A DNA stretch of 64,000 nt from Clostridiaceae bacterium (GTDB lineage Bacteria; Bacillota; Clostridia; Peptostreptococcales; Natronincolaceae): positions 1 through 64,000 of the forward strand of contig JAFIFG010000111.1 in the NCBI GenBank assembly GCA_020832135.1, in the 5' to 3' direction. The stretch's first letter is position 1. Every line of letters begins with the position of its first letter. A program made the translations under genes and the position numbers. Positions 1-64,000 of this stretch are shown one piece after another. Below the pieces are notes generated by a model that worked only from the letters and a program-made list of their open reading frames with translations, was not told the origin of the DNA and ran no database searches.

Positions 1-71
1 CCATAAACTTCTGTTTCTCTTGTACCTAAAAGATTTAAGTTTGGTCCATGGATTACTAAATATCTTTCCAT
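1..71 (-). CDS. aroQ: 3-dehydroquinate dehydratase type II, N-terminal fragment (runs off window)
   Basis: Only the first 23 codons are in the window; the rest lies to the left of base 1. The readable start is MERYLVIHGPNLNLLG followed by TREXEVYG. The HGPNLNLLG-(T/x)RE-P/x-YG segment is the hallmark N-terminus of type II dehydroquinases, which convert 3-dehydroquinate to 3-dehydroshikimate in the shikimate pathway. The ATG is at 71-69. The shikimate gene aroE stands at the other end of the pilus cluster (16474), so the pilus genes separate two aro genes. The family call rests on a short but very distinctive stretch. Confidence 0.85.
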   Translation of the reverse strand, partial: MERYLVIHGPNLNLLGTRETEVY

Positions 72-173
72 TATTGTTAAACACTTCCTTTATTTAAAAT
101 CCTATACCATAATATCATACTTTTGGGGTTTTGAATAGATTTATCCCTTTATATTTAGTATATACCCTTAACT

Positions 174-782
174 TTAAAGCATAACCTTATTATAATATGC
201 AATAACATTCCAAGAGTGTATTTCAATTAGAGGAAGCCCATAACTGTCTTCACCTATAGTTTTTACATAAGGCATCTCCACTTCTGCTTCAATCATCTTT
301 CTAGCATTGTTATAAGTACCTATACCTTCAAGAGATAACGTGCCTTTTTTTACTTTATAGCTGACCTTAGCTTTATATGAATGTATATGTTGATAATCCT
401 TGAAGGGATTTTCTTTTTCACTATTGTACTCATCTATATGGGTAAGTAAATATATGTATAAATAATTTTCAAAATTTTGAGGTAGATATTTTTCACTTTG
501 ATTACCTTCTAATGTCTTAAGATAACTTATTTTATATTCTTTTAAATCATTTAAATAACTATTTATCAATTTATCAGTTTCTTCCATAAGTTGAGCTAAA
601 ACAACTTCTATAGCTGATTCTGCTAAATATTGTGCTTTTATAGCATGAGCATTTGATTGAGTAGCCCTATAGTTATTCATAACAACAACATGAGTAGAGC
701 ATAAAGCAAGCGCTACTGTAGTACAAACAATAAGAAAAAATGCAATACTGGATCCCCTTAAATTACTTACATATTGTTTCAT
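174..782 (-). CDS. PilX-like pilus assembly protein, N-terminal membrane helix
   Basis: A protein of 202 residues with a short basic N-terminus, an RGSSIAFF segment and one hydrophobic helix at about residues 10-32. This is followed by the AIKAQYLAESAIE-type heptads typical of PilX-like or minor pilin proteins. It lacks the usual glutamate at mature position 5, as PilX proteins often do. It probably sits at the pilus tip or in the initiation complex with the three pseudopilins encoded just upstream. The ATG at 782 is preferred over an in-frame GTG at 794, because that GTG lies inside the Shine-Dalgarno run TAGGTGGG. It is the last gene of the pilus cluster. The family assignment is by architecture only. 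Confidence 0.7.
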   Translation of the reverse strand: MKQYVSNLRGSSIAFFLIVCTTVALALCSTHVVVMNNYRATQSNAHAIKAQYLAESAIEVVLAQLMEETDKLINSYLNDLKEYKISYLKTLEGNQSEKYLPQNFENYLYIYLLTHIDEYNSEKENPFKDYQHIHSYKAKVSYKVKKGTLSLEGIGTYNNARKMIEAEVEMPYVKTIGEDSYGLPLIEIHSWNVIAYYNKVML

Positions 783-794
783 ATCGAAACCCAC

Positions 795-1298
795 CTAATA
801 TTTTATCTTTAGCTTTGTTTTTGTTGAATAATTTATGGTGTCTGCAAATACTTCTATTTCTACAAGTTCACCTTCTACTAGCTCCGTTATAACGATATTG
901 GTAATATGGTCGGTTAAAACATTATGTTCTCCCGCTTTATTTACCCTTAATTCACCTGTGGTTTTATAAAAATATAATAATGTATTTCTTTTATAGGTTA
1001 TTTTACCACTTAAGTCAATCCAGGATGATTCTCCCCTGCTATCCTTACCTTTAAATATTTGTTCATCGGAAAAATATTGGATTTCACTCCTGTTTAATTC
1101 TCTAATGCGTTTTTTTATATAGTTGAGGGCTAAATGGGCATTCTGTTTAACTTCCAATGTTTCATTAATATCCTTACAATAAGAAATATTAGAAACAAAA
1201 AAGTTTGATAATATCGCCATAATGATTACAAGCAATGCAATAGATACTATTACTTCTATTAGGGTTAATCCCTCTTTATTTTTAAAATATACTCCCAT
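795..1298 (-). CDS. Type IV pilus pseudopilin, PilW-like
   Basis: A prepilin-type protein of 167 residues. The cleavage/methylation motif EGLTLIEVIVSIALLV starts near residue 9, with glutamate at mature position 5, followed by one hydrophobic helix and a small periplasmic-type domain. It would be processed by the prepilin peptidase encoded at 7126-7890 and inserted into the pilus or its tip complex. The start at 1298 has GGGAGGGAACTAT before the ATG. An in-frame upstream TTG lies inside that Shine-Dalgarno sequence and is less likely. It is packed directly against its neighbours in the minus-strand operon. Confidence 0.85.
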   Translation of the reverse strand: MGVYFKNKEGLTLIEVIVSIALLVIIMAILSNFFVSNISYCKDINETLEVKQNAHLALNYIKKRIRELNRSEIQYFSDEQIFKGKDSRGESSWIDLSGKITYKRNTLLYFYKTTGELRVNKAGEHNVLTDHITNIVITELVEGELVEIEVFADTINYSTKTKLKIKY

Positions 1299-1331
1299 AT
1301 AGTTCCCTCCCAACCTATAAAGTACCCTTTT

Positions 1332-1771
1332 CTAGTTTTCTATCTCCCAAGTTTCAATAGAAAGCTCCGCATAAACGTCTTTATAGGCTGTATGATACTG
1401 CAGATTGCTTATATAGCTACATAATGTTACACTACTTTCCTTATGTTTATGTGTTAAATCTAGTTGGACTTTATATAACACTTTATTTTCTTGTTCTCTA
1501 ATTTTTAATGTACCACTATAAGTATTTTGTAGGCTCTCTTGAACTAGTAGATTATTAATATAATTGCTTGTATCCCCTTCTAGAGAAGGAAATGCTTTTA
1601 ATTCTTCTATCATTCCTTGTGCCAACATCATTTCTTGATATGTTTTTGAACTTAATCCATGAGTTTTACCTATTGCTAAGCGTAAATCTAAAAATGCCAG
1701 TATAAAAACAGAAACCATCGCCAATATGATTATAACACCAATTAAAGTAAATCCCTTCCTATTTACCCCAT
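1332..1771 (-). CDS. PilV-like pseudopilin whose start is out of frame by one base
   Basis: The body reads as a minor pilin of about 145 residues with a KGFTLIGVIIILAMVSVF membrane segment. That prepilin motif has no usable ATG, GTG or TTG before it in the same frame: an in-frame TGA is followed by AAG GAT GGG GTA AAT AGG AAG GGA. A well-placed ATG at 1771-1769, behind a GGGGGGTGAAAGG ribosome site, is in the wrong frame by one base. One more G in the G4 run at 1766-1769 would give MGVNRKGFTLIG. A start at 1724, inside the helix, would remove the cleavage motif. Mature position 5 is glycine, not the usual glutamate. Confidence 0.7.
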
Positions 1772-1784
1772 CCTTTCACCCCCC

Positions 1785-2222
1785 TCAATAATCCTTCGTC
1801 ATTCTGACTCTACCAGTTCCTATCATCACCTCTATTTTAATGGTGTTACCTTGTTTGTTTTCTAATATAAATAATCTATATGCTGTTTCTCCATGCCTAT
1901 TAAAGATTACGTTTTTTCCTTTACCTGCAACTACTTTAATCCTCGGATTTATTTCTCTTACATAAACCACATCACCCCGAAGTTTATGTTCCCTTATTCT
2001 AAAAATATCTTTATATACTTCAAATCCATATTCCCTTGATTCATCTAAGCTCATTTGTTGAGCTAAATACAAGGCACTTTTCATTTCATTAGCTGTATTC
2101 TCTAATAATGTTCTATGATATAAATGGTTATTAACAGGTACTGCCATTGAAGCAAAAATTCCAATAATCGAAATTACAACGAGCACTTCTATTAAGGTAA
2201 ATCCTTTGCCATTCATTAACAC
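1785..2222 (-). CDS. GspH/FimT-type pseudopilin
   Basis: A pseudopilin of about 145 residues with the motif GKGFTLIEVLVVISIIG near its N-terminus. The body resembles GspH/FimT proteins: ANEMKSALYLAQQMSLDESREYG, then a small beta-rich domain ending GTGRVRM. It would be cut before the phenylalanine by prepilin peptidase and join the minor-pilin initiation complex. The start is uncertain. A GTG at 2222 sits best relative to GGAGGTGG, while ATG at 2216 or TTG at 2231 are alternatives. Its TGA at 1787-1785 abuts the ribosome site of the next pseudopilin gene. Confidence 0.85.
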   Translation of the reverse strand: MLMNGKGFTLIEVLVVISIIGIFASMAVPVNNHLYHRTLLENTANEMKSALYLAQQMSLDESREYGFEVYKDIFRIREHKLRGDVVYVREINPRIKVVAGKGKNVIFNRHGETAYRLFILENKQGNTIKIEVMIGTGRVRMTKDY

Positions 2223-2340
2223 TAAACTCAACCACCTCCATCAAAATGGAAAATTTTTGATAAATATATTTTAAATATTCTGTATTTATTCTCTATTTCC
2301 TCCTTATTTCTAGAAAATTTTACATATATTTGTTGTTTAT

Positions 2341-2386
2341 AATAAAAAAATCAGCAAATCCCTCACATCTTGTAGAAATTTGCTGA
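2341..2386 (-). terminator. Rho-independent terminator after the SLH protein gene
   Basis: On the minus strand CAGCAAAT pairs with ATTTGCTG around an 18-base loop and is followed by a run of seven T. It lies just after the stop codon at 2400. It probably reduces read-through into the second pseudopilin set. Confidence 0.8.
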
Positions 2387-2399
2387 CCGATGATTTAAC

Positions 2400-4205
2400 T
2401 TATATTCTATTATGACTTTGTAGCTCATGAAGCATATAAATAACCTCTGCTCTGGTGATGTATCCCGCCTTTCCAAAGCGACTATTGGAGCGAGTATACT
2501 TTTCATACAGCATTTTTTCCTCCATCTCTCCCCAACTCAAGTTCCCTTCACCTGTAACCCTCTGCATCAACCATTCTATTTCCTGGTAAGTGATATAGTG
2601 ATGAGGCTTAAAGGTCTTATCTGGATAACCATTAATATAACCTCTAGCTACCGCATTACTAATAGCTTGTCTAAAAACCCCAAAATCCTCCTGATCTAAG
2701 AAGGGCTTCAGCACCTCACCAGTATTTGTATTTTGCCAATTTTGCATACGGTTTAACAATGCTACAAATTCACCTCTGCTGATATTTTGATCTGGCTTCA
2801 GGGTGCCATCCTCATAACCTTTGCTATAGCCTCTTCTAATAAAGGTGTATAGTTCTTGTCTTGCCCAATGGGTATAGATATCTCTTAATTCTACATAATC
2901 TTCATCTATGAATACTGCATATCTTCCACCTTCATATAGAGTAACAGGAATTTCAGTAATAATCTGACCATCCTCTATTTTACTATATAGATACCTCCAA
3001 CCATTATATTTCCACTGATAAATGCCACCCCTATAGGGGCCAGCATATTCAAAGGAAAGACTTATGGGCTTTCTCAATTCTATAGCTTCTTTATCATTCA
3101 TTATTTTTACTTCATAGGCCTTACTTACGGGAATATAGTTTCCATGATAATAAAGGGGGATTTCTTCCTTTTGTAATGCCATATAGCTTTCACCATAAAT
3201 GGCAGCAGTCGGAATTGTCAGTTCTACCATTCTTCTGTTTTCTTCATTTCTGCTTCCGTGGAGAAAATGTACGATTGTCTCTTCAAAGGATAAGGAACCC
3301 CCCTGCATTGTAATCTTGCTATAATTTATATTTTTTTCTCCCGTAGCTTTGTTAAAATCCTGATAGGTGGCACTATATCCCACCTTAAACCCCTCTTTAA
3401 AACCACCAATAAATCCTAATCGATAGGGCTGATTTTCCCTAAACAATCCATAGCGACTAATTAGATTCTCTTGATTTTCGAATTCCCTCAAGGCCCTAGA
3501 CCATTGGTTGACCTTTCCCTCTACATAATCCATCATGGCAGCAGCTGCTCCTGCTTTTTCTCCTATATCTCTTCCGTGGGTAACACCATTTTCCCTAGTA
3601 ACTCTTTCACTATCATAGTTGCTGACTCGATAGGCAAAAACATAGGCCTCTTCATAGCCGGTTTTATACCCCCTTATAAAAGCATCAGCATACTCCTTTA
3701 CATCATAGTTTAATTTAAACTCTCTACTTATGGCTCCATCGGAGGGCAAGGTTCTTCTCCAACTGCTTACAAGACCATTATAATAGTCGTTTTTCCCTTG
3801 TTCTTCCCCCATGAGTCCACCAAAAAACACTCCGTGCTGATTACCTATCTCACCCGCGGTTAGTTTGCTTTCAGTAGCAGCTCCATCATAGGCATCCTTA
3901 TACCCATCCTCAAAACCTTCTTCAAAACCCTCTAAGAAACCTCTGCGATAATTTCTAGGGGCATCATCTAAATAATAGGTTTCCTCTATATCATCTCTTT
4001 CTTCTCTATAGGCTTTTCTCCAATCACTTTTTTTATTATTAATACGGTCCTTTTGTCCATAAATGGCACCGGTTACTTCTCCCCAATGGTAGCCATCCTC
4101 ATAGCCTTTGTCCCTATCATTTTCCCATTGTGTATTCGCTTCTACATCTATAGGAAGAGCCACTGTAATAACAACAGCCAACATAAATACTATTAACCTC
4201 TTCAA
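2400..4205 (-). CDS. Secreted S-layer-homology protein with repeated G/D/Y-rich helical motifs
   Basis: 601 residues. Residues 1-24 form a signal peptide. Residues about 30-290 hold about six degenerate repeats of the form GYEDGYxxG, GFLEGFEEGFEDGY, GYKTGYEEAY and GFKEGFKVGY, resembling Yae1-type G-x3-G/DG repeats. A middle domain of about 150 beta-rich residues follows. From about residue 440 come two clear S-layer homology modules (RGEFVALLNRMQNW; GYINGYPDKTFKPHHYITY) and a weak third. SLH modules bind secondary cell-wall polymer, so this is probably a wall-attached partner of the pilus machine. The start is TTG at 4205 behind GAGAGGAG. It lies between pilO and the pseudopilins, an unusual position for an SLH protein. 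Confidence 0.85.
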   Translation of the reverse strand: MKRLIVFMLAVVITVALPIDVEANTQWENDRDKGYEDGYHWGEVTGAIYGQKDRINNKKSDWRKAYREERDDIEETYYLDDAPRNYRRGFLEGFEEGFEDGYKDAYDGAATESKLTAGEIGNQHGVFFGGLMGEEQGKNDYYNGLVSSWRRTLPSDGAISREFKLNYDVKEYADAFIRGYKTGYEEAYVFAYRVSNYDSERVTRENGVTHGRDIGEKAGAAAAMMDYVEGKVNQWSRALREFENQENLISRYGLFRENQPYRLGFIGGFKEGFKVGYSATYQDFNKATGEKNINYSKITMQGGSLSFEETIVHFLHGSRNEENRRMVELTIPTAAIYGESYMALQKEEIPLYYHGNYIPVSKAYEVKIMNDKEAIELRKPISLSFEYAGPYRGGIYQWKYNGWRYLYSKIEDGQIITEIPVTLYEGGRYAVFIDEDYVELRDIYTHWARQELYTFIRRGYSKGYEDGTLKPDQNISRGEFVALLNRMQNWQNTNTGEVLKPFLDQEDFGVFRQAISNAVARGYINGYPDKTFKPHHYITYQEIEWLMQRVTGEGNLSWGEMEEKMLYEKYTRSNSRFGKAGYITRAEVIYMLHELQSHNRI

Positions 4206-4263
4206 GATAACACTCCTCTCTTCTCACCCCAAGTCTATCCAGTAGTTGCTATAGGAAAAACAC

Positions 4264-5445
4264 CTAGAAAAGTCCTTCTATTGTATCCAATATTAATTGC
4301 CCCTTGGTTTTTTCATCCTGTTGATGACTTTCCATATAAATCCTTTGAATTCTAGCAGGATAGGTTATATTAATAGGCAGAGGGCTTTCTACCAATCTCC
4401 ACCCAGTCCAATCTATTTCACCAGCCATCTTAAGATGAACCTCTCTTCCGGTGGCATCAATCAAGACCAGTCCCATGGTATGTGAACTTTGTTCAAAGGC
4501 ATACACCCATAAACCTAAAGTCTCCGGCTGTTTATTTATGAAAACATCACCCTCCAACACTATATTGGCTATATTCTCATCTCTATTTCTAAAGAAATCA
4601 TATTTTATCTCTATAGCGTGGGTTGTCGCTCTACTATTTTCCACCATAGTTATTTCTCCATGGATGCCTTTAGGATGACCTACAAAAAAAGTATCTAAAT
4701 CCTTAAACCTATAGAGGGTCTCGGTTCTAGCTAGAGTTTCTTCTTCTCCTGAAACATTGCCTACAGGACTATCATTATAATAATAGGTTTCCTCTTCTAG
4801 ACTAGAATCTTCCTCCTGGGGAATTCCATAACCATCCATGGCAATAAAGGGATTTTCTTTTAAATAATCGTTATAGCTTAAGATAGCCTCACCTTTACCT
4901 TCGTTAGATGGTAGTCCATAAAAATCAAGGTTCATATCACCCTTCAAGAGATCCCCCTCTTGCCTTGCCATACTGAGATTTGTAAGGACTATCTTTTTAT
5001 TCTGCTGCCTTATGGCCCTTAAAAAATCCAATAAAGTAGTATAATTTCCCTCATAGGAGAGCCTAACACCTATAACCTCCATGGTTATATCCTCTAGTGG
5101 CTGGTAAACCACTGGAGAAAAGGAAATCTGTGGTATCTGTAGCTCTGTTTCTTCTAAAATACCTTCTAACAACAAAATGATTTGGGATTGATTTAAATTG
5201 TGAAAAAAAACCACTTCTTTTTCTTCTAATTTATCTGTAATGGATAGCAGTCTCTCCGCCACCTGAGCTTCAGAGGTTACAATGGTTTCCACCTTATAAA
5301 GCTCCTCTTGGTAATTTCTCTCCTGTTGTTTTAGCTCACTTATTGCCCCCAACTGTGGAGATAATAAAAAATTAAAATAACTCCAGCTTAATACAGCTAC
5401 AACCAAAACAATCAATAGCTTCTTTTCTCTACTGGTTAGTTTCAT
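4264..5445 (-). CDS. pilO: PilO-like pilus alignment protein fused to a galactose-binding-like domain
   Basis: 393 residues, about twice the usual PilO length. Residues 1-190 are PilO-like: a short cytoplasmic start, a membrane helix (LIVLVVAVLSWSYFNFL), a coiled coil, and a ferredoxin-like domain containing YTTLLDFLRAI. After an acidic, tyrosine-rich linker, residues about 255-393 look like a beta-sandwich (LGLWVYAF, GREVHLKMAGEIDWTGWRLV, YPARIQRIYM). That resembles the galactose-binding-like domain at the end of Gram-positive phosphodiester glycosidases. The first 17 bases of the gene overlap the end of pilN. PilM, PilN and PilO form the inner-membrane alignment complex. The extra domain would lie outside the membrane and may touch wall polysaccharide; that last point is inference. 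Confidence 0.85.
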   Translation of the reverse strand: MKLTSREKKLLIVLVVAVLSWSYFNFLLSPQLGAISELKQQERNYQEELYKVETIVTSEAQVAERLLSITDKLEEKEVVFFHNLNQSQIILLLEGILEETELQIPQISFSPVVYQPLEDITMEVIGVRLSYEGNYTTLLDFLRAIRQQNKKIVLTNLSMARQEGDLLKGDMNLDFYGLPSNEGKGEAILSYNDYLKENPFIAMDGYGIPQEEDSSLEEETYYYNDSPVGNVSGEEETLARTETLYRFKDLDTFFVGHPKGIHGEITMVENSRATTHAIEIKYDFFRNRDENIANIVLEGDVFINKQPETLGLWVYAFEQSSHTMGLVLIDATGREVHLKMAGEIDWTGWRLVESPLPINITYPARIQRIYMESHQQDEKTKGQLILDTIEGLF

Positions 5446-5998
5446 CTGCAGTCACCTCCTTAATAGTAAAAGTCAAGGTGAAGCGATAAAAACCCTCTTC
5501 TATAGAGATACTTGGAATAAATATTTCTACGAAATCCGGTATGGTATGTAATCTTTGTTCTAATAAAGCGATTTTAGCTTTATCAACTGCATATCCTTGT
5601 ATCTCCACTATGTTGTTTGTAAAGGTTAGTCTTTCAAAAAAGATTTCCTGTGGTATTGTTCCCGTAATGGTATACATTAGCTGGTCATCAATAAAGGATT
5701 GCTGCTTTAAGTTTTCTTCCATTTCCGTTAAGGTCGCCAACTTCGTTACTTTTCTATTGATACGCTGCTGTTTTTCTTCTATCCTTTGGATCTTTTCATA
5801 GGTTTCATCCGCCTCTAGTGACATCTGCATAGCAGTAATAGATCCCTTTATTCGGTGCTGTTGAAAGATATTGACTAAAGGATAAAAGAGAGCGGCTATT
5901 ACGATTGCAGTTGTTGCAATATAAAGGATAAATTGTTTTCTAGTAACTTCTGTTTCTTTTTTATCTATGTAAGGCTCAAAAAAATTAAAGTCCCGCAT
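5429..5998 (-). CDS. pilN: PilN-like pilus assembly protein
   Basis: 189 residues. A conserved-type cytoplasmic start (RDFNFFEPYID; PilN proteins use a similar short motif to bind PilM) is followed by one membrane helix at about 27-45, a coiled coil to about 100, and a small alpha/beta domain (LERLTFTNN, VEIQGYAVDK). PilN links PilM on the cytoplasmic side to PilO outside. The gene follows pilM after 11 bases and overlaps pilO by 17 bases, the classic pilM-N-O order. No PilP or PilQ is seen, as expected for a cell without an outer membrane. Confidence 0.85.
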   Translation of the reverse strand: MRDFNFFEPYIDKKETEVTRKQFILYIATTAIVIAALFYPLVNIFQQHRIKGSITAMQMSLEADETYEKIQRIEEKQQRINRKVTKLATLTEMEENLKQQSFIDDQLMYTITGTIPQEIFFERLTFTNNIVEIQGYAVDKAKIALLEQRLHTIPDFVEIFIPSISIEEGFYRFTLTFTIKEVTADETNQ

Positions 5999-6009
5999 CT
6001 ATTTCCCCC

Positions 6010-7086
6010 CTACCTTCTGATGATGGCGCCGATGGCATTAACAAACTCTGCAACTTGAAATTCCTTCTCTATACCTTCACAGCACACATCGCTTACTTTA
6101 TCAATTAAAGAAGTGGGAATATCAAAATAATTTTCCAAGTATTCACTAAGACCATTCAATTTTGCTCCTCCACCATAAAGCAGTATTCCTTCTATACGAT
6201 TTCCTGCACTTCTACTGGTATAATACTTAAATACTCTATCAATTTCATTGATCCACTGATCAACTGTATTTCGTACCATTTCTATTACTATATTCATGGT
6301 TATATCTTCAGCTTCTTCATATATAGGGGCAATTCGGTGTTTCTTATCCTGTGCTTCCTGCAAAGTAAGGTTAAAGGAGTTTGCTATATTTAAGTCTATC
6401 TCTTTGCTCCCTATAGTTAGTAAGCGGTTAAATTCATGTTTTCCTTCCTCCATGAGGGTCAGTTGTATACTATCGTGTCCTATTCCCAATAACACCAAAG
6501 TCGAAGTATTTAATTGTCTTTTATCATTTATGCTACCCTTTAAGCCCAAGAACTTGTCCAAACAATTAAAATGCACATCTAATGCCTTTGGCTTTAAATA
6601 GAGGTTATTTGCTAATTGAATGTAATTTTCCACTATAATTTTAGGCATTGCTGTTACAAGTGTTTTTATCTTTTTTATCCCATCCACCTCTGTTTCTCCT
6701 ATTATTTTCTTTTGAACTACATATTCTTTTAAGTCTACAGGCATATGCTGATGTAGTTCATACTCCAGCATACTCTCAAGTTCTTTGGGCTTTGCTGGCG
6801 GTAATAAGATCTCTCTATTAATAACAGATGTACTATCTAAGGTAAACACAACGTTTTTAGCCTTGATATTCTCCTTGCTAATATGGCTATAAATAACCTC
6901 TCTTAGCCTTTCTAAATTAATGATTTGACCATCTTGATAACTATCAGCAGGTGTATTCATCTGCCATGCCTGTTTCACTTTTATTTGTTGAAGTTGTTGC
7001 CTTCCTTCTATGATTTTGATTTGATAATTGCCTATATCTATAGATAGACTGTTTCCCTCCAATAAACTAAATAGCTGTTTTTGCAA
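6010..7086 (-). CDS. pilM: PilM, actin-like pilus assembly ATPase
   Basis: 358 residues with an actin/FtsA-like fold. The phosphate-1 segment NSLSIDIGNYQIKIIEG lies near residues 12-28 and the adenosine-type motif GILLYGGGAKLNGLSEYL near residue 300. A middle region (YELHQHMPVDLKEYV) matches the pilM family. PilM sits at the cytoplasmic face and holds the N-terminus of PilN. It starts about 40 bases after the prepilin peptidase gene. Length and order are typical. Confidence 0.93.
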   Translation of the reverse strand: MQKQLFSLLEGNSLSIDIGNYQIKIIEGRQQLQQIKVKQAWQMNTPADSYQDGQIINLERLREVIYSHISKENIKAKNVVFTLDSTSVINREILLPPAKPKELESMLEYELHQHMPVDLKEYVVQKKIIGETEVDGIKKIKTLVTAMPKIIVENYIQLANNLYLKPKALDVHFNCLDKFLGLKGSINDKRQLNTSTLVLLGIGHDSIQLTLMEEGKHEFNRLLTIGSKEIDLNIANSFNLTLQEAQDKKHRIAPIYEEAEDITMNIVIEMVRNTVDQWINEIDRVFKYYTSRSAGNRIEGILLYGGGAKLNGLSEYLENYFDIPTSLIDKVSDVCCEGIEKEFQVAEFVNAIGAIIRR

Positions 7087-7125
7087 AAGCTGTTCCCCCT
7101 TTTTCCTTAAACTCTACCACTGAAT

Positions 7126-7890
7126 TTATCTATAAAACATTTGTAGATACCAAGTTAAAATTCTTTCTCCGTATAGTAGACTAGCCATCCCCCCTAAGCA
7201 TATAAATGGTCCGAAGGGAATCGCATCTTTTTTACCTTTTAACTTGAGAAGAAGAAATAGCACCCCTACTATGCCTCCCATGACAAAGGACAAGAATAGA
7301 GTGAGTAAAGATAATCTCCAGCCTAGCCATAGACCAAACATTGCCATTAACTTAATATCCCCACCTCCCATGCCACCTTTAGAGGCTATAGCAAGCAATA
7401 GCAAGACTCCTCCTCCAACTAACCCACCTACAATGTGGTCTATTAATGTTATAGTCTGTGGTGTCATTAGTTTTAAATACCCTATATAGAAAACTCCAAT
7501 AACCACCCCTATCAGCACCAAACCATCGGGAATAATTTGATGATGATAATCTATACCACTAATTGTAGTTAAGAGACTACTTAATATAGCAAAAAAAACA
7601 AAGTGTATAGTTAAATCAAATTGAAGATATAATAATAGATAAATAAGTCCATTTAAGCTTTCTATAATGGGATACTGGAGAGAAATCCTTTCTCTACAAG
7701 ACTTACATTTTCCACCATAAGCTAAATAACTAAAAACAGGTATTAGGTCATAGGGTTTTAAACGAGTATTGCACTTCGTACAATGAGAAGAGGGAAAAAC
7801 AATAGACTCTTCTCTTGGGATTCTATAGATGCATACATTTAGAAAAGAGCCTATGAAAAGGCCTATGATGAAAATAAATATAGCAGTCAT
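7126..7890 (-). CDS. pilD: Prepilin peptidase / N-methyltransferase (A24 aspartyl protease)
   Basis: 254 residues with about seven to eight membrane helices. The N-terminal domain holds two zinc-type CxxC pairs (CTKC and CKSC) in the usual methyltransferase region. The catalytic aspartates are visible as GIDYHHQIIPD and GGGDIKLMA (the GxGD motif). It removes the leader from the prepilins at both ends of this cluster and methylates the new N-terminus. The ATG at 7890 is chosen because AAAGGAG stands nine bases upstream; a longer frame to 7932 has no such site. Confidence 0.95.
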   Translation of the reverse strand: MTAIFIFIIGLFIGSFLNVCIYRIPREESIVFPSSHCTKCNTRLKPYDLIPVFSYLAYGGKCKSCRERISLQYPIIESLNGLIYLLLYLQFDLTIHFVFFAILSSLLTTISGIDYHHQIIPDGLVLIGVVIGVFYIGYLKLMTPQTITLIDHIVGGLVGGGVLLLLAIASKGGMGGGDIKLMAMFGLWLGWRLSLLTLFLSFVMGGIVGVLFLLLKLKGKKDAIPFGPFICLGGMASLLYGERILTWYLQMFYR

Positions 7891-7943
7891 TATAACATTC
7901 TCCTTTAAATTCCTTGTTATTATAATTTGCATTTTTATTTATT

Positions 7944-8018
7944 ACCTAAGAAAATGTTATAGACTAGAATTCATGACTGTTAAGCATATAACTTTTTCTT
8001 AGGTAACAAAACTTAGGT
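7944..8018 (-). repeat. Long inverted repeat plus third copy of CTTAGGT between major pilin and prepilin peptidase
   Basis: Bases 7944-7961 and 7987-8004 pair in 17 of 18 positions around a 25-base loop. The arm end CTTAGGT occurs a third time at 8012-8018. There is no T-run, so it does not look like a simple terminator. It may be an RNA processing or stabilising hairpin in the long pilin mRNA, or a protein-binding site. Confidence 0.5.
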
Positions 8019-8022
8019 ATTA

Positions 8023-8060
8023 CGCTGAAAAGAACTCCTTCTCTTCAGCATAATACTATA
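8023..8060 (-). other. Attenuator-like hairpin after the major pilin gene
   Basis: On the minus strand ATTATGCTGAA pairs with TTCAGCGTAAT (one G-U pair) around a loop of about 12 bases. The bases after it are not a T-run. A stem like this behind a highly expressed pilin gene could protect the 3' end of a short pilin mRNA or lower downstream expression. Confidence 0.45.
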
Positions 8061-8118
8061 AAATACAGTATGGACAAATAACAGTATCATTTCTCACTTT
8101 ATATAAGACCATTATCTA

Positions 8119-8526
8119 TTAAACTTCACCATCAGTTCCATCAAGGTTAATTGCTGCTGGCTCTACTTCAACACTTCCGTCCTTATCTATTGTGACTTTA
8201 TAAGAAGCACTATCATCAAGATCTTGAGCCCCTTTAGGCACATCTGGCCATTCTTGTAAATATTTTTTCCAGTCTTCATTATCACTTTCACCATCCCACG
8301 TTTCTTCTTCATTTGGATTGCCTTCATCTGCAAGATACATCATCGCCGCACTTTGAAGAGTTCTAACATTGGCATTATGCACAGTGTTAGCAGCATTAGT
8401 TCTCGAAGAACCTAACCTTGGCACCGCCACAGCCGCCAAAATACCCAAAATAGCAACAACCACAATCAATTCCACTAGAGTAAATCCTTTTTTGTTTTTT
8501 AATCTTTTTGTAAACATTTTAATCAT
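8119..8526 (-). CDS. pilA: Major type IV pilin (PilA-like)
   Basis: 135 residues, the best candidate for the main pilus subunit. A 13-residue basic leader ends in KKG, followed by FTLVELIVVVAILGILAAVAVP, a near-perfect class IVa pilin N-terminus with glutamate at mature position 5. The mature protein then has VHNANVRTLQSAAMMYLAD and a small, strongly acidic C-terminal domain with no disulfide cysteines. It has its own strong ribosome site (AAGGAGG). Hairpins on its 3' side are consistent with separate mRNA processing. The acidic surface may suit an alkaline or salty habitat; that is inference. Confidence 0.93.
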   Translation of the reverse strand: MIKMFTKRLKNKKGFTLVELIVVVAILGILAAVAVPRLGSSRTNAANTVHNANVRTLQSAAMMYLADEGNPNEEETWDGESDNEDWKKYLQEWPDVPKGAQDLDDSASYKVTIDKDGSVEVEPAAINLDGTDGEV

Positions 8527-8617
8527 CCCATTTTCCTCCTTGTTTTTAATGTATTATGAATGCATACTGCTCCTTTACTCTTTTTTGTTACCTCACCTCC
8601 CTTAATATGTTTTTTAT

Positions 8618-10288
8618 TTATCTTACCCTTCTTTGCTCAATGATAGTCCAAGAGTCATTGGCTGGTTCTATAAAATGAGGTGGTGTATCGTTGGTCATGC
8701 GAGGGTCGTGGGCATAGTCTTTGGCAAAACCAGCGGTATTGTTTGCTAAAGCTACGGGACCTCTAATATTTTGTGTGATTGAGCCTCTCAGAATAATTGT
8801 TCCTCGTTTCTTTTCACGAAAAAATTCATAACCAAAGGATTCACCAGCGAAAATTCCAGCATGTATGGTTACATCATTATTTACGTTGTGGTGATCAATG
8901 TATACATGTTGGTTAGCAATTAGTCCTAGCATATTTCTCCTTGTTTCCAGTGCTTCCATCCTTACTAATTGGTTATTAGTAGGATTTTCTGGAACCTTTT
9001 TGAATTGAATGCTTGCATATTCTACACCATTTTCTTTGATATAAATGTTGTTGTCCGTTACTATTGTTAAAGTTGCATCTAGTTTACCAGAAATGAATGC
9101 ATTGCCATAATAGTTGCTTTTCTTTATGTTTTGATACAGTTCTTTGATTTGATGGTTTGTGAAATTATTCCATTCTGCTTCAGCTTGACTTTTTAAAGTG
9201 TCATAGGCACTGGAAGGAATAAAACTAGGGAAAGCTACATTAGTCCACCACCATAGAACTCTTCGTGTATTCCTAGCATCGTGATAAAATTCTCCTAATC
9301 CTACTTCGTATACTTGACTTCCGCGAGTATATCTTATTTTTTTATCATAATTCCAAAAGTCTTCTTCCGTTACCTCTCTGCTACTTCCATAGTGGTTAAT
9401 CACTGAAATATAGGGATTATAGACATTTCCTGGAGTCTCCCCTTGCTGCCCCTCTCCATTTTTTACATAGATAACTCCATTTGCAGGTAATGCTTTATTA
9501 TAAGTCCAATTACCCCATTTATCATTTTCCCAAAATCGAATATCATAGCTAGTGCCTTTTAATTCAATCTCAACTGTTCCATAGTAGATATGCCATCCAC
9601 TCTTGGTTTGTTGATCAACACTACTGAATTGTTCCTGTACATCTGGAAAAAGTAATGGCTCTATCCGCTGGGGAGGTAGACCGTCATGATATCGGTAAAT
9701 GGATTTATGATTAGCTCCACTCGTGGTATCGTTTAATCCCCCCTCCCTACTATAGGTTACGGGACCATGAAACTGTGGTGTTCCTTGAATGTTTAAGCTT
9801 CCATTCGTATGAACTGGACCATACATCTCATCTTGGGATCCCCACCAAACATTTTCATCATCATTGGAGAGGTATAGGGTTTCAGTGAAGTTTCTCCGTC
9901 GAAAGATGGTTTGTAATCTATCCACTACTTCTTCATTTTCATAGTATGTGGTCTCTATTTCTATTAGGGGGTATTCATCCTTTAGAACCTCTACTGTATA
10001 ATAGCCCTCACCGTATTCAACTACTTTCAATGTGCCATCAGCTTCTAAAAAGGTATTAGGTGTCTTCCTATAGAAAAAGGGATCTACTCCAAGAAAGAAT
10101 AGAAATCGATTGGTTCCAGCCTCTAAGGATGCATAGGCCCCCTCATTTCTTCGTTGCATACCTATCAATTTATTTTGATTTACCATTGTTGTCATAGCTA
10201 CTGTACCTAGCATAATGAGAACTGCTGTAATAATTAACACAAACACCATCATAAATCCTTTGGTTTCCTTTATTTTGTTTTTAATCAC
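8618..10288 (-). CDS. Large PilX-like / DUF4900-type surface protein in pilus operon
   Basis: 556 residues. The N-terminus (KETKGFMMVFVLIITAVLIMLGTVAM) is a PilX-type membrane segment with a prepilin-like KGF but no glutamate at position 5. The long exported part contains a segment (WWGSQDEMYGPVHTNGSLNIQG) typical of DUF4900-type proteins, which look like beta-helices, and later VYIDHHNVNNDVTIHAGIFAG. It is probably a large minor pilin or pilus-tip adhesin in place of PilY1; that role is inference. It overlaps the preceding PilW-like gene by eight bases, implying coupled translation. Confidence 0.75.
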   Translation of the reverse strand: MIKNKIKETKGFMMVFVLIITAVLIMLGTVAMTTMVNQNKLIGMQRRNEGAYASLEAGTNRFLFFLGVDPFFYRKTPNTFLEADGTLKVVEYGEGYYTVEVLKDEYPLIEIETTYYENEEVVDRLQTIFRRRNFTETLYLSNDDENVWWGSQDEMYGPVHTNGSLNIQGTPQFHGPVTYSREGGLNDTTSGANHKSIYRYHDGLPPQRIEPLLFPDVQEQFSSVDQQTKSGWHIYYGTVEIELKGTSYDIRFWENDKWGNWTYNKALPANGVIYVKNGEGQQGETPGNVYNPYISVINHYGSSREVTEEDFWNYDKKIRYTRGSQVYEVGLGEFYHDARNTRRVLWWWTNVAFPSFIPSSAYDTLKSQAEAEWNNFTNHQIKELYQNIKKSNYYGNAFISGKLDATLTIVTDNNIYIKENGVEYASIQFKKVPENPTNNQLVRMEALETRRNMLGLIANQHVYIDHHNVNNDVTIHAGIFAGESFGYEFFREKKRGTIILRGSITQNIRGPVALANNTAGFAKDYAHDPRMTNDTPPHFIEPANDSWTIIEQRRVR

Positions 10289-10859
10289 TATAGGTCTCCC
10301 TCCCTCGTACAGTATATCTTAATTCAATCTTAGAGGTATTTCCCCTATTGGAAAAACCCTCAAATCGAAGGATTAGCACTAACCTCCGCCCCTCTTCTAT
10401 CACTGTAAAGGGGGCTTCCTCTGTTATAATATTATGAAATACTGTAGAAGTAGAAAAAGATGCTGTATATTGATAGGGATACTGGTGATTTTCGGCTAAA
10501 TAAACTTTTCTATGTAGCTTTTGCTCTTCTGCCATATAATCATAGACTACTTTTTGTGGTGCCTCTTCCTGTTGAGAATAGGCATAGGTATAGATAATCA
10601 AACAATCACCTTGAACTTCTATAGCACTTTCTTCTTCTACTGCCTTAGTAGCTTCTCGAACCTCTTGACTTACATAGGTTTGTAGAAGCTGACCCGTAGC
10701 TATGGCTTCAGCTGTATCATTGCTGTTATGCCAAGAATTTAACCCAAAGAAGAACAATTGATATGCTAGTGCCATGACAATTCCCACTAGCCCTAAAGTC
10801 ACAAGTAGCTCTATTAAAGTAAATCCTCTGTTGTTTTTATCGCTTTTTATTGACTTCAC
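10281..10859 (-). CDS. Type IV pilus pseudopilin, PilW-like
   Basis: About 192 residues. A leader of about 13 residues ends in NNRG, followed by FTLIELLVTLGLVGIVMALAYQLFFFG with glutamate at mature position 5. A PilW/GspJ-like body follows (TGQLLQTYVSQEVREATKAV; LILRFEGFSNRG). The GTG at 10859 behind GGAAGG gives a normal leader; the longer frame to 10892 would give an unusual one. It sits between two other pseudopilin genes and overlaps the DUF4900-type gene. Confidence 0.85.
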   Translation of the reverse strand: MKSIKSDKNNRGFTLIELLVTLGLVGIVMALAYQLFFFGLNSWHNSNDTAEAIATGQLLQTYVSQEVREATKAVEEESAIEVQGDCLIIYTYAYSQQEEAPQKVVYDYMAEEQKLHRKVYLAENHQYPYQYTASFSTSTVFHNIITEEAPFTVIEEGRRLVLILRFEGFSNRGNTSKIELRYTVRGRETYSD

Positions 10860-10879
10860 TTCCTCTATCCTTCCTTTTC

Positions 10880-12112
10880 TTATTCCCACCAAGTATTAGC
10901 AGGAGTTAGCTCTTTTAAGGAAATGTTTAAAACCTTGCTTTCCCTCGAATAAGAAAATCTACCATTCCAGACTTCCGAATTATTTTCCCCATCAACAATG
11001 TATTCCATTGTTTTTAATGCTTCTTCTTCTTCCTCTACCACAATATACTCCACTAAAATTCGAAGTCCATACCCACCATCTTCTGCTCCCCCCATAGGCC
11101 ATATATTCTTTAGTGTAATTTCATTGCCATTGATGAGCTTACTTACATTAGGAAAGGTAAGTCGTGGTTCATGGCGGGTCACTAATTGTGCATCAATTCC
11201 AGATAGAAGAATTAGTGGTTCTTCCGCTTCTAGCCAATCCCTAAATGTTATCTTTAAAAGACTCGGAGGCTGTAACCTTAATTTGCTACCATCAGTGGGA
11301 AAAATAGAAGTTTTGTAATTTTCTATCGTCACATTCCAATTCATGCCATCTTGTTTTGGATCTAACATTAACCCATAGTTCTCTGGAAAAATCTTAACCC
11401 TATAACTTTCACTATCTTCATCTTCACTTATTGGTATTTCTGCAAATAAGATATTGCCGCTACGTCCATCAGTGTATTGGGTCATAATAAGCTTGTCCTC
11501 TTCATCTAATAAATCTACTTTTATGCCAGGAACGCTAAGGGGGGATAAATCCCATCCATCCTGAAATTCAACCAGCAAATTTCCACCTTCTAGTATTTCC
11601 CTTCTATTTTCATCAGCTATAAAGGTCTCTCTTTCTAAGCTTCTTCCAAAGGATGTATGGGTTACTATAGTTCTTACATTAAAGTAGCTATAAGTATGTC
11701 TGCTCCATGGATTATAGCCTGCACTATCTTCTACTGGTATCATATCATCCACTATAAAGGAAATATAGGTTTGTATCAGGTACTTTTCCATCGTTTCTTT
11801 AATAAGTACTCCATTTTCTATTCTATAGTTTTGTAAAAGACCACTATCTATAGAACCCGTTTGGTTATTGGATGTCTTTCTATATAGCTCAATAATATCA
11901 TCGTATTTCATTCCTCGAAAGGTTTCAATCTCATTTGTAATTAACATATTTAGTTGGTGTTCTACTTTATTTATCGTTGTATTCTGAGAAATAAAGAGAA
12001 ATAAAGAAAGAAAAGCAACTAAAATAGTCATTAAAAACCCCAAAGATACAACCAACTCTAAGAGTGTAAAACCTTCTTTAGATATCCTTTTGCCCATGTG
12101 TGTTTTAAACAT
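10880..12112 (-). CDS. Large type IV pseudopilin (PilV/GspI-like N-terminus)
   Basis: 410 residues. The prepilin motif SKEGFTLLELVVSLGFLMTILVAFLSLFLF lies at about residues 11-40, with glutamate at mature position 5. A long exported domain of about 350 residues follows, with a prealbumin-like beta segment (GIKVDLLDEEDKLIMTQYTDGRSG) that resembles carboxypeptidase-regulatory/SdrD-like folds. It is much longer than usual minor pilins (150-200), so it may be a tip-exposed adhesive or scaffold subunit; that role is inferred. It follows pilC after 28 bases. Confidence 0.8.
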   Translation of the reverse strand: MFKTHMGKRISKEGFTLLELVVSLGFLMTILVAFLSLFLFISQNTTINKVEHQLNMLITNEIETFRGMKYDDIIELYRKTSNNQTGSIDSGLLQNYRIENGVLIKETMEKYLIQTYISFIVDDMIPVEDSAGYNPWSRHTYSYFNVRTIVTHTSFGRSLERETFIADENRREILEGGNLLVEFQDGWDLSPLSVPGIKVDLLDEEDKLIMTQYTDGRSGNILFAEIPISEDEDSESYRVKIFPENYGLMLDPKQDGMNWNVTIENYKTSIFPTDGSKLRLQPPSLLKITFRDWLEAEEPLILLSGIDAQLVTRHEPRLTFPNVSKLINGNEITLKNIWPMGGAEDGGYGLRILVEYIVVEEEEEALKTMEYIVDGENNSEVWNGRFSYSRESKVLNISLKELTPANTWWE

Positions 12113-12140
12113 TACCAGTCCCTTCTTTACTTGAGCTTTG

Positions 12141-13346
12141 TTATACTGTATTCATCATATCAAACATTGGTAATACCATAGAAATTACAATAAATCCGAT
12201 TAACAAAGCCATCACAACAATCATAATAGGTTCTATCAAAGTGGTCATTTTTTGAATGGCTATCTCTACTTCTTCATCATAAAAATTGGCTGTTTTTTCT
12301 AGAATGGTATCTAAAACACCTGATTCCTCCCCCACCTGAATCATAGAGTACAGCATAGGAGGGAAAATTCCCATCTCTTGAATAGGCTTTGAAAGATTAT
12401 AGCCTTTACTGATTTCTTCCTTTGCTTCATTTATACCCTTTTCAACCACTTTATTACCTACTATTTTTGCAACTATTTCTAAGGATTGTATAAGTGGCAC
12501 CCCGCTGGAGATTAAGGTAGCCAACGTTCTAGCAAACCGCGAAGTGATTACTTTGATAGTAGTATCCTTAACAATTGGAATGTTAAGCTTAATTTTACTA
12601 ACAGTCCATTTGCCAGCACTTGTTTTTAAATAATACTGTCCTCCAGCTATTATGGATACTAAGCCTAATAGAAAAATATACCAATAACGTTGTAACCCAT
12701 CACTAATAGCTAGTAAAACTCTAGTTGGCATAGGTAATTCTACACCACTGCCAGTAAACATGCTCATAAAGGTTGGCATTACAAATGTTAATAAAAAAAT
12801 AACCACCATAACTGAAACAACACTTAAAATAATTGGGTACACCATCGCCCCTTTTATTTTGTTATTTATTTTATGCTCCTTCTCATAGTGAGAAGCCATT
12901 CGATCCATAATGGTATCTAGGTTCCCACTAGCTTCTCCCGCCTCCGTCATATTAATCAAGAGTTCTGGAAAAACCTCTGTATGCTTTTTAAGGGCTTCAG
13001 AAAAGGTCATTCCTTTTTGAACATTCTCATAAACTTCTCCAAGAATTCTCTTAAGCTTTTTATTGTTTGTTTGTTGTCTTAAAATATCTAAACAAGTAAT
13101 AATGGCGACACCAGCATTTAACATAGTATAAAATTGCCTGCAAAATATTGCTAAATCTTTTATACTAACTGGGTTAAATAATTCGATTTCAGTAATACTA
13201 TTTTTTTCGATGACTTCCTTTATGGTAATGGGAATAGCTCTTTGCTGGCGAATCACTTGGAGAACTTCTTCTTCGCTTTTTCCTTCGTATTTTCCTTTTA
13301 TCTTTTTACCCTGCTGAAGAACAGCTTCGTACTTATATATTGGCAT
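12141..13346 (-). CDS. pilC: PilC, type IV pilus inner-membrane platform protein
   Basis: About 401 residues with two T2SSF domains. The first is near residues 65-190 (FCRQFYTMLNAGVAIITCLDILRQQ) and the second is near 265-390 (FARTLATLISSGVPLIQSLEIV). Membrane helices lie between and after them. PilC is the rotor-like platform that PilB and PilT act on. The ATG at 13346 follows AAAGGTG; the track frame starting at 13358 includes that site. It follows pilT after about 40 bases. Confidence 0.95.
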   Translation of the reverse strand: MPIYKYEAVLQQGKKIKGKYEGKSEEEVLQVIRQQRAIPITIKEVIEKNSITEIELFNPVSIKDLAIFCRQFYTMLNAGVAIITCLDILRQQTNNKKLKRILGEVYENVQKGMTFSEALKKHTEVFPELLINMTEAGEASGNLDTIMDRMASHYEKEHKINNKIKGAMVYPIILSVVSVMVVIFLLTFVMPTFMSMFTGSGVELPMPTRVLLAISDGLQRYWYIFLLGLVSIIAGGQYYLKTSAGKWTVSKIKLNIPIVKDTTIKVITSRFARTLATLISSGVPLIQSLEIVAKIVGNKVVEKGINEAKEEISKGYNLSKPIQEMGIFPPMLYSMIQVGEESGVLDTILEKTANFYDEEVEIAIQKMTTLIEPIMIVVMALLIGFIVISMVLPMFDMMNTV

Positions 13347-13388
13347 CAGCCTCATCACCTTTTAAATTAATATGGAGAAATAACAACA

Positions 13389-14447
13389 TTATAGTACCCC
13401 TATCAATCTTTTAACCGATTCTATATCTATAGCATGAGATAATAGGGTTTCTCTAGTTATAGTTCCTTGATGATAGAGATGTATTAAAGAATTATCCATC
13501 GTTTGCATGCCTATTTGAGTTCCTGTCTGAATGGAATTCTGAATCTGATGGGTTTTGCCTTCTCTAATAAGGTTTCTAATAGCTGCTGTTGCTATCATGA
13601 CTTCAAAAGCAGCAGTTCTACCTTCTTGGTCTTTATTAGAGACTAACTGTTGCGACACGACACCCTCAATCACAGAAGCTAGCTGGACTTTAACTTGCTG
13701 TTGTTGATGTGATGGAAAAACATCAATAATTCGATCTATCGTTTTGGCAGCTCCTATTGTATGCAACGTAGATAAAACAAGATGCCCTGTCTCAGCCGCC
13801 GTTAGTGCTGTGCTAATGGTTTCAAGATCCCTCATCTCTCCAACCAGAATTACATCCGGATCTTGCCTTAATGCAGATTTTAAAGCATTGGGAAATCCTA
13901 GAGAATCATGGCCTATTTCTCTTTGATTTACAATACTTTTATTATGCTTATGCAGATACTCAATAGGATCTTCTAAAGTTAAAACATGACAATTCCGTTC
14001 CTGGTTTATTTGGTTCACCATAGCTGCTAATGTAGTAGACTTGCCACTACCTGTTGGTCCAGTCACTAAAACAAGTCCTCTTTGCTTTTTTGCTAATGTC
14101 TTTATAATAGGGGGTAATCCTAATTCTATCATTGAAGGTATCTTAGATGCCACTACTCTAATGGCCATACTATAGCTTCCTCTTTGTTTAAATATATTTA
14201 CTCGAAATCTTCCCAGGCTAGCAGCCGATATAGAACAGTCTATCTCGCCTTTGTCCAGTAATAGTTTCATTTGATCCTCATCTAGCATTTGCTGTGTTAA
14301 AGATAAGATATCTTGAGATGATAGAGGAGTAGCTCCTGCTGGCTGTAAATTACCATTAATTCTTGCAGTGGGGGGAATACCTACTGTGAGGTGTAAGTCC
14401 GATGCCTTCATCTCCATTGTTTTTTTTGCTAATTCTGTAAAATCCAT
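13389..14447 (-). CDS. pilT: PilT, pilus retraction ATPase
   Basis: 352 residues, normal PilT length. Walker A GPTGSGKST lies at about 130-138, the Asp box is TLEDPIEY, Walker B is VGEMRDLETI, and the His box is STLHTIGAAKTIDRIIDVFP. The C-terminal retraction-type segment AAFEVMIATAAIRNLIREGK(T) is present, which separates PilT from PilB. It is a hexameric ATPase that powers pilus disassembly, so twitching motility is expected. It lies 10 bases after pilB. Confidence 0.95.
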   Translation of the reverse strand: MDFTELAKKTMEMKASDLHLTVGIPPTARINGNLQPAGATPLSSQDILSLTQQMLDEDQMKLLLDKGEIDCSISAASLGRFRVNIFKQRGSYSMAIRVVASKIPSMIELGLPPIIKTLAKKQRGLVLVTGPTGSGKSTTLAAMVNQINQERNCHVLTLEDPIEYLHKHNKSIVNQREIGHDSLGFPNALKSALRQDPDVILVGEMRDLETISTALTAAETGHLVLSTLHTIGAAKTIDRIIDVFPSHQQQQVKVQLASVIEGVVSQQLVSNKDQEGRTAAFEVMIATAAIRNLIREGKTHQIQNSIQTGTQIGMQTMDNSLIHLYHQGTITRETLLSHAIDIESVKRLIGVL

Positions 14448-14457
14448 CTTTTACCTC

Positions 14458-16146
14458 CTATTCTAAGGTATAGCTTACTCTTAAGAGTTCCTCAATGGTT
14501 GTAGTTCCTTCCATAACCAGCTCTCTAGCATTGTCAAATAACGAGATCATATTTTGCTCTATAGCCACTTTTCTTATGTTATCAATACTAGCACCTTCAT
14601 CTATAAGTCCACGAATCCTACTATTTACCGCCATGATTTCATGTATAGCTATTCTACCTTTGTAGCCAGAATGATTGCAGAGATGGCATCCGCTTCCTTT
14701 ATAAAGGTTAATTGCTTGATTTTCATCTATTTTCAAAACTTTTTTTTCTGTTGGTTCTGCCTCATAAGCTACTTTGCAATTGGTACATACTCTTTTTACT
14801 AAACGTTGTGCAATAACTCCATTAACAGAGGAAGATACTAAATACGGCTCTATTTCCATATCCATTAGCCGTGTTACTGTTGAGGCTGTGTCATTTGTAT
14901 GCATAGTACTTAATACTAAATGTCCAGTAATAGCAGCCCTAACAGCAATTTGAGCTGTTTCAGTATCTCTAATTTCACCTATCATGATAATATCAGGGTC
15001 TTGTCTTAGAATGGACCTTAGTCCACTGGCAAAGGTCAGGCCTGCTTTATTGTTAACCTGTACTTGATTAACGCCTTCTAATTGGTATTCTACAGGATCC
15101 TCTACCGTAATAATATTTTTATTAATTTTATTAAGTTCTCTTAAAATAGTATATAGTGTAGTACTTTTACCACTTCCTGTAGGACCAGTAACCAATAGGA
15201 TACCATTTGGCACTTGAATAATTTTTTCGAAAATATTCAAATTATGATGTGTAAATCCTAATTGCTGTTTAGAAAATAGAAACCCGCTTCTGTCTAGTAA
15301 CCTTATTACTATCTTCTCTCCATGGACAGTAGGAAGTACAGAAATTCGCAGATCGATATCACGTCCATCTATTAGTGTTTCAACTCTTCCATCCTGTGGT
15401 AACCTTTTTTCAGCAATATTCATTTTACTCATAATTTTAATTCTGGTAACAATAGCAGAGTGACTTGATTTTGCCGGTGTCATTACTTCTTGCAACTCTC
15501 CATCTACTCTAATTCTTACCCTTATAATTTTTTCCATGGGCTCTATGTGAATATCACTAGCCCTCATATGAATAGCTTGTTTAATAATAGAATTCACTAA
15601 TTTAACTACAGGAGCATTATTTATTTCATTCAATGTATCTTCATCAAGTTCTTCTACATCTTCAATCTGGTAGTTCTCTCTAAATTCTTCAAGAGCCTTT
15701 TCAGCACTTTCAGTTTCATAGTGTTGCTCAATAGCATCTAAAACATCCTGCTTCGTGGCAATTACCGGCTCAATAGTAAGGCCTGTCGTAATTTTAAGGT
15801 CATCAACAGCAAATATATTTAAGGGATCTGTCATTGCTACAATGAGTTTACCTCTATCCTTTTTTACTGGTATTAATGTGTATCTTCTAGCAAGATTTTC
15901 GCTGATCATTCTAGGTATTTCAGGATCTATAAAATATTTTTGCAAGTCCATATGTGGTATGCCCAATTGAAATTCTAAAACCTCAATAATCTGACTTTCC
16001 TCTACAATGTTTTCCTCAATTAAAATTTCACCTAGTTTTTTACCAGTAGATTTTTGCAAATTAAGGACATGATTTAACTGCTCTTTCGTAATTATTCCAA
16101 CTTCCAGTAGCAAATCTCCTAAACGCTTACTTTTAACTTTTTCCAC
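14458..16146 (-). CDS. pilB: PilB, pilus extension ATPase
   Basis: 562 residues. Residues about 1-150 are a MshEN/T2SSE N-terminal domain with GKKLGEILIEENIV and LGIPHMDL segments, a fold that binds c-di-GMP in some relatives. The ATPase domain has Walker A GPTGSGKST at 321-329, Asp box VEDPVEY, Walker B IGEIRDTETA and a tetracysteine zinc site (CTNC at 454-457, CHLC at 487-490). It drives pilus assembly with PilC. The start is GTG at 16146. It is first in the pilus cluster, 47 bases after a riboswitch-like leader, so c-di-GMP may act both on the RNA and on the protein; the second point is inference. Confidence 0.95.
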   Translation of the reverse strand: MEKVKSKRLGDLLLEVGIITKEQLNHVLNLQKSTGKKLGEILIEENIVEESQIIEVLEFQLGIPHMDLQKYFIDPEIPRMISENLARRYTLIPVKKDRGKLIVAMTDPLNIFAVDDLKITTGLTIEPVIATKQDVLDAIEQHYETESAEKALEEFRENYQIEDVEELDEDTLNEINNAPVVKLVNSIIKQAIHMRASDIHIEPMEKIIRVRIRVDGELQEVMTPAKSSHSAIVTRIKIMSKMNIAEKRLPQDGRVETLIDGRDIDLRISVLPTVHGEKIVIRLLDRSGFLFSKQQLGFTHHNLNIFEKIIQVPNGILLVTGPTGSGKSTTLYTILRELNKINKNIITVEDPVEYQLEGVNQVQVNNKAGLTFASGLRSILRQDPDIIMIGEIRDTETAQIAVRAAITGHLVLSTMHTNDTASTVTRLMDMEIEPYLVSSSVNGVIAQRLVKRVCTNCKVAYEAEPTEKKVLKIDENQAINLYKGSGCHLCNHSGYKGRIAIHEIMAVNSRIRGLIDEGASIDNIRKVAIEQNMISLFDNARELVMEGTTTIEELLRVSYTLE

Positions 16147-16192
16147 TTTTCCATCACCATAATTTCTTTTTATTTGTAAGGGTATTAAATAA

Positions 16193-16221
16193 GGCTAATA
16201 ATATTCTTAATATCATTAGCC
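16193..16221 (-). terminator. Hairpin after the c-di-GMP aptamer (possible expression platform)
   Basis: GGCTAATGATATT pairs with AATATTATTAGCC (one G-U pair) around AAG, followed by TTATTT. It starts directly after the conserved AACCG end of the aptamer, where a ligand-controlled terminator would be expected. The T-run is weak, so it could instead be a structural extension of the aptamer. Confidence 0.55.
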
Positions 16222-16290
16222 GGTTACGCTACTACATCCCTACAGCTTAAAGCGTCCATCTATATCTGTAGTTCATCTGTTCTTTATTTA
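16193..16290 (-). ncRNA. c-di-GMP-II riboswitch leader of the pilus operon
   Basis: Read on the minus strand, the leader has GATGAA, then CTACAG, ATGGACGCTT, CTGTAG, and TAGTAGCGTAACCG. The order and spacing match class II c-di-GMP aptamers, whose known conserved parts are GAUGAA, GGGCACUU and UUAGUAGUGCAACCG. The pseudoknot (CTACAG at 16272-16267 with CTGTAG at 16246-16241) and the P3 helix (ACGCT with AGCGT) keep pairing although their bases differ from the known example, which is covariation. I could not place the P1 helix with certainty. Class II c-di-GMP riboswitches are known in Clostridia, including upstream of type IV pilus genes in Clostridioides difficile. Confidence 0.85.
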
Positions 16291-16393
16291 AAATTGTCAT
16301 CATATGACTATAGTAGTATCATACGTTATTTATTCTCCTTAATTTGTCAATTTCCTTCTTATTTGTATATTTTTTTACATATTTTTTACCAAC

Positions 16394-16427
16394 AAAAAAC
16401 CTATAGGAAATATGTTTTCCTATAGGT
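16394..16427 (-). terminator. Terminator after aroE
   Basis: ACCTATAGGAAA pairs with TTTCCTATAGGT, followed by a T-run on the minus strand. It separates aroE transcription from the pilus leader. Confidence 0.85.
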
Positions 16428-16473
16428 CTGGAGATAAGTCAGGAAAGTATTACTCAAAAAAATTTCTTGCTTT

Positions 16474-17337
16474 TTATTCACCATAAATCCTTTCAACAAG
16501 CAATTCCTTTATCTCTTCAAAATCTAACTTTTCCCCTGTCCATATCTCAAAAGCCAATATACCTTGGTCTATTAACATGTCAATGCCATGATGTATAGTA
16601 CAGTTTGCTAATTTAGCTTTTTTAAGCAGAGCTGTCTCAAAGGGTTGGTATATGATATCACTTACAATTAAATCCTTATGGAATATTATCTTATCTTCAT
16701 ATGGAATATTATCTATATTGGGAACCATACCTACGGGAGTACAGTTGATCAACACATCCATACTATAGGTATCTATTTCATCGGAGGTTATATAATGATG
16801 TTGACTAGAAGGAGTTTCCTGGATATTGTTGATGGTATCGATAATTTCCATGGCTTTTTCCATACTTCTATTACAGATAGTAATAATACAGTCAAAATGA
16901 ATAGCCAGAGCCACTGCTATACTTTTAGCAGCACCTCCAGCACCTAATATACAGATTTTTTTTCCGTTTAAATTTATTCCTTTTCTCAATAACCCTGTAA
17001 CAAAGCCTAAGCCATCTGTATTGTATCCAGTAAGCTTTCCATTATCATTTCTAATGGTGTTGACAGCACCTATCAATTTTGCCTCCTGGGATAAATCATC
17101 TAGAAATTTCATTACTTCTATTTTATGGGGATAGGTAACATTACAGCCCAAATATCCTAAAGCCTTTATACCCTCCATAGCAGACTTTAGATTTGAATTC
17201 TCTACCCTATGGTTGATATAAATTGCATTTATATTGAGATTTTTAAAACCATAGTTATGTATTATTGGTGAAAAGCTATGTTCTACTGGATCTCCTATCA
17301 GACAGACGGCTTTTGTCCCCCCATTAATGGCCTTCAT
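16474..17337 (-). CDS. aroE: Shikimate dehydrogenase
   Basis: 287 residues. It reduces 3-dehydroshikimate to shikimate with NADPH. The N-terminal substrate site is LIGDPVEHSFSPIIHN and the catalytic lysine lies in GCNVTYPHK. The Rossmann motif is GAGGAAKSIAVAL, and late conserved NTDGLGF and INCTPVGM are also visible. The ATG at 17337 is chosen for the GGAGGGGAG ribosome site; the six-residue longer start at 17355 overlaps the previous gene. The longer form is possible but has no ribosome site of its own. Confidence 0.95.
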   Translation of the reverse strand: MKAINGGTKAVCLIGDPVEHSFSPIIHNYGFKNLNINAIYINHRVENSNLKSAMEGIKALGYLGCNVTYPHKIEVMKFLDDLSQEAKLIGAVNTIRNDNGKLTGYNTDGLGFVTGLLRKGINLNGKKICILGAGGAAKSIAVALAIHFDCIITICNRSMEKAMEIIDTINNIQETPSSQHHYITSDEIDTYSMDVLINCTPVGMVPNIDNIPYEDKIIFHKDLIVSDIIYQPFETALLKKAKLANCTIHHGIDMLIDQGILAFEIWTGEKLDFEEIKELLVERIYGE

Positions 17338-17338
17338 T

Positions 17339-17845
17339 TTACTTCTCCCCTCCATGCTCTTTTAAAACTACTCTTAACACATGTCTTTCTACTCTTCTTA
17401 CAAAGGTTGTCCACCAGAATTCTTTGCTTTCTATCGGAACAACTAGTACTGTGCATAGACCCATGCGATTCCCGCCTAGAACATCTGTGAAAATTTGGTC
17501 TCCTATAACAGCAGTGTTATTGATATTTGTTTTCATAGTTTTCATTGCCTTTTTAAAGGCACCTCTTCTTGGCTTGGTAGCACGGTGAATAGCTGGTAAT
17601 TTCAGTTCTTCATTAAACTTTACTACTCTATCCTCAGTGTTATTGGATACAAGACATACTTCAAAGCCTTCTTTTTTTAGATTAAGTAACCATTCCTTGG
17701 TTTTCTCACTGGCATATTTTATGTCCCAAGCTACTAAAGTATTGTCGATATCAATAATTAATCCTTTAATTTTACGATCCTTTAATTTTTGTAAATCTAA
17801 ATGTAGTACCGACTCTACATATATATCTGGAGTCAAAAGTTTCAT
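17339..17845 (-). CDS. YqeG family HAD-superfamily phosphatase
   Basis: 168 residues, the usual YqeG length. HAD motif I is IIDIDNTLVAWD, motif II is LVSNNTEDRV, the lysine motif is ATKPRRGAFKKAM, and motif III is IGDQIFTDVLGGNRMG. This is a type IIIA HAD phosphatase whose substrate is not settled in most bacteria. It is often near aroE in Firmicutes, as here, where only one base separates it from the aroE start. It is probably co-transcribed with aroE. Confidence 0.92.
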   Translation of the reverse strand: MKLLTPDIYVESVLHLDLQKLKDRKIKGLIIDIDNTLVAWDIKYASEKTKEWLLNLKKEGFEVCLVSNNTEDRVVKFNEELKLPAIHRATKPRRGAFKKAMKTMKTNINNTAVIGDQIFTDVLGGNRMGLCTVLVVPIESKEFWWTTFVRRVERHVLRVVLKEHGGEK

Positions 17846-17937
17846 TTTATCACCTCATATTATTTTCAATAGTTAAATATCTTCACGAAGTTATTATTTC
17901 CTATCAAGGCATATTTCATTGAAGATATTATAAATCT

Positions 17938-18381
17938 TTATTTATTTCTTTCATGAATTTTGAACCTCATTTTTCCTTTAGCATCTCCTTCATTACATTT
18001 GCTCATGTAATATTGTTTTGCATTTTCTAATTCTTTATGAATTTCCACCTCACATGCAGGGCAGTATTTATGATGAGCAGATAATAATAGGCACTTACAT
18101 CTCATACATTCTACATTTAAATATTCATTAGGTATTTCCTCCAACCTACCATCTTTAACAAAATTATTAATTACATGGGCTGGTATTCCTAATCTTTCCT
18201 GCATTTCATAAGCGGTGGCACCTGGATACTCCTTTAGATATATTCTTATTTTTTCAAAGATTTCCTCTACCTTCCCATAACATTTGTTACAGTAATCGTA
18301 CAGGCTATTTTCATGTATATATGTTTTGCATTTTTTACAGACCCTCATACCCACATGAGTGGATTTATTATTCTTCATCAA
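17938..18381 (-). CDS. YvyF-like flagellar-operon-type zinc protein
   Basis: 147 residues. Two CxxC pairs near the N-terminus (CKKC, CNKC) are followed by a winged or helical segment (ATAYEMQERLGIPAHVINNFVKDGRLEEIP) and then a second zinc ribbon (CMRC, CPAC). This order matches the YvyF/TIGR03826 family found in flagellar regions of Firmicutes, whose function is unclear. No flagellar genes are in this window, so the context does not support a flagellar role here. It is followed by a single-gene gap on both sides. Confidence 0.7.
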   Translation of the reverse strand: MMKNNKSTHVGMRVCKKCKTYIHENSLYDYCNKCYGKVEEIFEKIRIYLKEYPGATAYEMQERLGIPAHVINNFVKDGRLEEIPNEYLNVECMRCKCLLLSAHHKYCPACEVEIHKELENAKQYYMSKCNEGDAKGKMRFKIHERNK

Positions 18382-18601
18382 AATCCCTACCTTGTTTTAT
18401 AAATTGGTACTTTTGAACTCTTGCTTCTAGTATGTATTATATCATAAATACTTTGGTAAATATTACATGATATTTAAACTTGAAGTTCATTTCCTTGGAA
18501 ATAGCTTGATTTCAACATTTTCAGCAGTTTTTCCTTTTGTTTTTACAATATATTGAATTTTATGTTTTTTTCGACATGCTTTCGACAGTAAACTCTTTAA
18601 T

Positions 18602-18632
18602 AAAAAAATATCTAGACAGTTAAGTCTAGATA
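18602..18632 (-). terminator. Terminator after sigK
   Basis: TATCTAGACTTA pairs imperfectly with CTGTCTAGATA and is followed by seven T on the minus strand. The hairpin lies 18 bases after the sigK stop. Confidence 0.85.
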
Positions 18633-18649
18633 CTTTTAGCTCTTCTTAT

Positions 18650-19363
18650 TTAATTATGATGATCAAAAGACTTAAATAGCTTTTTAATTGCCCTTTTTTC
18701 TATTCTAGAAACATAGGATCTAGAAATTCCTAACATTTTAGCTATTTCCCTTTGAGTTTTACTCCCACCATTACATATACCATACCTCAATTCTAAAACC
18801 ATTAACTCTCTTTTCTTTAATACTGTAGCCATCTTTGCATACAGCTTTTTTATCTGCATTTTCAGTTCTACTTCATTAATTACCTCATCAGCTTCTGTTC
18901 CTAAAATATCAATAAGGGAAATTTCATTGCCTTCACGATCTACTCCTATTGGGTCTTGTAAAGATACTTCCGTTTTTATTTTTTTGCTCGCACGTATAGT
19001 CATTAAAATCTCGTTTTCTATGCATCGTGCTGCATAGGTGGCTAACCTTGTTCCTTTACTTCTATCAAATGTCGTTATACCTTTAATTAACCCTATAGTT
19101 CCTATGGATATGAGATCGTCCGCTTCACTTCCAATATTTCCATATTTTTTAACGATATGAGCAACCAAACGTAAATTTCTCTCCACTAGTATATTTCTTG
19201 CCTCTTCATCCCCCTGCTCATAAAGTTCCAAGTATTTTTTTTCTTCTTCAAGAGTCAATGGTTGTGGAAAAGATATGTTGTTAGAAACATAGGATACTCC
19301 AAATAACAAAGGTTTAGCCGCAACTGATAGTATCTCCATCAGTAATGCCCACATGTCTATCAT
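18650..19363 (-). CDS. sigK: RNA polymerase sporulation sigma factor sigma-K
   Basis: 237 residues. A hydrophobic pro-sequence-like N-terminus ([20 protein letters not shown]) is followed by the sigma-70 region 2 ([31 protein letters not shown]) and region 4 ([28 protein letters not shown]). The order and N-terminal segment match pro-sigma-K, which acts late in the mother cell during sporulation and is activated by cleavage. The gene is in one piece, with no skin-type element. A sigma-K-like promoter lies in front of it at 19397-19424, consistent with known autoregulation in Bacillus. Confidence 0.93.
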
Positions 19364-19396
19364 CCCCCTTAAAAACCTATATAATAGGTCACTTTA

Positions 19397-19424
19397 AATA
19401 CTATGTTGTTGAGAGGATATATGT
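19397..19424 (-). promoter_or_regulatory. Candidate sigma-K (or sigma-E) promoter of sigK
   Basis: On the minus strand AC, then 17 bases, then CATAGTATT. The sigma-K consensus is AC-N16/17-CATA-NNN-TA, so one base differs. Its position about 34 bases upstream of the sigK start fits a start site near 19388. Confidence 0.55.
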
Positions 19425-19458
19425 GCATGTACGTTGAAGTTTTAAAATAGAAATTTGC

Positions 19459-19494
19459 AAAAAAATAAACGGTGATTCTATTTCTATTCACCGT
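19459..19494 (-). terminator. Terminator overlapping the end of the PBP gene
   Basis: ACGGTGA pairs with TCACCGT around a 12-base loop, then TTTATTTTTTT. The upstream arm contains the last codons of the PBP gene. Confidence 0.8.
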
Positions 19495-21178
19495 CTAAAT
19501 ACTCTATACTTATCATTCTTTCTACTATTTCTTTAAATATAGGCACTGCTACTGTCCCAGCAGATCCGCCTTCCTGCACGAAAATAGTTATTGCGTATTG
19601 AGGTTGTTCTACAGGGTAGTAACCAGTAAACCAAGCATGTAGAATATGTTCTCCCCTCTTTGAAGCTTGTGCTGTCCCAGTCTTGCCAGCAGTAATAGCG
19701 CTAAGTTCTCCAACATTTCTTCCTGTCCCTTCAGTCATAACTTCTTGCATTATTTTTTGTAATTTTTTACTGTTTTCTTTAGACAATACTACACTAGAAT
19801 CTTTTTTTTCAAATTCTTCCATTACTTCATATTCTTTTAATATATCTTTTAACAAATATAAAGGTTTTTTCACACCATTGTTCCCTATTATTTGTGTCAT
19901 TTGATTTACTTGTATAGGTGTAACTTCTATAGGTCCTTGACCTATAGAGATATTTCCTATAACAGGTCCTAATAAGTGGTCGCCACTGGGTAGTACTCCC
20001 TTTTCTTCTTCTAATAATCCTATATTTACTTTTTCCTCCAGTCCCAGACTTTTAGCCATCTCTATGATATTTTGTGCACTTAACTTTTGTCCTAGCTGAA
20101 TAAAAAACGAATTGCATGACTTTGCAAATGCTTCTTTTAGACTTATATATCCATATTCTTCCGGACTGTGGACATTACACTTTACTTCTATATTACCTAC
20201 CTTTTGAGAGCCATCACAATAAAATTCTGACTCTAATGTAATAACTTCTTTTTCTAAGGCTTCAGCAGCTAAAACTATTTTAAATATTGATCCTGGCGGA
20301 AAAGTCATTTGTACTGCCTTATTATATAATTCATCTCCCTCGCTAGTTATATGCATAGTTATATTATTAGGGTCATAAGTAGGCCTGCTAACTATGGATA
20401 ATATTTCTCCTGTCTCTATCTCCGAGATCACAATAGCCCCATCTCTATTATATTGATCCATAACTTCTTCGGCTATCTTTTGTATATGATAATCTATGGT
20501 AAGTCTAACATTTTGTTGAGTGTTTGGTGTATTCACTATGGAGATACCCTCTCCTGGTAATACACGTTTTCTTCCATCTAAAGTAATAGCTAGACTCCTA
20601 GTAGGGTTCCCCATCAAAATTGGATTTAATGATTTTTCGAGTCCAGCCATGCCTATATGCTCTATTTGGCTTATATATCCTAGTACATGTGTTAAGAGCT
20701 GTCTTTCTTCATACCTTTGTGTTTTTTCAATTATAAATAAACCTCTTGTATTTAGTATTCTTTCCTCCTGCCAATCTACATCTACTTTACTAGTTAATTC
20801 TATAGCATGATTGGAGGTGCTAAAAATGTGCATTAACTCCGAATAATTTTTATTAGTTATTTCCTGTAATAGTTTAATATTTTCTTCATTAATATTAAAT
20901 AGTTTAGGAAATATTACTACAACACCTTCAGTACTTCTATCTGTTAAAGGTATTAAATTCCTATCTAAAATAATGCCTCTACCACTATTAATAGGTATAC
21001 TAATCTCTCTTTGTTTGTTTATTTCCGCAGTATAAAAATCATGTTGTATTATTTGTATATAAAATAGTCTAACCACCAATAGTGATATAACAAAGGATGC
21101 GGTGCACCCCATAAACAACAGTCTCTTTTTGGAACTAGATCTATATTGAACTTGTGTCTTTTTAAGTTTTCGACTCAT
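19484..21178 (-). CDS. PBP2-type peptidoglycan transpeptidase (PbpI/SpoVD-like)
   Basis: 564 residues. A short cytoplasmic start is followed by a membrane helix at about 19-40, a dimerisation/pedestal domain, and a transpeptidase domain. The active-site motifs are SIFK (297-300), SCN (354-356) and KTG (499-501). It makes peptide cross-links in the wall. It has no C-terminal PASTA domain, which SpoVD of Bacillus has, so it is closer to PbpI (YrrR). In Bacillus pbpI also follows udk, though greA lies between them there and not here. The start at 21178 has AGAGGAG six bases before ATG; the longer frame to 21259 has no such site. Confidence 0.85.
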   Translation of the reverse strand: MSRKLKKTQVQYRSSSKKRLLFMGCTASFVISLLVVRLFYIQIIQHDFYTAEINKQREISIPINSGRGIILDRNLIPLTDRSTEGVVVIFPKLFNINEENIKLLQEITNKNYSELMHIFSTSNHAIELTSKVDVDWQEERILNTRGLFIIEKTQRYEERQLLTHVLGYISQIEHIGMAGLEKSLNPILMGNPTRSLAITLDGRKRVLPGEGISIVNTPNTQQNVRLTIDYHIQKIAEEVMDQYNRDGAIVISEIETGEILSIVSRPTYDPNNITMHITSEGDELYNKAVQMTFPPGSIFKIVLAAEALEKEVITLESEFYCDGSQKVGNIEVKCNVHSPEEYGYISLKEAFAKSCNSFFIQLGQKLSAQNIIEMAKSLGLEEKVNIGLLEEEKGVLPSGDHLLGPVIGNISIGQGPIEVTPIQVNQMTQIIGNNGVKKPLYLLKDILKEYEVMEEFEKKDSSVVLSKENSKKLQKIMQEVMTEGTGRNVGELSAITAGKTGTAQASKRGEHILHAWFTGYYPVEQPQYAITIFVQEGGSAGTVAVPIFKEIVERMISIEYLDGE

Positions 21179-21233
21179 AAAAAACTCCTCTGTATATTTT
21201 TTGTTATTATCACCAAATATACAGAGGATTAAA

Positions 21234-21881
21234 CTACTTACTTTTATTTCTTCCTTCAATGATAGATTGAATCTTGGCAGTCATAATATCTATAGCTACC
21301 TGGTTAAAGCCACCTTCCGGAATAATAATATCAGCATATTTTTTGTTAGGCTCTACAAATTGCAGATGAGCAGGTCTTACAGTAGTTAAGTATTGACTTA
21401 TAACTGAATCTAGGGTTCTGCCCCGTTCTTTAATATCTCTCACTATTCTTCTTATAATTCTAACATCAGCATCTGTATCTACAAAGATTTTAATATCCAG
21501 CATTTTTCTTGTGTTTGGATCATCTAATATCATAATTCCCTCTAATATAATAATATCTCTAGGTTGTACTATTTCCGTTTCTTCTTTTCGTGTATGTCTT
21601 TCAAAGTCATAAATTGGTTTGTTTATGGCCTTGTTTTGTAAGAGCATGTCTAAATGTTTTATTAAAAGCTCCGTATCAAAAGCCAAAGGATGATCATAAT
21701 TAGTGTTAATTCTCTCTTCTAAGGTTAGGTGAGATTGGTCTTTGTAGTAAGAGTCCTGTTGAATGATGGCTATGTTTTTTTCAGGTTGACTTTTAAATAT
21801 AGCATTGGCAACGGTACTCTTTCCCGATCCCGTCCCCCCTGCAATTCCTATAAGAATCGGTCTATTCACTTTTTTCTTCAT
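21234..21881 (-). CDS. udk: Uridine kinase
   Basis: 215 residues. The P-loop [12 protein letters not shown] lies at about 12-23. The substrate region includes YYKDQ and [17 protein letters not shown], and a lid-type segment [22 protein letters not shown] matches uridine kinases. It phosphorylates uridine and cytidine in pyrimidine salvage. The start overlaps the previous gene by 20 bases. The order trmR-trhP-udk is conserved with Bacillus yrrM-yrrN-yrrO-udk, where yrrN is an additional U32 gene that is missing here. Confidence 0.95.
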
Positions 21882-23103
21882 TCCCTTCTTTCCTAATTAT
21901 ATAATAAGGTGCTACTTTTTCTGGTATTTTAAATTTTACTACTTGCTTAGGGTGAGGTGCGACCTCTATTTCATTATTTTCCTCATCCCACATTTCATCA
22001 ATGGTCATTTTTATCACCCTGCTATGGGGTCCGATAATTTCTATCTGATCTCCCTTAAAGAATCTATTTCTTTGCTGGATAGTAGCTATCTTGGTTTCTT
22101 CATTATAATCTTTAACAACACCTATAAAGCTGAATCCTCTTATGTAGGATGTGTCACCATAATGGTGTTCCTTATCATCTGGTTTGTCAAAATAAAATCC
22201 GGTGGTAAAATCACGATGACTAGCTTTTTTAATTTCTTCCAGCCATTCCGAGGAACACTTGGGTGTTTTAGGGTTGTCATAATAACTATCAATTGCCATA
22301 CGATAAGCTCTTACTACAGTTGCTACATAGTAAGTTGTCTTCATTCTACCTTCGATTTTCAAACTAGTAATTCCTGACTCAATTACCTGTGGTATATGTT
22401 CAATCATACATAAATCTTTAGAGTTCATAAAATATGTACCATGTTCATCTTCTACAATGGGCATATATTCTCCTGGTCTTTTTTCCTCCACTAAGTGATA
22501 TTTCCATCTACACGGCTGAGCACACTCTCCGCGATTAGCATCTCGTGCCGCCATATAATTACTTAATAAGCATCTACCTGAGTAGGAAATACACATAGCA
22601 CCATGTATAAAGGCTTCTAAATCCACACTTTCAGGAACATTTTTTCTAATTTCTCTTATTTCACCAAAAGATAATTCTCTAGCTAAAACCACACGTTTTG
22701 CTCCTAGACTATGCCAAAAGTTAACAGTAGTATAATTAGTAGTATTTGCTTGAGTGCTTATGTGTATCTCCATATTAGGTAGTGTTTGTTTAACAATAGA
22801 AAATGTTCCTGGGTCTGCTACAATAAGTGCATCTATCCTTGTTTTTTCTATTTCCTTTAAATACTGAGGTAGATCTTTTAAATCATCGTTATGAGGTATG
22901 ATATTAGCAGTTACGAATACTTTTGCTCCTCTTTCATGAGCAAATTCAACACCCTCCTTCAGTTCCTCCAATGTAAAGTTCTTTGCTGCAGCCCTTAAAC
23001 CAAAAATTTGTCCCCCTACATAAACAGCATCAGCTCCATAGATTATAGCAACTTTTAATCGTTCTAAATCTCCTGCAGGAGCCAACAACTCAACTTTTTT
23101 CAT
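21862..23103 (-). CDS. trhP: Peptidase U32 family tRNA hydroxylation protein (TrhP)
   Basis: 413 residues. The N-terminus [29 protein letters not shown] and the signature [22 protein letters not shown] match U32 proteins. The conserved cysteines around CAQPCRWKY and CLL fit the Fe-S-type TrhP group. TrhP/YrrO adds a hydroxyl to U34 of tRNA (ho5U) using prephenate. Together with TrmR next to it, the pathway would make mo5U34. The first bases overlap trmR by four, and the end overlaps udk, so this is a tight operon. Confidence 0.9.
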
Positions 23104-23759
23104 TTTAATTCCTCCTGCCTTTTATAACTTATAGCTACCCCATCACCTATTGGGATAATAGTAGTATCTAATACAGAGTGATTACAAATATATTGTAAGT
23201 AGTCCCTCATTCTATTAACAATGGTTCGTTGCCTTCTATGTACTAAATCATCATTAGCCACCATACCTTTGAACAATATATTGTCTGATATTAAAACTCC
23301 ACCATCTTTCAATAGGTCGATACAGTTCTTTAACATTTCTTTATAGTGACCTTTTGCACCATCTAAAAAAATCAAATCATATTTTCCTTGTAAGAAACCC
23401 AGAACTTCCTGTGCATCTCCTTGTATAACCTTTATACTATTAATTAACTTTGCTTTTTCAATATTAATTAATGCATTTTCTATCATTTTATCATTACGTT
23501 CTATCGTTGTAACATGTCCATCTTTTCCTGCTGCTGTGGCAAGTAGAATACTGGAATACCCTATAGCTGTTCCTATTTCTAATATTTTTTTGCTGTTAGA
23601 AGATTTTGTTATAACTTTCAATAGTGCTGCTACTTCTTTATGTATAATTGGTACATGATTTTCTACAGCAAAGTTTTCTAATTCTGCTAAGAGTCCTCCC
23701 TGTGGGGGCAATAATTCTCTTATATATTCTTCTACATATTTTTCTGTAATATTACTCAC
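23100..23759 (-). CDS. trmR: tRNA 5-hydroxyuridine O-methyltransferase (TrmR/YrrM-like)
   Basis: 219 residues of the class I SAM methyltransferase type. The SAM motif ILEIGTAIGYSSILLATAAG lies near 55-75, with GDAQEVL and FLDGAKGHYKEML later. The family includes catechol O-methyltransferases, but the adjacent TrhP gene points to TrmR, which methylates ho5U34 in tRNA. The start is GTG at 23759 behind AAAGGGG. A perfect 12-bp hairpin lies in its leader. Confidence 0.88.
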   Translation of the reverse strand: MSNITEKYVEEYIRELLPPQGGLLAELENFAVENHVPIIHKEVAALLKVITKSSNSKKILEIGTAIGYSSILLATAAGKDGHVTTIERNDKMIENALINIEKAKLINSIKVIQGDAQEVLGFLQGKYDLIFLDGAKGHYKEMLKNCIDLLKDGGVLISDNILFKGMVANDDLVHRRQRTIVNRMRDYLQYICNHSVLDTTIIPIGDGVAISYKRQEELK

Positions 23760-23783
23760 TTATTACAACCCCTTTATTCATAA

Positions 23784-23813
23784 ATTAATACGTGGTGTCC
23801 TCCACGTATTAAT
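23784..23813. other. Perfect 12-bp inverted repeat in the trmR leader
   Basis: ATTAATACGTGG and CCACGTATTAAT pair perfectly around a six-base loop. On the minus strand the loop region reads CGTGGAGGACACCACG, so a GGAGGA sequence is held in the loop about 40 bases before the trmR start. There is no T-run behind it. It could be an RNA element or an operator. Confidence 0.5.
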
Positions 23814-23979
23814 AACTTTAAGTATATCTTATTTTTAGCTTTTTTCCTGTTTAATATGTCTCTTTTTCTGTAGCTTTTGAAAGAAGCTAAAGGCTTAATA
23901 GTACTTAGAAGATAAAATTACCTAAATTTTATTATATTATGTAGTAAAAGAATTTACAAGCATATAAAGAATCTCTCAT

Positions 23980-24025
23980 AAAAAATACTGAATAAATAGT
24001 TTATATAGTCTATTTATTCAGTATC
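23980..24025 (-). terminator. Terminator after the YlbF-family gene
   Basis: ATACTGAATAAATAG pairs with CTATTTATTCAGTAT, followed by TTTTTT on the minus strand. It is one of the strongest terminators in the window and isolates the trmR operon from the gene above it. Confidence 0.85.
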
Positions 24026-24043
24026 AAAAACTACTAATTGCTA

Positions 24044-24388
24044 TTACTCTATACCTCCTAAATCTAAGTCTAAAGCTTCCCCTAATATTTTGTATATATC
24101 CGCCATCATTTGAGTTAGTTTGTATTCTGCACTCATAAATTCAGCAATGAGAGGATTCTGCATTAAAAGTTTATGTTGATTTTGAAGGTCACTTATTTTA
24201 CTATTTTCAACCTGTTGTCCCGTCATTTGAAGTCCTTGAACTTCAAAATGCCTCTTTCTAAAATCTTCTAACATAACTTTTGCTTCTGGATTTTCCTTCA
24301 CTTTTGCTTCAAGTCTTTTATATGCTTGATACTCACTACTGCCCTTTAAAGCACTGGCTAATTCATGTGCATAATTATATACACTCAT
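24044..24388 (-). CDS. YlbF family regulator
   Basis: 114 residues, mostly helical, with YNYAHELASALKGSSEYQAYKRLEAKVKE and a central KLLMQNP-type segment typical of YlbF/YmcA proteins. In Bacillus YlbF, YmcA and YaaT form a complex that modulates RNase Y and developmental gene expression. Standing next to an RNase J gene, it fits a role in RNA decay. No cysteine is present near the C-terminus, unlike some Fe-S-binding members. Confidence 0.85.
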   Translation of the reverse strand: MSVYNYAHELASALKGSSEYQAYKRLEAKVKENPEAKVMLEDFRKRHFEVQGLQMTGQQVENSKISDLQNQHKLLMQNPLIAEFMSAEYKLTQMMADIYKILGEALDLDLGGIE

Positions 24389-24471
24389 TTAACCGCCTCC
24401 TGTTAAAATATATAATATGTCTCACTAATCTATCCTATGCAATTAAACATTTTAAGTTACACCTAATAATC

Positions 24472-24508
24472 TAAATAGTCACCACCCTTATATAAAAGGT
24501 GGTGACTA
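24472..24508 (-). terminator. Terminator after the RNase J gene
   Basis: TAGTCACCACC pairs with GGTGGTGACTA around a loop of about 11 bases. A mixed TTTAGATT follows, so the T-run is imperfect. It lies about 20 bases after the stop codon. Confidence 0.75.
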
Positions 24509-24530
24509 TCTTATATCCTAATAATTAATT

Positions 24531-26195
24531 TTATACTTCCATAATTACTGGTAGAATCATTGGTCTTCTCTTTGTTTTTTCATATAAGAAGTCTTTAAGT
24601 ACATCTCTTATAGCACTTTTCAAGACAGACCATTCTCTTATATTTTGATCTTCACATCTTTCTAGAGCAGATCTCACAACTTGTTTTGCTTCATCTATTA
24701 AATCTTCAGATTCTCTGACATAAACAAATCCTCTAGATATGATGTCGGGGCCAGCTGCAACTTTTCCATCTTCTTTTGTTATTGTTACAACAACCACCAT
24801 CAAACCATCTTCCGCTAAATGCTTACGATCTCTTAAAACAATATTACCTACATCTCCTACACCTAATCCGTCAACCAGGACTGGACCTGTAGGAACATTC
24901 CCTGCTAATTTCCCATAATCCTTTGTAATTTCAACTATATTTCCATTCTGTATGGTGAAAATATTTTCTCTATCCATACCTAAAGTCTCTGCTAATTTAG
25001 CATGTTGTTTTAAATGTCTAAATTCCCCATGTACAGGAATAAAGTATTTAGGCTTAGCTAATTGGTGTATTAGCTTTAACTCCTCTTGACAAGCATGTCC
25101 CGAAACATGAACCTCAGCTAAGCTTTCATAAATAACATCGGCTCCCTTTTCAAATAGTTGATTGATCACTCTACTTACCAGTTTCTCATTACCCGGTATA
25201 GGTGTTGCTGATAACACAACTGTATCCCCAGCTTTAATATCAAGCTTTCTATGGTCAGAAGTTGCCATTCTTGATAATCCTGCCATCGTTTCGCCTTGGC
25301 TACCTGTAGTTATAATAACAAGTTCATCATCACTATATCTGTCCATATGATTAATATCGATAATAATATCATCTGGTATAAGCAGCACACCTAGCTCTTG
25401 GGCTACAGTAGCTACATTCACCATGCTTCTTCCTGATATTACTACTTTTCTATTGAACTTATGAGCTGCATTAATTATTTGCTGTACTCTGTGGACATTA
25501 GATGCAAAGGTGGCTACAATAATCCTACTTTTTGTATTGCTAAAAATATTGTCAAAAGTATTTCCTACATTTCTCTCTGACATGGTGGTACCAGGCCTCT
25601 CAACATTGGTACTATCCGCCATCATCAACAGTATACCTTTTTTTCCTAGCTCTGCTATTCTTTGTAGATCAATCATATTATCATCTATAGGTGTATAATC
25701 TATTTTAAAGTCTCCTGTATGCAGTATAGTTCCTAGTTCTGTATGGATTGCTAACAGGCATGCATCAGCAATACTATGACTACCCCTAATAAATTCAACT
25801 TTAAATTCCCCTTCAGTAACTGTATCTCCAGCCTCTACTCTTTGTAAATGAACATGTGATAATTTATGTTCCTTTAACTTTACCTCTATTAATCCTAATG
25901 TTAGTCTTGTTCCATATATAGGGGCATTGATTTTCTTCAATACATATGGTAATGCTCCGATATGATCCTCATGTCCATGGGTTATAAATATTGCTTTTAT
26001 TTTGTCTTTATTTTTTATAAGGTAGGTTATGTCTGGAATAACTATATCTATTCCCAACATTTCATCCTCTGGGAAACTTAAGCCACAGTCTACAATAATC
26101 ATTTCATCTTTATACTCTATGACTGTCATGTTTTTTCCTATTTCCTTTAGTCCTCCTAAAGGTATTATTCTTATTTTATCTGGTTTTCTTGCCAA
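24531..26195 (-). CDS. rnj: Ribonuclease J
   Basis: 554 residues. The metallo-beta-lactamase metal motif FITHGHEDHIGALPYVL lies near 70-86. A beta-CASP domain (IIVATFASNVHRVQQIINAA; HVSGHACQEELKL; PVHGEFRHL) and a C-terminal oligomerisation domain follow. It is an Mg/Zn-dependent 5'-3' exonuclease and endonuclease in mRNA decay and rRNA maturation. Bacillus has two copies (RnjA, RnjB); which one this is cannot be decided here. Length and motifs are normal. Confidence 0.93.
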   Translation of the reverse strand: MARKPDKIRIIPLGGLKEIGKNMTVIEYKDEMIIVDCGLSFPEDEMLGIDIVIPDITYLIKNKDKIKAIFITHGHEDHIGALPYVLKKINAPIYGTRLTLGLIEVKLKEHKLSHVHLQRVEAGDTVTEGEFKVEFIRGSHSIADACLLAIHTELGTILHTGDFKIDYTPIDDNMIDLQRIAELGKKGILLMMADSTNVERPGTTMSERNVGNTFDNIFSNTKSRIIVATFASNVHRVQQIINAAHKFNRKVVISGRSMVNVATVAQELGVLLIPDDIIIDINHMDRYSDDELVIITTGSQGETMAGLSRMATSDHRKLDIKAGDTVVLSATPIPGNEKLVSRVINQLFEKGADVIYESLAEVHVSGHACQEELKLIHQLAKPKYFIPVHGEFRHLKQHAKLAETLGMDRENIFTIQNGNIVEITKDYGKLAGNVPTGPVLVDGLGVGDVGNIVLRDRKHLAEDGLMVVVVTITKEDGKVAAGPDIISRGFVYVRESEDLIDEAKQVVRSALERCEDQNIREWSVLKSAIRDVLKDFLYEKTKRRPMILPVIMEV

Positions 26196-26450
26196 AATAA
26201 ATCACTCCTTTTTTTCTCCGTTCATATTTTTTGTTATATATAGGGATGTTGATCCGCACACTAATACATTTAACATATTGTAACATAATAGTCTTTTATC
26301 TGAAGTTCTAAATACTACTTAACTATTAGTTAATATGTAGTTTAACCTAAATATGCAAGTTTTAAAAGTTTAATATAACTTCTAAGATTACTCTTTTCTA
26401 GTATATATTGTTATGTATGAATTCAATGAATTTATCAATCTATTGGACAT

Positions 26451-26480
26451 AGATAAAGTCTTGCAGAATATGCAAGACTA
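26451..26480 (-). terminator. Probable terminator after the Fur-family gene
   Basis: AGTCTTGCA pairs with TGCAAGACT around five bases, followed by TTATCT, which is only a weak T-run. The upstream arm lies at the end of the gene. The gap to the next gene, about 280 bases, holds no other clear signal. Confidence 0.6.
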
Positions 26481-26912
26481 TCTACATTTAGAACAAATTC
26501 CGAAAAACTTTACTTTATGATCTTTAATTTCAAAATCATGGTTTTTCTCAATCTCTTCTTCTAAATGTTCCAGCAGATCTAATTCAACTTCTATAATAGT
26601 ACCACAGCTTTCGCATATCAAGTGGTGGTGCTGATGATCCTCGTCATGATCATTAAGCTCATACCTACTACATCCATCATCCAAGTTAATTTTTGAGATC
26701 ATTTGCATTTCATCTAATAATTGTAATGTTCTATATACCGTTGCTAGTCCAATCTCTGGACACTTTTCTTTAACTAGTGCATATATTTCTTCTGTATTTA
26801 AATGTTGACCTTGGTTATCTATAATAATATCTAATGTAGCTCTTCTTTGAGGGGTCAGCTTATACCCTTTTTCTTTTAATTTTTCCTTCAACATATCCAT
26901 TAGATTATCCAC
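26478..26912 (-). CDS. Fur family transcriptional regulator
   Basis: About 144 residues. A winged-helix domain (GYKLTPQRRATLDIIIDNQG; IGLATVYRTLQLLDEM) is followed by the metal-binding dimerisation domain (DHQHHHLICESCG) and a second CxxC near the end (CSKC). It is Fur, PerR or Zur; the key PerR aspartate cannot be judged by eye. The GTG at 26912 with AAGGTG before it gives the normal family length. The open frame to 26984 would add 24 unusual residues. Confidence 0.88.
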   Translation of the reverse strand: MDNLMDMLKEKLKEKGYKLTPQRRATLDIIIDNQGQHLNTEEIYALVKEKCPEIGLATVYRTLQLLDEMQMISKINLDDGCSRYELNDHDEDHQHHHLICESCGTIIEVELDLLEHLEEEIEKNHDFEIKDHKVKFFGICSKCR

Positions 26913-27049
26913 TTTGTCACCTTCATTTCTCAAATAATAACCTTTTTCAAACAATAGTATATTATATCCTCTGTTTTTTGTCAATCATTTCTAATTTTTA
27001 TTAAGAATATTATACCATTAATTTAGGCTAAAAGCATTACAAATATACT

Positions 27050-27748
27050 TTAAAGGATTATCTTTAGCTCATCTTGTAGTTGTATATAATCCCTATCCAC
27101 ATGGCAATTATAAGCATATAATTCCACTCCTGCCTGTTTCGCCCTGAAACAAGCCTCATAAAAAGCTGTGTCCATATCCTTATTAGGTGTAAAGTTTACA
27201 GCATCATTCCTTTGAACAATAAAAAAAACCGCTGCTCTGAATCCTTGTTTTTTAGCTTCTATTAATTCTAATACATGTTTTCTGCCCCGTTCTGTCGGAG
27301 CATCAGGAAAAGATGCCAACTGATTTTCCTTTACTAAAGTTACACATTTAGCTTCAATAAGAGCTGCTGTTTCTTTATTAGTAATATGGAAATCAAATTT
27401 ACTTTTTCCAAAGGTTACTTCTCTTTTTACATCTGTATAACCTTTGAAATAGTGGATTCTTTCCTTCAAAAATGCTTGTTGTAATATAGTATTCGGTAGC
27501 TTCGAATCAATAGATATTAATGTATCTTCTTTATATACCATCAATAGATCATATTGTGTTTTACGATGCTGCATATTTACTTTTCGAACAATTACTCTTG
27601 CACCCTCTGTCAACAGCTCCTTCATTCTACCAGTATTGGCAACATGAACAATTTCTATCTTGTTATCCACTAAAACTTCTGCAATAAACCTGTTAACTCT
27701 TCTTTTAAATATACCCTCTATTTTACTACCATCAATATTTATTTTCAT
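27050..27748 (-). CDS. sfsA: SfsA-like DNA/RNA-binding nuclease protein
   Basis: About 232 residues. The SfsA features are visible: GIFKRRVNRFIAEV, HVANTGRMKELL, and later DFHITNKETAALIEAKCVTLVKE, which fits the nuclease-like motif D-x-E-x-K reported for the family. SfsA was named for sugar-fermentation stimulation in E. coli and is now seen as a nuclease-type fold. The ATG at 27748 is favoured; the GTG at 27757 lies in the ribosome site. A divergent membrane gene begins about 100 bases away. Confidence 0.93.
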   Translation of the reverse strand: MKINIDGSKIEGIFKRRVNRFIAEVLVDNKIEIVHVANTGRMKELLTEGARVIVRKVNMQHRKTQYDLLMVYKEDTLISIDSKLPNTILQQAFLKERIHYFKGYTDVKREVTFGKSKFDFHITNKETAALIEAKCVTLVKENQLASFPDAPTERGRKHVLELIEAKKQGFRAAVFFIVQRNDAVNFTPNKDMDTAFYEACFRAKQAGVELYAYNCHVDRDYIQLQDELKIIL

Positions 27749-27761
27749 AATTTCCACCTAC

Positions 27762-27776
27762 TTTAGTTATACTAAA
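27762..27776. promoter_or_regulatory. Small perfect palindrome between sfsA and divergent membrane gene
   Basis: TTTAGTTATACTAAA is a six-base inverted repeat with a three-base centre. It lies upstream of both divergent genes and could be an operator. No binding protein can be named from it. Confidence 0.35.
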
Positions 27777-27844
27777 ACTACGTACTTTTGTAATTAGAAT
27801 TTAAATTATTTTTCACTATTATTACTATGGAGGGGGTACATGTT

Positions 27845-28297
27845 TTGAAAAGTAGTCAATATATCTTTTTAAATCTAATACATGGATGGTTCTTAGGTTT
27901 AGTCATTGGGATGACCTTATCTATACTGGCCCTTGAATTTTTGCCAGAAATAGAAAGTTTTATGCATCCCGCTTATATTTATTTAGTACTGTCTATTATA
28001 GGTGCTGTAATAGGATATTTAAAGGGATACAACAACTATACTCGTTTGTTATCCTTCTTGTTTTCAACTCTGGGCACCATACTAACGCCTATCATAGCAA
28101 CAATTTTGTTATATTATTTTATAGGATTTAATAGATTACTATCTTTGCCTCCTATAATCTTTAAGTCTGGTATAGGTTTAAGAGGAATGGACACTATGTT
28201 GAGTGTTTATATATTTACCTCTATACTTACCTTAGGATTTGTTGGCGCCATTATTTCAAGCTTTAGTATTAATAAAAGAAATAGATGGACCTTATAA
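27845..28297 (+). CDS. Hypothetical four-helix membrane protein
   Basis: About 150 residues with four hydrophobic helices (about residues 5-30, 40-60, 70-95 and 125-145), a glycine-rich second helix (GAVIGYLKGYNNY) and a short basic tail. I do not recognise the family. The start is uncertain: TTG at 27845 fits the GGAGGGGG ribosome site, while the first ATG at 27827 is inside that site. It is one of few plus-strand genes in the first 40 kb and is divergent from sfsA and convergent with the DUF1292 gene. Confidence 0.7.
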   Translation: MKSSQYIFLNLIHGWFLGLVIGMTLSILALEFLPEIESFMHPAYIYLVLSIIGAVIGYLKGYNNYTRLLSFLFSTLGTILTPIIATILLYYFIGFNRLLSLPPIIFKSGIGLRGMDTMLSVYIFTSILTLGFVGAIISSFSINKRNRWTL

Positions 28298-28313
28298 GCC
28301 CATCTATTTTTTA
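28279..28313. terminator. Bidirectional terminator between convergent genes
   Basis: AATAGATGG pairs with CCATCTATT around about 11 bases. T-rich sequence follows on both strands, so it can end both the membrane protein gene and the DUF1292 gene. Confidence 0.85.
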
Positions 28314-28577
28314 TTGCATATCTTCTTCATTTGCAATAGCTTCATATGCAGCTGCAACATTTTCATACTCTTCATCATCTTCTACAGCTACTAAAGTATA
28401 CTCTTCTTCACCATCTTTAATTATTTTAAAGATATAAGCATCTGCATCTTCACCTTCATCAAGAGCAGCAAGAATTGCATATTCTTGTCCTTCTACATCC
28501 ATTGTCATAATTACCTCAAAATCCTGTTCTTGCCCTTCCTCATCTACTAACGTTATAATATTTTCATTTTCTTCCAT
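28311..28577 (-). CDS. DUF1292 family acidic protein (YrzB-like)
   Basis: 88 residues, very acidic. It starts MEENENIITLVDEEGQEQDFEVI and has YAILAALDEGEDADAYIFKI, both typical of DUF1292. Function is unknown. The order ruvX-DUF1292 matches Bacillus yrrK-yrzB. ATG at 28577 lies nine bases after AGGAGG; another ATG at 28583 is close. The longer frame to 28610 is unlikely. Confidence 0.88.
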   Translation of the reverse strand: MEENENIITLVDEEGQEQDFEVIMTMDVEGQEYAILAALDEGEDADAYIFKIIKDGEEEYTLVAVEDDEEYENVAAAYEAIANEEDMQ

Positions 28578-28656
28578 TATCATAAACCTCCTAATTAATA
28601 TTAACAGCATATAATTGTATTATATACCAAATTTATTTAAAAGAAACATTTTTTAC

Positions 28657-29073
28657 TTATTTATTTATACTATCCAAATAGCCCTGTAAAATGTAAGTAG
28701 CTGCTACTTTATCGATTACAGTTTTTCTTTTTTTTCTACTTACGTCTGCTTTGATCAAAGATTTTTCCGCTGCTACGGTTGTAAGTCTTTCATCCCACAA
28801 GACAATTTCTATGTTTACCCTCTTTTTAAGTCTTTCAACAAAATCCATCACTTTTTCTCCCTGTGGGCCTACTGTTCCATTCATATTCTTGGGTAGTCCT
28901 ACAACAATTTTTTCCACTTTATATTCCTCAGTGATTTCTACTATTCTAGTTATATCTTTTTTTATACTTACTCGTTCAATTGTTTCTAATCCTTGAGCTG
29001 TCCATCCCATTAAATCACTTAAAGCTACCCCGGTTCTTTTATCTCCTACATCTAAACCCATGATTCTGATCAT
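28657..29073 (-). CDS. ruvX: Pre-16S rRNA nuclease / Holliday junction resolvase-like YqgF
   Basis: 138 residues with an RNase H-like fold. The first metal motif is [50 protein letters not shown] and [14 protein letters not shown] follow, all standard for YqgF/RuvX. It matures the 5' end of 16S rRNA in E. coli and was first proposed as a resolvase. It ends before the DUF1292 gene with a gap of about 80 bases. Confidence 0.93.
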
Positions 29074-29085
29074 AACTACATCCTC

Positions 29086-30045
29086 CTAGATCACCTTAAT
29101 GCAAAACTCTGGGCAGCTCTTAGAGCAATAACCACAAAGAACACATTTTTTATGATTCACTACTAATTTGTCATTGACTATTTCTAGTGCTTTATGTCCA
29201 CAGGATTCAATGCACTTGCCGCAGGATTCACACCAATAATCTATTTTAAGTTTTCTCTCTTTTTCTTTTATTTTGTTTAATGTTTTATCATCTATTTTCT
29301 TTCCTTGAAAAATAGCTATATTGCCATTGATTTCTTCTTTTGTTTGCATTCCTACGGCTATTGAGTGTAGACAATCTAAATTAAGAACATAATCAAAGCA
29401 TGCTTCAAAGTTTTTTAATAGGTTGCCTCCACCCAAAGGTTTCATGCCGTAAATCCCTTTACCCACCTCATTTGCCTTGTTTAATAAACCTACCATTTCT
29501 TCAATAGTTCCATCCTGAATACCTAAACCCTCAATATTTACAATAGGATGTAGTACCTCTATCTCTTTAATTTCCAAGGCTGCTTTCACTGCTTTAATAG
29601 TATGGGTAGATATGCCAACTGCTTTAATATATCCTTTTTCCTTCATTTTTAAAAAATAGGTCAATGCTTCATAATGTCCCTTAATAGTATATTCACTTTC
29701 TTGTTCATGTAATAAAAAGATATCTATGTAATCTGTATCCATTTCCTTCAATGCTTTCGATAAACTTGCTTCGGCTGTTTCATTAGAGTAGGCATAGGAC
29801 TTTGTTGCAATCACTACATCCTCCCTGGACCACTTATGTAAAGCATTTTTTATATGGGGATATGTTTCATAAATTTCAGCTGTATCAACAAAGTTAATTC
29901 CTCGTTCAAAGGCATGTAATAATAATTTACCACCTTCATCAGGAGACATATTACTTTGTAGAGGCCCCATCGTTAATCCACCAAAACAAAGTTTAGAAAC
30001 CATTAACTCTGTGTTTCCCAATAAAACTTTTTCCAATTTCTTCAC
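29086..30045 (-). CDS. Aldo/keto reductase with C-terminal 4Fe-4S ferredoxin domain
   Basis: 319 residues. A TIM-barrel aldo/keto reductase (LCFGGLTMGPLQ; INFVDTAEIYETYPHI; DIFLLHEQE; AVGISTHTIKAVK) occupies residues 1-260. It is followed by CESCGKCIESCGHKALE and CVLCGYCSKSCPEFC, two Fe-S cluster motifs. Such fused enzymes are common in anaerobes and likely pass electrons from ferredoxin to a carbonyl substrate; the substrate is not known. It lies between a membrane phosphatase gene and ruvX, an insertion compared with Bacillus. Confidence 0.9.
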   Translation of the reverse strand: MKKLEKVLLGNTELMVSKLCFGGLTMGPLQSNMSPDEGGKLLLHAFERGINFVDTAEIYETYPHIKNALHKWSREDVVIATKSYAYSNETAEASLSKALKEMDTDYIDIFLLHEQESEYTIKGHYEALTYFLKMKEKGYIKAVGISTHTIKAVKAALEIKEIEVLHPIVNIEGLGIQDGTIEEMVGLLNKANEVGKGIYGMKPLGGGNLLKNFEACFDYVLNLDCLHSIAVGMQTKEEINGNIAIFQGKKIDDKTLNKIKEKERKLKIDYWCESCGKCIESCGHKALEIVNDKLVVNHKKCVLCGYCSKSCPEFCIKVI

Positions 30046-30075
30046 CTCAAATAAAATCCAGAGCCAAAAGATTTA

Positions 30076-32250
30076 TTATTCATTTGACACATTTAAAAGA
30101 TCCATAATTAGGTATAGAATCGTAGTAGTTAAAAACATTACAGTGGTAGCTGCAGAAACCACACCTGAATCATTAACAACAAAAGACACAATACAAGCTA
30201 CAATGATTCCACTCCACCCTATAGCCATACTAGGATATTTAGTGGTTATTTTTTTTAAAATTCCTACTGGTCTATAGAATAGTACAGCTAGAACAACTAT
30301 TGCACTCAGTAGTACTCTGCTCCAAACAGTTACACCCATCACCCTTAAATTCATGGTGACCTTTCTTACAATAATCTCATATATAACAATAGGACCACTA
30401 AAAAGGATTTGTTGTATTGCTGTTGCTAAATGACTTTTATTCTCCATTAATAATAAATCTATGGCAGCAATGGTGACAATTACCATTATAACAGAAATAA
30501 CTATATATGTTAAACTCTTTAAGTTAATTCTTTTATTTGAGAGTCTAAAAAATGTAAATAGAAAAGCAAATACAGCAGTAATAGTGCCCCCTACATTGGC
30601 TCCTAAACTAGGTAATGCTATAGTAATTGTAGCAAATAAATAAATAACAGCTGCAAAATACTTGTTGATATCATACTTATCCATGACAGCACTGGTGAAA
30701 ATTAATACTGAACCTATCAATACTCCCATATACTCATTTCCAATGCCATAGTAACGTGCACCTATGATTGGATCATAGCCTAAAATAGAATTTTTAATTA
30801 AATTTTGACCTAATAGGATATCTATTAATAAACTAAAAGATAACAAAAAACAACTATATGATATTATATTTAGAGGCTGTTTTTTCCCAACAATATATAG
30901 CATTAGCACAAGCATAGAAGTTATTGCTATCAATAATATATAGTTTTGTACAATAGTTAATGTGCCAAATAAAGGTAATATTAATAATGTAAATGGAGCT
31001 ACAATAGTCCCCAGTAATATCAAAGATATGAGTCTGTACCATTTATCGTGTACTTTTTGTCTGAATATGATTGCCAACAGTGCTAAGACAGAAGCAATCA
31101 TTTGAAAGACGGCAAATTTGTATAGAACTCTATATCTTTGAACAGAGGTATTAACTACTCTTTTATTAAGCTTATGTATAAACTCCATATTATTTGATGC
31201 ACTGACAGTTTCAACAGGCTTTCCTACCATACCATCAGGAGGTAAATTAAAATAAGATAAAACAGTAGGTGCAATATCTATGTTGGCAACGATCCCCTGG
31301 CGTCTTGTTGTGGCAGACCACAATAATCCCTTATTTGCTCCTCCGTCATATACAACTATTGGTGTAAGCCTTTCTCCTTTGCTGGCTGCACTGTCTGATG
31401 GATAAGGGGTTACAATCATTAATGTTGTATCCTTAAAATTAATAGCATCTACAATTCTATGAATAAAATCATCTATATCCTTTAAGGTTTGTTGTTTATG
31501 TTGATAAAACATCTCATCAGTTAAATTGGCTTTATAGTGTTCTAACCGATTTATATCTCCTGTTTCAATAACAATGAAATTCCCTTTAAGATAAAATTTT
31601 AAAAAATCTTTGTATAATGAATTATAGTTAGTTCTTATACCAAAAGGCTTATGGGGGTTTTTTTCTAATAAATCCCCTCCCACATTTCCATAATTAATAT
31701 AACCTTCACTATTCATAGCTATTAGCCCTGCTTCTCTAAACAAAGCAACATCAGTGTCACTATTACCTATAAGTACGGTTTTGTAGCCATGCTCCTTTAA
31801 TGCATTACCTAATGCTCCTGGTATAGCGCCATATTCTCCTTTTATATTTTGTTTAGTTAATGGGCTTATATCTAGATTGATAAGACCTCTTACTTCACCA
31901 ATATTACCTTGTCTTCTTTCATATATAGGTAGATTCTTATAATCTATAGGATAGAATATGGCTGTATCCTTTGTGGCCTCAGCTCTTATACCCCATCCTA
32001 GTGTGGCATAGGACTTAAAGTCATTATTACCACCTGATGCCCTGGTATTCATTAAGCCAATACTACTATTATTGATGAGATTATGAACATAAGGCATACT
32101 ATATAAGTCATGAAAATCTATACGATTAATGATAATCATAATTACTTTATTTTTTGAATTACTAGCCCCGTATATTTCAGTATTTAAATTAAGAAGTAAT
32201 AAAATAGGAAGCAACATAAGAGTTGCAAACCTCATTTTACATTTTATCAA
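30076..32250 (-). CDS. Membrane protein with alkaline-phosphatase-like external domain
   Basis: 724 residues. A signal-anchor segment comes first, then an external domain of about 330 residues (KVIMIIINRIDFHDL; GNALKEHGYKTVLIGNSDTDV; ETGDINRLEHY; TPYPSDSAASKGERLTPIVVY) with the look of the alkaline phosphatase/phosphoglycerate mutase superfamily. At least ten membrane helices follow (about 380-715). Some metal-site residues of active enzymes seem to be replaced: the first metal-binding Asp region reads NRIDFHDL. It may be a regulator or an enzyme of envelope polymers. The start is TTG at 32250 after AGGAG. The gene sits between ireB and an aldo/keto reductase gene. Confidence 0.75.
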   Translation of the reverse strand: MIKCKMRFATLMLLPILLLLNLNTEIYGASNSKNKVIMIIINRIDFHDLYSMPYVHNLINNSSIGLMNTRASGGNNDFKSYATLGWGIRAEATKDTAIFYPIDYKNLPIYERRQGNIGEVRGLINLDISPLTKQNIKGEYGAIPGALGNALKEHGYKTVLIGNSDTDVALFREAGLIAMNSEGYINYGNVGGDLLEKNPHKPFGIRTNYNSLYKDFLKFYLKGNFIVIETGDINRLEHYKANLTDEMFYQHKQQTLKDIDDFIHRIVDAINFKDTTLMIVTPYPSDSAASKGERLTPIVVYDGGANKGLLWSATTRRQGIVANIDIAPTVLSYFNLPPDGMVGKPVETVSASNNMEFIHKLNKRVVNTSVQRYRVLYKFAVFQMIASVLALLAIIFRQKVHDKWYRLISLILLGTIVAPFTLLILPLFGTLTIVQNYILLIAITSMLVLMLYIVGKKQPLNIISYSCFLLSFSLLIDILLGQNLIKNSILGYDPIIGARYYGIGNEYMGVLIGSVLIFTSAVMDKYDINKYFAAVIYLFATITIALPSLGANVGGTITAVFAFLFTFFRLSNKRINLKSLTYIVISVIMVIVTIAAIDLLLMENKSHLATAIQQILFSGPIVIYEIIVRKVTMNLRVMGVTVWSRVLLSAIVVLAVLFYRPVGILKKITTKYPSMAIGWSGIIVACIVSFVVNDSGVVSAATTVMFLTTTILYLIMDLLNVSNE

Positions 32251-32255
32251 CCCAA

Positions 32256-32519
32256 TTAACTCCTATTTTTCTCCAAATATGTCTTCAGTAGTTCTTCTAA
32301 TAATTCATCCCTCTCTATATCTCTAATAGTACTTCTAGCATTATTATGATTTGTAATATATGTAGGATCGCCAGATAGTATATACCCAATAAATTGATTA
32401 ATTGGATTATACCCTTTCTCTTCTAAAGACTCGTACACTTCCATTATAATCTCTTTAGCCTTTCTTTCTTTTTCTTTATCTAAATCAAACTTCATTGTAA
32501 GATTAAGCTTATCTCCCAT
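32256..32519 (-). CDS. IreB family regulatory phosphoprotein (ReoM-like)
   Basis: 87 residues, full length for the family. [45 protein letters not shown] matches IreB/ReoM closely, including the threonine-type region at the N-terminus. In Enterococcus and Listeria it is phosphorylated by the PASTA kinase and controls MurA turnover and cephalosporin tolerance. The order alaS-ireB-ruvX is that of Bacillus alaS-yrzL-yrrK. Confidence 0.92.
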
Positions 32520-32583
32520 TTGGTATTCCCCTTTCTAAATTTATTTAATACTATTTTACCATATTGTACCCTTACATCCAATT

Positions 32584-32615
32584 ATTAAAACTAGAGCATG
32601 GAAATCCATGCTCTA
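32584..32615 (-). terminator. Terminator after alaS
   Basis: TAGAGCATGGA pairs with TCCATGCTCTA, followed by GTTTTAAT. It lies between alaS and ireB, so the two genes are probably transcribed separately for the most part. Confidence 0.75.
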
Positions 32616-32620
32616 ATATT

Positions 32621-35263
32621 TTACCCATTTAATTGATTTTTTAATATTTCATAGGCTTTTTCTAGCGCTTCTTGAATTTTTTCAGGATTTTTACCTCCAG
32701 CTTGTGCCATGTCAGGTCGTCCTCCTCCGCCACCACCAGCAATTTTAGCAGCTTCTTTTACAATATTACCCGCATGTACACCTTTTGTAACGATATCCTT
32801 AGTAGATGTAGCTATAAAACTAACCTTTCCATCTACTTCACAAGCCAATACAATAGCACCAGACTGAATCTTTTCTTTTAATGCATCCCCTAATTTTCTT
32901 AAATCGTCTATATTTTGTACTTCTACCTTTTCAATAATCACTCTAACCCCGTTAATTAAGTGTGCATTTTTAAGAATTTCATCCGTAGCACCACTAGCTA
33001 ATTGAGCTTTAAATTTATTTATTTCTCTATCTTTTTCTTTTCCTTCGGCAATCATAGCCTCTATTCGATTTATTATATTGTTGACAGGAGTTTTTAGAAT
33101 TTCACCTGTTCTTTGTATAGTTCCCTGCTGCTGTTTTACATATTTATAGGCTTCATTACCAGTAACAGCTTCGATTCTCCTTACACCCGATGCAACCCCA
33201 GCCTCACTTATAATTAAAAACATACCTACCTCACTACTGTTTTTCAAGTGTGTACCACCACATAATTCTATGCTGTAATCCCCCACTTTTACCACTCTTA
33301 CAACCTCTCCATACTTTTCACCAAATAAAGCTTCCGCACCCATTTTTTTAGCCTCAACTGGTGTGGTTTCTAAATAAGCAACTTCTGAACTCTTCATAAT
33401 TTGGTGATTTACTTTTTCTTCTATTTCTTTTACTTGCTGAGAAGTTAAACCTTCAAAATGAGTAAAATCAAAACGTAATCTCTCTGAGGTTACAAGGGAT
33501 CCTGCCTGCTGTACATGTTCACCTACTACTTCTTTTAAAGCCTTATGTAATAGATGGGTGGCGGTATGATTTCTAGCAGTGCTTTTTCTAGTGGTTTCAT
33601 TTACCTCAGTTTTAACCATATCACCTATATTTAATGTTCCTTTATTGACTTTAATAGTCTGATGTATTCTATTGTTAATGCCAGGCTTTGTGTCCATAAC
33701 AGTAGCCTCAAAGACTTCATTATATATTGAACCTAAGTCTCCTACTTGTCCACCGCCTTCCGCATAAAAAGGTGTTTCATCCAATATAACAATAGCTTCC
33801 TCATCTTTGTTAATTTCTGCTACAGAGGCATTGTTTAATACGAGGGCCAACACTTTTCCTTCTCCCCTTAGGTCCTCATATCCTTTGAATGTTGTTTGAA
33901 TATCTTTATCAAGCTCTGAAAATGCATCTTCTTTCCACCCCTCCGCATTTTCACCTGATCTAGCTTGTCTAGCTCGTTGCCTTTGTTTGGTCATTTCAGC
34001 TTCGAAGCCATCATCATCAACCCGTAGTCCTTCTTCTTCTAAAATTTCTCTTGTTAAGTCTAAAGGAAAACCATAGGTGTCATATAATTTAAAAGCATAT
34101 TCTCCCTTTAATATGTTTGTATTATCATTCTTTAATGCTTCTATATATCCATTTAAAATCTCTAATCCTTGATGTATTGTCTCTTGAAATCTTTCCTCTT
34201 CTACTTTTATAACCTTTTGAATATACTCTTTTTTCTCTGTTAACTCCATATAGGTTTCACCGTACATTTTAATGACATCATCCACCAACTGGTGTAGAAA
34301 GCTTTTAGAAATTCCCAGCATTTTTCCATGACGTGCTGCTCTTCTTAAAAGTCTTCTTAAAACATACCCTCTTCCTTCATTACTAGGAAGTATGCCATCC
34401 CCTACCATAAAGGTTATAGATCGTATATGATCTGTAATAATTCTAATAGAGGTATTCTTCTCTTCCGACACATTGTATTTTGTTTTTGTCGCTTCACATA
34501 CTTTGTCTAATATATATCTCATAGTATCTATATCAAAAATAGAATCAACACCCTGCATAATACAGGCGACCCTCTCTAGACCCATTCCTGTATCGATATT
34601 AGGGTTCGGTAAAAGGTTGTAGTTGCCTTCCTCATCCTTATCAAACTGTGTGAAAACATGATTCCAAAACTCCACATACCTATCACATTCACACCCCGGT
34701 TTACAATCTGCTTCCCCACAACCGTATTTTTCGCCACGGTCAAAATATAGTTCTGAACATGGGCCACAAGGTCCCAATCCAATTTCCCAAAAATTATCTG
34801 ATTTTCCTAATCTAACAATTCGCTCAGAAGAAATTCCTATTTTTTTACTCCAAATCTCATATGCCTCTTCATCTTCTTCATAGATAGAGGCCCATAATTT
34901 ATCAACTGGCATCTTTAGATGTTCTGTAACAAACTCCCATCCCCAAACAATAGATTCTTCTTTAAAATAATCACCAAAGGAAAAATTACCCAACATTTCA
35001 AAAAAAGTAGCATGTCTTGCTGTCTTTCCTACATTTTCTATATCCCCAGTTCTAATACATTTTTGACAGGTAGCCATTCTTTCATTTGGAGGAACTTCCG
35101 TCCCAGAAAAATATGGCTTTAGGGGTGCCATGCCTGCATTAATTAATAACAAACTTTTATCATTTTGAGGAACTAGAGGATAACTCGGCTTTACTAAATG
35201 CCCTTTTTCCTGAAAGAAATCTAAAAATAATTTTCTTATTTCATTTAAACCCTTTTTCTCCAT
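32621..35263 (-). CDS. alaS: Alanine-tRNA ligase
   Basis: 880 residues, full length. The class II catalytic domain begins EIRKLFLDFFQEKGHLVKPSYPL. The editing domain has the zinc-binding pair TARNHTATHLLHKAL and ELCGGTHLKNS. The C-terminal DHHA1-type domain has a glycine-rich GGGGGGRPDMAQAGG. It charges tRNA-Ala and removes mischarged serine and glycine. A T-box leader upstream controls it (35299-35560). Confidence 0.97.
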   Translation of the reverse strand: MEKKGLNEIRKLFLDFFQEKGHLVKPSYPLVPQNDKSLLLINAGMAPLKPYFSGTEVPPNERMATCQKCIRTGDIENVGKTARHATFFEMLGNFSFGDYFKEESIVWGWEFVTEHLKMPVDKLWASIYEEDEEAYEIWSKKIGISSERIVRLGKSDNFWEIGLGPCGPCSELYFDRGEKYGCGEADCKPGCECDRYVEFWNHVFTQFDKDEEGNYNLLPNPNIDTGMGLERVACIMQGVDSIFDIDTMRYILDKVCEATKTKYNVSEEKNTSIRIITDHIRSITFMVGDGILPSNEGRGYVLRRLLRRAARHGKMLGISKSFLHQLVDDVIKMYGETYMELTEKKEYIQKVIKVEEERFQETIHQGLEILNGYIEALKNDNTNILKGEYAFKLYDTYGFPLDLTREILEEEGLRVDDDGFEAEMTKQRQRARQARSGENAEGWKEDAFSELDKDIQTTFKGYEDLRGEGKVLALVLNNASVAEINKDEEAIVILDETPFYAEGGGQVGDLGSIYNEVFEATVMDTKPGINNRIHQTIKVNKGTLNIGDMVKTEVNETTRKSTARNHTATHLLHKALKEVVGEHVQQAGSLVTSERLRFDFTHFEGLTSQQVKEIEEKVNHQIMKSSEVAYLETTPVEAKKMGAEALFGEKYGEVVRVVKVGDYSIELCGGTHLKNSSEVGMFLIISEAGVASGVRRIEAVTGNEAYKYVKQQQGTIQRTGEILKTPVNNIINRIEAMIAEGKEKDREINKFKAQLASGATDEILKNAHLINGVRVIIEKVEVQNIDDLRKLGDALKEKIQSGAIVLACEVDGKVSFIATSTKDIVTKGVHAGNIVKEAAKIAGGGGGGRPDMAQAGGKNPEKIQEALEKAYEILKNQLNG

Positions 35264-35298
35264 TGGTTAAATAAACCTCCTTATATTTATATATCATC

Positions 35299-35560
35299 AA
35301 AAAAAGCACTCCATCCATACAAAAAATATTGTAGGGACGAGAGTACTTCTCGCGGTACCACCCTAATTACCATATAACATGGTCGCTCATAGGAAAGCCT
35401 TAAGATAACGGATTATCCGATAACCTCTACTCTAAAGTAATTGTTTCAAGATTATAGCTCCAAGACTGCTTCATATACTCTATCTAGAGGTTTTCCAGCC
35501 TAGAACCTCATCTCTATTAGAATTAAGTTATATTACTATTTCCCTTCATAGCTGTTTAAT
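35299..35560 (-). ncRNA. Alanine-responsive T-box riboswitch of alaS
   Basis: On the minus strand the T-box AGGGTGGTACCGCG is clear at about 35366-35353. The 5' part has the stem I signs AUGAAGGGAAAUAGUA and an AG-box-like GAGAUGAGG. A specifier loop reads TATATGAAGCAGTC, with GCA an alanine codon in the usual place. An antitermination region and a terminator (AGTACTC ... GAGTGCT then seven T) complete it. Uncharged tRNA-Ala is expected to stop termination. The whole gap before alaS is taken up by this leader. Confidence 0.93.
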
Positions 35561-35619
35561 TTTTATTTTATATTTTTATCTGCATTATATAGAATAACCT
35601 ATATTTTGTCAATATATAA

Positions 35620-36852
35620 CTAAATTTTTGCTAAGTAATTGATAATATACCTTCCCAACACTTTAATTACTGCAGCTGTAGGGACTGCTATAAGTAACCC
35701 TATTATACCAAAAAATCTTCCACCTATAATTAAAGAGAAAATAACCATTACAGGGTGTATTCCAACACTTTTCCCTACTATTTTAGGTGCAATAATGCCA
35801 CTTTCCACCTGCTGTATAATTGTAAAGACAACAATTACCCAAAGAGCCTTTACTGGTCCATCCATCAAAGCAAATATTACACCCGGGACAATTCCTATTA
35901 CAGGTCCAAAATAAGGAATGATATTGGCTGTACCTGCTATTAGTCCCACCAATGCTGCAAATTCTACCCTTAAAATTAATAAGGATACTGTAGTTAACAT
36001 CCCCACAAAGGCAGCTACAGTTAATTGTCCTCTAATAAAACCTCCTAAAACTTCATCAATATCTGTTGCCATCTTTAAAGCACCTCTCCTGCAGGCTTTA
36101 GGAATCAGCAATATAATACTTCGTTTAAATACTTCTGCATCCTTTAAAAAATAGAAGGCTAGAATGGGTATTAGAACCAACCCTATAACTTTTGAAAACA
36201 TCCCTATCAATGCATTAGCCATCGAAGTAAAGGCTCCAAATATAATTCCTTCAATTCTATCAATATTTAATCTCAAGAGCTCCTTTACACCCTCTAATTC
36301 TGTTGGCAAACTTTCTATGTTTCTATTGTATTTTATATATAGATCATATAAATAATCGTAGAATTCGTTGCTATACTTAGGCATTACCTCTATAAATCTC
36401 ATTATTTCGTTAGTGATCCGAGGTATTAAAGTAAAGGATATAACAACTAAAACAATCACTATAGACAAATAAACCATCAGAACTCCCCAAATTCTCTTAA
36501 TGCCTTTTCTGGTTAAGTACTCTACAATGGGATTTAATATGTAGGCTAATACAACAGCAAATATAAAAGGGGACAGTATATCAAACAATAAACCTCTTAA
36601 ACGGAAAAGTATAAGAAATAATAAGCATCCAATAAATAATAGGACAAATTTATATATTTGTCTTTTTCCTATATTAAGCCTATGTCTATGCTCCACATAT
36701 TTATTACCTATATGAATAAGGTAATAAATAACAAAGTAGATCAGCATTAAAAGTGCCAGTTGAGTCACAAAATTAAAAAAATCCGTAAACTCAGTGGCCT
36801 CCGCTAAGTTTCTCATGTTTTTAGAAATAACTTCTATAGCAGTATTTTCCAT
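35620..36852 (-). CDS. AI-2E family transporter (YrrI-like)
   Basis: About 410 residues with eight hydrophobic segments. The signature region FIRGQLTVAAFVGMLTTVSLLILRV, IPYFGPVIGIVPGVIFAL, QQVESGIIAPKIVGKSVGIHPVMVIF matches the AI-2E/UPF0118 family. Members export or exchange various ions or signals; the substrate here is unknown. ATG at 36852 follows GGGGGATG; an ATG nine bases further up is in the ribosome site. Bacillus also has this gene (yrrI) before alaS. Confidence 0.9.
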   Translation of the reverse strand: MENTAIEVISKNMRNLAEATEFTDFFNFVTQLALLMLIYFVIYYLIHIGNKYVEHRHRLNIGKRQIYKFVLLFIGCLLFLILFRLRGLLFDILSPFIFAVVLAYILNPIVEYLTRKGIKRIWGVLMVYLSIVIVLVVISFTLIPRITNEIMRFIEVMPKYSNEFYDYLYDLYIKYNRNIESLPTELEGVKELLRLNIDRIEGIIFGAFTSMANALIGMFSKVIGLVLIPILAFYFLKDAEVFKRSIILLIPKACRRGALKMATDIDEVLGGFIRGQLTVAAFVGMLTTVSLLILRVEFAALVGLIAGTANIIPYFGPVIGIVPGVIFALMDGPVKALWVIVVFTIIQQVESGIIAPKIVGKSVGIHPVMVIFSLIIGGRFFGIIGLLIAVPTAAVIKVLGRYIINYLAKI

Positions 36853-36920
36853 AGTGTACATCCCCCATTGTTATTGATCCATATATATATATTATATTCA
36901 TATAAGAGGTCCTCAAAACA

Positions 36921-36972
36921 TTTTTTTTAAATAATATAAAAGCAGCTAATAGCTGCTTTTATATTATTTAAA
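36921..36972. terminator. Bidirectional terminator between small protein gene and AI-2E transporter
   Basis: A very long perfect stem (TTTAAATAATATAAAAGCAGCT with its complement) is followed by eight T on the minus strand. It overlaps the last codons of the small gene. Confidence 0.9.
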
Positions 36973-37138
36973 ACATATTCATATTATTCATCATATGGGC
37001 TGCTGTAGAGACAGCTTTTTTACCACGTTTCATCATTCTTTTTTGTTCTCTTGGACTCATATTAGATACTGCATACATTCCAACAGTAGCTCCTATAAGA
37101 CTGCCAGTAATCAATCCCATCATCATGTCCCTTCTCAT
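36968..37138 (-). CDS. Small YtxH-like membrane protein
   Basis: 56 residues, too short to be obvious in an ORF search. It begins MRRDMMMGLITGSLIGATVGM, a single glycine-rich helix, and continues with SPREQKRMMKRGKKAVS, a basic amphipathic part rich in Met and Lys. The pattern resembles YtxH-type small membrane proteins. AAAGGAG stands eight bases before the ATG, and the terminator follows at its stop codon. It lies between a PRC-barrel gene and a transporter gene. The function is unknown. Confidence 0.8.
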   Translation of the reverse strand: MRRDMMMGLITGSLIGATVGMYAVSNMSPREQKRMMKRGKKAVSTAAHMMNNMNMF

Positions 37139-37170
37139 TGTGATCACTCCTTTTGATGTTTAAAGAGACT

Positions 37171-37195
37171 AAAAAAAGCTATCAATAGCTTTTTC
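37171..37195 (-). terminator. Terminator after the PRC-barrel gene
   Basis: AAAAAGCTA pairs with TAGCTTTTT around TTGA, followed by more T on the minus strand. Confidence 0.75.
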
Positions 37196-37221
37196 TCAAT
37201 TATAGTTTTTGTCTTTTCTTT

Positions 37222-37757
37222 TTAATCTATGCCAAGTAATTTTTTCAATCCTCCACCTTGAGGAAGAATAGACGGAATATCTTTATCGCCTATGGTAATT
37301 TTTTCTCCTTGATAGTTTATATCATTAACTAAAGGTAAAATAGAATACCCTCTTATTAAATCATCAAAAACTCCCTCACTAATCACAAAGGCAATTATTT
37401 TTCCAGTTTTCTTTTGTATAAGGGTATCTTTTATAATACCTATTAAATCACCATGATAGTCGTAAATATGGAAACCTATAATTTTTATGGGTTTTAAAAA
37501 TACTTTTTTAATTTCCGGCACTTGATGTGGCTGGAGTATGTCATTTTCCGAAGAAGCAATGACACCTTTTGTATTCATATCTTTTATTTTGTTATAGGGT
37601 AATATCAGTTCTTTTTTTTTATCCTACGGTCCTTTACTACAAATCCCATTGTTGTAAAGCAATCTGGAGAATAAATTGGTCTTCGTATATATAGACTTGA
37701 TTCCTTCAAGTTCCCTGTTAAAACCGGTAAATCTATCAATTCACTTTCTCTTATCAT
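37222..37757 (-). pseudogene. PRC-barrel domain protein split by a one-base shift in an A9 run
   Basis: Two open frames make one protein. The upstream part begins at ATG 37757 (MIRESELIDLPVLTG ... TTMGFVVKDRRIKK) and stops shortly after the run of nine A on the minus strand (37612-37620). The downstream part continues, in the next frame, ELILPYNKIKDMNTKGVIASSE and carries a second PRC barrel (IGFHIYDYHGDLIGIIKDTLI) to 37222. With ten A the product would be 178 residues with two PRC barrels, a normal architecture. A sequencing or assembly slip, a true mutation, or transcriptional slippage in the A-run would each explain it. PRC-barrel proteins are linked to RNA or envelope-associated processes; the role is unknown. 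Confidence 0.75.
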
Positions 37758-37932
37758 TCTCATCCCTCATTTTGTCTATTTACTTAAATGCCTATCTTTA
37801 TTTTTCCTCTAAACCTTTTAAAAATGCAGGTAATGGTTGTATGAAAAGTTATAGCCTTCTATTTTAAATTTTTTTAAAAACTTATGAATTATAAATTATA
37901 TCTCCATATTATTTTTAAAGAAAAGAGAGCTG

Positions 37933-37978
37933 ATAAAAAGCAACCATAAAGTCAAATGCTGACTTTATGGTTGCTTTA
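37933..37978 (-). terminator. Terminator at the end of mnmA
   Basis: AGCAACCATAAAGTCA pairs with TGACTTTATGGTTGCT around about five bases, followed by TTTTATC. The upstream arm includes the mnmA stop region. Confidence 0.88.
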
Positions 37979-39074
37979 TGGCTTTTTCTATAGTGCCTCC
38001 ACCAACAATTAGCTCTCCATCATATAGGACAACGGCTTGTCCAGGAGTAATAGCTCTTTGAGGTTTGTCAAATACAACACTAATTTTTTTATCTTCTTCT
38101 AAATAAATACAAGCATCCTCTGCTTTAGCATTATACCTAATCTTAGCAGATATCCTTTTAGGTACCTCCAGTTCATCAAAAGGTATGAAATTAACTTCTG
38201 AAGCTATTAATGCCTTAGCAAGCACATCTTCGTTATCACCTAAAATTATTTGGTTTTTTTCAGGTATAATATCTGTTACATAAGCTGGTTTCCCTAAAGC
38301 AACTCCCAACCCTTTTCTCTGTCCTATCGTATAATATATAATCCCCTTATGCTTACCTACTACTTCTCCCTTAGGATTAATAAAATCCCCCTCGAGAATT
38401 GGCCCTGGCGTATTTTCCTTAACAAAATCACCATAATTATTATCCGGTACAAAGCATATTTCTTGACTATCTGGTTTTGTTGCCACAAGTAAATCAAGTT
38501 TTTCTGCAATTTTTCTTATTTCATCTTTATTGTAATATCCTAAAGGCATCAAAGTATGCTTTAATTGATGCTGACTCATATTGTATAATGCATAGGTTTG
38601 ATCCTTTTCATCAGTAACGGATCTTTTAAGTAAGTACCTATCTATAGCCTCAGCATACTCTATTTTAGCATAATGACCTGTGGCTACATAATAGCAGTTT
38701 AATTGATGAGCTTTCTCTAAAAAAGCTTCGAATTTTATGTGTTTATTACAAGCTATACAGGGGTTCGGTGTCCGGCCTTTTGTATATTCGTCTATAAAGT
38801 AATCAATAACCTTTTCTTTAAAAACTTCCTTGAAATTCATTACATAAAAGGGGATCCCTAGCTTACTAGCCACTCTTCTCGCATCCTCCACAGCTGATAA
38901 AGAACAACAACCACCATCATCTGCTTTATCAGTATCCTCTTCATCCTGCCATATTTGCATTGTAACACCTATTACTTCGTAGCCCTCTTTCTTTAATAAG
39001 TAGGCAGCTACCGAACTATCTACTCCCCCACTCATTCCCAAAAGTACTCTGTTGTTTTTTTCCAAAATCCTCAC
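37965..39074 (-). CDS. mnmA: tRNA-uridine 2-sulfurtransferase
   Basis: 369 residues. The PP-loop is VLLGMSGGVDSSVAAYLL; the catalytic cysteines lie in NPCIACNKHIKF and SQEICFVPDNNYGDF. It makes s2U34 in tRNA Glu, Gln and Lys, using sulfur from a cysteine desulfurase, and one is encoded two genes upstream. Sulfur-trafficking genes are grouped here: Rrf2 regulator, desulfurase, scaffold, MnmA. Confidence 0.96.
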   Translation of the reverse strand: MRILEKNNRVLLGMSGGVDSSVAAYLLKKEGYEVIGVTMQIWQDEEDTDKADDGGCCSLSAVEDARRVASKLGIPFYVMNFKEVFKEKVIDYFIDEYTKGRTPNPCIACNKHIKFEAFLEKAHQLNCYYVATGHYAKIEYAEAIDRYLLKRSVTDEKDQTYALYNMSQHQLKHTLMPLGYYNKDEIRKIAEKLDLLVATKPDSQEICFVPDNNYGDFVKENTPGPILEGDFINPKGEVVGKHKGIIYYTIGQRKGLGVALGKPAYVTDIIPEKNQIILGDNEDVLAKALIASEVNFIPFDELEVPKRISAKIRYNAKAEDACIYLEEDKKISVVFDKPQRAITPGQAVVLYDGELIVGGGTIEKAIKQP

Positions 39075-39091
39075 CTCTTTATTTACAATAG

Positions 39092-39120
39092 CAAACCCGA
39101 GATAGGTCTCGGGTTTATTT
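39092..39120 (-). terminator. Hairpin between iscU and mnmA
   Basis: AAACCCGAGA pairs with TCTCGGGTTT around four bases. The bases after it are GCTATTGT, not a T-run, so it may only reduce read-through or stabilise the upstream mRNA. Confidence 0.55.
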
Positions 39121-39135
39121 TCAAAGTATTACTTC

Positions 39136-39576
39136 CTATTCTTCGTGGTGATCATCATGATGATCGTGATCTTCATCTGGATCGAAACCTTCTAGTTCTT
39201 CAAAGTATAGATCATTTTTTTGGGCATAATCATATACCGCTGATTTAACAGCTTGTTCCGCCAAAACAGAACAATGCATCTTTACAGCTGGCAAGCCATC
39301 TAAAGCTTCAGCTACAGCTCTGTTGGTTAGCTGTAAAGCTTCCTTAACAGTTTTGCCCTTTATCATTTCTGTTGCCATACTTGAAGTAGCTATAGCAGAT
39401 CCACATCCAAAGGTTTTAAACTTTATATCTATAATAGTATCTCCTTCTATTTTCAAGTACATTTTCATTATATCTCCACACTTAGCATTTCCTACTTGCC
39501 CTACTGCATCAGCATTTTCTATTTCTCCTACATTCCTCGGGTTAGTAAAATGCTCCATTACTTTTTCACTATACAT
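39136..39576 (-). CDS. iscU: Fe-S cluster scaffold protein (IscU/NifU-like) with His/Asp-rich tail
   Basis: 146 residues. The three cluster cysteines lie in GNAKCGDIM, FGCGSAIATSSM and KMHCSVLAEQAVK, with the aspartate next to the first. The family is IscU/NifU N-domain. The C-terminal end DPDEDHDHHDDHHEE is unusual: an acidic, histidine-rich tail that may bind metal. It overlaps the desulfurase gene by eight bases, so translation is coupled. Confidence 0.95.
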   Translation of the reverse strand: MYSEKVMEHFTNPRNVGEIENADAVGQVGNAKCGDIMKMYLKIEGDTIIDIKFKTFGCGSAIATSSMATEMIKGKTVKEALQLTNRAVAEALDGLPAVKMHCSVLAEQAVKSAVYDYAQKNDLYFEELEGFDPDEDHDHHDDHHEE

Positions 39577-40750
39577 TTTTAGTGTCCCCCTTTACTTTTT
39601 CATACAATGGTGACATCTGTCTTAGCCTATCAACAATTGGTGGTAATTTTTCTATAACATAATCTATTTCTTCTTGGGTTGTAAAATCTCCTACTGTTAA
39701 CCTTAAGGAGCCATGGGCGATCTCATGACTTAGACCTATAGACATCAAAACATGAGATGGATCTAGGGATCCTGATGTACAGGCTGAACCACTTGATCCG
39801 GCGATACCTACCATGTCTAAGCTTAGAAGTAATGACTCTCCTTCAATAAATTCAAAGGATAAATTTACATTCCCTGGCAATCTTTTAGTTGGATGTCCAT
39901 TTAATTTTGTATAAGGTATTTTAACCATTAATTCACTTATTAATTGGTCCCTTAGCTTCATTAAATGCTTATTGTGCTGTTGCAAGTCTTCGTAGGCTAT
40001 TTCTGCTGCCTTCCCGAATCCTACAATTGCTGGAATGTTTTCAGTTCCTGCTCTTCTTCTTCTTTCCTGTGCACCACCATGTACTAAAGGGTGGAGTTTT
40101 ACAGCTTTTTTAACGTATAGTGCTCCTATACCTTTTGGTCCATAAACCTTATGAGCGGAAATAGATAATAAATCTACACCTAGCTCTTCTACATCCATTT
40201 CAATATTACCATAGGCTTGGACTGCATCTGTATGGGAAAGAACAGATCTTTCCTTGGCTATCTGAGCTATTTCTTTTATAGGTTGAATAGTACCTATCTC
40301 ATTATTAGCATACATAATAGTAATCAATATTGTATTATCTTTAATAGCAGCTTTTAACTCCTGTAAATCAATCAATCCGTTATCATCTACGTCAAGATAA
40401 GTGACTTCAAAGCCCTCTTTTTCTAAATATTCACAGGTATGCAATACTGCATGATGTTCTATTTTAGAAGTAATAATATGATTGCCTTTATTTCTCAAAG
40501 CATAAGCAACACCTTTTATAGCCCAATTATCAGCTTCAGATCCACCACCTGTAAAATAAATTTCTTGCGATTTGGCATTTAATGATTTTGCTACTTTATC
40601 TCTAGCTACATCAATAGCTTTTTTGCTTTCCCTACCATATGAATGGATGCTTGATGGATTTCCAAATTTCTCACTAAAATATGGTATCATTTCTTCTAGC
40701 ACTTCTTTTTTTACTGGTGTGGTAGCAGCATAATCCAGATACACCTTCAT
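39569..40750 (-). CDS. iscS: Cysteine desulfurase (NifS/IscS-like)
   Basis: 393 residues. The PLP lysine lies in SISAHKVYGPKGIGALYVKK, and the catalytic cysteine in SGSACTSGSLDPSHVL. It takes sulfur from cysteine for Fe-S clusters and tRNA thiolation. It stands between the Rrf2 gene and iscU, the usual clostridial isc order. The label nifS would be equally fair. Confidence 0.95.
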   Translation of the reverse strand: MKVYLDYAATTPVKKEVLEEMIPYFSEKFGNPSSIHSYGRESKKAIDVARDKVAKSLNAKSQEIYFTGGGSEADNWAIKGVAYALRNKGNHIITSKIEHHAVLHTCEYLEKEGFEVTYLDVDDNGLIDLQELKAAIKDNTILITIMYANNEIGTIQPIKEIAQIAKERSVLSHTDAVQAYGNIEMDVEELGVDLLSISAHKVYGPKGIGALYVKKAVKLHPLVHGGAQERRRRAGTENIPAIVGFGKAAEIAYEDLQQHNKHLMKLRDQLISELMVKIPYTKLNGHPTKRLPGNVNLSFEFIEGESLLLSLDMVGIAGSSGSACTSGSLDPSHVLMSIGLSHEIAHGSLRLTVGDFTTQEEIDYVIEKLPPIVDRLRQMSPLYEKVKGDTKNV

Positions 40751-40777
40751 TTAATCCTCTCCTTAATGGTAAAAATT

Positions 40778-41227
40778 TTATATATAAAACATATAATTAT
40801 CTTTATTTTGAATTTTATTGTAGTCTTCCAACATATCTTGTAATGTGATAGAATCTATAACATCATTAACACTGTCACGAATTTTTTCCCATACAACTTT
40901 TGTAACACAATAACTAGCTTTTTTACAGGCTTTTGATTCCTCTTCTGTAACACAGTCAGATGGAGCTAATGGTCCTTCAAGGGTTCTAATAATTATCCCT
41001 ACAGTAATGGTCTTTGGAGCGGTAGCTAACATATACCCACCTTGAGCTCCTCTTACACTTTTTACTAGTCCTGCTTTCCTTAAAATAGCAATCAATTGTT
41101 CTAAGTAATGGTCAGAAATTTCTTGTCGCTCTGCGATATGCTTTAAGGCAATGGGTCCATCTCCATAATGTATAGCTAAATCAAACATAGCTTTTAAACC
41201 ATATCTGCCCTTCGTTGATAGTTTCAA
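40778..41227 (-). CDS. Rrf2 family regulator (IscR-like)
   Basis: 149 residues. A winged-helix start (MKLSTKGRYGLKAMFDLAIHYG), LKHIAERQEISDHYLEQLIAILRKAGLVKSVRGAQGGYML, and three cysteines in CVTEEESKACKKASYC fit an IscR-type protein that could hold a [2Fe-2S] cluster. It probably represses its own operon with iscS, iscU and mnmA when clusters are sufficient. CymR-type regulation of cysteine genes is the main alternative. A consensus promoter stands upstream. Confidence 0.9.
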   Translation of the reverse strand: MKLSTKGRYGLKAMFDLAIHYGDGPIALKHIAERQEISDHYLEQLIAILRKAGLVKSVRGAQGGYMLATAPKTITVGIIIRTLEGPLAPSDCVTEEESKACKKASYCVTKVVWEKIRDSVNDVIDSITLQDMLEDYNKIQNKDNYMFYI

Positions 41228-41276
41228 TTTCTCCTACCTCCTTTAATCCCAAGTAAAATGATTGGAATTCAAATTC

Positions 41277-41305
41277 ATTATAGTATACCCTAGTGTTTTT
41301 GTCAA
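41277..41305 (-). promoter_or_regulatory. Consensus sigma-A promoter of the isc operon
   Basis: TTGACA, 17 bases, TATAAT: a perfect sigma-A promoter on the minus strand, about 50 bases before the Rrf2 gene. The neighbouring sequence (ACTAGGGTATAC) could hold an Rrf2 site, though I cannot define one. Confidence 0.85.
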
Positions 41306-41396
41306 GATTCATTGAAGAAAAATTTATATATTGTAACAAAATAACCATATTTTTCATAAAATATATAACTGATCTTTTAATTGAGGGGGTTAACTC

Positions 41397-41717
41397 ATGA
41401 TTGATATGATTTTATTTTTACTTATCATCACTTTGTCAGCTATTTTCATGTTTGTTATTGGACCTATATTAGGCAAGTTGATAAATAAAAATGATATAAA
41501 TAAAATTAGAATGGTTATAAGAAGAGTGGTGTTTTTTGTTGAACAGACTTTACCCAATGGAGGTAGCGATGAAAAAAAACTCTTAGCTTTGAATTATGCA
41601 TGTAAGATATTCGAGCATCTTGAAGTTCCTGTTAGCACTGAAATGTTAGAGGTATTTATAGAGTCAGAAATTTACTCTATGAACAATAACAATTCAATTA
41701 AGCAAACTAGGCTATAG
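41397..41717 (+). CDS. Holin-LLH-like small membrane protein
   Basis: 106 residues. One hydrophobic segment (ILFLLIITLSAIFMFVIGPILGKLI) is followed by VRRVVFFVEQTLP, DEKKLLALNYACKIFEHLEV and a terminal LEVFIESEIYSM segment. This pattern (helix, then VEQ and a helical domain ending IEAAV-like) resembles phage holins of the LLH family. There are no other phage genes around it, so it is either a relic or a host protein of similar shape. It is divergent from the isc operon. Confidence 0.6.
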   Translation: MIDMILFLLIITLSAIFMFVIGPILGKLINKNDINKIRMVIRRVVFFVEQTLPNGGSDEKKLLALNYACKIFEHLEVPVSTEMLEVFIESEIYSMNNNNSIKQTRL

Positions 41718-41739
41718 CTTACTAAAAACTTTTATAAAT

Positions 41740-41780
41740 ATAAAGGATAGGTGATTGATATCAATCACCTATCCTTTATT
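41740..41780. terminator. Bidirectional terminator, perfect palindrome
   Basis: TAAAGGATAGGTGATTG and its exact complement meet at GATATC. T-rich ends occur on both strands. It serves the plus-strand small gene and the minus-strand rfbD. Confidence 0.88.
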
Positions 41781-42587
41781 AAGATAATCCCACAGTGCTT
41801 CTTTCCATGGTCTTAACTTTATATGGGAGTTATTATTTAAAGTTGAATTTTTAGGTCTTATGGCTTTTCTTTCTATTTCTTCCGAAAGAACCGGTATTAT
41901 TTTAGCATGAATATTTTTCATTTTTAAAGTTTCCTGTGCCATTTCATACCAAGTAGCACCGCCTGTATTTACTAAGTGATAATTACCATAACTATCCTCT
42001 TCAATTAATTTAGTGATGGCCTCTGCTAAATCCCCTGTATAGGTAGGTGAGCATTTTTCATCATGAACCGCCTTTATTAGACTACTGTGATTACTTAAAC
42101 TTAGAATAGACTTAATAAAATTTTTTCCTTTGCTTCCAAATAAGCATGATGTTCTAATTATAAAGTATTTATCTGTATTTTGTTTTACCTCTATCTCTCC
42201 TTTGTACTTTGACCTACCATAAATATTTAAAGGATTGGGATTATCTTTTTCATCATACCCTTTAGAGGATATACCATCAAAAACATAGTCACTACTAATG
42301 TAAACGAGCTTGGCACCTATCTCCTCAGAGATTTTTGCTACATTCGAGGTTCCCAAGGTGTTTACAGAAAAAGCAACCTCTTTGTTAACCTCACATTGAT
42401 CCACATCAGTAAATCCAGCACAATGAATAATAATATCTGGATTTATACTTGTTAAATTTGTATGCAACATATCTAAATCAGTTATGTCTACATCATGTTT
42501 ACCTAAAGATATTGGTTTTTTACACAAGAATACTTTATTTAATTCGTACCCTAATTGTCCAGTACCTCCTAAAATACATATCTTCAC
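41769..42587 (-). CDS. rfbD: dTDP-4-dehydrorhamnose reductase
   Basis: 272 residues of the SDR superfamily. The Rossmann motif GGTGQLGYEL lies at 7-16, with the active-site pattern YGRSKYKGE and the substrate loop NTGGATWYEMA. It makes dTDP-rhamnose from the 4-keto sugar. No rfbA, B or C genes are near. A glycosyltransferase gene lies directly upstream, so it may be part of a small polysaccharide operon. Confidence 0.9.
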   Translation of the reverse strand: MKICILGGTGQLGYELNKVFLCKKPISLGKHDVDITDLDMLHTNLTSINPDIIIHCAGFTDVDQCEVNKEVAFSVNTLGTSNVAKISEEIGAKLVYISSDYVFDGISSKGYDEKDNPNPLNIYGRSKYKGEIEVKQNTDKYFIIRTSCLFGSKGKNFIKSILSLSNHSSLIKAVHDEKCSPTYTGDLAEAITKLIEEDSYGNYHLVNTGGATWYEMAQETLKMKNIHAKIIPVLSEEIERKAIRPKNSTLNNNSHIKLRPWKEALWDYLNKG

Positions 42588-42612
42588 TACCTCACCTCCA
42601 TTTTAATAATGT

Positions 42613-43611
42613 TTAAATTTTAAGTATAACTTTATAACTGTTGATTATATCTTGTGCGATTTTTTCCCACAGAAAGTTATTTAAAATATATTCTTTAAAA
42701 CCTTGTTTTTGCTTTGTAGTAATAGCTCCTATGAGTTTTTCTTCAATATCTTTTAAGTTAAAAGGTTTGACATACTGTACATAGTTTTTAAAATATTCTT
42801 TTCCACTACCTTCTTCAGTAGTTATTACATTACATCCAGCCAATCCCGCTTCTAGATTCACTAATCCAGGAATTTCATACCAACTAACAAGTGCATGTGC
42901 TCTAGCAGCGGTATAGGCCGAAGCTAAATCGTGGTGCTTCATTTGAGGAATATAGACTATATCCTTATTAGCTCTTACACACTGGGTATAATAATTATAA
43001 TCATTAATTGTACCGATTAGAACCAATGGTACTCCTAATTTTTTTGTAATTTTAGCAAGTGCCAATTGGTTTTTATGAGGACAAATCCTAGCTACCGATA
43101 AAACAAAATTATCTATATTATATTTATTGTAGAAGGTTTTTCTATCACTCTGAAGAAAAGCTCTATCAACTCCATTACGTATAATTCTATAAGGTTTACT
43201 AATGGTTAAATCCTTCTGAATTTCTTCCATTTCTATTTGAGCACTGGGCAAAATTATATCTGCACCTTCAAAAACTTCTTTTCTTAAACTATTCCATTTT
43301 TTCCATTGAGCTTTTTTAATAGAATGCTTGATATCATTAGGGAAGTATTTTGCATAGTTCCAATATATAGGTGTTAATACAATTTTTTTTCTATACTTTA
43401 AAGCATTTAAATAAAATTTATAGGTATCTGTAATTCTAATGGTATTAAATAAGTGAATTAAATCATAGCCCTCTAATACTTTATTTGCATCACTTGATAT
43501 GTCTACCTTTACCCCTAGTTTTTTCAAGTGTTCTTGTGTCTTTATAAACTGAATACTATCTCCTGCCATGTTCTGCTTGTAATCTTCTCTTATATACATT
43601 AATACCTTCAT
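42613..43611 (-). CDS. GT4-type glycosyltransferase
   Basis: 332 residues with a GT-B fold. GDSIQFIKTQEHLKKLGVKV, a middle linker, and VARICPHKNQLALAKI followed by IPGLVNLEAGLAGCNVITTEEGS (an E-x7-E type motif: E-A-G... with only one clear glutamate) suggest a family 1/4 glycosyltransferase. The acceptor is not known. It lies 25 bases before rfbD. The 223-base gap to the next, plus-strand, gene carries that gene's promoter and nothing else clear. Confidence 0.8.
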   Translation of the reverse strand: MKVLMYIREDYKQNMAGDSIQFIKTQEHLKKLGVKVDISSDANKVLEGYDLIHLFNTIRITDTYKFYLNALKYRKKIVLTPIYWNYAKYFPNDIKHSIKKAQWKKWNSLRKEVFEGADIILPSAQIEMEEIQKDLTISKPYRIIRNGVDRAFLQSDRKTFYNKYNIDNFVLSVARICPHKNQLALAKITKKLGVPLVLIGTINDYNYYTQCVRANKDIVYIPQMKHHDLASAYTAARAHALVSWYEIPGLVNLEAGLAGCNVITTEEGSGKEYFKNYVQYVKPFNLKDIEEKLIGAITTKQKQGFKEYILNNFLWEKIAQDIINSYKVILKI

Positions 43612-43744
43612 ATCTCTACACCTACTTTAAAAATAATTTACCTATCAGCATTTCACCTTTTTGATTTAGTACTTCATTTATTTTTTTGATTAGTTCTTGA
43701 ATTATATGTTTCTTATAATTCCATATATTACATAGTCAAATTAG

Positions 43745-43773
43745 TTGAAATTTTGTAGTTTTTACTGTATTAT
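43745..43773 (+). promoter_or_regulatory. Sigma-A-like promoter of the CAP-domain gene
   Basis: TTGAAA, 17 bases, TATTAT, about 60 bases before the gene. Close to consensus. Confidence 0.65.
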
Positions 43774-43834
43774 AATTAACAAGGTCAATTTAGGTTGACA
43801 TAATGTTCAAAAAAAACAAAAGGAGTGATCATTT

Positions 43835-44674
43835 ATGAATAATAAATTTGTAAAGAAGTTAGTTATACCTGTAATGACTACAGCCTTATTAATTACAAGT
43901 ATATCAACTGCTAGTGCCTATACTGTATATAGAGATTCTGCTAATAGAAGGTTTGTATATAATAAAAACATTACTACAAACACTACCTTCAATAATGCCT
44001 TTAGATTCAACTCAAGAATAATTATTAGAAATAGCGACGGTACCCCTGTAAATTTAAATTCAATTCTAAACAACAATCAAGCACAAGAGCCAATCCAAGA
44101 AACTCCTGAACAACCGGTTCAAGAGGCACCCCAAGAACAAGAAATAACTCCTCAACAACCAGTTCAAGAGATACCACAGGAAGTAACTCCAGTGGAAACT
44201 CCTGAGGTAAATGTGCCATCTCAAGAACCAACTACACCACAAGCACCTCAAGAAGTGGAAAATGTAAACTTAGCTCCTGGAAACACATCTAATGCTAGAC
44301 ATGCTTTAACTCAGGCAGAAATTCAAATGGTCGAATATGTAAACGAAGCTAGGGCTCAAGCAGGTCTTCAACCTTTAGCTATAGATGTAGATTTATCTTA
44401 TGTAGCAAGAATTAAATCACAAGATATGCAAAACAACAACTATTTCTCTCATACATCACCAACTTATGGATCACCTTTTGACATGATGAGAAATTTCGGA
44501 ATTCAATATAGAGCAGCGGCTGAAAACATTGCTATTAACTCAAATGTAAGGGCAGCACATAATGCTTTAATGAATTCTGAAGGTCATAGAAGAAATATCT
44601 TAAATCCTAATTTCACTCATATTGGAATCGGAATTCAAAACAGACATTATACACAAATGTTTATTCAAAAGTAA
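43835..44674 (+). CDS. Secreted CAP-domain (SCP/YkwD-like) protein
   Basis: 279 residues. Residues 1-28 are a signal peptide. Residues about 85-155 are a linker rich in Pro and Gln (PQ repeats, e.g. APQEQEITPQQPVQEIPQEV). The C-terminal CAP domain (about 160-279) shows VEYVNEARAQAGLQPL, FSHTSPTYGSPFDMM, AENIA and SEGHRRNILNPNFTHIGIG. CAP proteins are often secreted, with unclear roles; some act in sporulation, such as SafA-linked YkwD. AAAGGAG precedes the ATG by eight bases. It lies next to a group of probable spore-surface genes. Confidence 0.92.
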   Translation: MNNKFVKKLVIPVMTTALLITSISTASAYTVYRDSANRRFVYNKNITTNTTFNNAFRFNSRIIIRNSDGTPVNLNSILNNNQAQEPIQETPEQPVQEAPQEQEITPQQPVQEIPQEVTPVETPEVNVPSQEPTTPQAPQEVENVNLAPGNTSNARHALTQAEIQMVEYVNEARAQAGLQPLAIDVDLSYVARIKSQDMQNNNYFSHTSPTYGSPFDMMRNFGIQYRAAAENIAINSNVRAAHNALMNSEGHRRNILNPNFTHIGIGIQNRHYTQMFIQK

Positions 44675-44689
44675 TTAATTTTATGAAAA

Positions 44690-44717
44690 ATAAAAAACTG
44701 CCTAGGCAGTTTTTTAT
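44690..44717. terminator. Bidirectional terminator
   Basis: AAAAAACTGCC pairs with GGCAGTTTTTT around TA, with T-runs on both strands. It serves two convergent genes. Confidence 0.9.
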
Positions 44718-44720
44718 TTT

Positions 44721-45371
44721 TTAAAATATACTTGGACTTGATTCATCATAATCATCTAGTTGCTCTGGGAAAAACTCAGGAAAGTCCTCCTCATCAAAAT
44801 CATCACACACATCAGGTGGTAAAAACTCTTCACATGGTGGTGGCTCTGGACAGAATCCAAATTCAGGTATTAATAGTTGCACTCTGCCTACTACCTTAAT
44901 AATCATAAATACTCCTGCTGCGAAAACTAAAGATCCACAACTTTCGTAAGGTTTCGTTAATTTTTTGGATGCCGTTTCCAGTACAATTTCAAAGGTAAAC
45001 TCATCCCTTGCCTCAGGTATATATAAAACTATGTCTTTTGAAATATCAGGTAATCTTCCCGGTACATTAATAATAGCTCCTGTTTTCGTATTTCTTACCC
45101 TTGCGTTAAATGTAACTCGAACTCTAAATTTCACACGACTGAAGTTCGGTTTATCAGGTAATGGAGTAATAATTAGTGTTCCTTCAATGATTTCTCCTGG
45201 GTTAAAGATGATGTCTACAAACTCAAAGGGTCCTCCTTCAGGCAACCTCACTTGAATTTCTTCAAAACACTCCCGTTGTTGACAATGAGCATATACCTTA
45301 TCCGCTATAATACACACCTGGTCAAATTCTGGAAAATATGGGTCCACATTATTTTTTTCAAAATTTTCCAT
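44721..45371 (-). CDS. Probable spore-surface protein with KVY-x2-C motif, copy A
   Basis: 216 residues, no signal peptide. The N-terminal motif CIIADKVYAHCQQREC is followed by a beta-rich domain (EFVDIIFNPGEIIEGTLIITPLPDKPNFSRVKF), which vaguely recalls SPOCS/DUF3794, and a hydrophobic segment near 150-170. The tail is acidic (CDDFDEEDFPEFFPEQLDD). Proteins with KVYDxC-QxxC in Clostridia are usually sporulation-linked and of unknown detail. A sigma-K-like promoter lies at 45417-45443. It is a close paralog of the next gene (copy B), so a tandem duplication is likely. Function is inferred only from promoter and motif. Confidence 0.65.
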   Translation of the reverse strand: MENFEKNNVDPYFPEFDQVCIIADKVYAHCQQRECFEEIQVRLPEGGPFEFVDIIFNPGEIIEGTLIITPLPDKPNFSRVKFRVRVTFNARVRNTKTGAIINVPGRLPDISKDIVLYIPEARDEFTFEIVLETASKKLTKPYESCGSLVFAAGVFMIIKVVGRVQLLIPEFGFCPEPPPCEEFLPPDVCDDFDEEDFPEFFPEQLDDYDESSPSIF

Positions 45372-45416
45372 ATTATATCCCCCTTTCTAAAAATCTAATG
45401 ATTTTCTATACAATAT

Positions 45417-45443
45417 CAGTATATGTATTTGTGAAAATTGTGT
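45417..45443 (-). promoter_or_regulatory. Candidate sigma-K promoter of copy A
   Basis: On the minus strand AC, 16 bases, CATATACTG: one base off the CATA-NNN-TA consensus. It lies 46-73 bases before the start. Confidence 0.6.
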
Positions 45444-45450
45444 TACAAAT

Positions 45451-45476
45451 AAAAACCACCGAATTCGGTGGTTTTT
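45451..45476 (-). terminator. Terminator after copy B
   Basis: AAAAACCACCGAATT and its complement form a perfect palindrome with T-runs on both strands, just after the copy B stop. Confidence 0.88.
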
Positions 45477-45487
45477 ATTAATTTTAT

Positions 45488-46120
45488 TTACTTTCTAAAA
45501 TAATCCTTATCATCCAGTTGCTCTGGGAAAAACTCAGGAAAGTCCTCTTCTTCAAATCCATCACACACAGGTGGTATTATAAACTCTTCACATGGTGGTG
45601 GATCCGGACAGAACCCAAATTCAGGTATTTGCAACTGTACTCTACCTACTACTTTAATAATTAAAAATACTCCTGCTGCAAAAATCAAGCATCCTTTCTC
45701 CTGTATCGGCTCATTCAGTTTTCGAGAAGCTGTTTCAACAACAATTTCAAAAGAAAACTCATCTCTAGCTTTTGGTATATACATGATGATGTCCTTATGA
45801 ATTTCTGGAAGTTTGCCCGGAATCTTTATTACTGTGCCTGTCTTTGTATTTTTTACTCTTACTATAAATGTAACCACGACTTTAAACCGTACTCTACTAA
45901 AATTAGGATTGTTTTCTACAGGTGTAATCACTAAACTGTTCCTTATAATTCTACCTGGATTAAATTTAATGTCAAGGAACTCCATCTCTGTACACTTAGG
46001 TAATTCTATCTGTACTTCTTTAAAGCATTCTCTCTGTTGGCAATGGGCATATACTTTATCTGCTATTATACATACCGGTTGAAATTCTGGAAAATATGGA
46101 TCTGTAGCATTATTAGGCAT
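45488..46120 (-). CDS. Probable spore-surface protein with KVY-x2-C motif, copy B
   Basis: 210 residues. It shares with copy A the motif CIIADKVYAHCQQREC, the DPYFPEF start, EFLDIKFNPGRII, the segment VFLIIKVVGRVQLQIPEFGFC and the acidic tail. The two are close paralogs in tandem. Conservation is strongest around the cysteine motif and the hydrophobic/EFGFCP end, suggesting these are functional. The gene is divergent from a beta-propeller gene that begins about 130 bases away. A sigma-K-like sequence lies upstream at 46187-46213. Function beyond likely spore-surface is not known. Confidence 0.65.
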   Translation of the reverse strand: MPNNATDPYFPEFQPVCIIADKVYAHCQQRECFKEVQIELPKCTEMEFLDIKFNPGRIIRNSLVITPVENNPNFSRVRFKVVVTFIVRVKNTKTGTVIKIPGKLPEIHKDIIMYIPKARDEFSFEIVVETASRKLNEPIQEKGCLIFAAGVFLIIKVVGRVQLQIPEFGFCPDPPPCEEFIIPPVCDGFEEEDFPEFFPEQLDDKDYFRK

Positions 46121-46186
46121 AAATATCCTCCCTCATGATTTTATAGTTAATATCAATAAATCTATTAATAAATCTATTGGTAGTAA

Positions 46187-46213
46187 CATAATATGAATTA
46201 AGTGATTATTTGT
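46187..46213 (-). promoter_or_regulatory. Candidate sigma-K promoter of copy B
   Basis: On the minus strand AC, 16 bases, CATATTATG: one base off consensus, with the same spacing as the copy A site. It lies in the 131-base divergent region. Whether the propeller gene uses a sigma-K promoter too is not clear. Confidence 0.55.
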
Positions 46214-46251
46214 GATATTGCATATTAAAATTTTAAAAGGAGGTGAACTAT

Positions 46252-47832
46252 ATGCAATTAATGTACTCTCCCCATTGCCTTGTTCGAAATAAAGAAGGTG
46301 AAGTTTATTATTTCTATCTAAATCAACATAAGGAAGTTTGTTATGATATTTATAAAGAGGACATCTTATTAAAAAAACAAATTTTAATTAGTGAAATGAT
46401 AATAGACTTCTCTGCCGCTATTACAGTTAAAGATGAATTGCATCTAATTTGTATTACTCAATCGGGCAAATTAATGTATTATTTTGGTTCAGATCAAGGG
46501 TGGAATAATAAACTGATTTCAAATGTAGATATTAGATCAAATATATATAGCTATTTAATGTTATTTATTAAGGAAAATCACACACATATTTTTTGTATGA
46601 AAACAAATTTGCTTAATTCCACAGTTTCTTCCATAGAACATATATACTGGAATGAAAAACAGGTATATAAATCTACCCTCACCAGTTACATGCCCGGCAA
46701 ATATCCAAGCCCTTATCAGGTTCAGATTGATAGTGTAGGCAATATACATATCGTTTATAAAGCGCTTTATAAAACAAATCATCAATTATACTATAATAAA
46801 TTCAATATTTCTAGTAAAAAATGGCTGCCTGCAGAGATTATCAGTGATTTAGTAGAAAATCATTCACACCCACATATACTAATTGATAAGAAAGACAATT
46901 TGCACTTAGTTTGGTGTACTATAGAAAAAAATAATTTTATTCTTAAGTATAAAAGAAAATCAAATATAACCAATCAAAGAAACAAATGGAGCAATCCACA
47001 AACCTTATCTAGTGAGAATGCCAATTATCTTTCTCCTATACTAATACAAGAAGGCACCTCCATAAAGGTATTATGTCGCCAAAATAATCATATTGCTGAA
47101 ATAGTCTCAGAAGAATATGGACATCGTTGGATACTATGTGATGAAAAAAAATTATATAAAGTTGGAGATCCTTTGCTTATAAGATATACAACGAATTATG
47201 AAAACGATAAAATACTGTACAATATAAATCATGCTTATGGAAAGATAGATAATAGTAATAAAGGTATTGAATTATTTGGTGTTAGACTCCTACAGCTTAA
47301 TAAAAATCAAAACTTAGAGTTGAGAAATACCAATGTAGAGAAGAAATCATCACAAGTCTCCAATCATGCTATAGATGAAGTTAATATATCCCCTAAAGAA
47401 AATGATACAGAAGCAGGTTCTGATGATAATAATGAAGATTATAAATCTACAAGGAATATTGATTCTCAAGAGTTATTAGAAGAAATACAGAATCATATTA
47501 ATACTCTCATATTAGAGCTTAAAAAATTAAACCAATTTAAAAATCTATTGCAAAAAAAACCCCTTAACAGTTCACAACTCAAAGAAGAAGATTGCTCTGA
47601 ACTAAAGGAGCTTTATAATAACTTTAAAAATATGGAAAGTAACATCTCAAATATTGAAGAAGAAAAAGTTGTGTTACAAGAAGAATTTAATGAAATTCAA
47701 TCCAAATTCACAACCCTAGATAACCGTATTACCCTATATAAAGAGGAATTTTTAATATTGCAACAACAAGTAGATACATTTACTAATAATAACCTGAACT
47801 TTATAGAACGCATTAAAGGTTTGTTTAAGTAA
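46252..47832 (+). CDS. Beta-propeller protein with C-terminal coiled coil (module 1)
   Basis: 526 residues, no signal peptide. The first 340 residues are repeats of a beta-blade type: LVRNKEGEVYYFYLN, ELHLICITQSGKLMYYF, NIHIVYKAL-YKTNHQLYY, NLHLVWCTIEKNNFILKY and SEEYGHRWILC, which resembles an Asp-box. The fold is probably a sialidase-like propeller, without recognisable sialidase catalytic residues. The last 180 residues are charged linker then coiled coil (LLEEIQNHINTLILELKKLN; EEKVVLQEEFNEIQSKFTTL). The ATG at 46252 follows AAGGAGGTG by six bases; the GTG at 46243 is inside that site. It is divergent from copy B. A spore-surface role is inferred from context. Confidence 0.75.
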   Translation: MQLMYSPHCLVRNKEGEVYYFYLNQHKEVCYDIYKEDILLKKQILISEMIIDFSAAITVKDELHLICITQSGKLMYYFGSDQGWNNKLISNVDIRSNIYSYLMLFIKENHTHIFCMKTNLLNSTVSSIEHIYWNEKQVYKSTLTSYMPGKYPSPYQVQIDSVGNIHIVYKALYKTNHQLYYNKFNISSKKWLPAEIISDLVENHSHPHILIDKKDNLHLVWCTIEKNNFILKYKRKSNITNQRNKWSNPQTLSSENANYLSPILIQEGTSIKVLCRQNNHIAEIVSEEYGHRWILCDEKKLYKVGDPLLIRYTTNYENDKILYNINHAYGKIDNSNKGIELFGVRLLQLNKNQNLELRNTNVEKKSSQVSNHAIDEVNISPKENDTEAGSDDNNEDYKSTRNIDSQELLEEIQNHINTLILELKKLNQFKNLLQKKPLNSSQLKEEDCSELKELYNNFKNMESNISNIEEEKVVLQEEFNEIQSKFTTLDNRITLYKEEFLILQQQVDTFTNNNLNFIERIKGLFK

Positions 47833-48115
47833 ATTTTAATTCCTTTAGAACTCTCTTTTTATCTACCTTTTCAGCTTCATAAATACTGGCAATTTTTTTG
47901 TTAATATCTCCAACTTCTTTTAACAAAATATCATAATCCTCTAGTGTTAGAAATCTAATAGAATAGCTACACCCTGCTCTTATTCTGCATGGTGTTGATA
48001 TTAACTGAAACTGCTGGTATTTCTTTTGTTTAAGATATTGATAGACTTGGACTGCATGGTTTTTTGAATCAAATACAGCAATATAATATTTGTCACTTAA
48101 GTGTACTTGTCTCAT
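47825..48115 (-). CDS. DUF3343-type (putative Se/S carrier) protein
   Basis: 96 residues. It has YYIAVFDSKNHAVQVYQYL-type N-terminus and STPCRIRAGCSYSIRF, the C-x5-C region of DUF3343 proteins, which are thought to carry selenium or sulfur because of the Cys pair and gene neighbours in other genomes. No selenium gene is here. It is convergent with the propeller gene and overlaps its end by eight bases. No intergenic terminator separates the two. Confidence 0.78.
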   Translation of the reverse strand: MRQVHLSDKYYIAVFDSKNHAVQVYQYLKQKKYQQFQLISTPCRIRAGCSYSIRFLTLEDYDILLKEVGDINKKIASIYEAEKVDKKRVLKELKFT

Positions 48116-48217
48116 ATTCTTTTCCTCCTATTAAGGATTTTTTATATAATAATATATGATTTTTTATCTTATATGTTACTAATTACTATTATGATATTTA
48201 TTCTTATAGGAGACTTA

Positions 48218-48255
48218 TAAAAAAACTCATGGTTTTACTCCCCATGAGTTTTTTT
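48218..48255. terminator. Bidirectional terminator overlapping the rarA stop
   Basis: AAAAAAACTCATGG pairs with CCATGAGTTTTTTT around about 8 bases; T-runs occur on both strands. Confidence 0.88.
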
Positions 48256-49569
48256 GCGTGAGCATATATATTTTTTGATTGTATTTTCATATCCATTTGT
48301 AGTAGGTTGATAATAGCATGTGTTTCCAAGTTCATCCGGCATATATTGTTGTTTAACATAATTTCTTTCATAATCATGGGGATATAAGTAATTAACACCA
48401 TGTCCTAGGCTTTTTGCACCATCATAATGAGCATCCTTTAGATGATTAGGTATACTGGTTTGAAGGTTTGCTACGTCCTTTATGGCTGCATCAATTGCTA
48501 TATAGGCAGCATTACTTTTTGGTGCGGTAGCTAAATATGTTGTTGCTTGTGCAAGTATAATTCTACCCTCTGGCATTCCTATGGTGCGTAATGCCTCATG
48601 GGCCGCTACTGCAACCTGTAGTGCATTTGGATCGGCATTACCGATATCCTCAGAGGCTGAAATGATTAAACGTCTAGCAACAAACTCTATATCTTCTCCC
48701 GCATAAATCATTTTAGCTAAATAATGTAATGCAGCATCTGGATTGCTACCCCTAATAGATTTAATGAATGCTGAAATCACATCATAATGTTGGTCTCCAT
48801 TTTTGTCATAGTTAACAGTTCTTTTTTGAATAGATTCTTCTGCTGTTTCTAGGTCAACTACTATGTCCCCGTGACAATTTATCGGTGTACTTAACACTGC
48901 TATTTCCAGAGCATTTAATGCTCTTCTGGCATCTCCATTGGCGGTTTCGGCTATGTGCTTAAGTGCTTCATCTGTTACCTTGATCGACAATTTCCCTAAA
49001 CCACGTTTATCATTTTTCATAGCAGTTCGTAAAATATATATAACCTCTTTTAATTCTAATAACTCTAATTTTAATACTGTTGTTCGTGATAAAAGCGAGT
49101 TATTTACCTGAAAATATGGATTTTCTGTTGTAGCACCGATCAATGTAACCAATCCGTTTTCTACATGAGGTAGCAAAGCATCCTGTTGACTTTTAGAAAA
49201 ACGGTGTATTTCATCAATAAAAAGAATAGACTTTTTCTGATACATTCCTAAGAGATCATTTGCCTTATCTACAACTCCCCTTATCTCTTTTACTCCTGAG
49301 GTCACAGCATTTAATTGAAAGAACTCAGCATTAACTTCATTCGCTATTACTTTTGCAATAGTAGTTTTACCAGTTCCTGGTGGCCCATATAAAATAATGG
49401 ATGGAATTCTTTGAGATTTTATACACCTGTATAAAAATCTCTTCTCTTCTAATATGTGTTGTTGTCCTACAATGTCATCTAAAGACTTAGGTCTCATTCT
49501 ATCAGCTAATGGAGCTGAATCTACTAATGTATTTTCTTTTGCTAAATCAAATAAATTCATATGTCTCAT
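48235..49569 (-). CDS. rarA: Replication-associated recombination protein A (RarA/MgsA)
   Basis: 444 residues. AAA+ ATPase with Walker A GPPGTGKTTIAKVIA at about 60, Walker B FIDEIHRFSKSQQDALL, sensor TTENPYFQVNNSLLSR, and a C-terminal tetramerisation region (GMPEGRIILAQATTYLATAPKSN). It acts at stalled replication forks. One base separates it from the threonine aldolase gene upstream. Confidence 0.95.
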   Translation of the reverse strand: MRHMNLFDLAKENTLVDSAPLADRMRPKSLDDIVGQQHILEEKRFLYRCIKSQRIPSIILYGPPGTGKTTIAKVIANEVNAEFFQLNAVTSGVKEIRGVVDKANDLLGMYQKKSILFIDEIHRFSKSQQDALLPHVENGLVTLIGATTENPYFQVNNSLLSRTTVLKLELLELKEVIYILRTAMKNDKRGLGKLSIKVTDEALKHIAETANGDARRALNALEIAVLSTPINCHGDIVVDLETAEESIQKRTVNYDKNGDQHYDVISAFIKSIRGSNPDAALHYLAKMIYAGEDIEFVARRLIISASEDIGNADPNALQVAVAAHEALRTIGMPEGRIILAQATTYLATAPKSNAAYIAIDAAIKDVANLQTSIPNHLKDAHYDGAKSLGHGVNYLYPHDYERNYVKQQYMPDELGNTCYYQPTTNGYENTIKKYICSRKKTHGE

Positions 49570-49570
49570 C

Positions 49571-50602
49571 CTATTCTACTATATCTTTTATTAAGCTTAT
49601 AACTGCTAAAACGTCTCCTTTATTTACATCTTTATGAGTAACAAATCTGATTACATGCTGATTACGAGGATTTACCAGTAAGCCCTTTTCTTTAAATTTA
49701 TCCATCAATTCAGATGTATTAAATCTTGTTCCTGCAAAATTTACATTAATAATGTTAGTATGTATACTTTCCATGTCTACAGAAACACCAGCTATTTTAT
49801 TCAATCCTTCAGCCAGTATCCTAGCATTTTCATGATCTTCCTTTAATCTTGAGGTCATTTCTTCAAGGGAGTGTATTGCAGCAGATGCAATAATACCTAC
49901 CTGTCTCATACCTCCCCCTAGCATCTTTCTAAATTTCCTAGCCCTTCGAATAAAATCTTCTGTACCTATTAATACGCTACCTATAGGAGCACTTAATCCT
50001 TTAGAGAAACAAAACATCAGAGAGTCAGTATATTGGGCTATTTCCTTTACTTCCACATTTAAGTATGTTGCCGCATTAAAGATTCTAGCTCCATCTAAAT
50101 GTAGCGGAATATTTTTTTCTTTTGCCACCTCATATATCCTCTTCATATTATCTAATGGTATAACTGCACCACCCGACATATTATGACTATTTTCCAAACA
50201 AATTAATCCCGTTTCAGGAAAATGTATATCATCTTTTCTAATTGCAACTTTTACATCTTCAGGATTCATTATTCCATTAGTACTCTTTATAGTTCTTGCT
50301 TGTACTCCAGCCACTCTGGCTATCCCCCCCACTTCATATAAGTAAATATGACAGTTTTCTTCCAAAATCACTTCTTGTCCTGGGGTAGTATGGGTCATCA
50401 CAGCTAATAAATTCCCCATAGTTCCCGTGGGTACAAATAGTGCTGCTTCTTTCCCTAGCATTTCCGCAACCTGTGCTTCAAGCTTATTAACTGTTAGATC
50501 ATCGCCATATACATCATCACCTAAATCAGCCTCTACAATTTTTTTCATCATTTCTTCTGTAGGTAAAGTAACAGTATCACTTCTAAAGTCAAATACTTTC
50601 AT
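49571..50602 (-). CDS. ltaE: Low-specificity L-threonine aldolase
   Basis: 343 residues, PLP-dependent. The start VFDFRSDTVTLPTEEM is diagnostic, HLDGARIFNAA is the substrate part, and the PLP lysine lies in LMFCFSKGLSAPIGSVL. It splits threonine or allo-threonine to glycine and acetaldehyde, feeding glycine to serine and C1 metabolism (glyA is further along). Length is normal. Confidence 0.95.
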   Translation of the reverse strand: MKVFDFRSDTVTLPTEEMMKKIVEADLGDDVYGDDLTVNKLEAQVAEMLGKEAALFVPTGTMGNLLAVMTHTTPGQEVILEENCHIYLYEVGGIARVAGVQARTIKSTNGIMNPEDVKVAIRKDDIHFPETGLICLENSHNMSGGAVIPLDNMKRIYEVAKEKNIPLHLDGARIFNAATYLNVEVKEIAQYTDSLMFCFSKGLSAPIGSVLIGTEDFIRRARKFRKMLGGGMRQVGIIASAAIHSLEEMTSRLKEDHENARILAEGLNKIAGVSVDMESIHTNIINVNFAGTRFNTSELMDKFKEKGLLVNPRNQHVIRFVTHKDVNKGDVLAVISLIKDIVE

Positions 50603-50686
50603 GTTTTTTACTCCTCTCCATTGCTTTTATTTCATTATAAATGATTTAAGTATTTTTTTCCAATTATACTACGAAATTCAACCATA

Positions 50687-50721
50687 GAAAAAGTCTGATG
50701 TATTAAACATCAGACTTTTTT
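50687..50721 (-). terminator. Terminator after the copy C spore-surface gene
   Basis: AAAAAGTCTGATGT pairs with ACATCAGACTTTTTT around about five bases. Confidence 0.88.
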
Positions 50722-50732
50722 ATAGTTTAATT

Positions 50733-51710
50733 CTACTCTTCTTCTAGAGGCTCTACTTCCATCGTTTCGTAAGTTGTTCTTGGTCTTGGTTTTGGTTTAG
50801 GAGGACATGGATCTATAAATTGTTCTGTAATTTGTGGTGGGAACAATGGTGGGAATTCATCCACAATTGGTCTTATAGCTGGCTCTGGTTGACAGAACCC
50901 AGTACTTAATACACATAATTGTGCTGGAACTTTAATTTTCTTTTCACAGGTAACTGCTAATGCTATAAGCAGATTAGCTCTTACTTCGCCTGTTGCAGGG
51001 TTAAAAGTAATATCTCTCTGTAAGCTATGGGTAGCTAATCTAGCAACAAATGAAACATTACAAAACTCTGTAAATTGTGGTAAGAATGCGGAATCATGTA
51101 CCGATGGCATGCATAATTCAAAGAAATTAGATAGAGTTTGATTTACTGGGGCTCTACTTTTCAACGTAGCTACTCGTGTCACTCCTCGTGCATCTATATA
51201 CTCTACATCTACTGCTAGGAATACATTACCCGTAATTCGTATCTCCTGAGAACCAAAGATAGGAGTTCCTAGGCCTACTTCGTCACAATCAACAGTATCG
51301 GTGTAAATCAAGTACTGCAATAGTCCAGCAGGACCAGGTACAACAACTGGTTTCCCTCTTTCATCTAATACAAACTGTGCACCAGATAAGTGTGTTTTTG
51401 GTGTAATATCTAGGTTTCTAGGGTCATTAATATTGTTAGGATTGAAGAATTTTCTAGCGCGAATGTCTAATACTCTTGTAATTCTAGATTTTGGTCCGCA
51501 CCTTTCTGCAGGAAGGGTTCCAAGCGGTACATTGGAAGCAGGTTGTAACCCCTGTAGATTAAAAAGTACTGAATCATACACCTTATCAATAAATATACAC
51601 TCACCTACTACTTCATCAAGTCTGCCATTAAACACACAGCCTACATCTGCTATACAACAAGGCTCATCAAATTGTGTTGCTTCTACATTTGGATTAATCT
51701 TGTCTGTCAT
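50733..51710 (-). CDS. Probable spore-surface protein with KVY motif, copy C (larger)
   Basis: 325 residues. The N-terminus has CCIADVGCVF and ECIFIDKVYDSVLFNLQGL, which aligns with the KVY motif of copies A and B but lacks the following cysteines. A beta-rich body with several single cysteines (VDCDEVGLG; FELCMP; FCNVSFVARLATHSLQ; VTCEKKIKVPAQLCVLSTGFC) follows. The end is proline-rich and acidic. The KVYD form and the cysteines fit clostridial spore proteins. A perfect sigma-K-type site precedes it (51769-51796). It is divergent from the second propeller gene. Confidence 0.65.
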   Translation of the reverse strand: MTDKINPNVEATQFDEPCCIADVGCVFNGRLDEVVGECIFIDKVYDSVLFNLQGLQPASNVPLGTLPAERCGPKSRITRVLDIRARKFFNPNNINDPRNLDITPKTHLSGAQFVLDERGKPVVVPGPAGLLQYLIYTDTVDCDEVGLGTPIFGSQEIRITGNVFLAVDVEYIDARGVTRVATLKSRAPVNQTLSNFFELCMPSVHDSAFLPQFTEFCNVSFVARLATHSLQRDITFNPATGEVRANLLIALAVTCEKKIKVPAQLCVLSTGFCQPEPAIRPIVDEFPPLFPPQITEQFIDPCPPKPKPRPRTTYETMEVEPLEEE

Positions 51711-51768
51711 TATATTTCACTCCTTTTTATTATTAATAAAACTATTGAATTTCTTTACTTCTTACTTT

Positions 51769-51796
51769 TAACATATGATGTTGCTCCGTTATAGGT
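51769..51796 (-). promoter_or_regulatory. Sigma-K promoter of copy C, full consensus match
   Basis: On the minus strand AC, 17 bases, CATATGTTA, which matches AC-N16/17-CATA-NNN-TA fully. It lies 59-86 bases before the start codon. Confidence 0.7.
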
Positions 51797-51975
51797 GCTA
51801 CTTGCTTAATTAGTTTTTGCTGACAGTGCTGTTATTTAAGCCTTTTTATTTCTCTCTTACTGTAAAATATGATAGTTCAATATTTTAGGTGCTATTAATA
51901 TGTAATTTTTATTTTCTGTTAGCATATATTTTAATAAAATTAGTTTTAATTTTTAAATAATAAGGATGTGGTGTT

Positions 51976-53031
51976 ATGGGTTTAGTAAAGGGTTATGAAT
52001 TTATTATTAGGAACTCTAAGGGACAAATCTATAATTTTTACTTAAATGAGAAAAATCAAATTGAATATATTGTAACCAATGAAAATAATCAGTGGGCAAA
52101 AAAAAATATTGTGTTTAATGAAGCAATTTATAGTTACTCGGTAGAAATAGATCTTCTTGATAAAATTCATATAGTGGCCTACAGTAAAACAGAAAAAATA
52201 TACTATACTCTCTTAAAAAATAAAGAGTGGAATCATCACAAGTTACTTGATTACTCTAATAAGGGCTATCTAGTTTATTATCCAATTGTGAAACTTTTCA
52301 ATAATCAAGTTCATATTTTTTATTATTTACATTCAAAGAAAGAAAAAAGCAAATGTAGTCTTCATCACTTAACCATAAAGGATGACAAATGGGTGAATGT
52401 GCATATCCTAGATGTCACCTATGATAAACTGATAAATCCATTCAAAATTATTGATTATAAAAAACAGCTTTATGTTTTGTTTACTTCTCTTCATAACGAA
52501 TATAGCCAGATATTCTTAAGCAACTATGATGGTATATCTTCGCACTGGAATAAACCTATTAGATTAACAGACTCATCTATTGAGAAATTGTACCTAGATT
52601 GTTTATTAGAGGAGACTGGAGACCTGCATATTACATGGAGCTCCTATGATGAGACTGGATTAACAGTGCAACATATTAAGCATGCTTTAGGCTATAAAAC
52701 AGAAATTACTCAGCCATTATCTATTTCACACAAATCAAATTGTTCCTTTCCTGTAATATTACAATGCGGAGATATTTTATGGAGTGTATGGCTTCAAATG
52801 AATAAACTCTTCTCCTGTTATTCAATTGACTATGGTATTACTTGGTCAACTCCTGTACTATGTAAGGAAAGTCAAAATATTAATTTTAAACGATATAGAT
52901 TCAAAACCAACCATCCAAAAGATAAACAAGATATGGTATGTGATTATTTATATGGGACCTTATATCCAAAGATTCAATTTATAGGTTTTGGAGGTGATAT
53001 GAATGATGAAATATCAAAAAATAAGTCATAA
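51976..53031 (+). CDS. Beta-propeller protein (module 2)
   Basis: 351 residues, a paralog of the module 1 propeller (46252). The N-terminal FIIRNSKGQIYNFYLN aligns with LVRNKEGEVYYFYLN there. Blades include IHIVAYSKTEKIYYTLL, DLHITWSSYDETGLTVQH and YSIDYGITWSTPV, the last a good Asp-box (S-x-D-x-G-x-T-W). The coiled coil is not in this frame; it follows in a second gene that overlaps by 29 bases. ATG is at 51976 with a weak ribosome site (AAGGATGTGG). It is divergent from copy C. Confidence 0.75.
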   Translation: MGLVKGYEFIIRNSKGQIYNFYLNEKNQIEYIVTNENNQWAKKNIVFNEAIYSYSVEIDLLDKIHIVAYSKTEKIYYTLLKNKEWNHHKLLDYSNKGYLVYYPIVKLFNNQVHIFYYLHSKKEKSKCSLHHLTIKDDKWVNVHILDVTYDKLINPFKIIDYKKQLYVLFTSLHNEYSQIFLSNYDGISSHWNKPIRLTDSSIEKLYLDCLLEETGDLHITWSSYDETGLTVQHIKHALGYKTEITQPLSISHKSNCSFPVILQCGDILWSVWLQMNKLFSCYSIDYGITWSTPVLCKESQNINFKRYRFKTNHPKDKQDMVCDYLYGTLYPKIQFIGFGGDMNDEISKNKS

Positions 53032-53425
53032 TTTTATTCCTAAAGAAGAAACAAAAACAGCACCTAATATAGATACCTTAAAACAGAATAATGATTTTCT
53101 TATTAAGGAAAATGAAAAGTTATTATCTAGAGTAGAAGAATACAAAAAAATTATCGATGAGATAGAAGAACAGCTGAAGGATAAAGACCTTCAAACAAAA
53201 GCTTCAGAAGACAGAGCATTATCTTTAGAAGGCGACTTAAAAAAATATGAAAATTTAAGGGGGGATATAGATAAAGTAGATAATTTTAAGGGGGAGCTAG
53301 CTAGACTTAGCAGTCAAGTCCATACATTAACAGAAGAGAATAAAGAGTTGGCTAGTCAGTTAGAATCCTATAAAGATCATGTACAGAGCCTATATCTTAT
53401 TTTACTTATATTAGCTCTTCTTTAG
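53003..53425 (+). CDS. Coiled-coil protein coupled to module 2 propeller
   Basis: 140 residues. A long coiled coil (KENEKLLSRVEEYKKIIDE; NFKGELARLSSQVHTLTEEN) ends in a short hydrophobic patch (LYLILLILALL). In module 1 the comparable coil is fused to the propeller. Here the start (ATG 53003) overlaps the previous gene in another frame and has a strong ribosome site, GGAGGTGAT, just before it, so coupled translation by design is more likely than a broken gene. The coil may form oligomers with the propeller. Confidence 0.75.
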   Translation: MMKYQKISHNFIPKEETKTAPNIDTLKQNNDFLIKENEKLLSRVEEYKKIIDEIEEQLKDKDLQTKASEDRALSLEGDLKKYENLRGDIDKVDNFKGELARLSSQVHTLTEENKELASQLESYKDHVQSLYLILLILALL

Positions 53426-53478
53426 AGTATGAAAGACCTGCAGTTGTCTATAATAGAATTATGTTAACTATATAATCT

Positions 53479-53508
53479 AATCCCCTTGTTTTACAAGGGG
53501 ATTTTTTA
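53479..53508. terminator. Bidirectional terminator
   Basis: AATCCCCTTG pairs with CAAGGGGATT around about 6 bases, with T-runs on both strands. It serves two convergent genes. Confidence 0.88.
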
Positions 53509-54591
53509 TGAGATAACTTTTCTATACCAAAAAATTTTTTTGAAAGCAGTATGCTCCATATACTTCCCTAAGTATTCTTTTATCTCTACAGGAAATTCTA
53601 ATGCGATGTTTGTGTTCTCTTCCTGCTTACTTATATATTTTATTAAATCACTGTATACCTCCTCCAATATCTCCTTATCATATATACTAATAGGTTCCAT
53701 CAAGATTACATATCGATAGAGCTTTTTATCATTTAAATCAATGAGCTCTTTTAAAATAAATACTGTTCTTTGGGGCTCATTATAAATAAACTTTTCTATC
53801 TTAATTATCTTCTTTTTCCCTATAGCTCTATCATATAGATAGGTCATGGGAAAAATACGGGCAGCTGATATGTACTGATTTAGTGTTTTAATATCTAAAT
53901 CCTCCATTTTAATATTTTGTATCTTATGTTCTTTTAATGAACTATCTTTTAATATGTTATTTTTGATCTTTACTTTCCCTTTATATACTTCAGATAATTC
54001 TAAAAAACCTAATTGTTTTAATTGTTCCTGAGACAAGTTACTACTATTAGAAGCAATGTCTAGATTGTAAACTCTTTTTTCTTTTAGAAGATTGTCTAAA
54101 AATCTTATTATGCCTGTTAGGACGTCTTTTTTATGATAGGATTTACTTAAGTTAAATACATAAATAAAACCATATACTCCATAGGGCATAGGTTCTTCAT
54201 GAAAATCTATCCCAATATAACCTACCACCTTATTTTCATCGGTAAGTAGGTAAAAGCTCTCCTTATTAAAATCCTGTTGCTCTTTAAAAGCATCTACCAC
54301 TTCACTTAATGTTTTAGATAAAGGATTTTTATAGGATACCAAAGAAGTTATTTTTACATTTTTATATGTTTTTTTATCGGGAGTTGTATCTATGGTTTTT
54401 AACTTATATAATAGATTTTGCAAACCATAAACAGCGGTTTTTTTAAGTGTATCTAGTTGGTATTTATAGTTTTCAGTTTCTTTAATTTTATATGCAATAT
54501 ACTCTTCTACAGTACTGTTTTCTTTTTTGCTCTGTTCTTTTAATTTAATATAAAGATCTTCACTTATCTCTATCTCTAACCTTCTTTTCAT
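53506..54591 (-). CDS. Ribbon-helix-helix-like start plus GNAT-type domain protein
   Basis: About 361 residues. Residues 1-40 (MKRRLEIEISEDLYIKLKEQ) resemble CopG/Arc-type ribbon-helix-helix domains. Around 120-230 is a GNAT-like domain (FYLLTDENKVVGYIGIDFHEE; VLTGIIRFLDNLLKEKRVYNLDIASNSSNLSQ; KQLGFLELSEVYKG). About 130 residues of unknown type follow. The ATG at 54591 has AAAGGAGG seven bases before it; the longer frame to 54618 has none. It may be a DNA-binding acetyltransferase, but the RHH part is weak evidence. It is not clearly linked to its neighbours. Confidence 0.6.
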   Translation of the reverse strand: MKRRLEIEISEDLYIKLKEQSKKENSTVEEYIAYKIKETENYKYQLDTLKKTAVYGLQNLLYKLKTIDTTPDKKTYKNVKITSLVSYKNPLSKTLSEVVDAFKEQQDFNKESFYLLTDENKVVGYIGIDFHEEPMPYGVYGFIYVFNLSKSYHKKDVLTGIIRFLDNLLKEKRVYNLDIASNSSNLSQEQLKQLGFLELSEVYKGKVKIKNNILKDSSLKEHKIQNIKMEDLDIKTLNQYISAARIFPMTYLYDRAIGKKKIIKIEKFIYNEPQRTVFILKELIDLNDKKLYRYVILMEPISIYDKEILEEVYSDLIKYISKQEENTNIALEFPVEIKEYLGKYMEHTAFKKIFWYRKVIS

Positions 54592-54665
54592 TTTCCTGCC
54601 TCCTTTCCTTATTAACATATTGAAACTAAATTTAATTTATAACTGTAAATAATACAAAAAATAAA

Positions 54666-54699
54666 TAAAAAGGTTGCAATTTAAACTGCAACCTTTTTG
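54666..54699 (-). terminator. Terminator of the ornithine operon
   Basis: AAAAAGGTTGCA pairs with TGCAACCTTTTT around about eight bases, next to the stop of the racemase gene, which is last in the operon. Confidence 0.88.
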
Positions 54700-54702
54700 T
54701 AA

Positions 54703-55767
54703 CTACTTTATAATATTTTTATATACATATTCGCTTGTCATTAAAGACATAAGTGCACCATAGCCCAGAGCAAACTGTAATTCATCTCCCACCTTCAATG
54801 GTTCGCTACTATCAGTAATGTCTACAATTAAATGATCACTACTACTACCTAATATGCTAATATTCTTGTCCATAGGTGTAATTTCATGCATACCAAAATC
54901 CTGCTTCCCTACTGCTAAAATTGCTCTTTGACGTACTCCTCTATCATTGAATGTAGGAACATTTCCAAAAGCATCTCTGCCAATTTCTCCTATGGGAACA
55001 GATGGTTTTTCTTTTATTTCTACGATTTCTGCTACTAATTTAAATACATCTTGATATTGATCCTCTAGAATTTTTCCATATGCACTTTCTGTACCTAGTA
55101 AAATAGCTTCGCCTAAACGTAATTGGTTAATTCCTTGTACCATCCTACTTTCTTCTACTAGGTAGATACTACTGGAATTTCCTCCACTAATAATTTCTAA
55201 TTTTACATCAAAGTTTTCTTCTATATACTTTCCTAGGTTAACCAACCTGCCTAGGTTTTTTTCATCTGGTATAACACCACCAAAACAGGTAAGATTAGTA
55301 CCAATTCCAATGGGCTGAATATGCTTTAAAGTCTTTAATTCATCAAATATTGCATCAATTTGCTTTTCGTCAAAGATACCTTCCCTCAAGTCGCCAAGGT
55401 CTATCATTAATATTATTTTATGAAGTTTGTTTTGTGCTGCAGCATATTTATTTAAAGCTTTCATTGTTTCCATTTCCGAATTTAAGCTTATATCTGCATA
55501 TTGCACTACTTTTTCAGCTTGACTGATCATAGGAAGTCTTAATAGTATTTTTTCTAATGGAAATTCCTTAAGCTTTATTAAGTTCTCTACTCTAGAATCA
55601 GCTAAATATTTCACTCCAGCTTCCACTATTGCTTTAGCTATTTCCGGTACGGCACAGAAACCTTTTGTAACTGCAGCAATATGAACACCATGCTGTTGGT
55701 ACTTATTTACCATATTATTAGCATTATGCTTTAATTTATCATAATTAATGTCTATTCTCGGATTCAT
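54703..55767 (-). CDS. orr: Ornithine racemase (alanine-racemase-fold PLP enzyme)
   Basis: 354 residues with the N-terminal fold of alanine racemases. The PLP lysine lies in GVHIAAVTKGFCAVPEIAKA (about residue 35). LMIDLGDLREGIFDEKQID and GGNSSSIYL are family-like. It is probably the ornithine racemase that turns L- into D-ornithine for OraSE, as in Acetoanaerobium (Clostridium) sticklandii. Context is strong: it follows the mutase genes directly. Members of this fold that act on other amino acids are the alternative. Confidence 0.88.
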   Translation of the reverse strand: MNPRIDINYDKLKHNANNMVNKYQQHGVHIAAVTKGFCAVPEIAKAIVEAGVKYLADSRVENLIKLKEFPLEKILLRLPMISQAEKVVQYADISLNSEMETMKALNKYAAAQNKLHKIILMIDLGDLREGIFDEKQIDAIFDELKTLKHIQPIGIGTNLTCFGGVIPDEKNLGRLVNLGKYIEENFDVKLEIISGGNSSSIYLVEESRMVQGINQLRLGEAILLGTESAYGKILEDQYQDVFKLVAEIVEIKEKPSVPIGEIGRDAFGNVPTFNDRGVRQRAILAVGKQDFGMHEITPMDKNISILGSSSDHLIVDITDSSEPLKVGDELQFALGYGALMSLMTSEYVYKNIIK

Positions 55768-55778
55768 CCTGTCACCCC

Positions 55779-57137
55779 TTAGTCTATTTCCATACTTTGC
55801 TTCATCAAGCTCAAAGCAGCTTCTGGATACCTTTTTGATAGTACACCTAAGGAAGCCATAATATAATCATTATCAATTAAAACCTTTGCTCCTTCTGTTG
55901 GTAATAACATATTATCACTATTCTTACCAACCACAGATTTTAGTATTTCTACCCTTTTAGGTAACCTTGTTAAAGCTCCCCCTGTACCTACTACATATTT
56001 TATATTAGACAAATCTTTACCTTCTGCTATAGTGGTCTTTCCACCAGGTCCATAAAGATGCCTTAATTTTCCTACATGTCGCTCTAAAGCCACCGATACA
56101 GCTTCTTGAGTCAATCTTTCTACAAACTTGATTTCATCCTTAGTTTCAGGGATTGGCTTATGGGTTTCAATCATTTCCTCTATATTTATATCTAGCTGTT
56201 GCAGCAATTTATCTCTGCCTATTTTTTCTACAATATTTAGCATATTTACATAAACACCAAGGTCACCTTCAACTGTTCGCTTAGCTAGAGGTTCTGGACT
56301 AATTAAAATTCGATTTATTTCTTCACTGCCCTCTGTTACGGAATGTAAATCTGTTGTAGCACCACCTACGTCAAAGGTAATTAAGTCCCCTAACTCTTCC
56401 TTCAACAGCTTAGAAGCCTCCATAACAGCTCCAGGGGTTGGAATGATTGGTCCGTTTACCATTTCCTTTACCTTTTGCATTCCAGGTGCATGAATAATAT
56501 GCTCTTCAAATACATCCTGTATTACTTCTCTTGTAGGTTCTATATTTAGTTGATCTATCTTTGGATAAACATTTTCTACAATATATAATTTGTTTTCTTT
56601 ATCTTTAAAAATCTCTTTGATTTCTTCTTGGTTTTCAATATTACCGGCATAGATTATAGGTGTTTGAAGATTCAATTCCGCTATCCTTTCAGCATTGTAT
56701 ATAGCAGTATCGCATTCTCCATAATCTACTCCACCAGCGATTAATATAATATTTGGTTTTACTTCTGTTAGTTGTTTTATATCTGTTCTCTTTAGCTTGC
56801 CAGCTGTTATTTTATGAATAATTGCCCCCGCTCCTAAGGCTGCTTCCTTTGCAGCTCGGACGGTCATGTCATAAACTAATCCATGGACTGTCATTTTCAA
56901 ACCTCCGGCAGCACTACTGGTGGCTAGCATCTCATCATATTCAATTTTATCTACACCTAAATTTGTCCTTAAACTTTCTATGGCTCCTTGGAGACCGATA
57001 TTTACATCTCCCTCAAAAACGGTGGTTGGAAATTGACCCTGCCCAATAAATTTTGGGCAAGGTGTATGAATGTCCTGAAAAGCATTGACAACTGTAGTAG
57101 TACTACCGATCTCAGCTACAAGAACATTAATTTTCAT
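55779..57137 (-). CDS. GlmL/MutL-family protein (aminomutase reactivase)
   Basis: 452 residues with an actin-like ATPase fold (VLVAEIGSTTTVVNAFQ at the N-terminus; LITFDVGGATTDLHSVTEG near 250; VVGTGGALTRLP near 385). The family is MutL/GlmL, thought to reactivate B12-dependent aminomutases by exchanging damaged cofactor. Its start overlaps oraE by 11 bases. A copy of this gene sits in the ornithine cluster of related amino-acid-fermenting Clostridia. Confidence 0.9.
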   Translation of the reverse strand: MKINVLVAEIGSTTTVVNAFQDIHTPCPKFIGQGQFPTTVFEGDVNIGLQGAIESLRTNLGVDKIEYDEMLATSSAAGGLKMTVHGLVYDMTVRAAKEAALGAGAIIHKITAGKLKRTDIKQLTEVKPNIILIAGGVDYGECDTAIYNAERIAELNLQTPIIYAGNIENQEEIKEIFKDKENKLYIVENVYPKIDQLNIEPTREVIQDVFEEHIIHAPGMQKVKEMVNGPIIPTPGAVMEASKLLKEELGDLITFDVGGATTDLHSVTEGSEEINRILISPEPLAKRTVEGDLGVYVNMLNIVEKIGRDKLLQQLDINIEEMIETHKPIPETKDEIKFVERLTQEAVSVALERHVGKLRHLYGPGGKTTIAEGKDLSNIKYVVGTGGALTRLPKRVEILKSVVGKNSDNMLLPTEGAKVLIDNDYIMASLGVLSKRYPEAALSLMKQSMEID

Positions 57138-59337
57138 TTTTCATTTCCTTTCTTCTATTAACTAAAAATGTCGCTACATGAACACCTTTGGTTCCTCTAC
57201 CAAATCCAGCATCAACACCTTGTTTAACAGCCGTCTCAGGAGTAACTTGAGTACCACCTGCTAGGATCATGATATTGTCACGAATTCCCTTTTCTACACA
57301 AAGCTCATGGATTCGTTTCATGTTTTTGTAGTGAATATCATCATGACTAATAATAGTTGAAGCCATAATAGCATCAGCATTCATTTCTATAGCTGCATCT
57401 ACTAGCTTTTCTATCGATACAGAAGTTCCTAAATAATGACATTCTATACCATATTTTTCTATTCCACCATGTTTAATATCAATAATTTCTCTAAGACCTA
57501 CGGAATGTTCGTCTTCTCCAACGGTTCCAGCAACAATCTTCATAGGCTCTTTTTCAATGCCTTCTCTAATCTCATCATCCGACATAATTTCTGGCTCTGG
57601 AGGAATAACTAGATCATTTGTATCAATACTAAATCCTACTCGGCCCTTTAATTCAATTCTAGTACCTTCAGATGGGTGCATTTCTTCTTTGTGGATGACT
57701 TCTACATCTTCTAGACCCATTTTTTTAGCCATTTCAAGTGCTGTAAATTCAGCTACTCTCTTTGGTAACGGTAGGAAAAGGTTAAACATAATATAGCCAT
57801 CTCCTGCCCACTCTACCTCCGGCTTAAATCTACTGGACTCTCTTAATTCCTTTGTTTCTTCTAATCTTACATTTACATTATCATTTTCATCTAATTCATC
57901 TATATAAATGATTTTTTCTGGTTTTTCTAAAGTCGTACCATCAATTACTTTAGCAGGACTTTCTTCTGAAGCTAATTCATATTGTTCTACATTGTTATAT
58001 CCAAAGTGAGCAGTTACAGGAGCAAAATAATCCTCATCTCTTTCATAAACTGTACCGACTCCTACACCGCCATCCATTTTACGTGCTATACCATCACCAT
58101 TTCTTTCAGGATAGTATCCAGAATCTACAAAAAATCCTTGTTCTACAGCATTAAAGTAACCACCTACTTCTAACACTTCCTCCATGAAAAGCACAGCTCT
58201 TTCTTTTAACTCTCTAGCTTTTTCTCGTAGCACACCTTCATTTTTTAATTCAATCATATCCATTAAGCCGTCCATACCTACGAGGGCTTGTTTTGCTGTA
58301 TCACAAGCTTCAATGTTGTATATATGCCACGGAACATTTCTACCTTCATCAGGAGTAATTGTTGATTGTATTTCGGCTCTTGTCAATCTTGAGATTAATA
58401 GATTTAGTACGTGTGTTACAGTAGCTTCTCTAGTGGAAGACTCCATATACTTGGTATTCATTTGAGCTCTCATTTTGTACTCTATAAATAATTCTCTAAG
58501 TGCTAAAGCATAAGGTAAATCTAAAGTCATACAAGGTGCAGGTGGTGCTGTCGGTGGTACAGTAGATAGACATATATTTTCCTTCTTCATACCAACCTTT
58601 ACAGAGTAGATAGAGTTAAGGGCATGTTGAACCATTAGCTCCGGCATAACTTTCCATGCTTCTCTAGCGGTAGCATTGGCATTATGAGCACCATCTATTT
58701 GTGCAATATCTGCCCATACCATAATACCTTTAGCTTCAGCAGCATCTACAAAAGATCTGATCATATTGATATTTCTATATAGTACATTATATTGTGGGTC
58801 CTGATGTGCACCATTAACTCCTTCTTCAGCAAACATAACAGCGATTTCAGGACCTGCAACACCACTGATATAGGAGTGATAGTTGATTGGTCTACCAACT
58901 TCTTCCTCAATATAATCTAGTGCTTTTCTTTGTGCTCTAACTTGCTTTCTTGTTATTGGAATACCACCGATTCCTTGAGGAGTACCTTCGATCAAACCAT
59001 CAAAGTGACTTTGTCCAGCAGTTCTAATAACCATAATATGATCAGCACCATGCCAAGCAGCCATTCTCATACGACGAATATCATCTTCAAATCTACCAGA
59101 AGCTATTTCTGTAGTTATGGAAGACATAGGCTGTGGATCAATATCATTAAAATATTTTGCAGATGGAAGAGGTGTGCTATTTTTTAATGGTGTTGAACAA
59201 TCTTTGAAGGTAAAAGGCCCCATTTGTAAGTTTTCTTCTTTTTTTCTCCAAACCCAACCTCTACGCTTAGGTGTATATTTGTCTAAATCTTTCAAAATAT
59301 TTTTTATGTTTAATTTTTCATTTGGCTTTAATTCCAT
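57127..59337 (-). CDS. oraE: D-ornithine 4,5-aminomutase, large subunit
   Basis: 736 residues. N-terminal PLP-binding TIM barrel (GRFEDDIRRMRMAAWHGADHIMV; SYISGVAGPEIAVMFAEEGVN) and C-terminal B12-binding domain. The cobalamin motif DEHSVG has His at 611; lysine 622 lies 11 residues later in IIDIKHGG. This matches the known pair His618/Lys629 of the sticklandii enzyme. It moves the terminal amino group of D-ornithine to C4, giving 2,4-diaminopentanoate, with OraS. The gene follows oraS without a gap (the two share one base). Confidence 0.96.
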   Translation of the reverse strand: MELKPNEKLNIKNILKDLDKYTPKRRGWVWRKKEENLQMGPFTFKDCSTPLKNSTPLPSAKYFNDIDPQPMSSITTEIASGRFEDDIRRMRMAAWHGADHIMVIRTAGQSHFDGLIEGTPQGIGGIPITRKQVRAQRKALDYIEEEVGRPINYHSYISGVAGPEIAVMFAEEGVNGAHQDPQYNVLYRNINMIRSFVDAAEAKGIMVWADIAQIDGAHNANATAREAWKVMPELMVQHALNSIYSVKVGMKKENICLSTVPPTAPPAPCMTLDLPYALALRELFIEYKMRAQMNTKYMESSTREATVTHVLNLLISRLTRAEIQSTITPDEGRNVPWHIYNIEACDTAKQALVGMDGLMDMIELKNEGVLREKARELKERAVLFMEEVLEVGGYFNAVEQGFFVDSGYYPERNGDGIARKMDGGVGVGTVYERDEDYFAPVTAHFGYNNVEQYELASEESPAKVIDGTTLEKPEKIIYIDELDENDNVNVRLEETKELRESSRFKPEVEWAGDGYIMFNLFLPLPKRVAEFTALEMAKKMGLEDVEVIHKEEMHPSEGTRIELKGRVGFSIDTNDLVIPPEPEIMSDDEIREGIEKEPMKIVAGTVGEDEHSVGLREIIDIKHGGIEKYGIECHYLGTSVSIEKLVDAAIEMNADAIMASTIISHDDIHYKNMKRIHELCVEKGIRDNIMILAGGTQVTPETAVKQGVDAGFGRGTKGVHVATFLVNRRKEMKNEN

Positions 59338-59702
59338 TACTTAGCACCTCCTTTGAACATAGCTGTAGCTTCATCCCATAATTGACCTTCTGCCAACTTA
59401 AGTCCAGCTTCACGAACATCTAACCCTTTTTCCTTAGCTAGTTTATACACTACATGTCCAGCACCTTTACCCATTAGACCTCTGTCCATAACACCCTCAA
59501 CGATAGCTTTTGCTTCCATACTTGAAAATCCCATACGTAAGAGGACAGATCTTTCGATAGAAGGTGTTGTATTCTTTTTAGCTAAGTCAATCATTGGATC
59601 TACTAATTTCTCTGCTAACCCCCAAAATCTTTGCTCTAATTGTTCATCACTTAAATCCTTTAAGTGTTGTCGTCTTTGTTGAAAATCATCTGCTCTTTTC
59701 AT
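59337..59702 (-). CDS. oraS: D-ornithine 4,5-aminomutase, small subunit
   Basis: 121 residues, full length. DDFQQRRQHLKDLSDEQLEQRFWGLAEKLVDPMIDLAKKNTTPSIERSVLLRMGFSSMEA is characteristic. It stabilises the OraE complex. Its stop codon touches the start codon of oraE, so stoichiometric translation is expected. Confidence 0.95.
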   Translation of the reverse strand: MKRADDFQQRRQHLKDLSDEQLEQRFWGLAEKLVDPMIDLAKKNTTPSIERSVLLRMGFSSMEAKAIVEGVMDRGLMGKGAGHVVYKLAKEKGLDVREAGLKLAEGQLWDEATAMFKGGAK

Positions 59703-59725
59703 TTTTACACCTCCGAAATTAATGT

Positions 59726-61147
59726 TTATATAATATTAACTCCTAATTCCTTCAGCACACCTTCTACAAATTCTACAGTGGCTTTACAATCAACAGCTAA
59801 GAATTCTATATCTTCTTTACTTACAGATTTAACTTCATTAAATGTCACACAGTTTTTAATATAAGAAGTACGAAGTTTTTCCATTTCTACTTCCCTTGCT
59901 TTTATTAAGGATGGGTGTGATGGTAAAATGATATTTTCACCTTGTATTTCCTCATCTGGATTACCGAACAATATTTTAATACCATTTTCTCTGGCAAAGG
60001 TTAACTGTGGCTGTATATGCTTTCCTGCACCAGTATACTCAGTCTCTTGCACTACGATAATCTCATCTTCATTCATTTCTTGAGCCAATGCCAACGCTGC
60101 AGCCAAAGCTGTATTACCGGCAGGTCCTCTTTCTAATCCTTCTATTTGAGCTAATGCTTCTGTCATATAGAATACTTCACCTTGGTTAACAATTACATAT
60201 CTATCCATATAGCGTAACGGTCTTGCAGCAGATCTAGGAACATCTGAACGATCTGGCCATGTGGCAAAAGGTATACCAAATCCAGTGTGTCCTGTAGTAA
60301 AAGATTTCTTATTGAATTGACTATCACTGGCCATATGAAGTCCTTTTAAATTTACACTTGCACCCACTATTTGTGTATTCTTAGCTCCGGCCTTCTCAAG
60401 CCCTCTAGCAGTTCCAGTTAGATTGCCTCCACCTGCATTCGTACATATTACTACTTCTGGGTCTTTTCCTTCTCTTTCTCTAAACTCCATTGCTAATTCA
60501 TATCCTAACGTTTCTACACCTGCAATACCAAAAGGAGTATAAAGAGAAGCATTAAAATATCCAGTTTCCTCTAATAGTTTTAAGAATGTGTAGAATAATT
60601 CTGGTCCTACAGTAAGCTGAATTACTTCCGCTCCAAAGGCTTCACATTTTCTAGCTTTTTCAATAATTTCTGGTTGGCCCTTACCAGTACTATCATAGCA
60701 TTCTTGAACAATAATACATTTTAATCCATGCATAGCAGCTTGACTGGCTACAGCTGCACCATAGTTCCCGCTTGTGGCAGCTATAACACCTTTATAACCT
60801 AATTTCTTAGCATGGTATACAGCATTAGCTGCTCTTCTAGCTTTAAAGCTTCCTGATGGATTTGCCGCTTCATCTTTAATAAAGATTCTAGCACCTTTTC
60901 CTTCAGGAGCCAATTTTCTAGCTAAAGCAGTTAAGTTTTTCATCTCTAATAAAGGTGTATTCCCTACCCCTGTTTGTCCTTGGATTTTTTGCATTTCCTG
61001 CAGAGTATAACCGGTTTTCTCCATCATTTTCTCATAATCAAAGGCAATTCCCTTAGACTCGAAAATGGAATAATCAATTCCAACTGCCTTTTTCATGGTT
61101 TCACTACGTCTACCCATGACAGCACTATAACTGTAATCTTTATTCAT
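59726..61147 (-). CDS. ortB: 2-amino-4-ketopentanoate thiolase, beta subunit
   Basis: 473 residues, related to PLP enzymes of the threonine synthase type. The PLP lysine lies in NPSGSFKARRAANAVYH, and the phosphate loop is CTNAGGGNLTGTARGLE. With OrtA it splits 2-amino-4-ketopentanoate and CoA into alanine and acetyl-CoA, the last step of the oxidative ornithine pathway. ATG at 61147 follows GGGGAGGTG; the GTG at 61156 lies in that site. The gene overlaps ortA by eight bases. Confidence 0.95.
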   Translation of the reverse strand: MNKDYSYSAVMGRRSETMKKAVGIDYSIFESKGIAFDYEKMMEKTGYTLQEMQKIQGQTGVGNTPLLEMKNLTALARKLAPEGKGARIFIKDEAANPSGSFKARRAANAVYHAKKLGYKGVIAATSGNYGAAVASQAAMHGLKCIIVQECYDSTGKGQPEIIEKARKCEAFGAEVIQLTVGPELFYTFLKLLEETGYFNASLYTPFGIAGVETLGYELAMEFREREGKDPEVVICTNAGGGNLTGTARGLEKAGAKNTQIVGASVNLKGLHMASDSQFNKKSFTTGHTGFGIPFATWPDRSDVPRSAARPLRYMDRYVIVNQGEVFYMTEALAQIEGLERGPAGNTALAAALALAQEMNEDEIIVVQETEYTGAGKHIQPQLTFARENGIKILFGNPDEEIQGENIILPSHPSLIKAREVEMEKLRTSYIKNCVTFNEVKSVSKEDIEFLAVDCKATVEFVEGVLKELGVNII

Positions 61148-61448
61148 GGTCTTCACCTCCCCATAAAATTCCTCTTAATTGAAGACCTATTTGTAATAAT
61201 TCAGGAACAAACTTTCCATAATCATGATCATAATGAGGATTAACTTCTATTAATTCTCCAGTAACTTTTCTGTCGGTAAGAGTTCTTATCTCTACTCTAT
61301 CTCCTATAGTAGCATCCTGCAGTAAGAAACCCTTGTTCCATAATTCTAATGGTACTTTTTTAGTATCCTCTGGCAAATGTGTGGCTCTTTCACTGGGTTC
61401 TAAAATAATATCATGTATTCTTACCCATGCTCCTTTTTCAACTTTCAT
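61140..61448 (-). CDS. ortA: 2-amino-4-ketopentanoate thiolase, alpha subunit
   Basis: 102 residues, typical of OrtA. It starts KVEKGAWVRIHDIILEPSERATHLPEDTKKVPLELWNKGFL and has VEINPHYDHDYGKFVPEL-type end (here VNPHYDHDYGKF). It is needed with OrtB for thiolase activity. It lies nine bases after ord. Confidence 0.95.
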   Translation of the reverse strand: MKVEKGAWVRIHDIILEPSERATHLPEDTKKVPLELWNKGFLLQDATIGDRVEIRTLTDRKVTGELIEVNPHYDHDYGKFVPELLQIGLQLRGILWGGEDHE

Positions 61449-61457
61449 TATATATCC

Positions 61458-62504
61458 CTACCTTTGTATTAAATTTCTCATATCCCCCATAATTGCTCTT
61501 GGTACTGGTAAATCTAACATAGTTTTTAATCCCGGTAATGCATTAATAACATGTGGAATCATATTTACACACATAGCTATTGTTCCGATTCCTCCTGGTA
61601 TTTCTGGTTTGATCTGCATATTAATATCTGGTGTTCCTTTGATCCATATATAATCTCCAGTATCAACCCCTTCAGTTTCTGGAAGAATTTGTTGTGGATG
61701 CTCCATATCTATTTTCATTTCTCCATCTACATAACCAAATCCACATTGACGGCATCCAGCTACGTTCCCAGCTTCTACCTTTGCATATTTTGATTCTCTT
61801 TCAAACTTAGTTGTAATAGGCTCTCTTGTCTCTTCTATCTTGTCAATATTCCATCCTATACCATCTGCTACCATACGAATAGACTCAGGGAAACCTACAT
61901 GTCCTGCTACTTTACCATTTTTAACACCTTCTTCAAACTCTTCCACGGTTAAACCTACACCTTGCTCTACCATAACAGCTTTTCCGAATGGTGATAAGTC
62001 ATTGATTCTAGCAGCCTTTATGTAATCTACTTCTTCACATGTTCCTGTTAAAGCTAAGATTAATAAGTCAAGCACAAATCCTGGATTAATACCAGTTCCT
62101 AATATACTAATGCCATTTTCTTTAGCTATTTTATCCATTTCTTCAGCTAGTTCTGGCTCTTGTGCTTGTGGATACGCCATCTCTTCTGCTGTTGAAATAA
62201 TATTTATTTTATGCTCTGCTATAAACTTAATTTTATCAAAAGCACCTTTTGTAAAAGAATCCGTTGCTAATAAAGCTACATCGATACCTTCTTGAGCTAC
62301 AACTTCTTCTATTTTATTAGAAATAATTACAGGTTTACGGTCTCCTCTTTCCATTCCTAATACTTCATACATATCTTTTCCAGCTCTTGCTGCATTTCTG
62401 TCACAAATTCCTACTATCTCAACACCCTTTTTCTTCAATAGCATCTCTGCCATCCCACTTCCCATTGCACCAAATCCCCATATAATTACTTTAATATTTT
62501 CCAT
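61458..62504 (-). CDS. ord: 2,4-diaminopentanoate dehydrogenase
   Basis: 348 residues. N-terminal Rossmann motif VIIWGFGAMGSGMAEMLLKK (GxGxxG), then an aspartate-type dinucleotide site and a substrate domain (GTGINPGFVLDLLIL; GVDTGDYIWIKGTPDINMQIKPEIPGGIGT). It oxidatively deaminates 2,4-diaminopentanoate to 2-amino-4-ketopentanoate with NAD(P). It is the first gene in the operon, so its promoter (62573-62588) likely controls the whole pathway. Confidence 0.95.
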   Translation of the reverse strand: MENIKVIIWGFGAMGSGMAEMLLKKKGVEIVGICDRNAARAGKDMYEVLGMERGDRKPVIISNKIEEVVAQEGIDVALLATDSFTKGAFDKIKFIAEHKINIISTAEEMAYPQAQEPELAEEMDKIAKENGISILGTGINPGFVLDLLILALTGTCEEVDYIKAARINDLSPFGKAVMVEQGVGLTVEEFEEGVKNGKVAGHVGFPESIRMVADGIGWNIDKIEETREPITTKFERESKYAKVEAGNVAGCRQCGFGYVDGEMKIDMEHPQQILPETEGVDTGDYIWIKGTPDINMQIKPEIPGGIGTIAMCVNMIPHVINALPGLKTMLDLPVPRAIMGDMRNLIQR

Positions 62505-62572
62505 GTAAATCCCTCCATATTTTTATATTTATTTTATATTTGAAAATAATTTATTTCACACTAGTATTCTTA

Positions 62573-62588
62573 TGCAAGATTATTGCCA
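62573..62588 (-). promoter_or_regulatory. Sigma-54 (-24/-12) promoter of the ornithine operon
   Basis: TGGCAATAATCTTGCA on the minus strand: GG at 62587-62586, ten bases, GC at 62575-62574. This matches TGGCAC-N5-TTGCA with one base difference. It lies 70-84 bases before ord, giving a start site near 62562. Sigma-54 promoters need an activator; none is encoded in the window. Confidence 0.8.
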
Positions 62589-62636
62589 TCTTGTTATTTT
62601 ATCTTCATGATTTGTTGATTTTTATTTTTTAATATT

Positions 62637-62663
62637 CATGCACTTTTTAGAAATTTATGCATG
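62637..62663. promoter_or_regulatory. Inverted repeat upstream of the sigma-54 promoter, possible activator site
   Basis: CATGCA and TGCATG, 15 bases apart, lie about 50-77 bases upstream of the -24 element. This is a reasonable place for a bacterial enhancer-binding protein. The rest of the 350-base gap (62505-62855) is AT-rich without another gene. Confidence 0.5.
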
Positions 62664-62792
62664 TATCAGTGGTCCTCAACCTTTCTTTATCGAATAATGT
62701 CTAAAAACTTCAGTTTATATAAAAGTTATATATATGCACCATTTTACAATATTGCTTATACCCTAAATATATTATTCTAAAATTATTTTGAA

Positions 62793-62857
62793 TAAAAAGC
62801 GAAAACAGCAAATTTAATTGCATGTTAGTGCAAAAAAAATTGCTGTTTTGCTTTTTT
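62793..62857 (-). terminator. Terminator after glyA
   Basis: GCAAAACAGCAA pairs with TTGCTGTTTTCGC (one mismatch) around an AT-rich loop, followed by TTTTT. It lies at the glyA stop. Confidence 0.8.
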
Positions 62858-64000
62858 AATATATTCTAAAGTTATGGCTAACCTCTTTTACCATGGATGA
62901 AGCTTCTGTATTTTTTAGAGGATCATTGATAATGGTTGCTATAATTTCTGCAATTTTTACCATTTCTTCTTCCTTCATTCCCTTCGTTGTCACAGCAGCA
63001 GTTCCTATTCTAATACCACTTGTTACAAAGGGTCCTTCAGGATCATAAGGAATAGTATTTTTATTTACGGTTACACCAATTTCATCTAGTAATTTCTCTG
63101 CATCTTTACCTGTAATATTTTTATTCCTTAGGTCTATCAATAATAAATGATTATCTGTTCCTCCTGAAACTAAATTAAAACCTCTATTTTGTAATTCTTC
63201 TCCTAACTTTTTAGCATTTTTTATAACTTGCTTTTGATATTCTTTGAATTCAGGACTTAGGGCCTCTTTAAATGCAACTGCTTTAGCTGCAATAACATGC
63301 ATCAATGGTCCACCTTGTATTCCTGGGAAAATAGATTTATCTATGATCTTTGCATACTTTTCCTTGCAAAGAATTGCTCCGCCCCTTGGTCCACGTAAAG
63401 TTTTATGCGTTGTAGTTGTAACAAAATCTGCATATTCACATGGGTTTTGATGAAGACCAGCAGCTATTAATCCTGCTATATGTGCCATATCCACCATTAA
63501 ATAGGCTCCAATTTCGTCAGCAATTTCTTTAAACTTTTTAAAGTCTATTTTTCTCGGATAAGCACTGGCTCCAGCTACAATAAGCTTAGGTTTTTCTGCC
63601 ACTGCAATTTTTCTAACTTCTTCATAATCAATTAGTTGTGTATCTTTATCTACACCATACTCTACAAAGTTGTAGTACACACCAGATATATTCACAGGAC
63701 TACCATGTGTTAAATGGCCCCCATGGGACAAATTCATACCTAATACTTTATCTCCAGGTTGTAGAATAGCAAAGTATACTCCAATATTAGCATTAGCCCC
63801 TGAATGGGGTTGTACATTTACATGATCTGCATTAAATAATTTTTTCAATCTATCTCTTGCTAAGTCCTCAGCTATATCAACTTCCTCGCATCCACCATAA
63901 TATCTTTTCCCTGGATATCCTTCTGCATATTTGTTAGTTAAGTAACTTCCCATTGCCTCCATAACCGACTTAGTAACGAAATTTTCAGAAGCGATCAGTT
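62856..64000 (-). CDS. glyA: Serine hydroxymethyltransferase, N-terminus cut by window end
   Basis: About 381 residues are visible; the first 30 or so are beyond base 64000. The readable frame begins [30 protein letters not shown], a textbook SHMT start. The PLP lysine lies in [17 protein letters not shown], and the glycine-rich [12 protein letters not shown] is also present. It interconverts serine and glycine with tetrahydrofolate. It is upstream of the sigma-54-controlled ornithine operon and has its own terminator, so the two are separate. Confidence 0.97.

Follow-up and report, generated by a model that had tools for sequence, protein, structure and literature searches.

A CsxA-like protein gene and a divergent gene for a predicted propeller protein with a coiled-coil tail form a conserved pair probably linked to the clostridial spore surface

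The DNA analysed here, called the window, is a 64 000 nucleotide stretch (positions 1 to 64 000) of contig JAFIFG010000111.1 from a Clostridiaceae bacterium. It includes two divergent gene pairs, in each of which a minus-strand gene for a protein with a KVY motif (KVY-B or C) faces a plus-strand gene for a propeller protein (P1 or P2, respectively). An earlier note on this DNA had placed B opposite P1, and C opposite P2 and a coiled-coil gene (CC), and had reported the KVY motif in copies A, B and C; the positions and the motif in all three copies were confirmed. The relevant features are:

41769–42587, minus strand, RmlD-type (dTDP-4-dehydrorhamnose reductase) family protein (Pfam RmlD_sub_bind, E 5.7e-81)
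42613–43611, minus strand, glycosyltransferase (Pfam Glycos_transf_1)
43835–44674, plus strand, YkwD-family CAP protein (TIGR02909)
44721–45371, minus strand, KVY-A, stand-alone CsxA-like protein of 216 aa with 7 Cys, related to KVY-B and, by profile, to Clostridium CsxA homologues
45418–45444, minus strand, sigma-K-type promoter motif of KVY-A (AC, spacer, CATANNNT), a pattern match
45488–46120, minus strand, KVY-B, stand-alone CsxA-like protein of 210 aa with 8 Cys (AlphaFold mean pLDDT 85.0)
46168–46214, both strands, putative composite promoter of KVY-B and P1, read from sequence
46252–47832, plus strand, P1, predicted propeller with a C-terminal coiled coil (AlphaFold mean pLDDT 83.9, fold matches, conserved start); the ORF runs from GTG 46243, with ATG 46252 the likely start
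50733–51710, minus strand, C, 325 aa with 12 Cys and the KVY motif, only possibly kin to A and B
51770–51796, second sigma-K-type match upstream of C
51864–51890, minus strand, sigma-K-type promoter motif of C; relatives have a similar motif
51976–53031, plus strand, P2, paralogue of the P1 propeller without the coil
53003–53425, plus strand, CC, short coiled-coil protein whose C-terminal tail is hydrophobic; probably the coil separated from P2

Searches of Pfam and NCBIfam returned no family above the cut-off for A, B, C, P1 or P2, and none of the six proteins has an obvious N-terminal hydrophobic segment. The glycosyltransferase shares 39–41% identity with the products of genes next to CsxA-like genes in three other loci (L188, L103 and L026) and is kept beside CsxA-like genes, with homologues in 38 of 80 loci in named genomes; the YkwD-family CAP domain was matched in 26 of the 80.

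KVY-A and KVY-B share 70% identity across 203 residues. A profile of the KVY family matched clostridial CsxA homologues with a probability of 99.4% (E 1.5e-21, 212 columns), where the homologues were Clostridium proteins picked by csxA-type synteny and not the CsxA of Clostridium sporogenes itself. The domain also occurs in longer proteins. In that encoded at L028:6616-9678 it is flanked by DUF4183 domains, with a further DUF4183 ORF adjoining; DUF11 is not listed by Pfam in this protein and is listed in its relative from L022. We take L028 to be the published F-Anchor-3 locus. F-Anchor-3 of Clostridium aceticum has a ‘CsxA-like domain’ (2025 F-ENA preprint, PMC11952670), to which the KVY domain corresponds in position, whereas A and B consist of this domain alone and have neither DUF4183 nor DUF11. 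On profile, domain architecture and synteny, A and B are thus members of the CsxA-like family.

In C. sporogenes, the lattice protein of the exosporium is CsxA, which self-assembles into a two-dimensional array (PMC4942563, PMC7333573). A and B resemble it in profile homology over most of their length (to the Clostridium homologues), in their link to sporulation and in having a glycosyltransferase and a divergent ORF nearby; P1 is divergent both in the window and in L188, which has a csxA-type neighbourhood. By analogy, A and B may also form hexagonal exosporium lattices. However, CsxA has 25 Cys in 299 aa, while A has 7 in 216 and B 8 in 210; the Clostridium homologues have 8 to 28. The best hit when KVY-B was used to search the sequences of solved structures had an E of 0.44, and the KVY profile matched no solved structure. 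Foldseek with the KVY model returned nothing at E ≤ 0.001, which is not proof of a new fold, and in a further structural search the best Z was only 4.4. A kinship of KVY to SPOCS/SipL was not supported: hhalign gave a probability of 1.2%, with three SipL repeats of the window genome as the whole comparison set.

Structure prediction, which the earlier note had proposed for all six proteins, gave models of KVY-B and P1. The best 18 rows returned for the P1 model were all PLL/PHL sugar lectins, with Z scores of 23.4–24.9 (at best Z 24.9, rmsd 3.2 and 301 aligned residues). P1 is therefore predicted to be a propeller with a lectin-like fold and a coiled-coil tail, and to have seven blades, as counted from strands and the structural matches. 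It shares the propeller fold with the Photorhabdus PLL/PHL-type lectins but adds the coil, and is only 9–14% identical to them. Translation probably starts at ATG 46252, because the M4 column is invariant in 13 homologues and GTG 46243 directly adjoins GGAGG. P1 and P2, aligned from residues 4 and 1, are 20% identical over 336 columns (BLASTP, E 6e-19) and on this alignment are paralogues from their first residues, as the earlier note had said.

A search for the same divergent pair elsewhere, also suggested there, found it in many genomes. In 47 of 51 stand-alone KVY loci of named genomes, a divergent propeller gene lies no more than 1 kb away, at a median distance of 90 bp, so the pairing is more than chance. 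Among 60 relatives, KVY and P1 were adjacent and divergent in 19 of the 24 KVY-positive genomes. Separation of the two genes in relatives, which the earlier note would have counted against its proposal, was confined to a minority: 13–15 kb lie between them in G010 and G012, in G008 only the P2 gene matches P1, and G018 and G051 have KVY and no P1 match. In two relatives, nucleotide-sugar-type genes, named by eye from reading frames, lie between KVY and P1. Class-wide, P1 is missing from 130 of 231 KVY-profile-positive genomes; in many of these genomes the match covers just the C-terminal part of the profile. In the class-wide tables, 79 of 86 P1 rows were divergent and <2 kb from a KVY match, but these rows were hand-picked, mostly from genomes matching in both tables, and carry no conclusion.

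KVY, P1, P2 and C track SpoIVA, used here as the marker of sporulation in the 60 relatives. SpoIVA was present in all genomes positive for KVY (24/24), P1 (25/25) and P2 (28/28), and in 30 of 31 positive for C. The associations had p values of 4e-10 to 2e-13, calculated as if the relatives were independent, which they are not.

The −35 elements of C. difficile are ATA for sigma-E and AC for sigma-K, and the region between KVY-B and P1 contains both types. A sigma-E-type ATA (46168–46170) is directed towards P1 and a sigma-K-type CAC (46214–46212, minus strand) towards KVY-B, and they share the palindromic −10 box CATAATATG at 46187–46195. The palindrome was found in 48 of 54 homologous KVY/P1 intergenic regions (0.66 expected) and the full composite motif, one −10 with a −35 on both sides as in a symmetric bidirectional promoter, in 38 of the 54 (0 expected). 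Controls were shuffles, a first-order simulation and a swapped sigma assignment; the swapped assignment did not occur at the palindrome in any of the 54 pairs. A looser motif test matched the proposed sense in 48 and 47 pairs, and the swapped sense in 8 and 2. The sigma-K pattern used omits the final A of the published CATANNNTA; with that A restored, the pattern fits only 2 of the 18 regions upstream of KVY genes, since TG closes the palindrome. Thus, judged by its motifs, the intergenic region is usually a composite promoter, sigma-E-type towards P1 and sigma-K-type towards KVY. Sigma-K-type motifs were found upstream of both KVY and C genes. With the SpoIVA tracking and the match to the CsxA-like domain, they bear out the suggestion of a conserved, spore-linked two-gene unit.

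It is only slightly short of an even prospect that the shared palindrome is a matter of compact packing, with two ordinary promoters overlapping and polymerase competition irrelevant to timing. Symmetric −10 boxes serving both strands are common in E. coli, and in the five tested there basal transcription was too low for polymerase competition (PMC12825309). In the KVY/P1 region, by contrast, the −35 elements on the two sides are of types used by different sigma factors, which act one after the other in sporulation; the terms ‘sigma factor’ and ‘sporulation’ are absent from the main text of that paper. Of 20 pairs from other families, 18 keep the sigma-K-type motif on the KVY side, only 5 have the sigma-E-type motif on the P1 side, and only 2 have the composite, which is therefore dispensable for the pair. 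Simple packing does not sit well, however, with the strong asymmetric conservation in 38 of the 54 pairs and the lack of swapped cases at the palindrome.

On its KVY side, the second pair is less clearly related to the first. C matched B with a BLASTP E of 0.005, and the profile comparison of C with KVY (probability 42%, E 2.6e-4) was confined to 40 C-terminal columns. The C profile gave a probability of 1.8% with the Clostridium CsxA homologues; against a further KVY-like set it reached 33%, over 34 columns. C is thus only possibly homologous to A and B, and the idea of a duplicated module, present twice, holds for the propeller side and is weaker on the KVY side. CC, described earlier as a separate coil gene, starts within the end of P2, and since the partner of C in L244 is a single propeller-coil reading frame, P2 and CC look like a split gene. 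No clear sigma-E-type motif was found before P2 (0/5). C, P2 and CC look like a second unit on the B/P1 plan, found in the family of the window genome and some related families.

The KVY and P1 genes probably contribute to the exosporium, the outermost protein layer of the clostridial spore. As the sigma-E-type motif points towards P1 and the sigma-K-type motif towards KVY, the mother cell probably makes P1 before the KVY protein. Our main reading, to which we assign a probability of about 50%, is that P1, as the early product, nucleates or tethers a CsxA-like lattice made late. Sigma-E polymerase would read the shared −10 towards P1, and sigma-K polymerase would later read the same −10 in the opposite direction, towards the lattice gene. 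P1 would oligomerise via its coil and sit at the forespore surface, where its propeller would capture the late-made lattice protein, either directly or by its glycans, and orient it, making the lattice close round the spore and not in the cytoplasm. Speaking against this reading are the 7–8 Cys of A and B beside the 25 of CsxA, the match of the sigma-K pattern only without its final A, the KVY genes without P1 (G018, G051 and the class-wide genomes), and the rarity of the sigma-E-type motif beside P1 in other families and the lack of a clear one before P2. In addition, no such partner is named among the selected proteins tabulated in the C. sporogenes exosporium paper, although the table includes some uncharacterised ones. 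More tentatively, and with odds nearer one in three, the sigma switch itself may flip one −10 from P1 to the lattice subunit, with P1 the missing exosporium initiator. If so, the order of exosporium assembly would be encoded in 47 bp.

P1 might instead be a lectin of the finished spore without a starter role, its propeller binding deoxy-sugar glycans and its coil anchoring these glycans, or a glycosylated nap, on the lattice. The lectin matches are consistent with this, as are the glycosyltransferase and RmlD-type genes adjoining the pair and the nucleotide-sugar-type genes that separate KVY from P1 in two of the relatives. However, identity to the lectins is low and sugar binding is putative, propellers of many functions have this fold, and an early promoter would be odd for late decoration; we consider this role rather unlikely. 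Less likely still is a mother-cell chaperone or inhibitor that blocks premature lattice assembly and leaves the spore. Such a role would suit the earlier expression predicted for P1 and the self-assembly of the lattice protein when expressed in E. coli (PMC7333573), and nothing specific speaks against it, but a coil-borne propeller suits a scaffold equally. That the genes form a surface system of growing cells, or are neighbours by chance, with no tie to the spore, is highly improbable: we found no support for it beyond the lack of Pfam families, and the SpoIVA association already contradicts it, as do the mother-cell promoter motifs, the lack of obvious N-terminal hydrophobic segments and the conserved pairing.

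The earlier note knew of no described system with this pairing, but CsxA and an ORF divergent from its gene are in print (PMC4942563, PMC7333573). The latter is a ‘highly conserved ORF’ without name or function in the 2020 legend to Fig. 9 (PMC7333573). P1 occupies its position in L188 and in the window; the likeness is one of position, as the passages on the ORF assign it no fold, function or promoter. The lattice role of CsxA and this unnamed ORF were thus already known. New here are the predicted fold of P1 with its divergence from stand-alone KVY genes, the tracking of SpoIVA, and the candidate composite sigma-E/sigma-K-type promoter, which if real would be a compact case of two successive sigma factors with a common −10 box. 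According to the 2020 CsxA paper (PMC7333573), Clostridia are without an ExsF homologue, and direct anchoring of BclA to the CsxA layer is open. P1 accompanies CsxA-like genes in many clostridial genera and has a predicted fold and predicted earlier timing, which makes it a concrete candidate for the missing adaptor in placing the lattice on the spore. The ‘propeller’ of PMC5434927 is a lattice shape, not a protein fold. DUF11, found in some of the KVY fusions, is also present in the appendage proteins of C. taeniosporum (PMC5749712), a likeness of domain content.

Two divergent units, as proposed in the earlier note, are present in the window; their features, including a composite promoter, are as follows:

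44721–45371, minus strand, KVY-A (A), a stand-alone KVY-motif protein, unit 1
45488–46120, minus strand, KVY-B (B), a second such protein, faced by P1, unit 1
46168–46214, composite promoter between KVY-B and P1
46243–47832, plus strand, ORF of P1, a beta-propeller gene divergent from B, unit 1
50733–51710, minus strand, C, a third KVY-motif protein, opposite P2, unit 2
51976–53031, plus strand, P2, a beta-propeller gene, unit 2
53003–53425, plus strand, CC, a short coil gene after P2, unit 2

A and B are 70% identical. As had been claimed, P1 and P2 are paralogous from their first residues (20% identity, E 6e-19). The KVY motif is present in C, though alignment of C with the KVY family is limited to approximately 40 C-terminal columns. 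No Pfam or NCBIfam family was over cut-off for A, B, C, P1 or P2, and CC was above cut-off for coil-type Pfam entries only. Hydropathy revealed no obvious hydrophobic segment at the N-terminus of any of the six proteins; the C-terminal tail of CC is hydrophobic. As the partner of C in a family f41 locus (L244) is a single propeller-coil reading frame, P2 and CC look like a split gene. A Se/S-carrier-like gene (47825–48115, minus strand) shares 8 bp with the end of P1, and similar reading frames adjoin P1 in L247 and L248. Next to unit 2, a gene with weak GNAT acetyltransferase matches (53506–54618) keeps the same place in L021, L029, L030 and L031.

Among 60 related genomes, matches to KVY-B, P1, C and P2 were found in 24, 25, 31 and 28, respectively. 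The earlier note had asked whether the KVY and propeller genes lie apart in relatives: they are adjacent and divergent in 19/24 KVY-positive genomes, but 13 and 15 kb apart in G010 and G012. The sole P1 match in G008 is its own P2 gene, and G018 and G051 contain no P1 match. The intervening 13–15 kb blocks (L247:1013-13305 and L248:2201-14898) seemingly contain, by eye, nucleotide-sugar and glycosyltransferase genes, and an additional KVY-like protein is encoded upstream of P1 in both. P2 is divergent from and <1 kb from C in 24/31 C-positive genomes and lies 46 and 38 kb away in G003 and G006; in G004 and G025 the P1 gene provides the sole P2 match, and G013, G036 and G039 lack one.

A first P1 profile, for which 13 proteins from the window and its relatives were used, already revealed these propeller neighbours. 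The wider search that had been proposed confirmed the pair: in the best 80 of 114 KVY loci from the named collection, which include Alkaliphilus, Anaerovirgula, Natronincola, Tissierella, Desulfosporosinus, Clostridium and other genera, 47 of 51 stand-alone KVY genes have a divergent propeller gene <1 kb away (median gap 90 bp). Two of the remainder are truncated by a contig edge and two have no propeller gene in the locus. KVY fusion proteins in these loci have a propeller gene nearby in 25/29 cases, mostly in orientations other than divergent. Across 391 Clostridia genomes, profile matches numbered 231 for KVY (many confined to the C-terminal part of the profile), 112 for P1 and seven for C. 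KVY was found in 101/112 P1-positive and 130/279 P1-negative genomes (P=7e-17, a value that overstates independence as the genomes are kin). Contigs labelled Flavobacteriales and Actinobacteria MAG (L070 and L104) bear clostridial KVY-propeller pairs and are probably mis-binned.

The sporulation marker SpoIVA was found in 32 of the 60 relatives, and KVY, P1 and P2 are confined to these (24/24, 25/25 and 28/28). C is present in 30/32 SpoIVA-positive versus 1/28 SpoIVA-negative genomes, the exception being G036, which is 86% complete. This distribution ties the genes to sporulation.

In relatives, a sigma-K-type motif (scored with CATANNNT) was found upstream of 17/18 KVY genes (0.7 expected) and 7/7 C genes, and a sigma-E-type motif upstream of 11/11 P1 genes (0.9 expected). 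Neither was found upstream of 16 housekeeping genes or in five P2 upstream regions, and a stricter pattern, with CATANNNTA, matched only 2/18 KVY regions. In C. difficile, ATA and AC are the −35 elements of sigma-E and sigma-K promoters, respectively. The P2 upstream region (51711–51975) is strongly conserved in the relatives shown, though it lacks both patterns. In KVY-P1 pairs, the two motifs have a single −10 box in common, a palindrome readable on either strand. This palindrome, CATANTATG, is in 48 of 54 distinct intergenic regions (0.66 expected from first-order simulation), with AC at a distance of 15–17 bases towards KVY in 45/48 and ATA, towards P1, at a distance of exactly 16 bases in 40/48; the swapped arrangements occurred in 0 and 0 of the 48. 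The complete composite motif is in 38/54 regions and in none of 300 simulations. The fetched DNA, 2.79 Mb with some overlap and selected around KVY and propeller genes, contains 38 distinct copies of this motif. Of these, 36 are flanked by a KVY/CsxA gene and a propeller gene, one adjoins a KVY gene with the propeller approximately 630 bp off, and one (L189:5419-5465) has no KVY or propeller match near it. Among 20 pairs that belong to other families of this class, 18 keep the sigma-K-type motif on the KVY side and five have the sigma-E-type motif on the P1 side. As just two of these (L192 and L237, spacer 17 bases) have the common −10 box, we conclude that the composite promoter belongs mainly to the Alkaliphilus-Tissierella side. 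For divergent or overlapping sigE/sigK promoters, matches in an open collection of papers were to general sporulation work.

The earlier note knew of no described system. However, published sources already include CsxA, CsxA-like domains and an unnamed conserved ORF divergent from csxA (PMC7333573). CsxA is described there as a cysteine-rich protein that builds the exosporium lattice in Clostridium sporogenes (PMC4942563, PMC7333573). The KVY profile extends, class-wide, to 250–290-residue proteins, and matched their profile at 99.4% (E 1.5e-21, 212 columns). In L188, the genes of two such proteins have a pheT-zapA-glycosyltransferase stretch on one side and a collagen/BclA_C gene on the other; one of the two faces a divergent P1. 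From this neighbourhood and the profile match with the 250–290-residue proteins, we class A and B as CsxA-like and P1 as the likely counterpart of the conserved ORF.

The AlphaFold model of P1 (mean pLDDT 83.9) predicts a beta-propeller up to approximately residue 345, followed by a linker of low confidence and by helices within 406–528. In the structure comparison run after Foldseek, the 18 top rows were PLL/PHL lectins (Z 23.4–24.9, identity 9–14%), and action of P1 as a lectin is the main rival to a role at a lattice. In the lattice reading, P1, with a motif for the earlier mother-cell sigma factor, may be expressed ahead of the KVY gene, with one for the later; A and B would form a lattice, and P1 could contact it and might start or tether it. 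In an open collection of papers, the only match on a spore beta-propeller in Clostridia looked unrelated; among matches on csxA and the exosporium, the word 'propeller' occurs in PMC10399906 and in PMC5434927, where it denotes a lattice shape.

KVY domains were also found within proteins of approximately 800–1100 residues bearing DUF11 or DUF4183. A 2025 preprint (PMC11952670) describes F-Anchor-3 of Clostridium aceticum, with one DUF4183, four DUF11, one 'CsxA-like' and two DUF4183 domains, its gene flanking an F-ENA subunit. This plan is seen in L028, where a protein of 1020 residues, which has three DUF4183 matches and its KVY domain at 545–720, adjoins a 141-residue DUF4183 protein. No DUF11 was reported by Pfam in the 1020-residue protein; DUF11 was reported in a related L022 protein. 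In C. tetanomorphum, Desulfocucumis and Desulfosporosinus (L103:9056-10600, L086:8491-10062 and L115:9074-10624), the KVY domain is part of a fusion, placed after a propeller of another kind with YNCE/lactonase-type Pfam matches (under cut-off in L103), and a P1-type gene is close by. A 3243 aa frame in Desulfosporosinus (L133:878-10609), with many DUF11 repeats (12 stretches within the scanned part) and a KVY domain close to the C-terminus, could be a very long protein serving as appendage or anchor.
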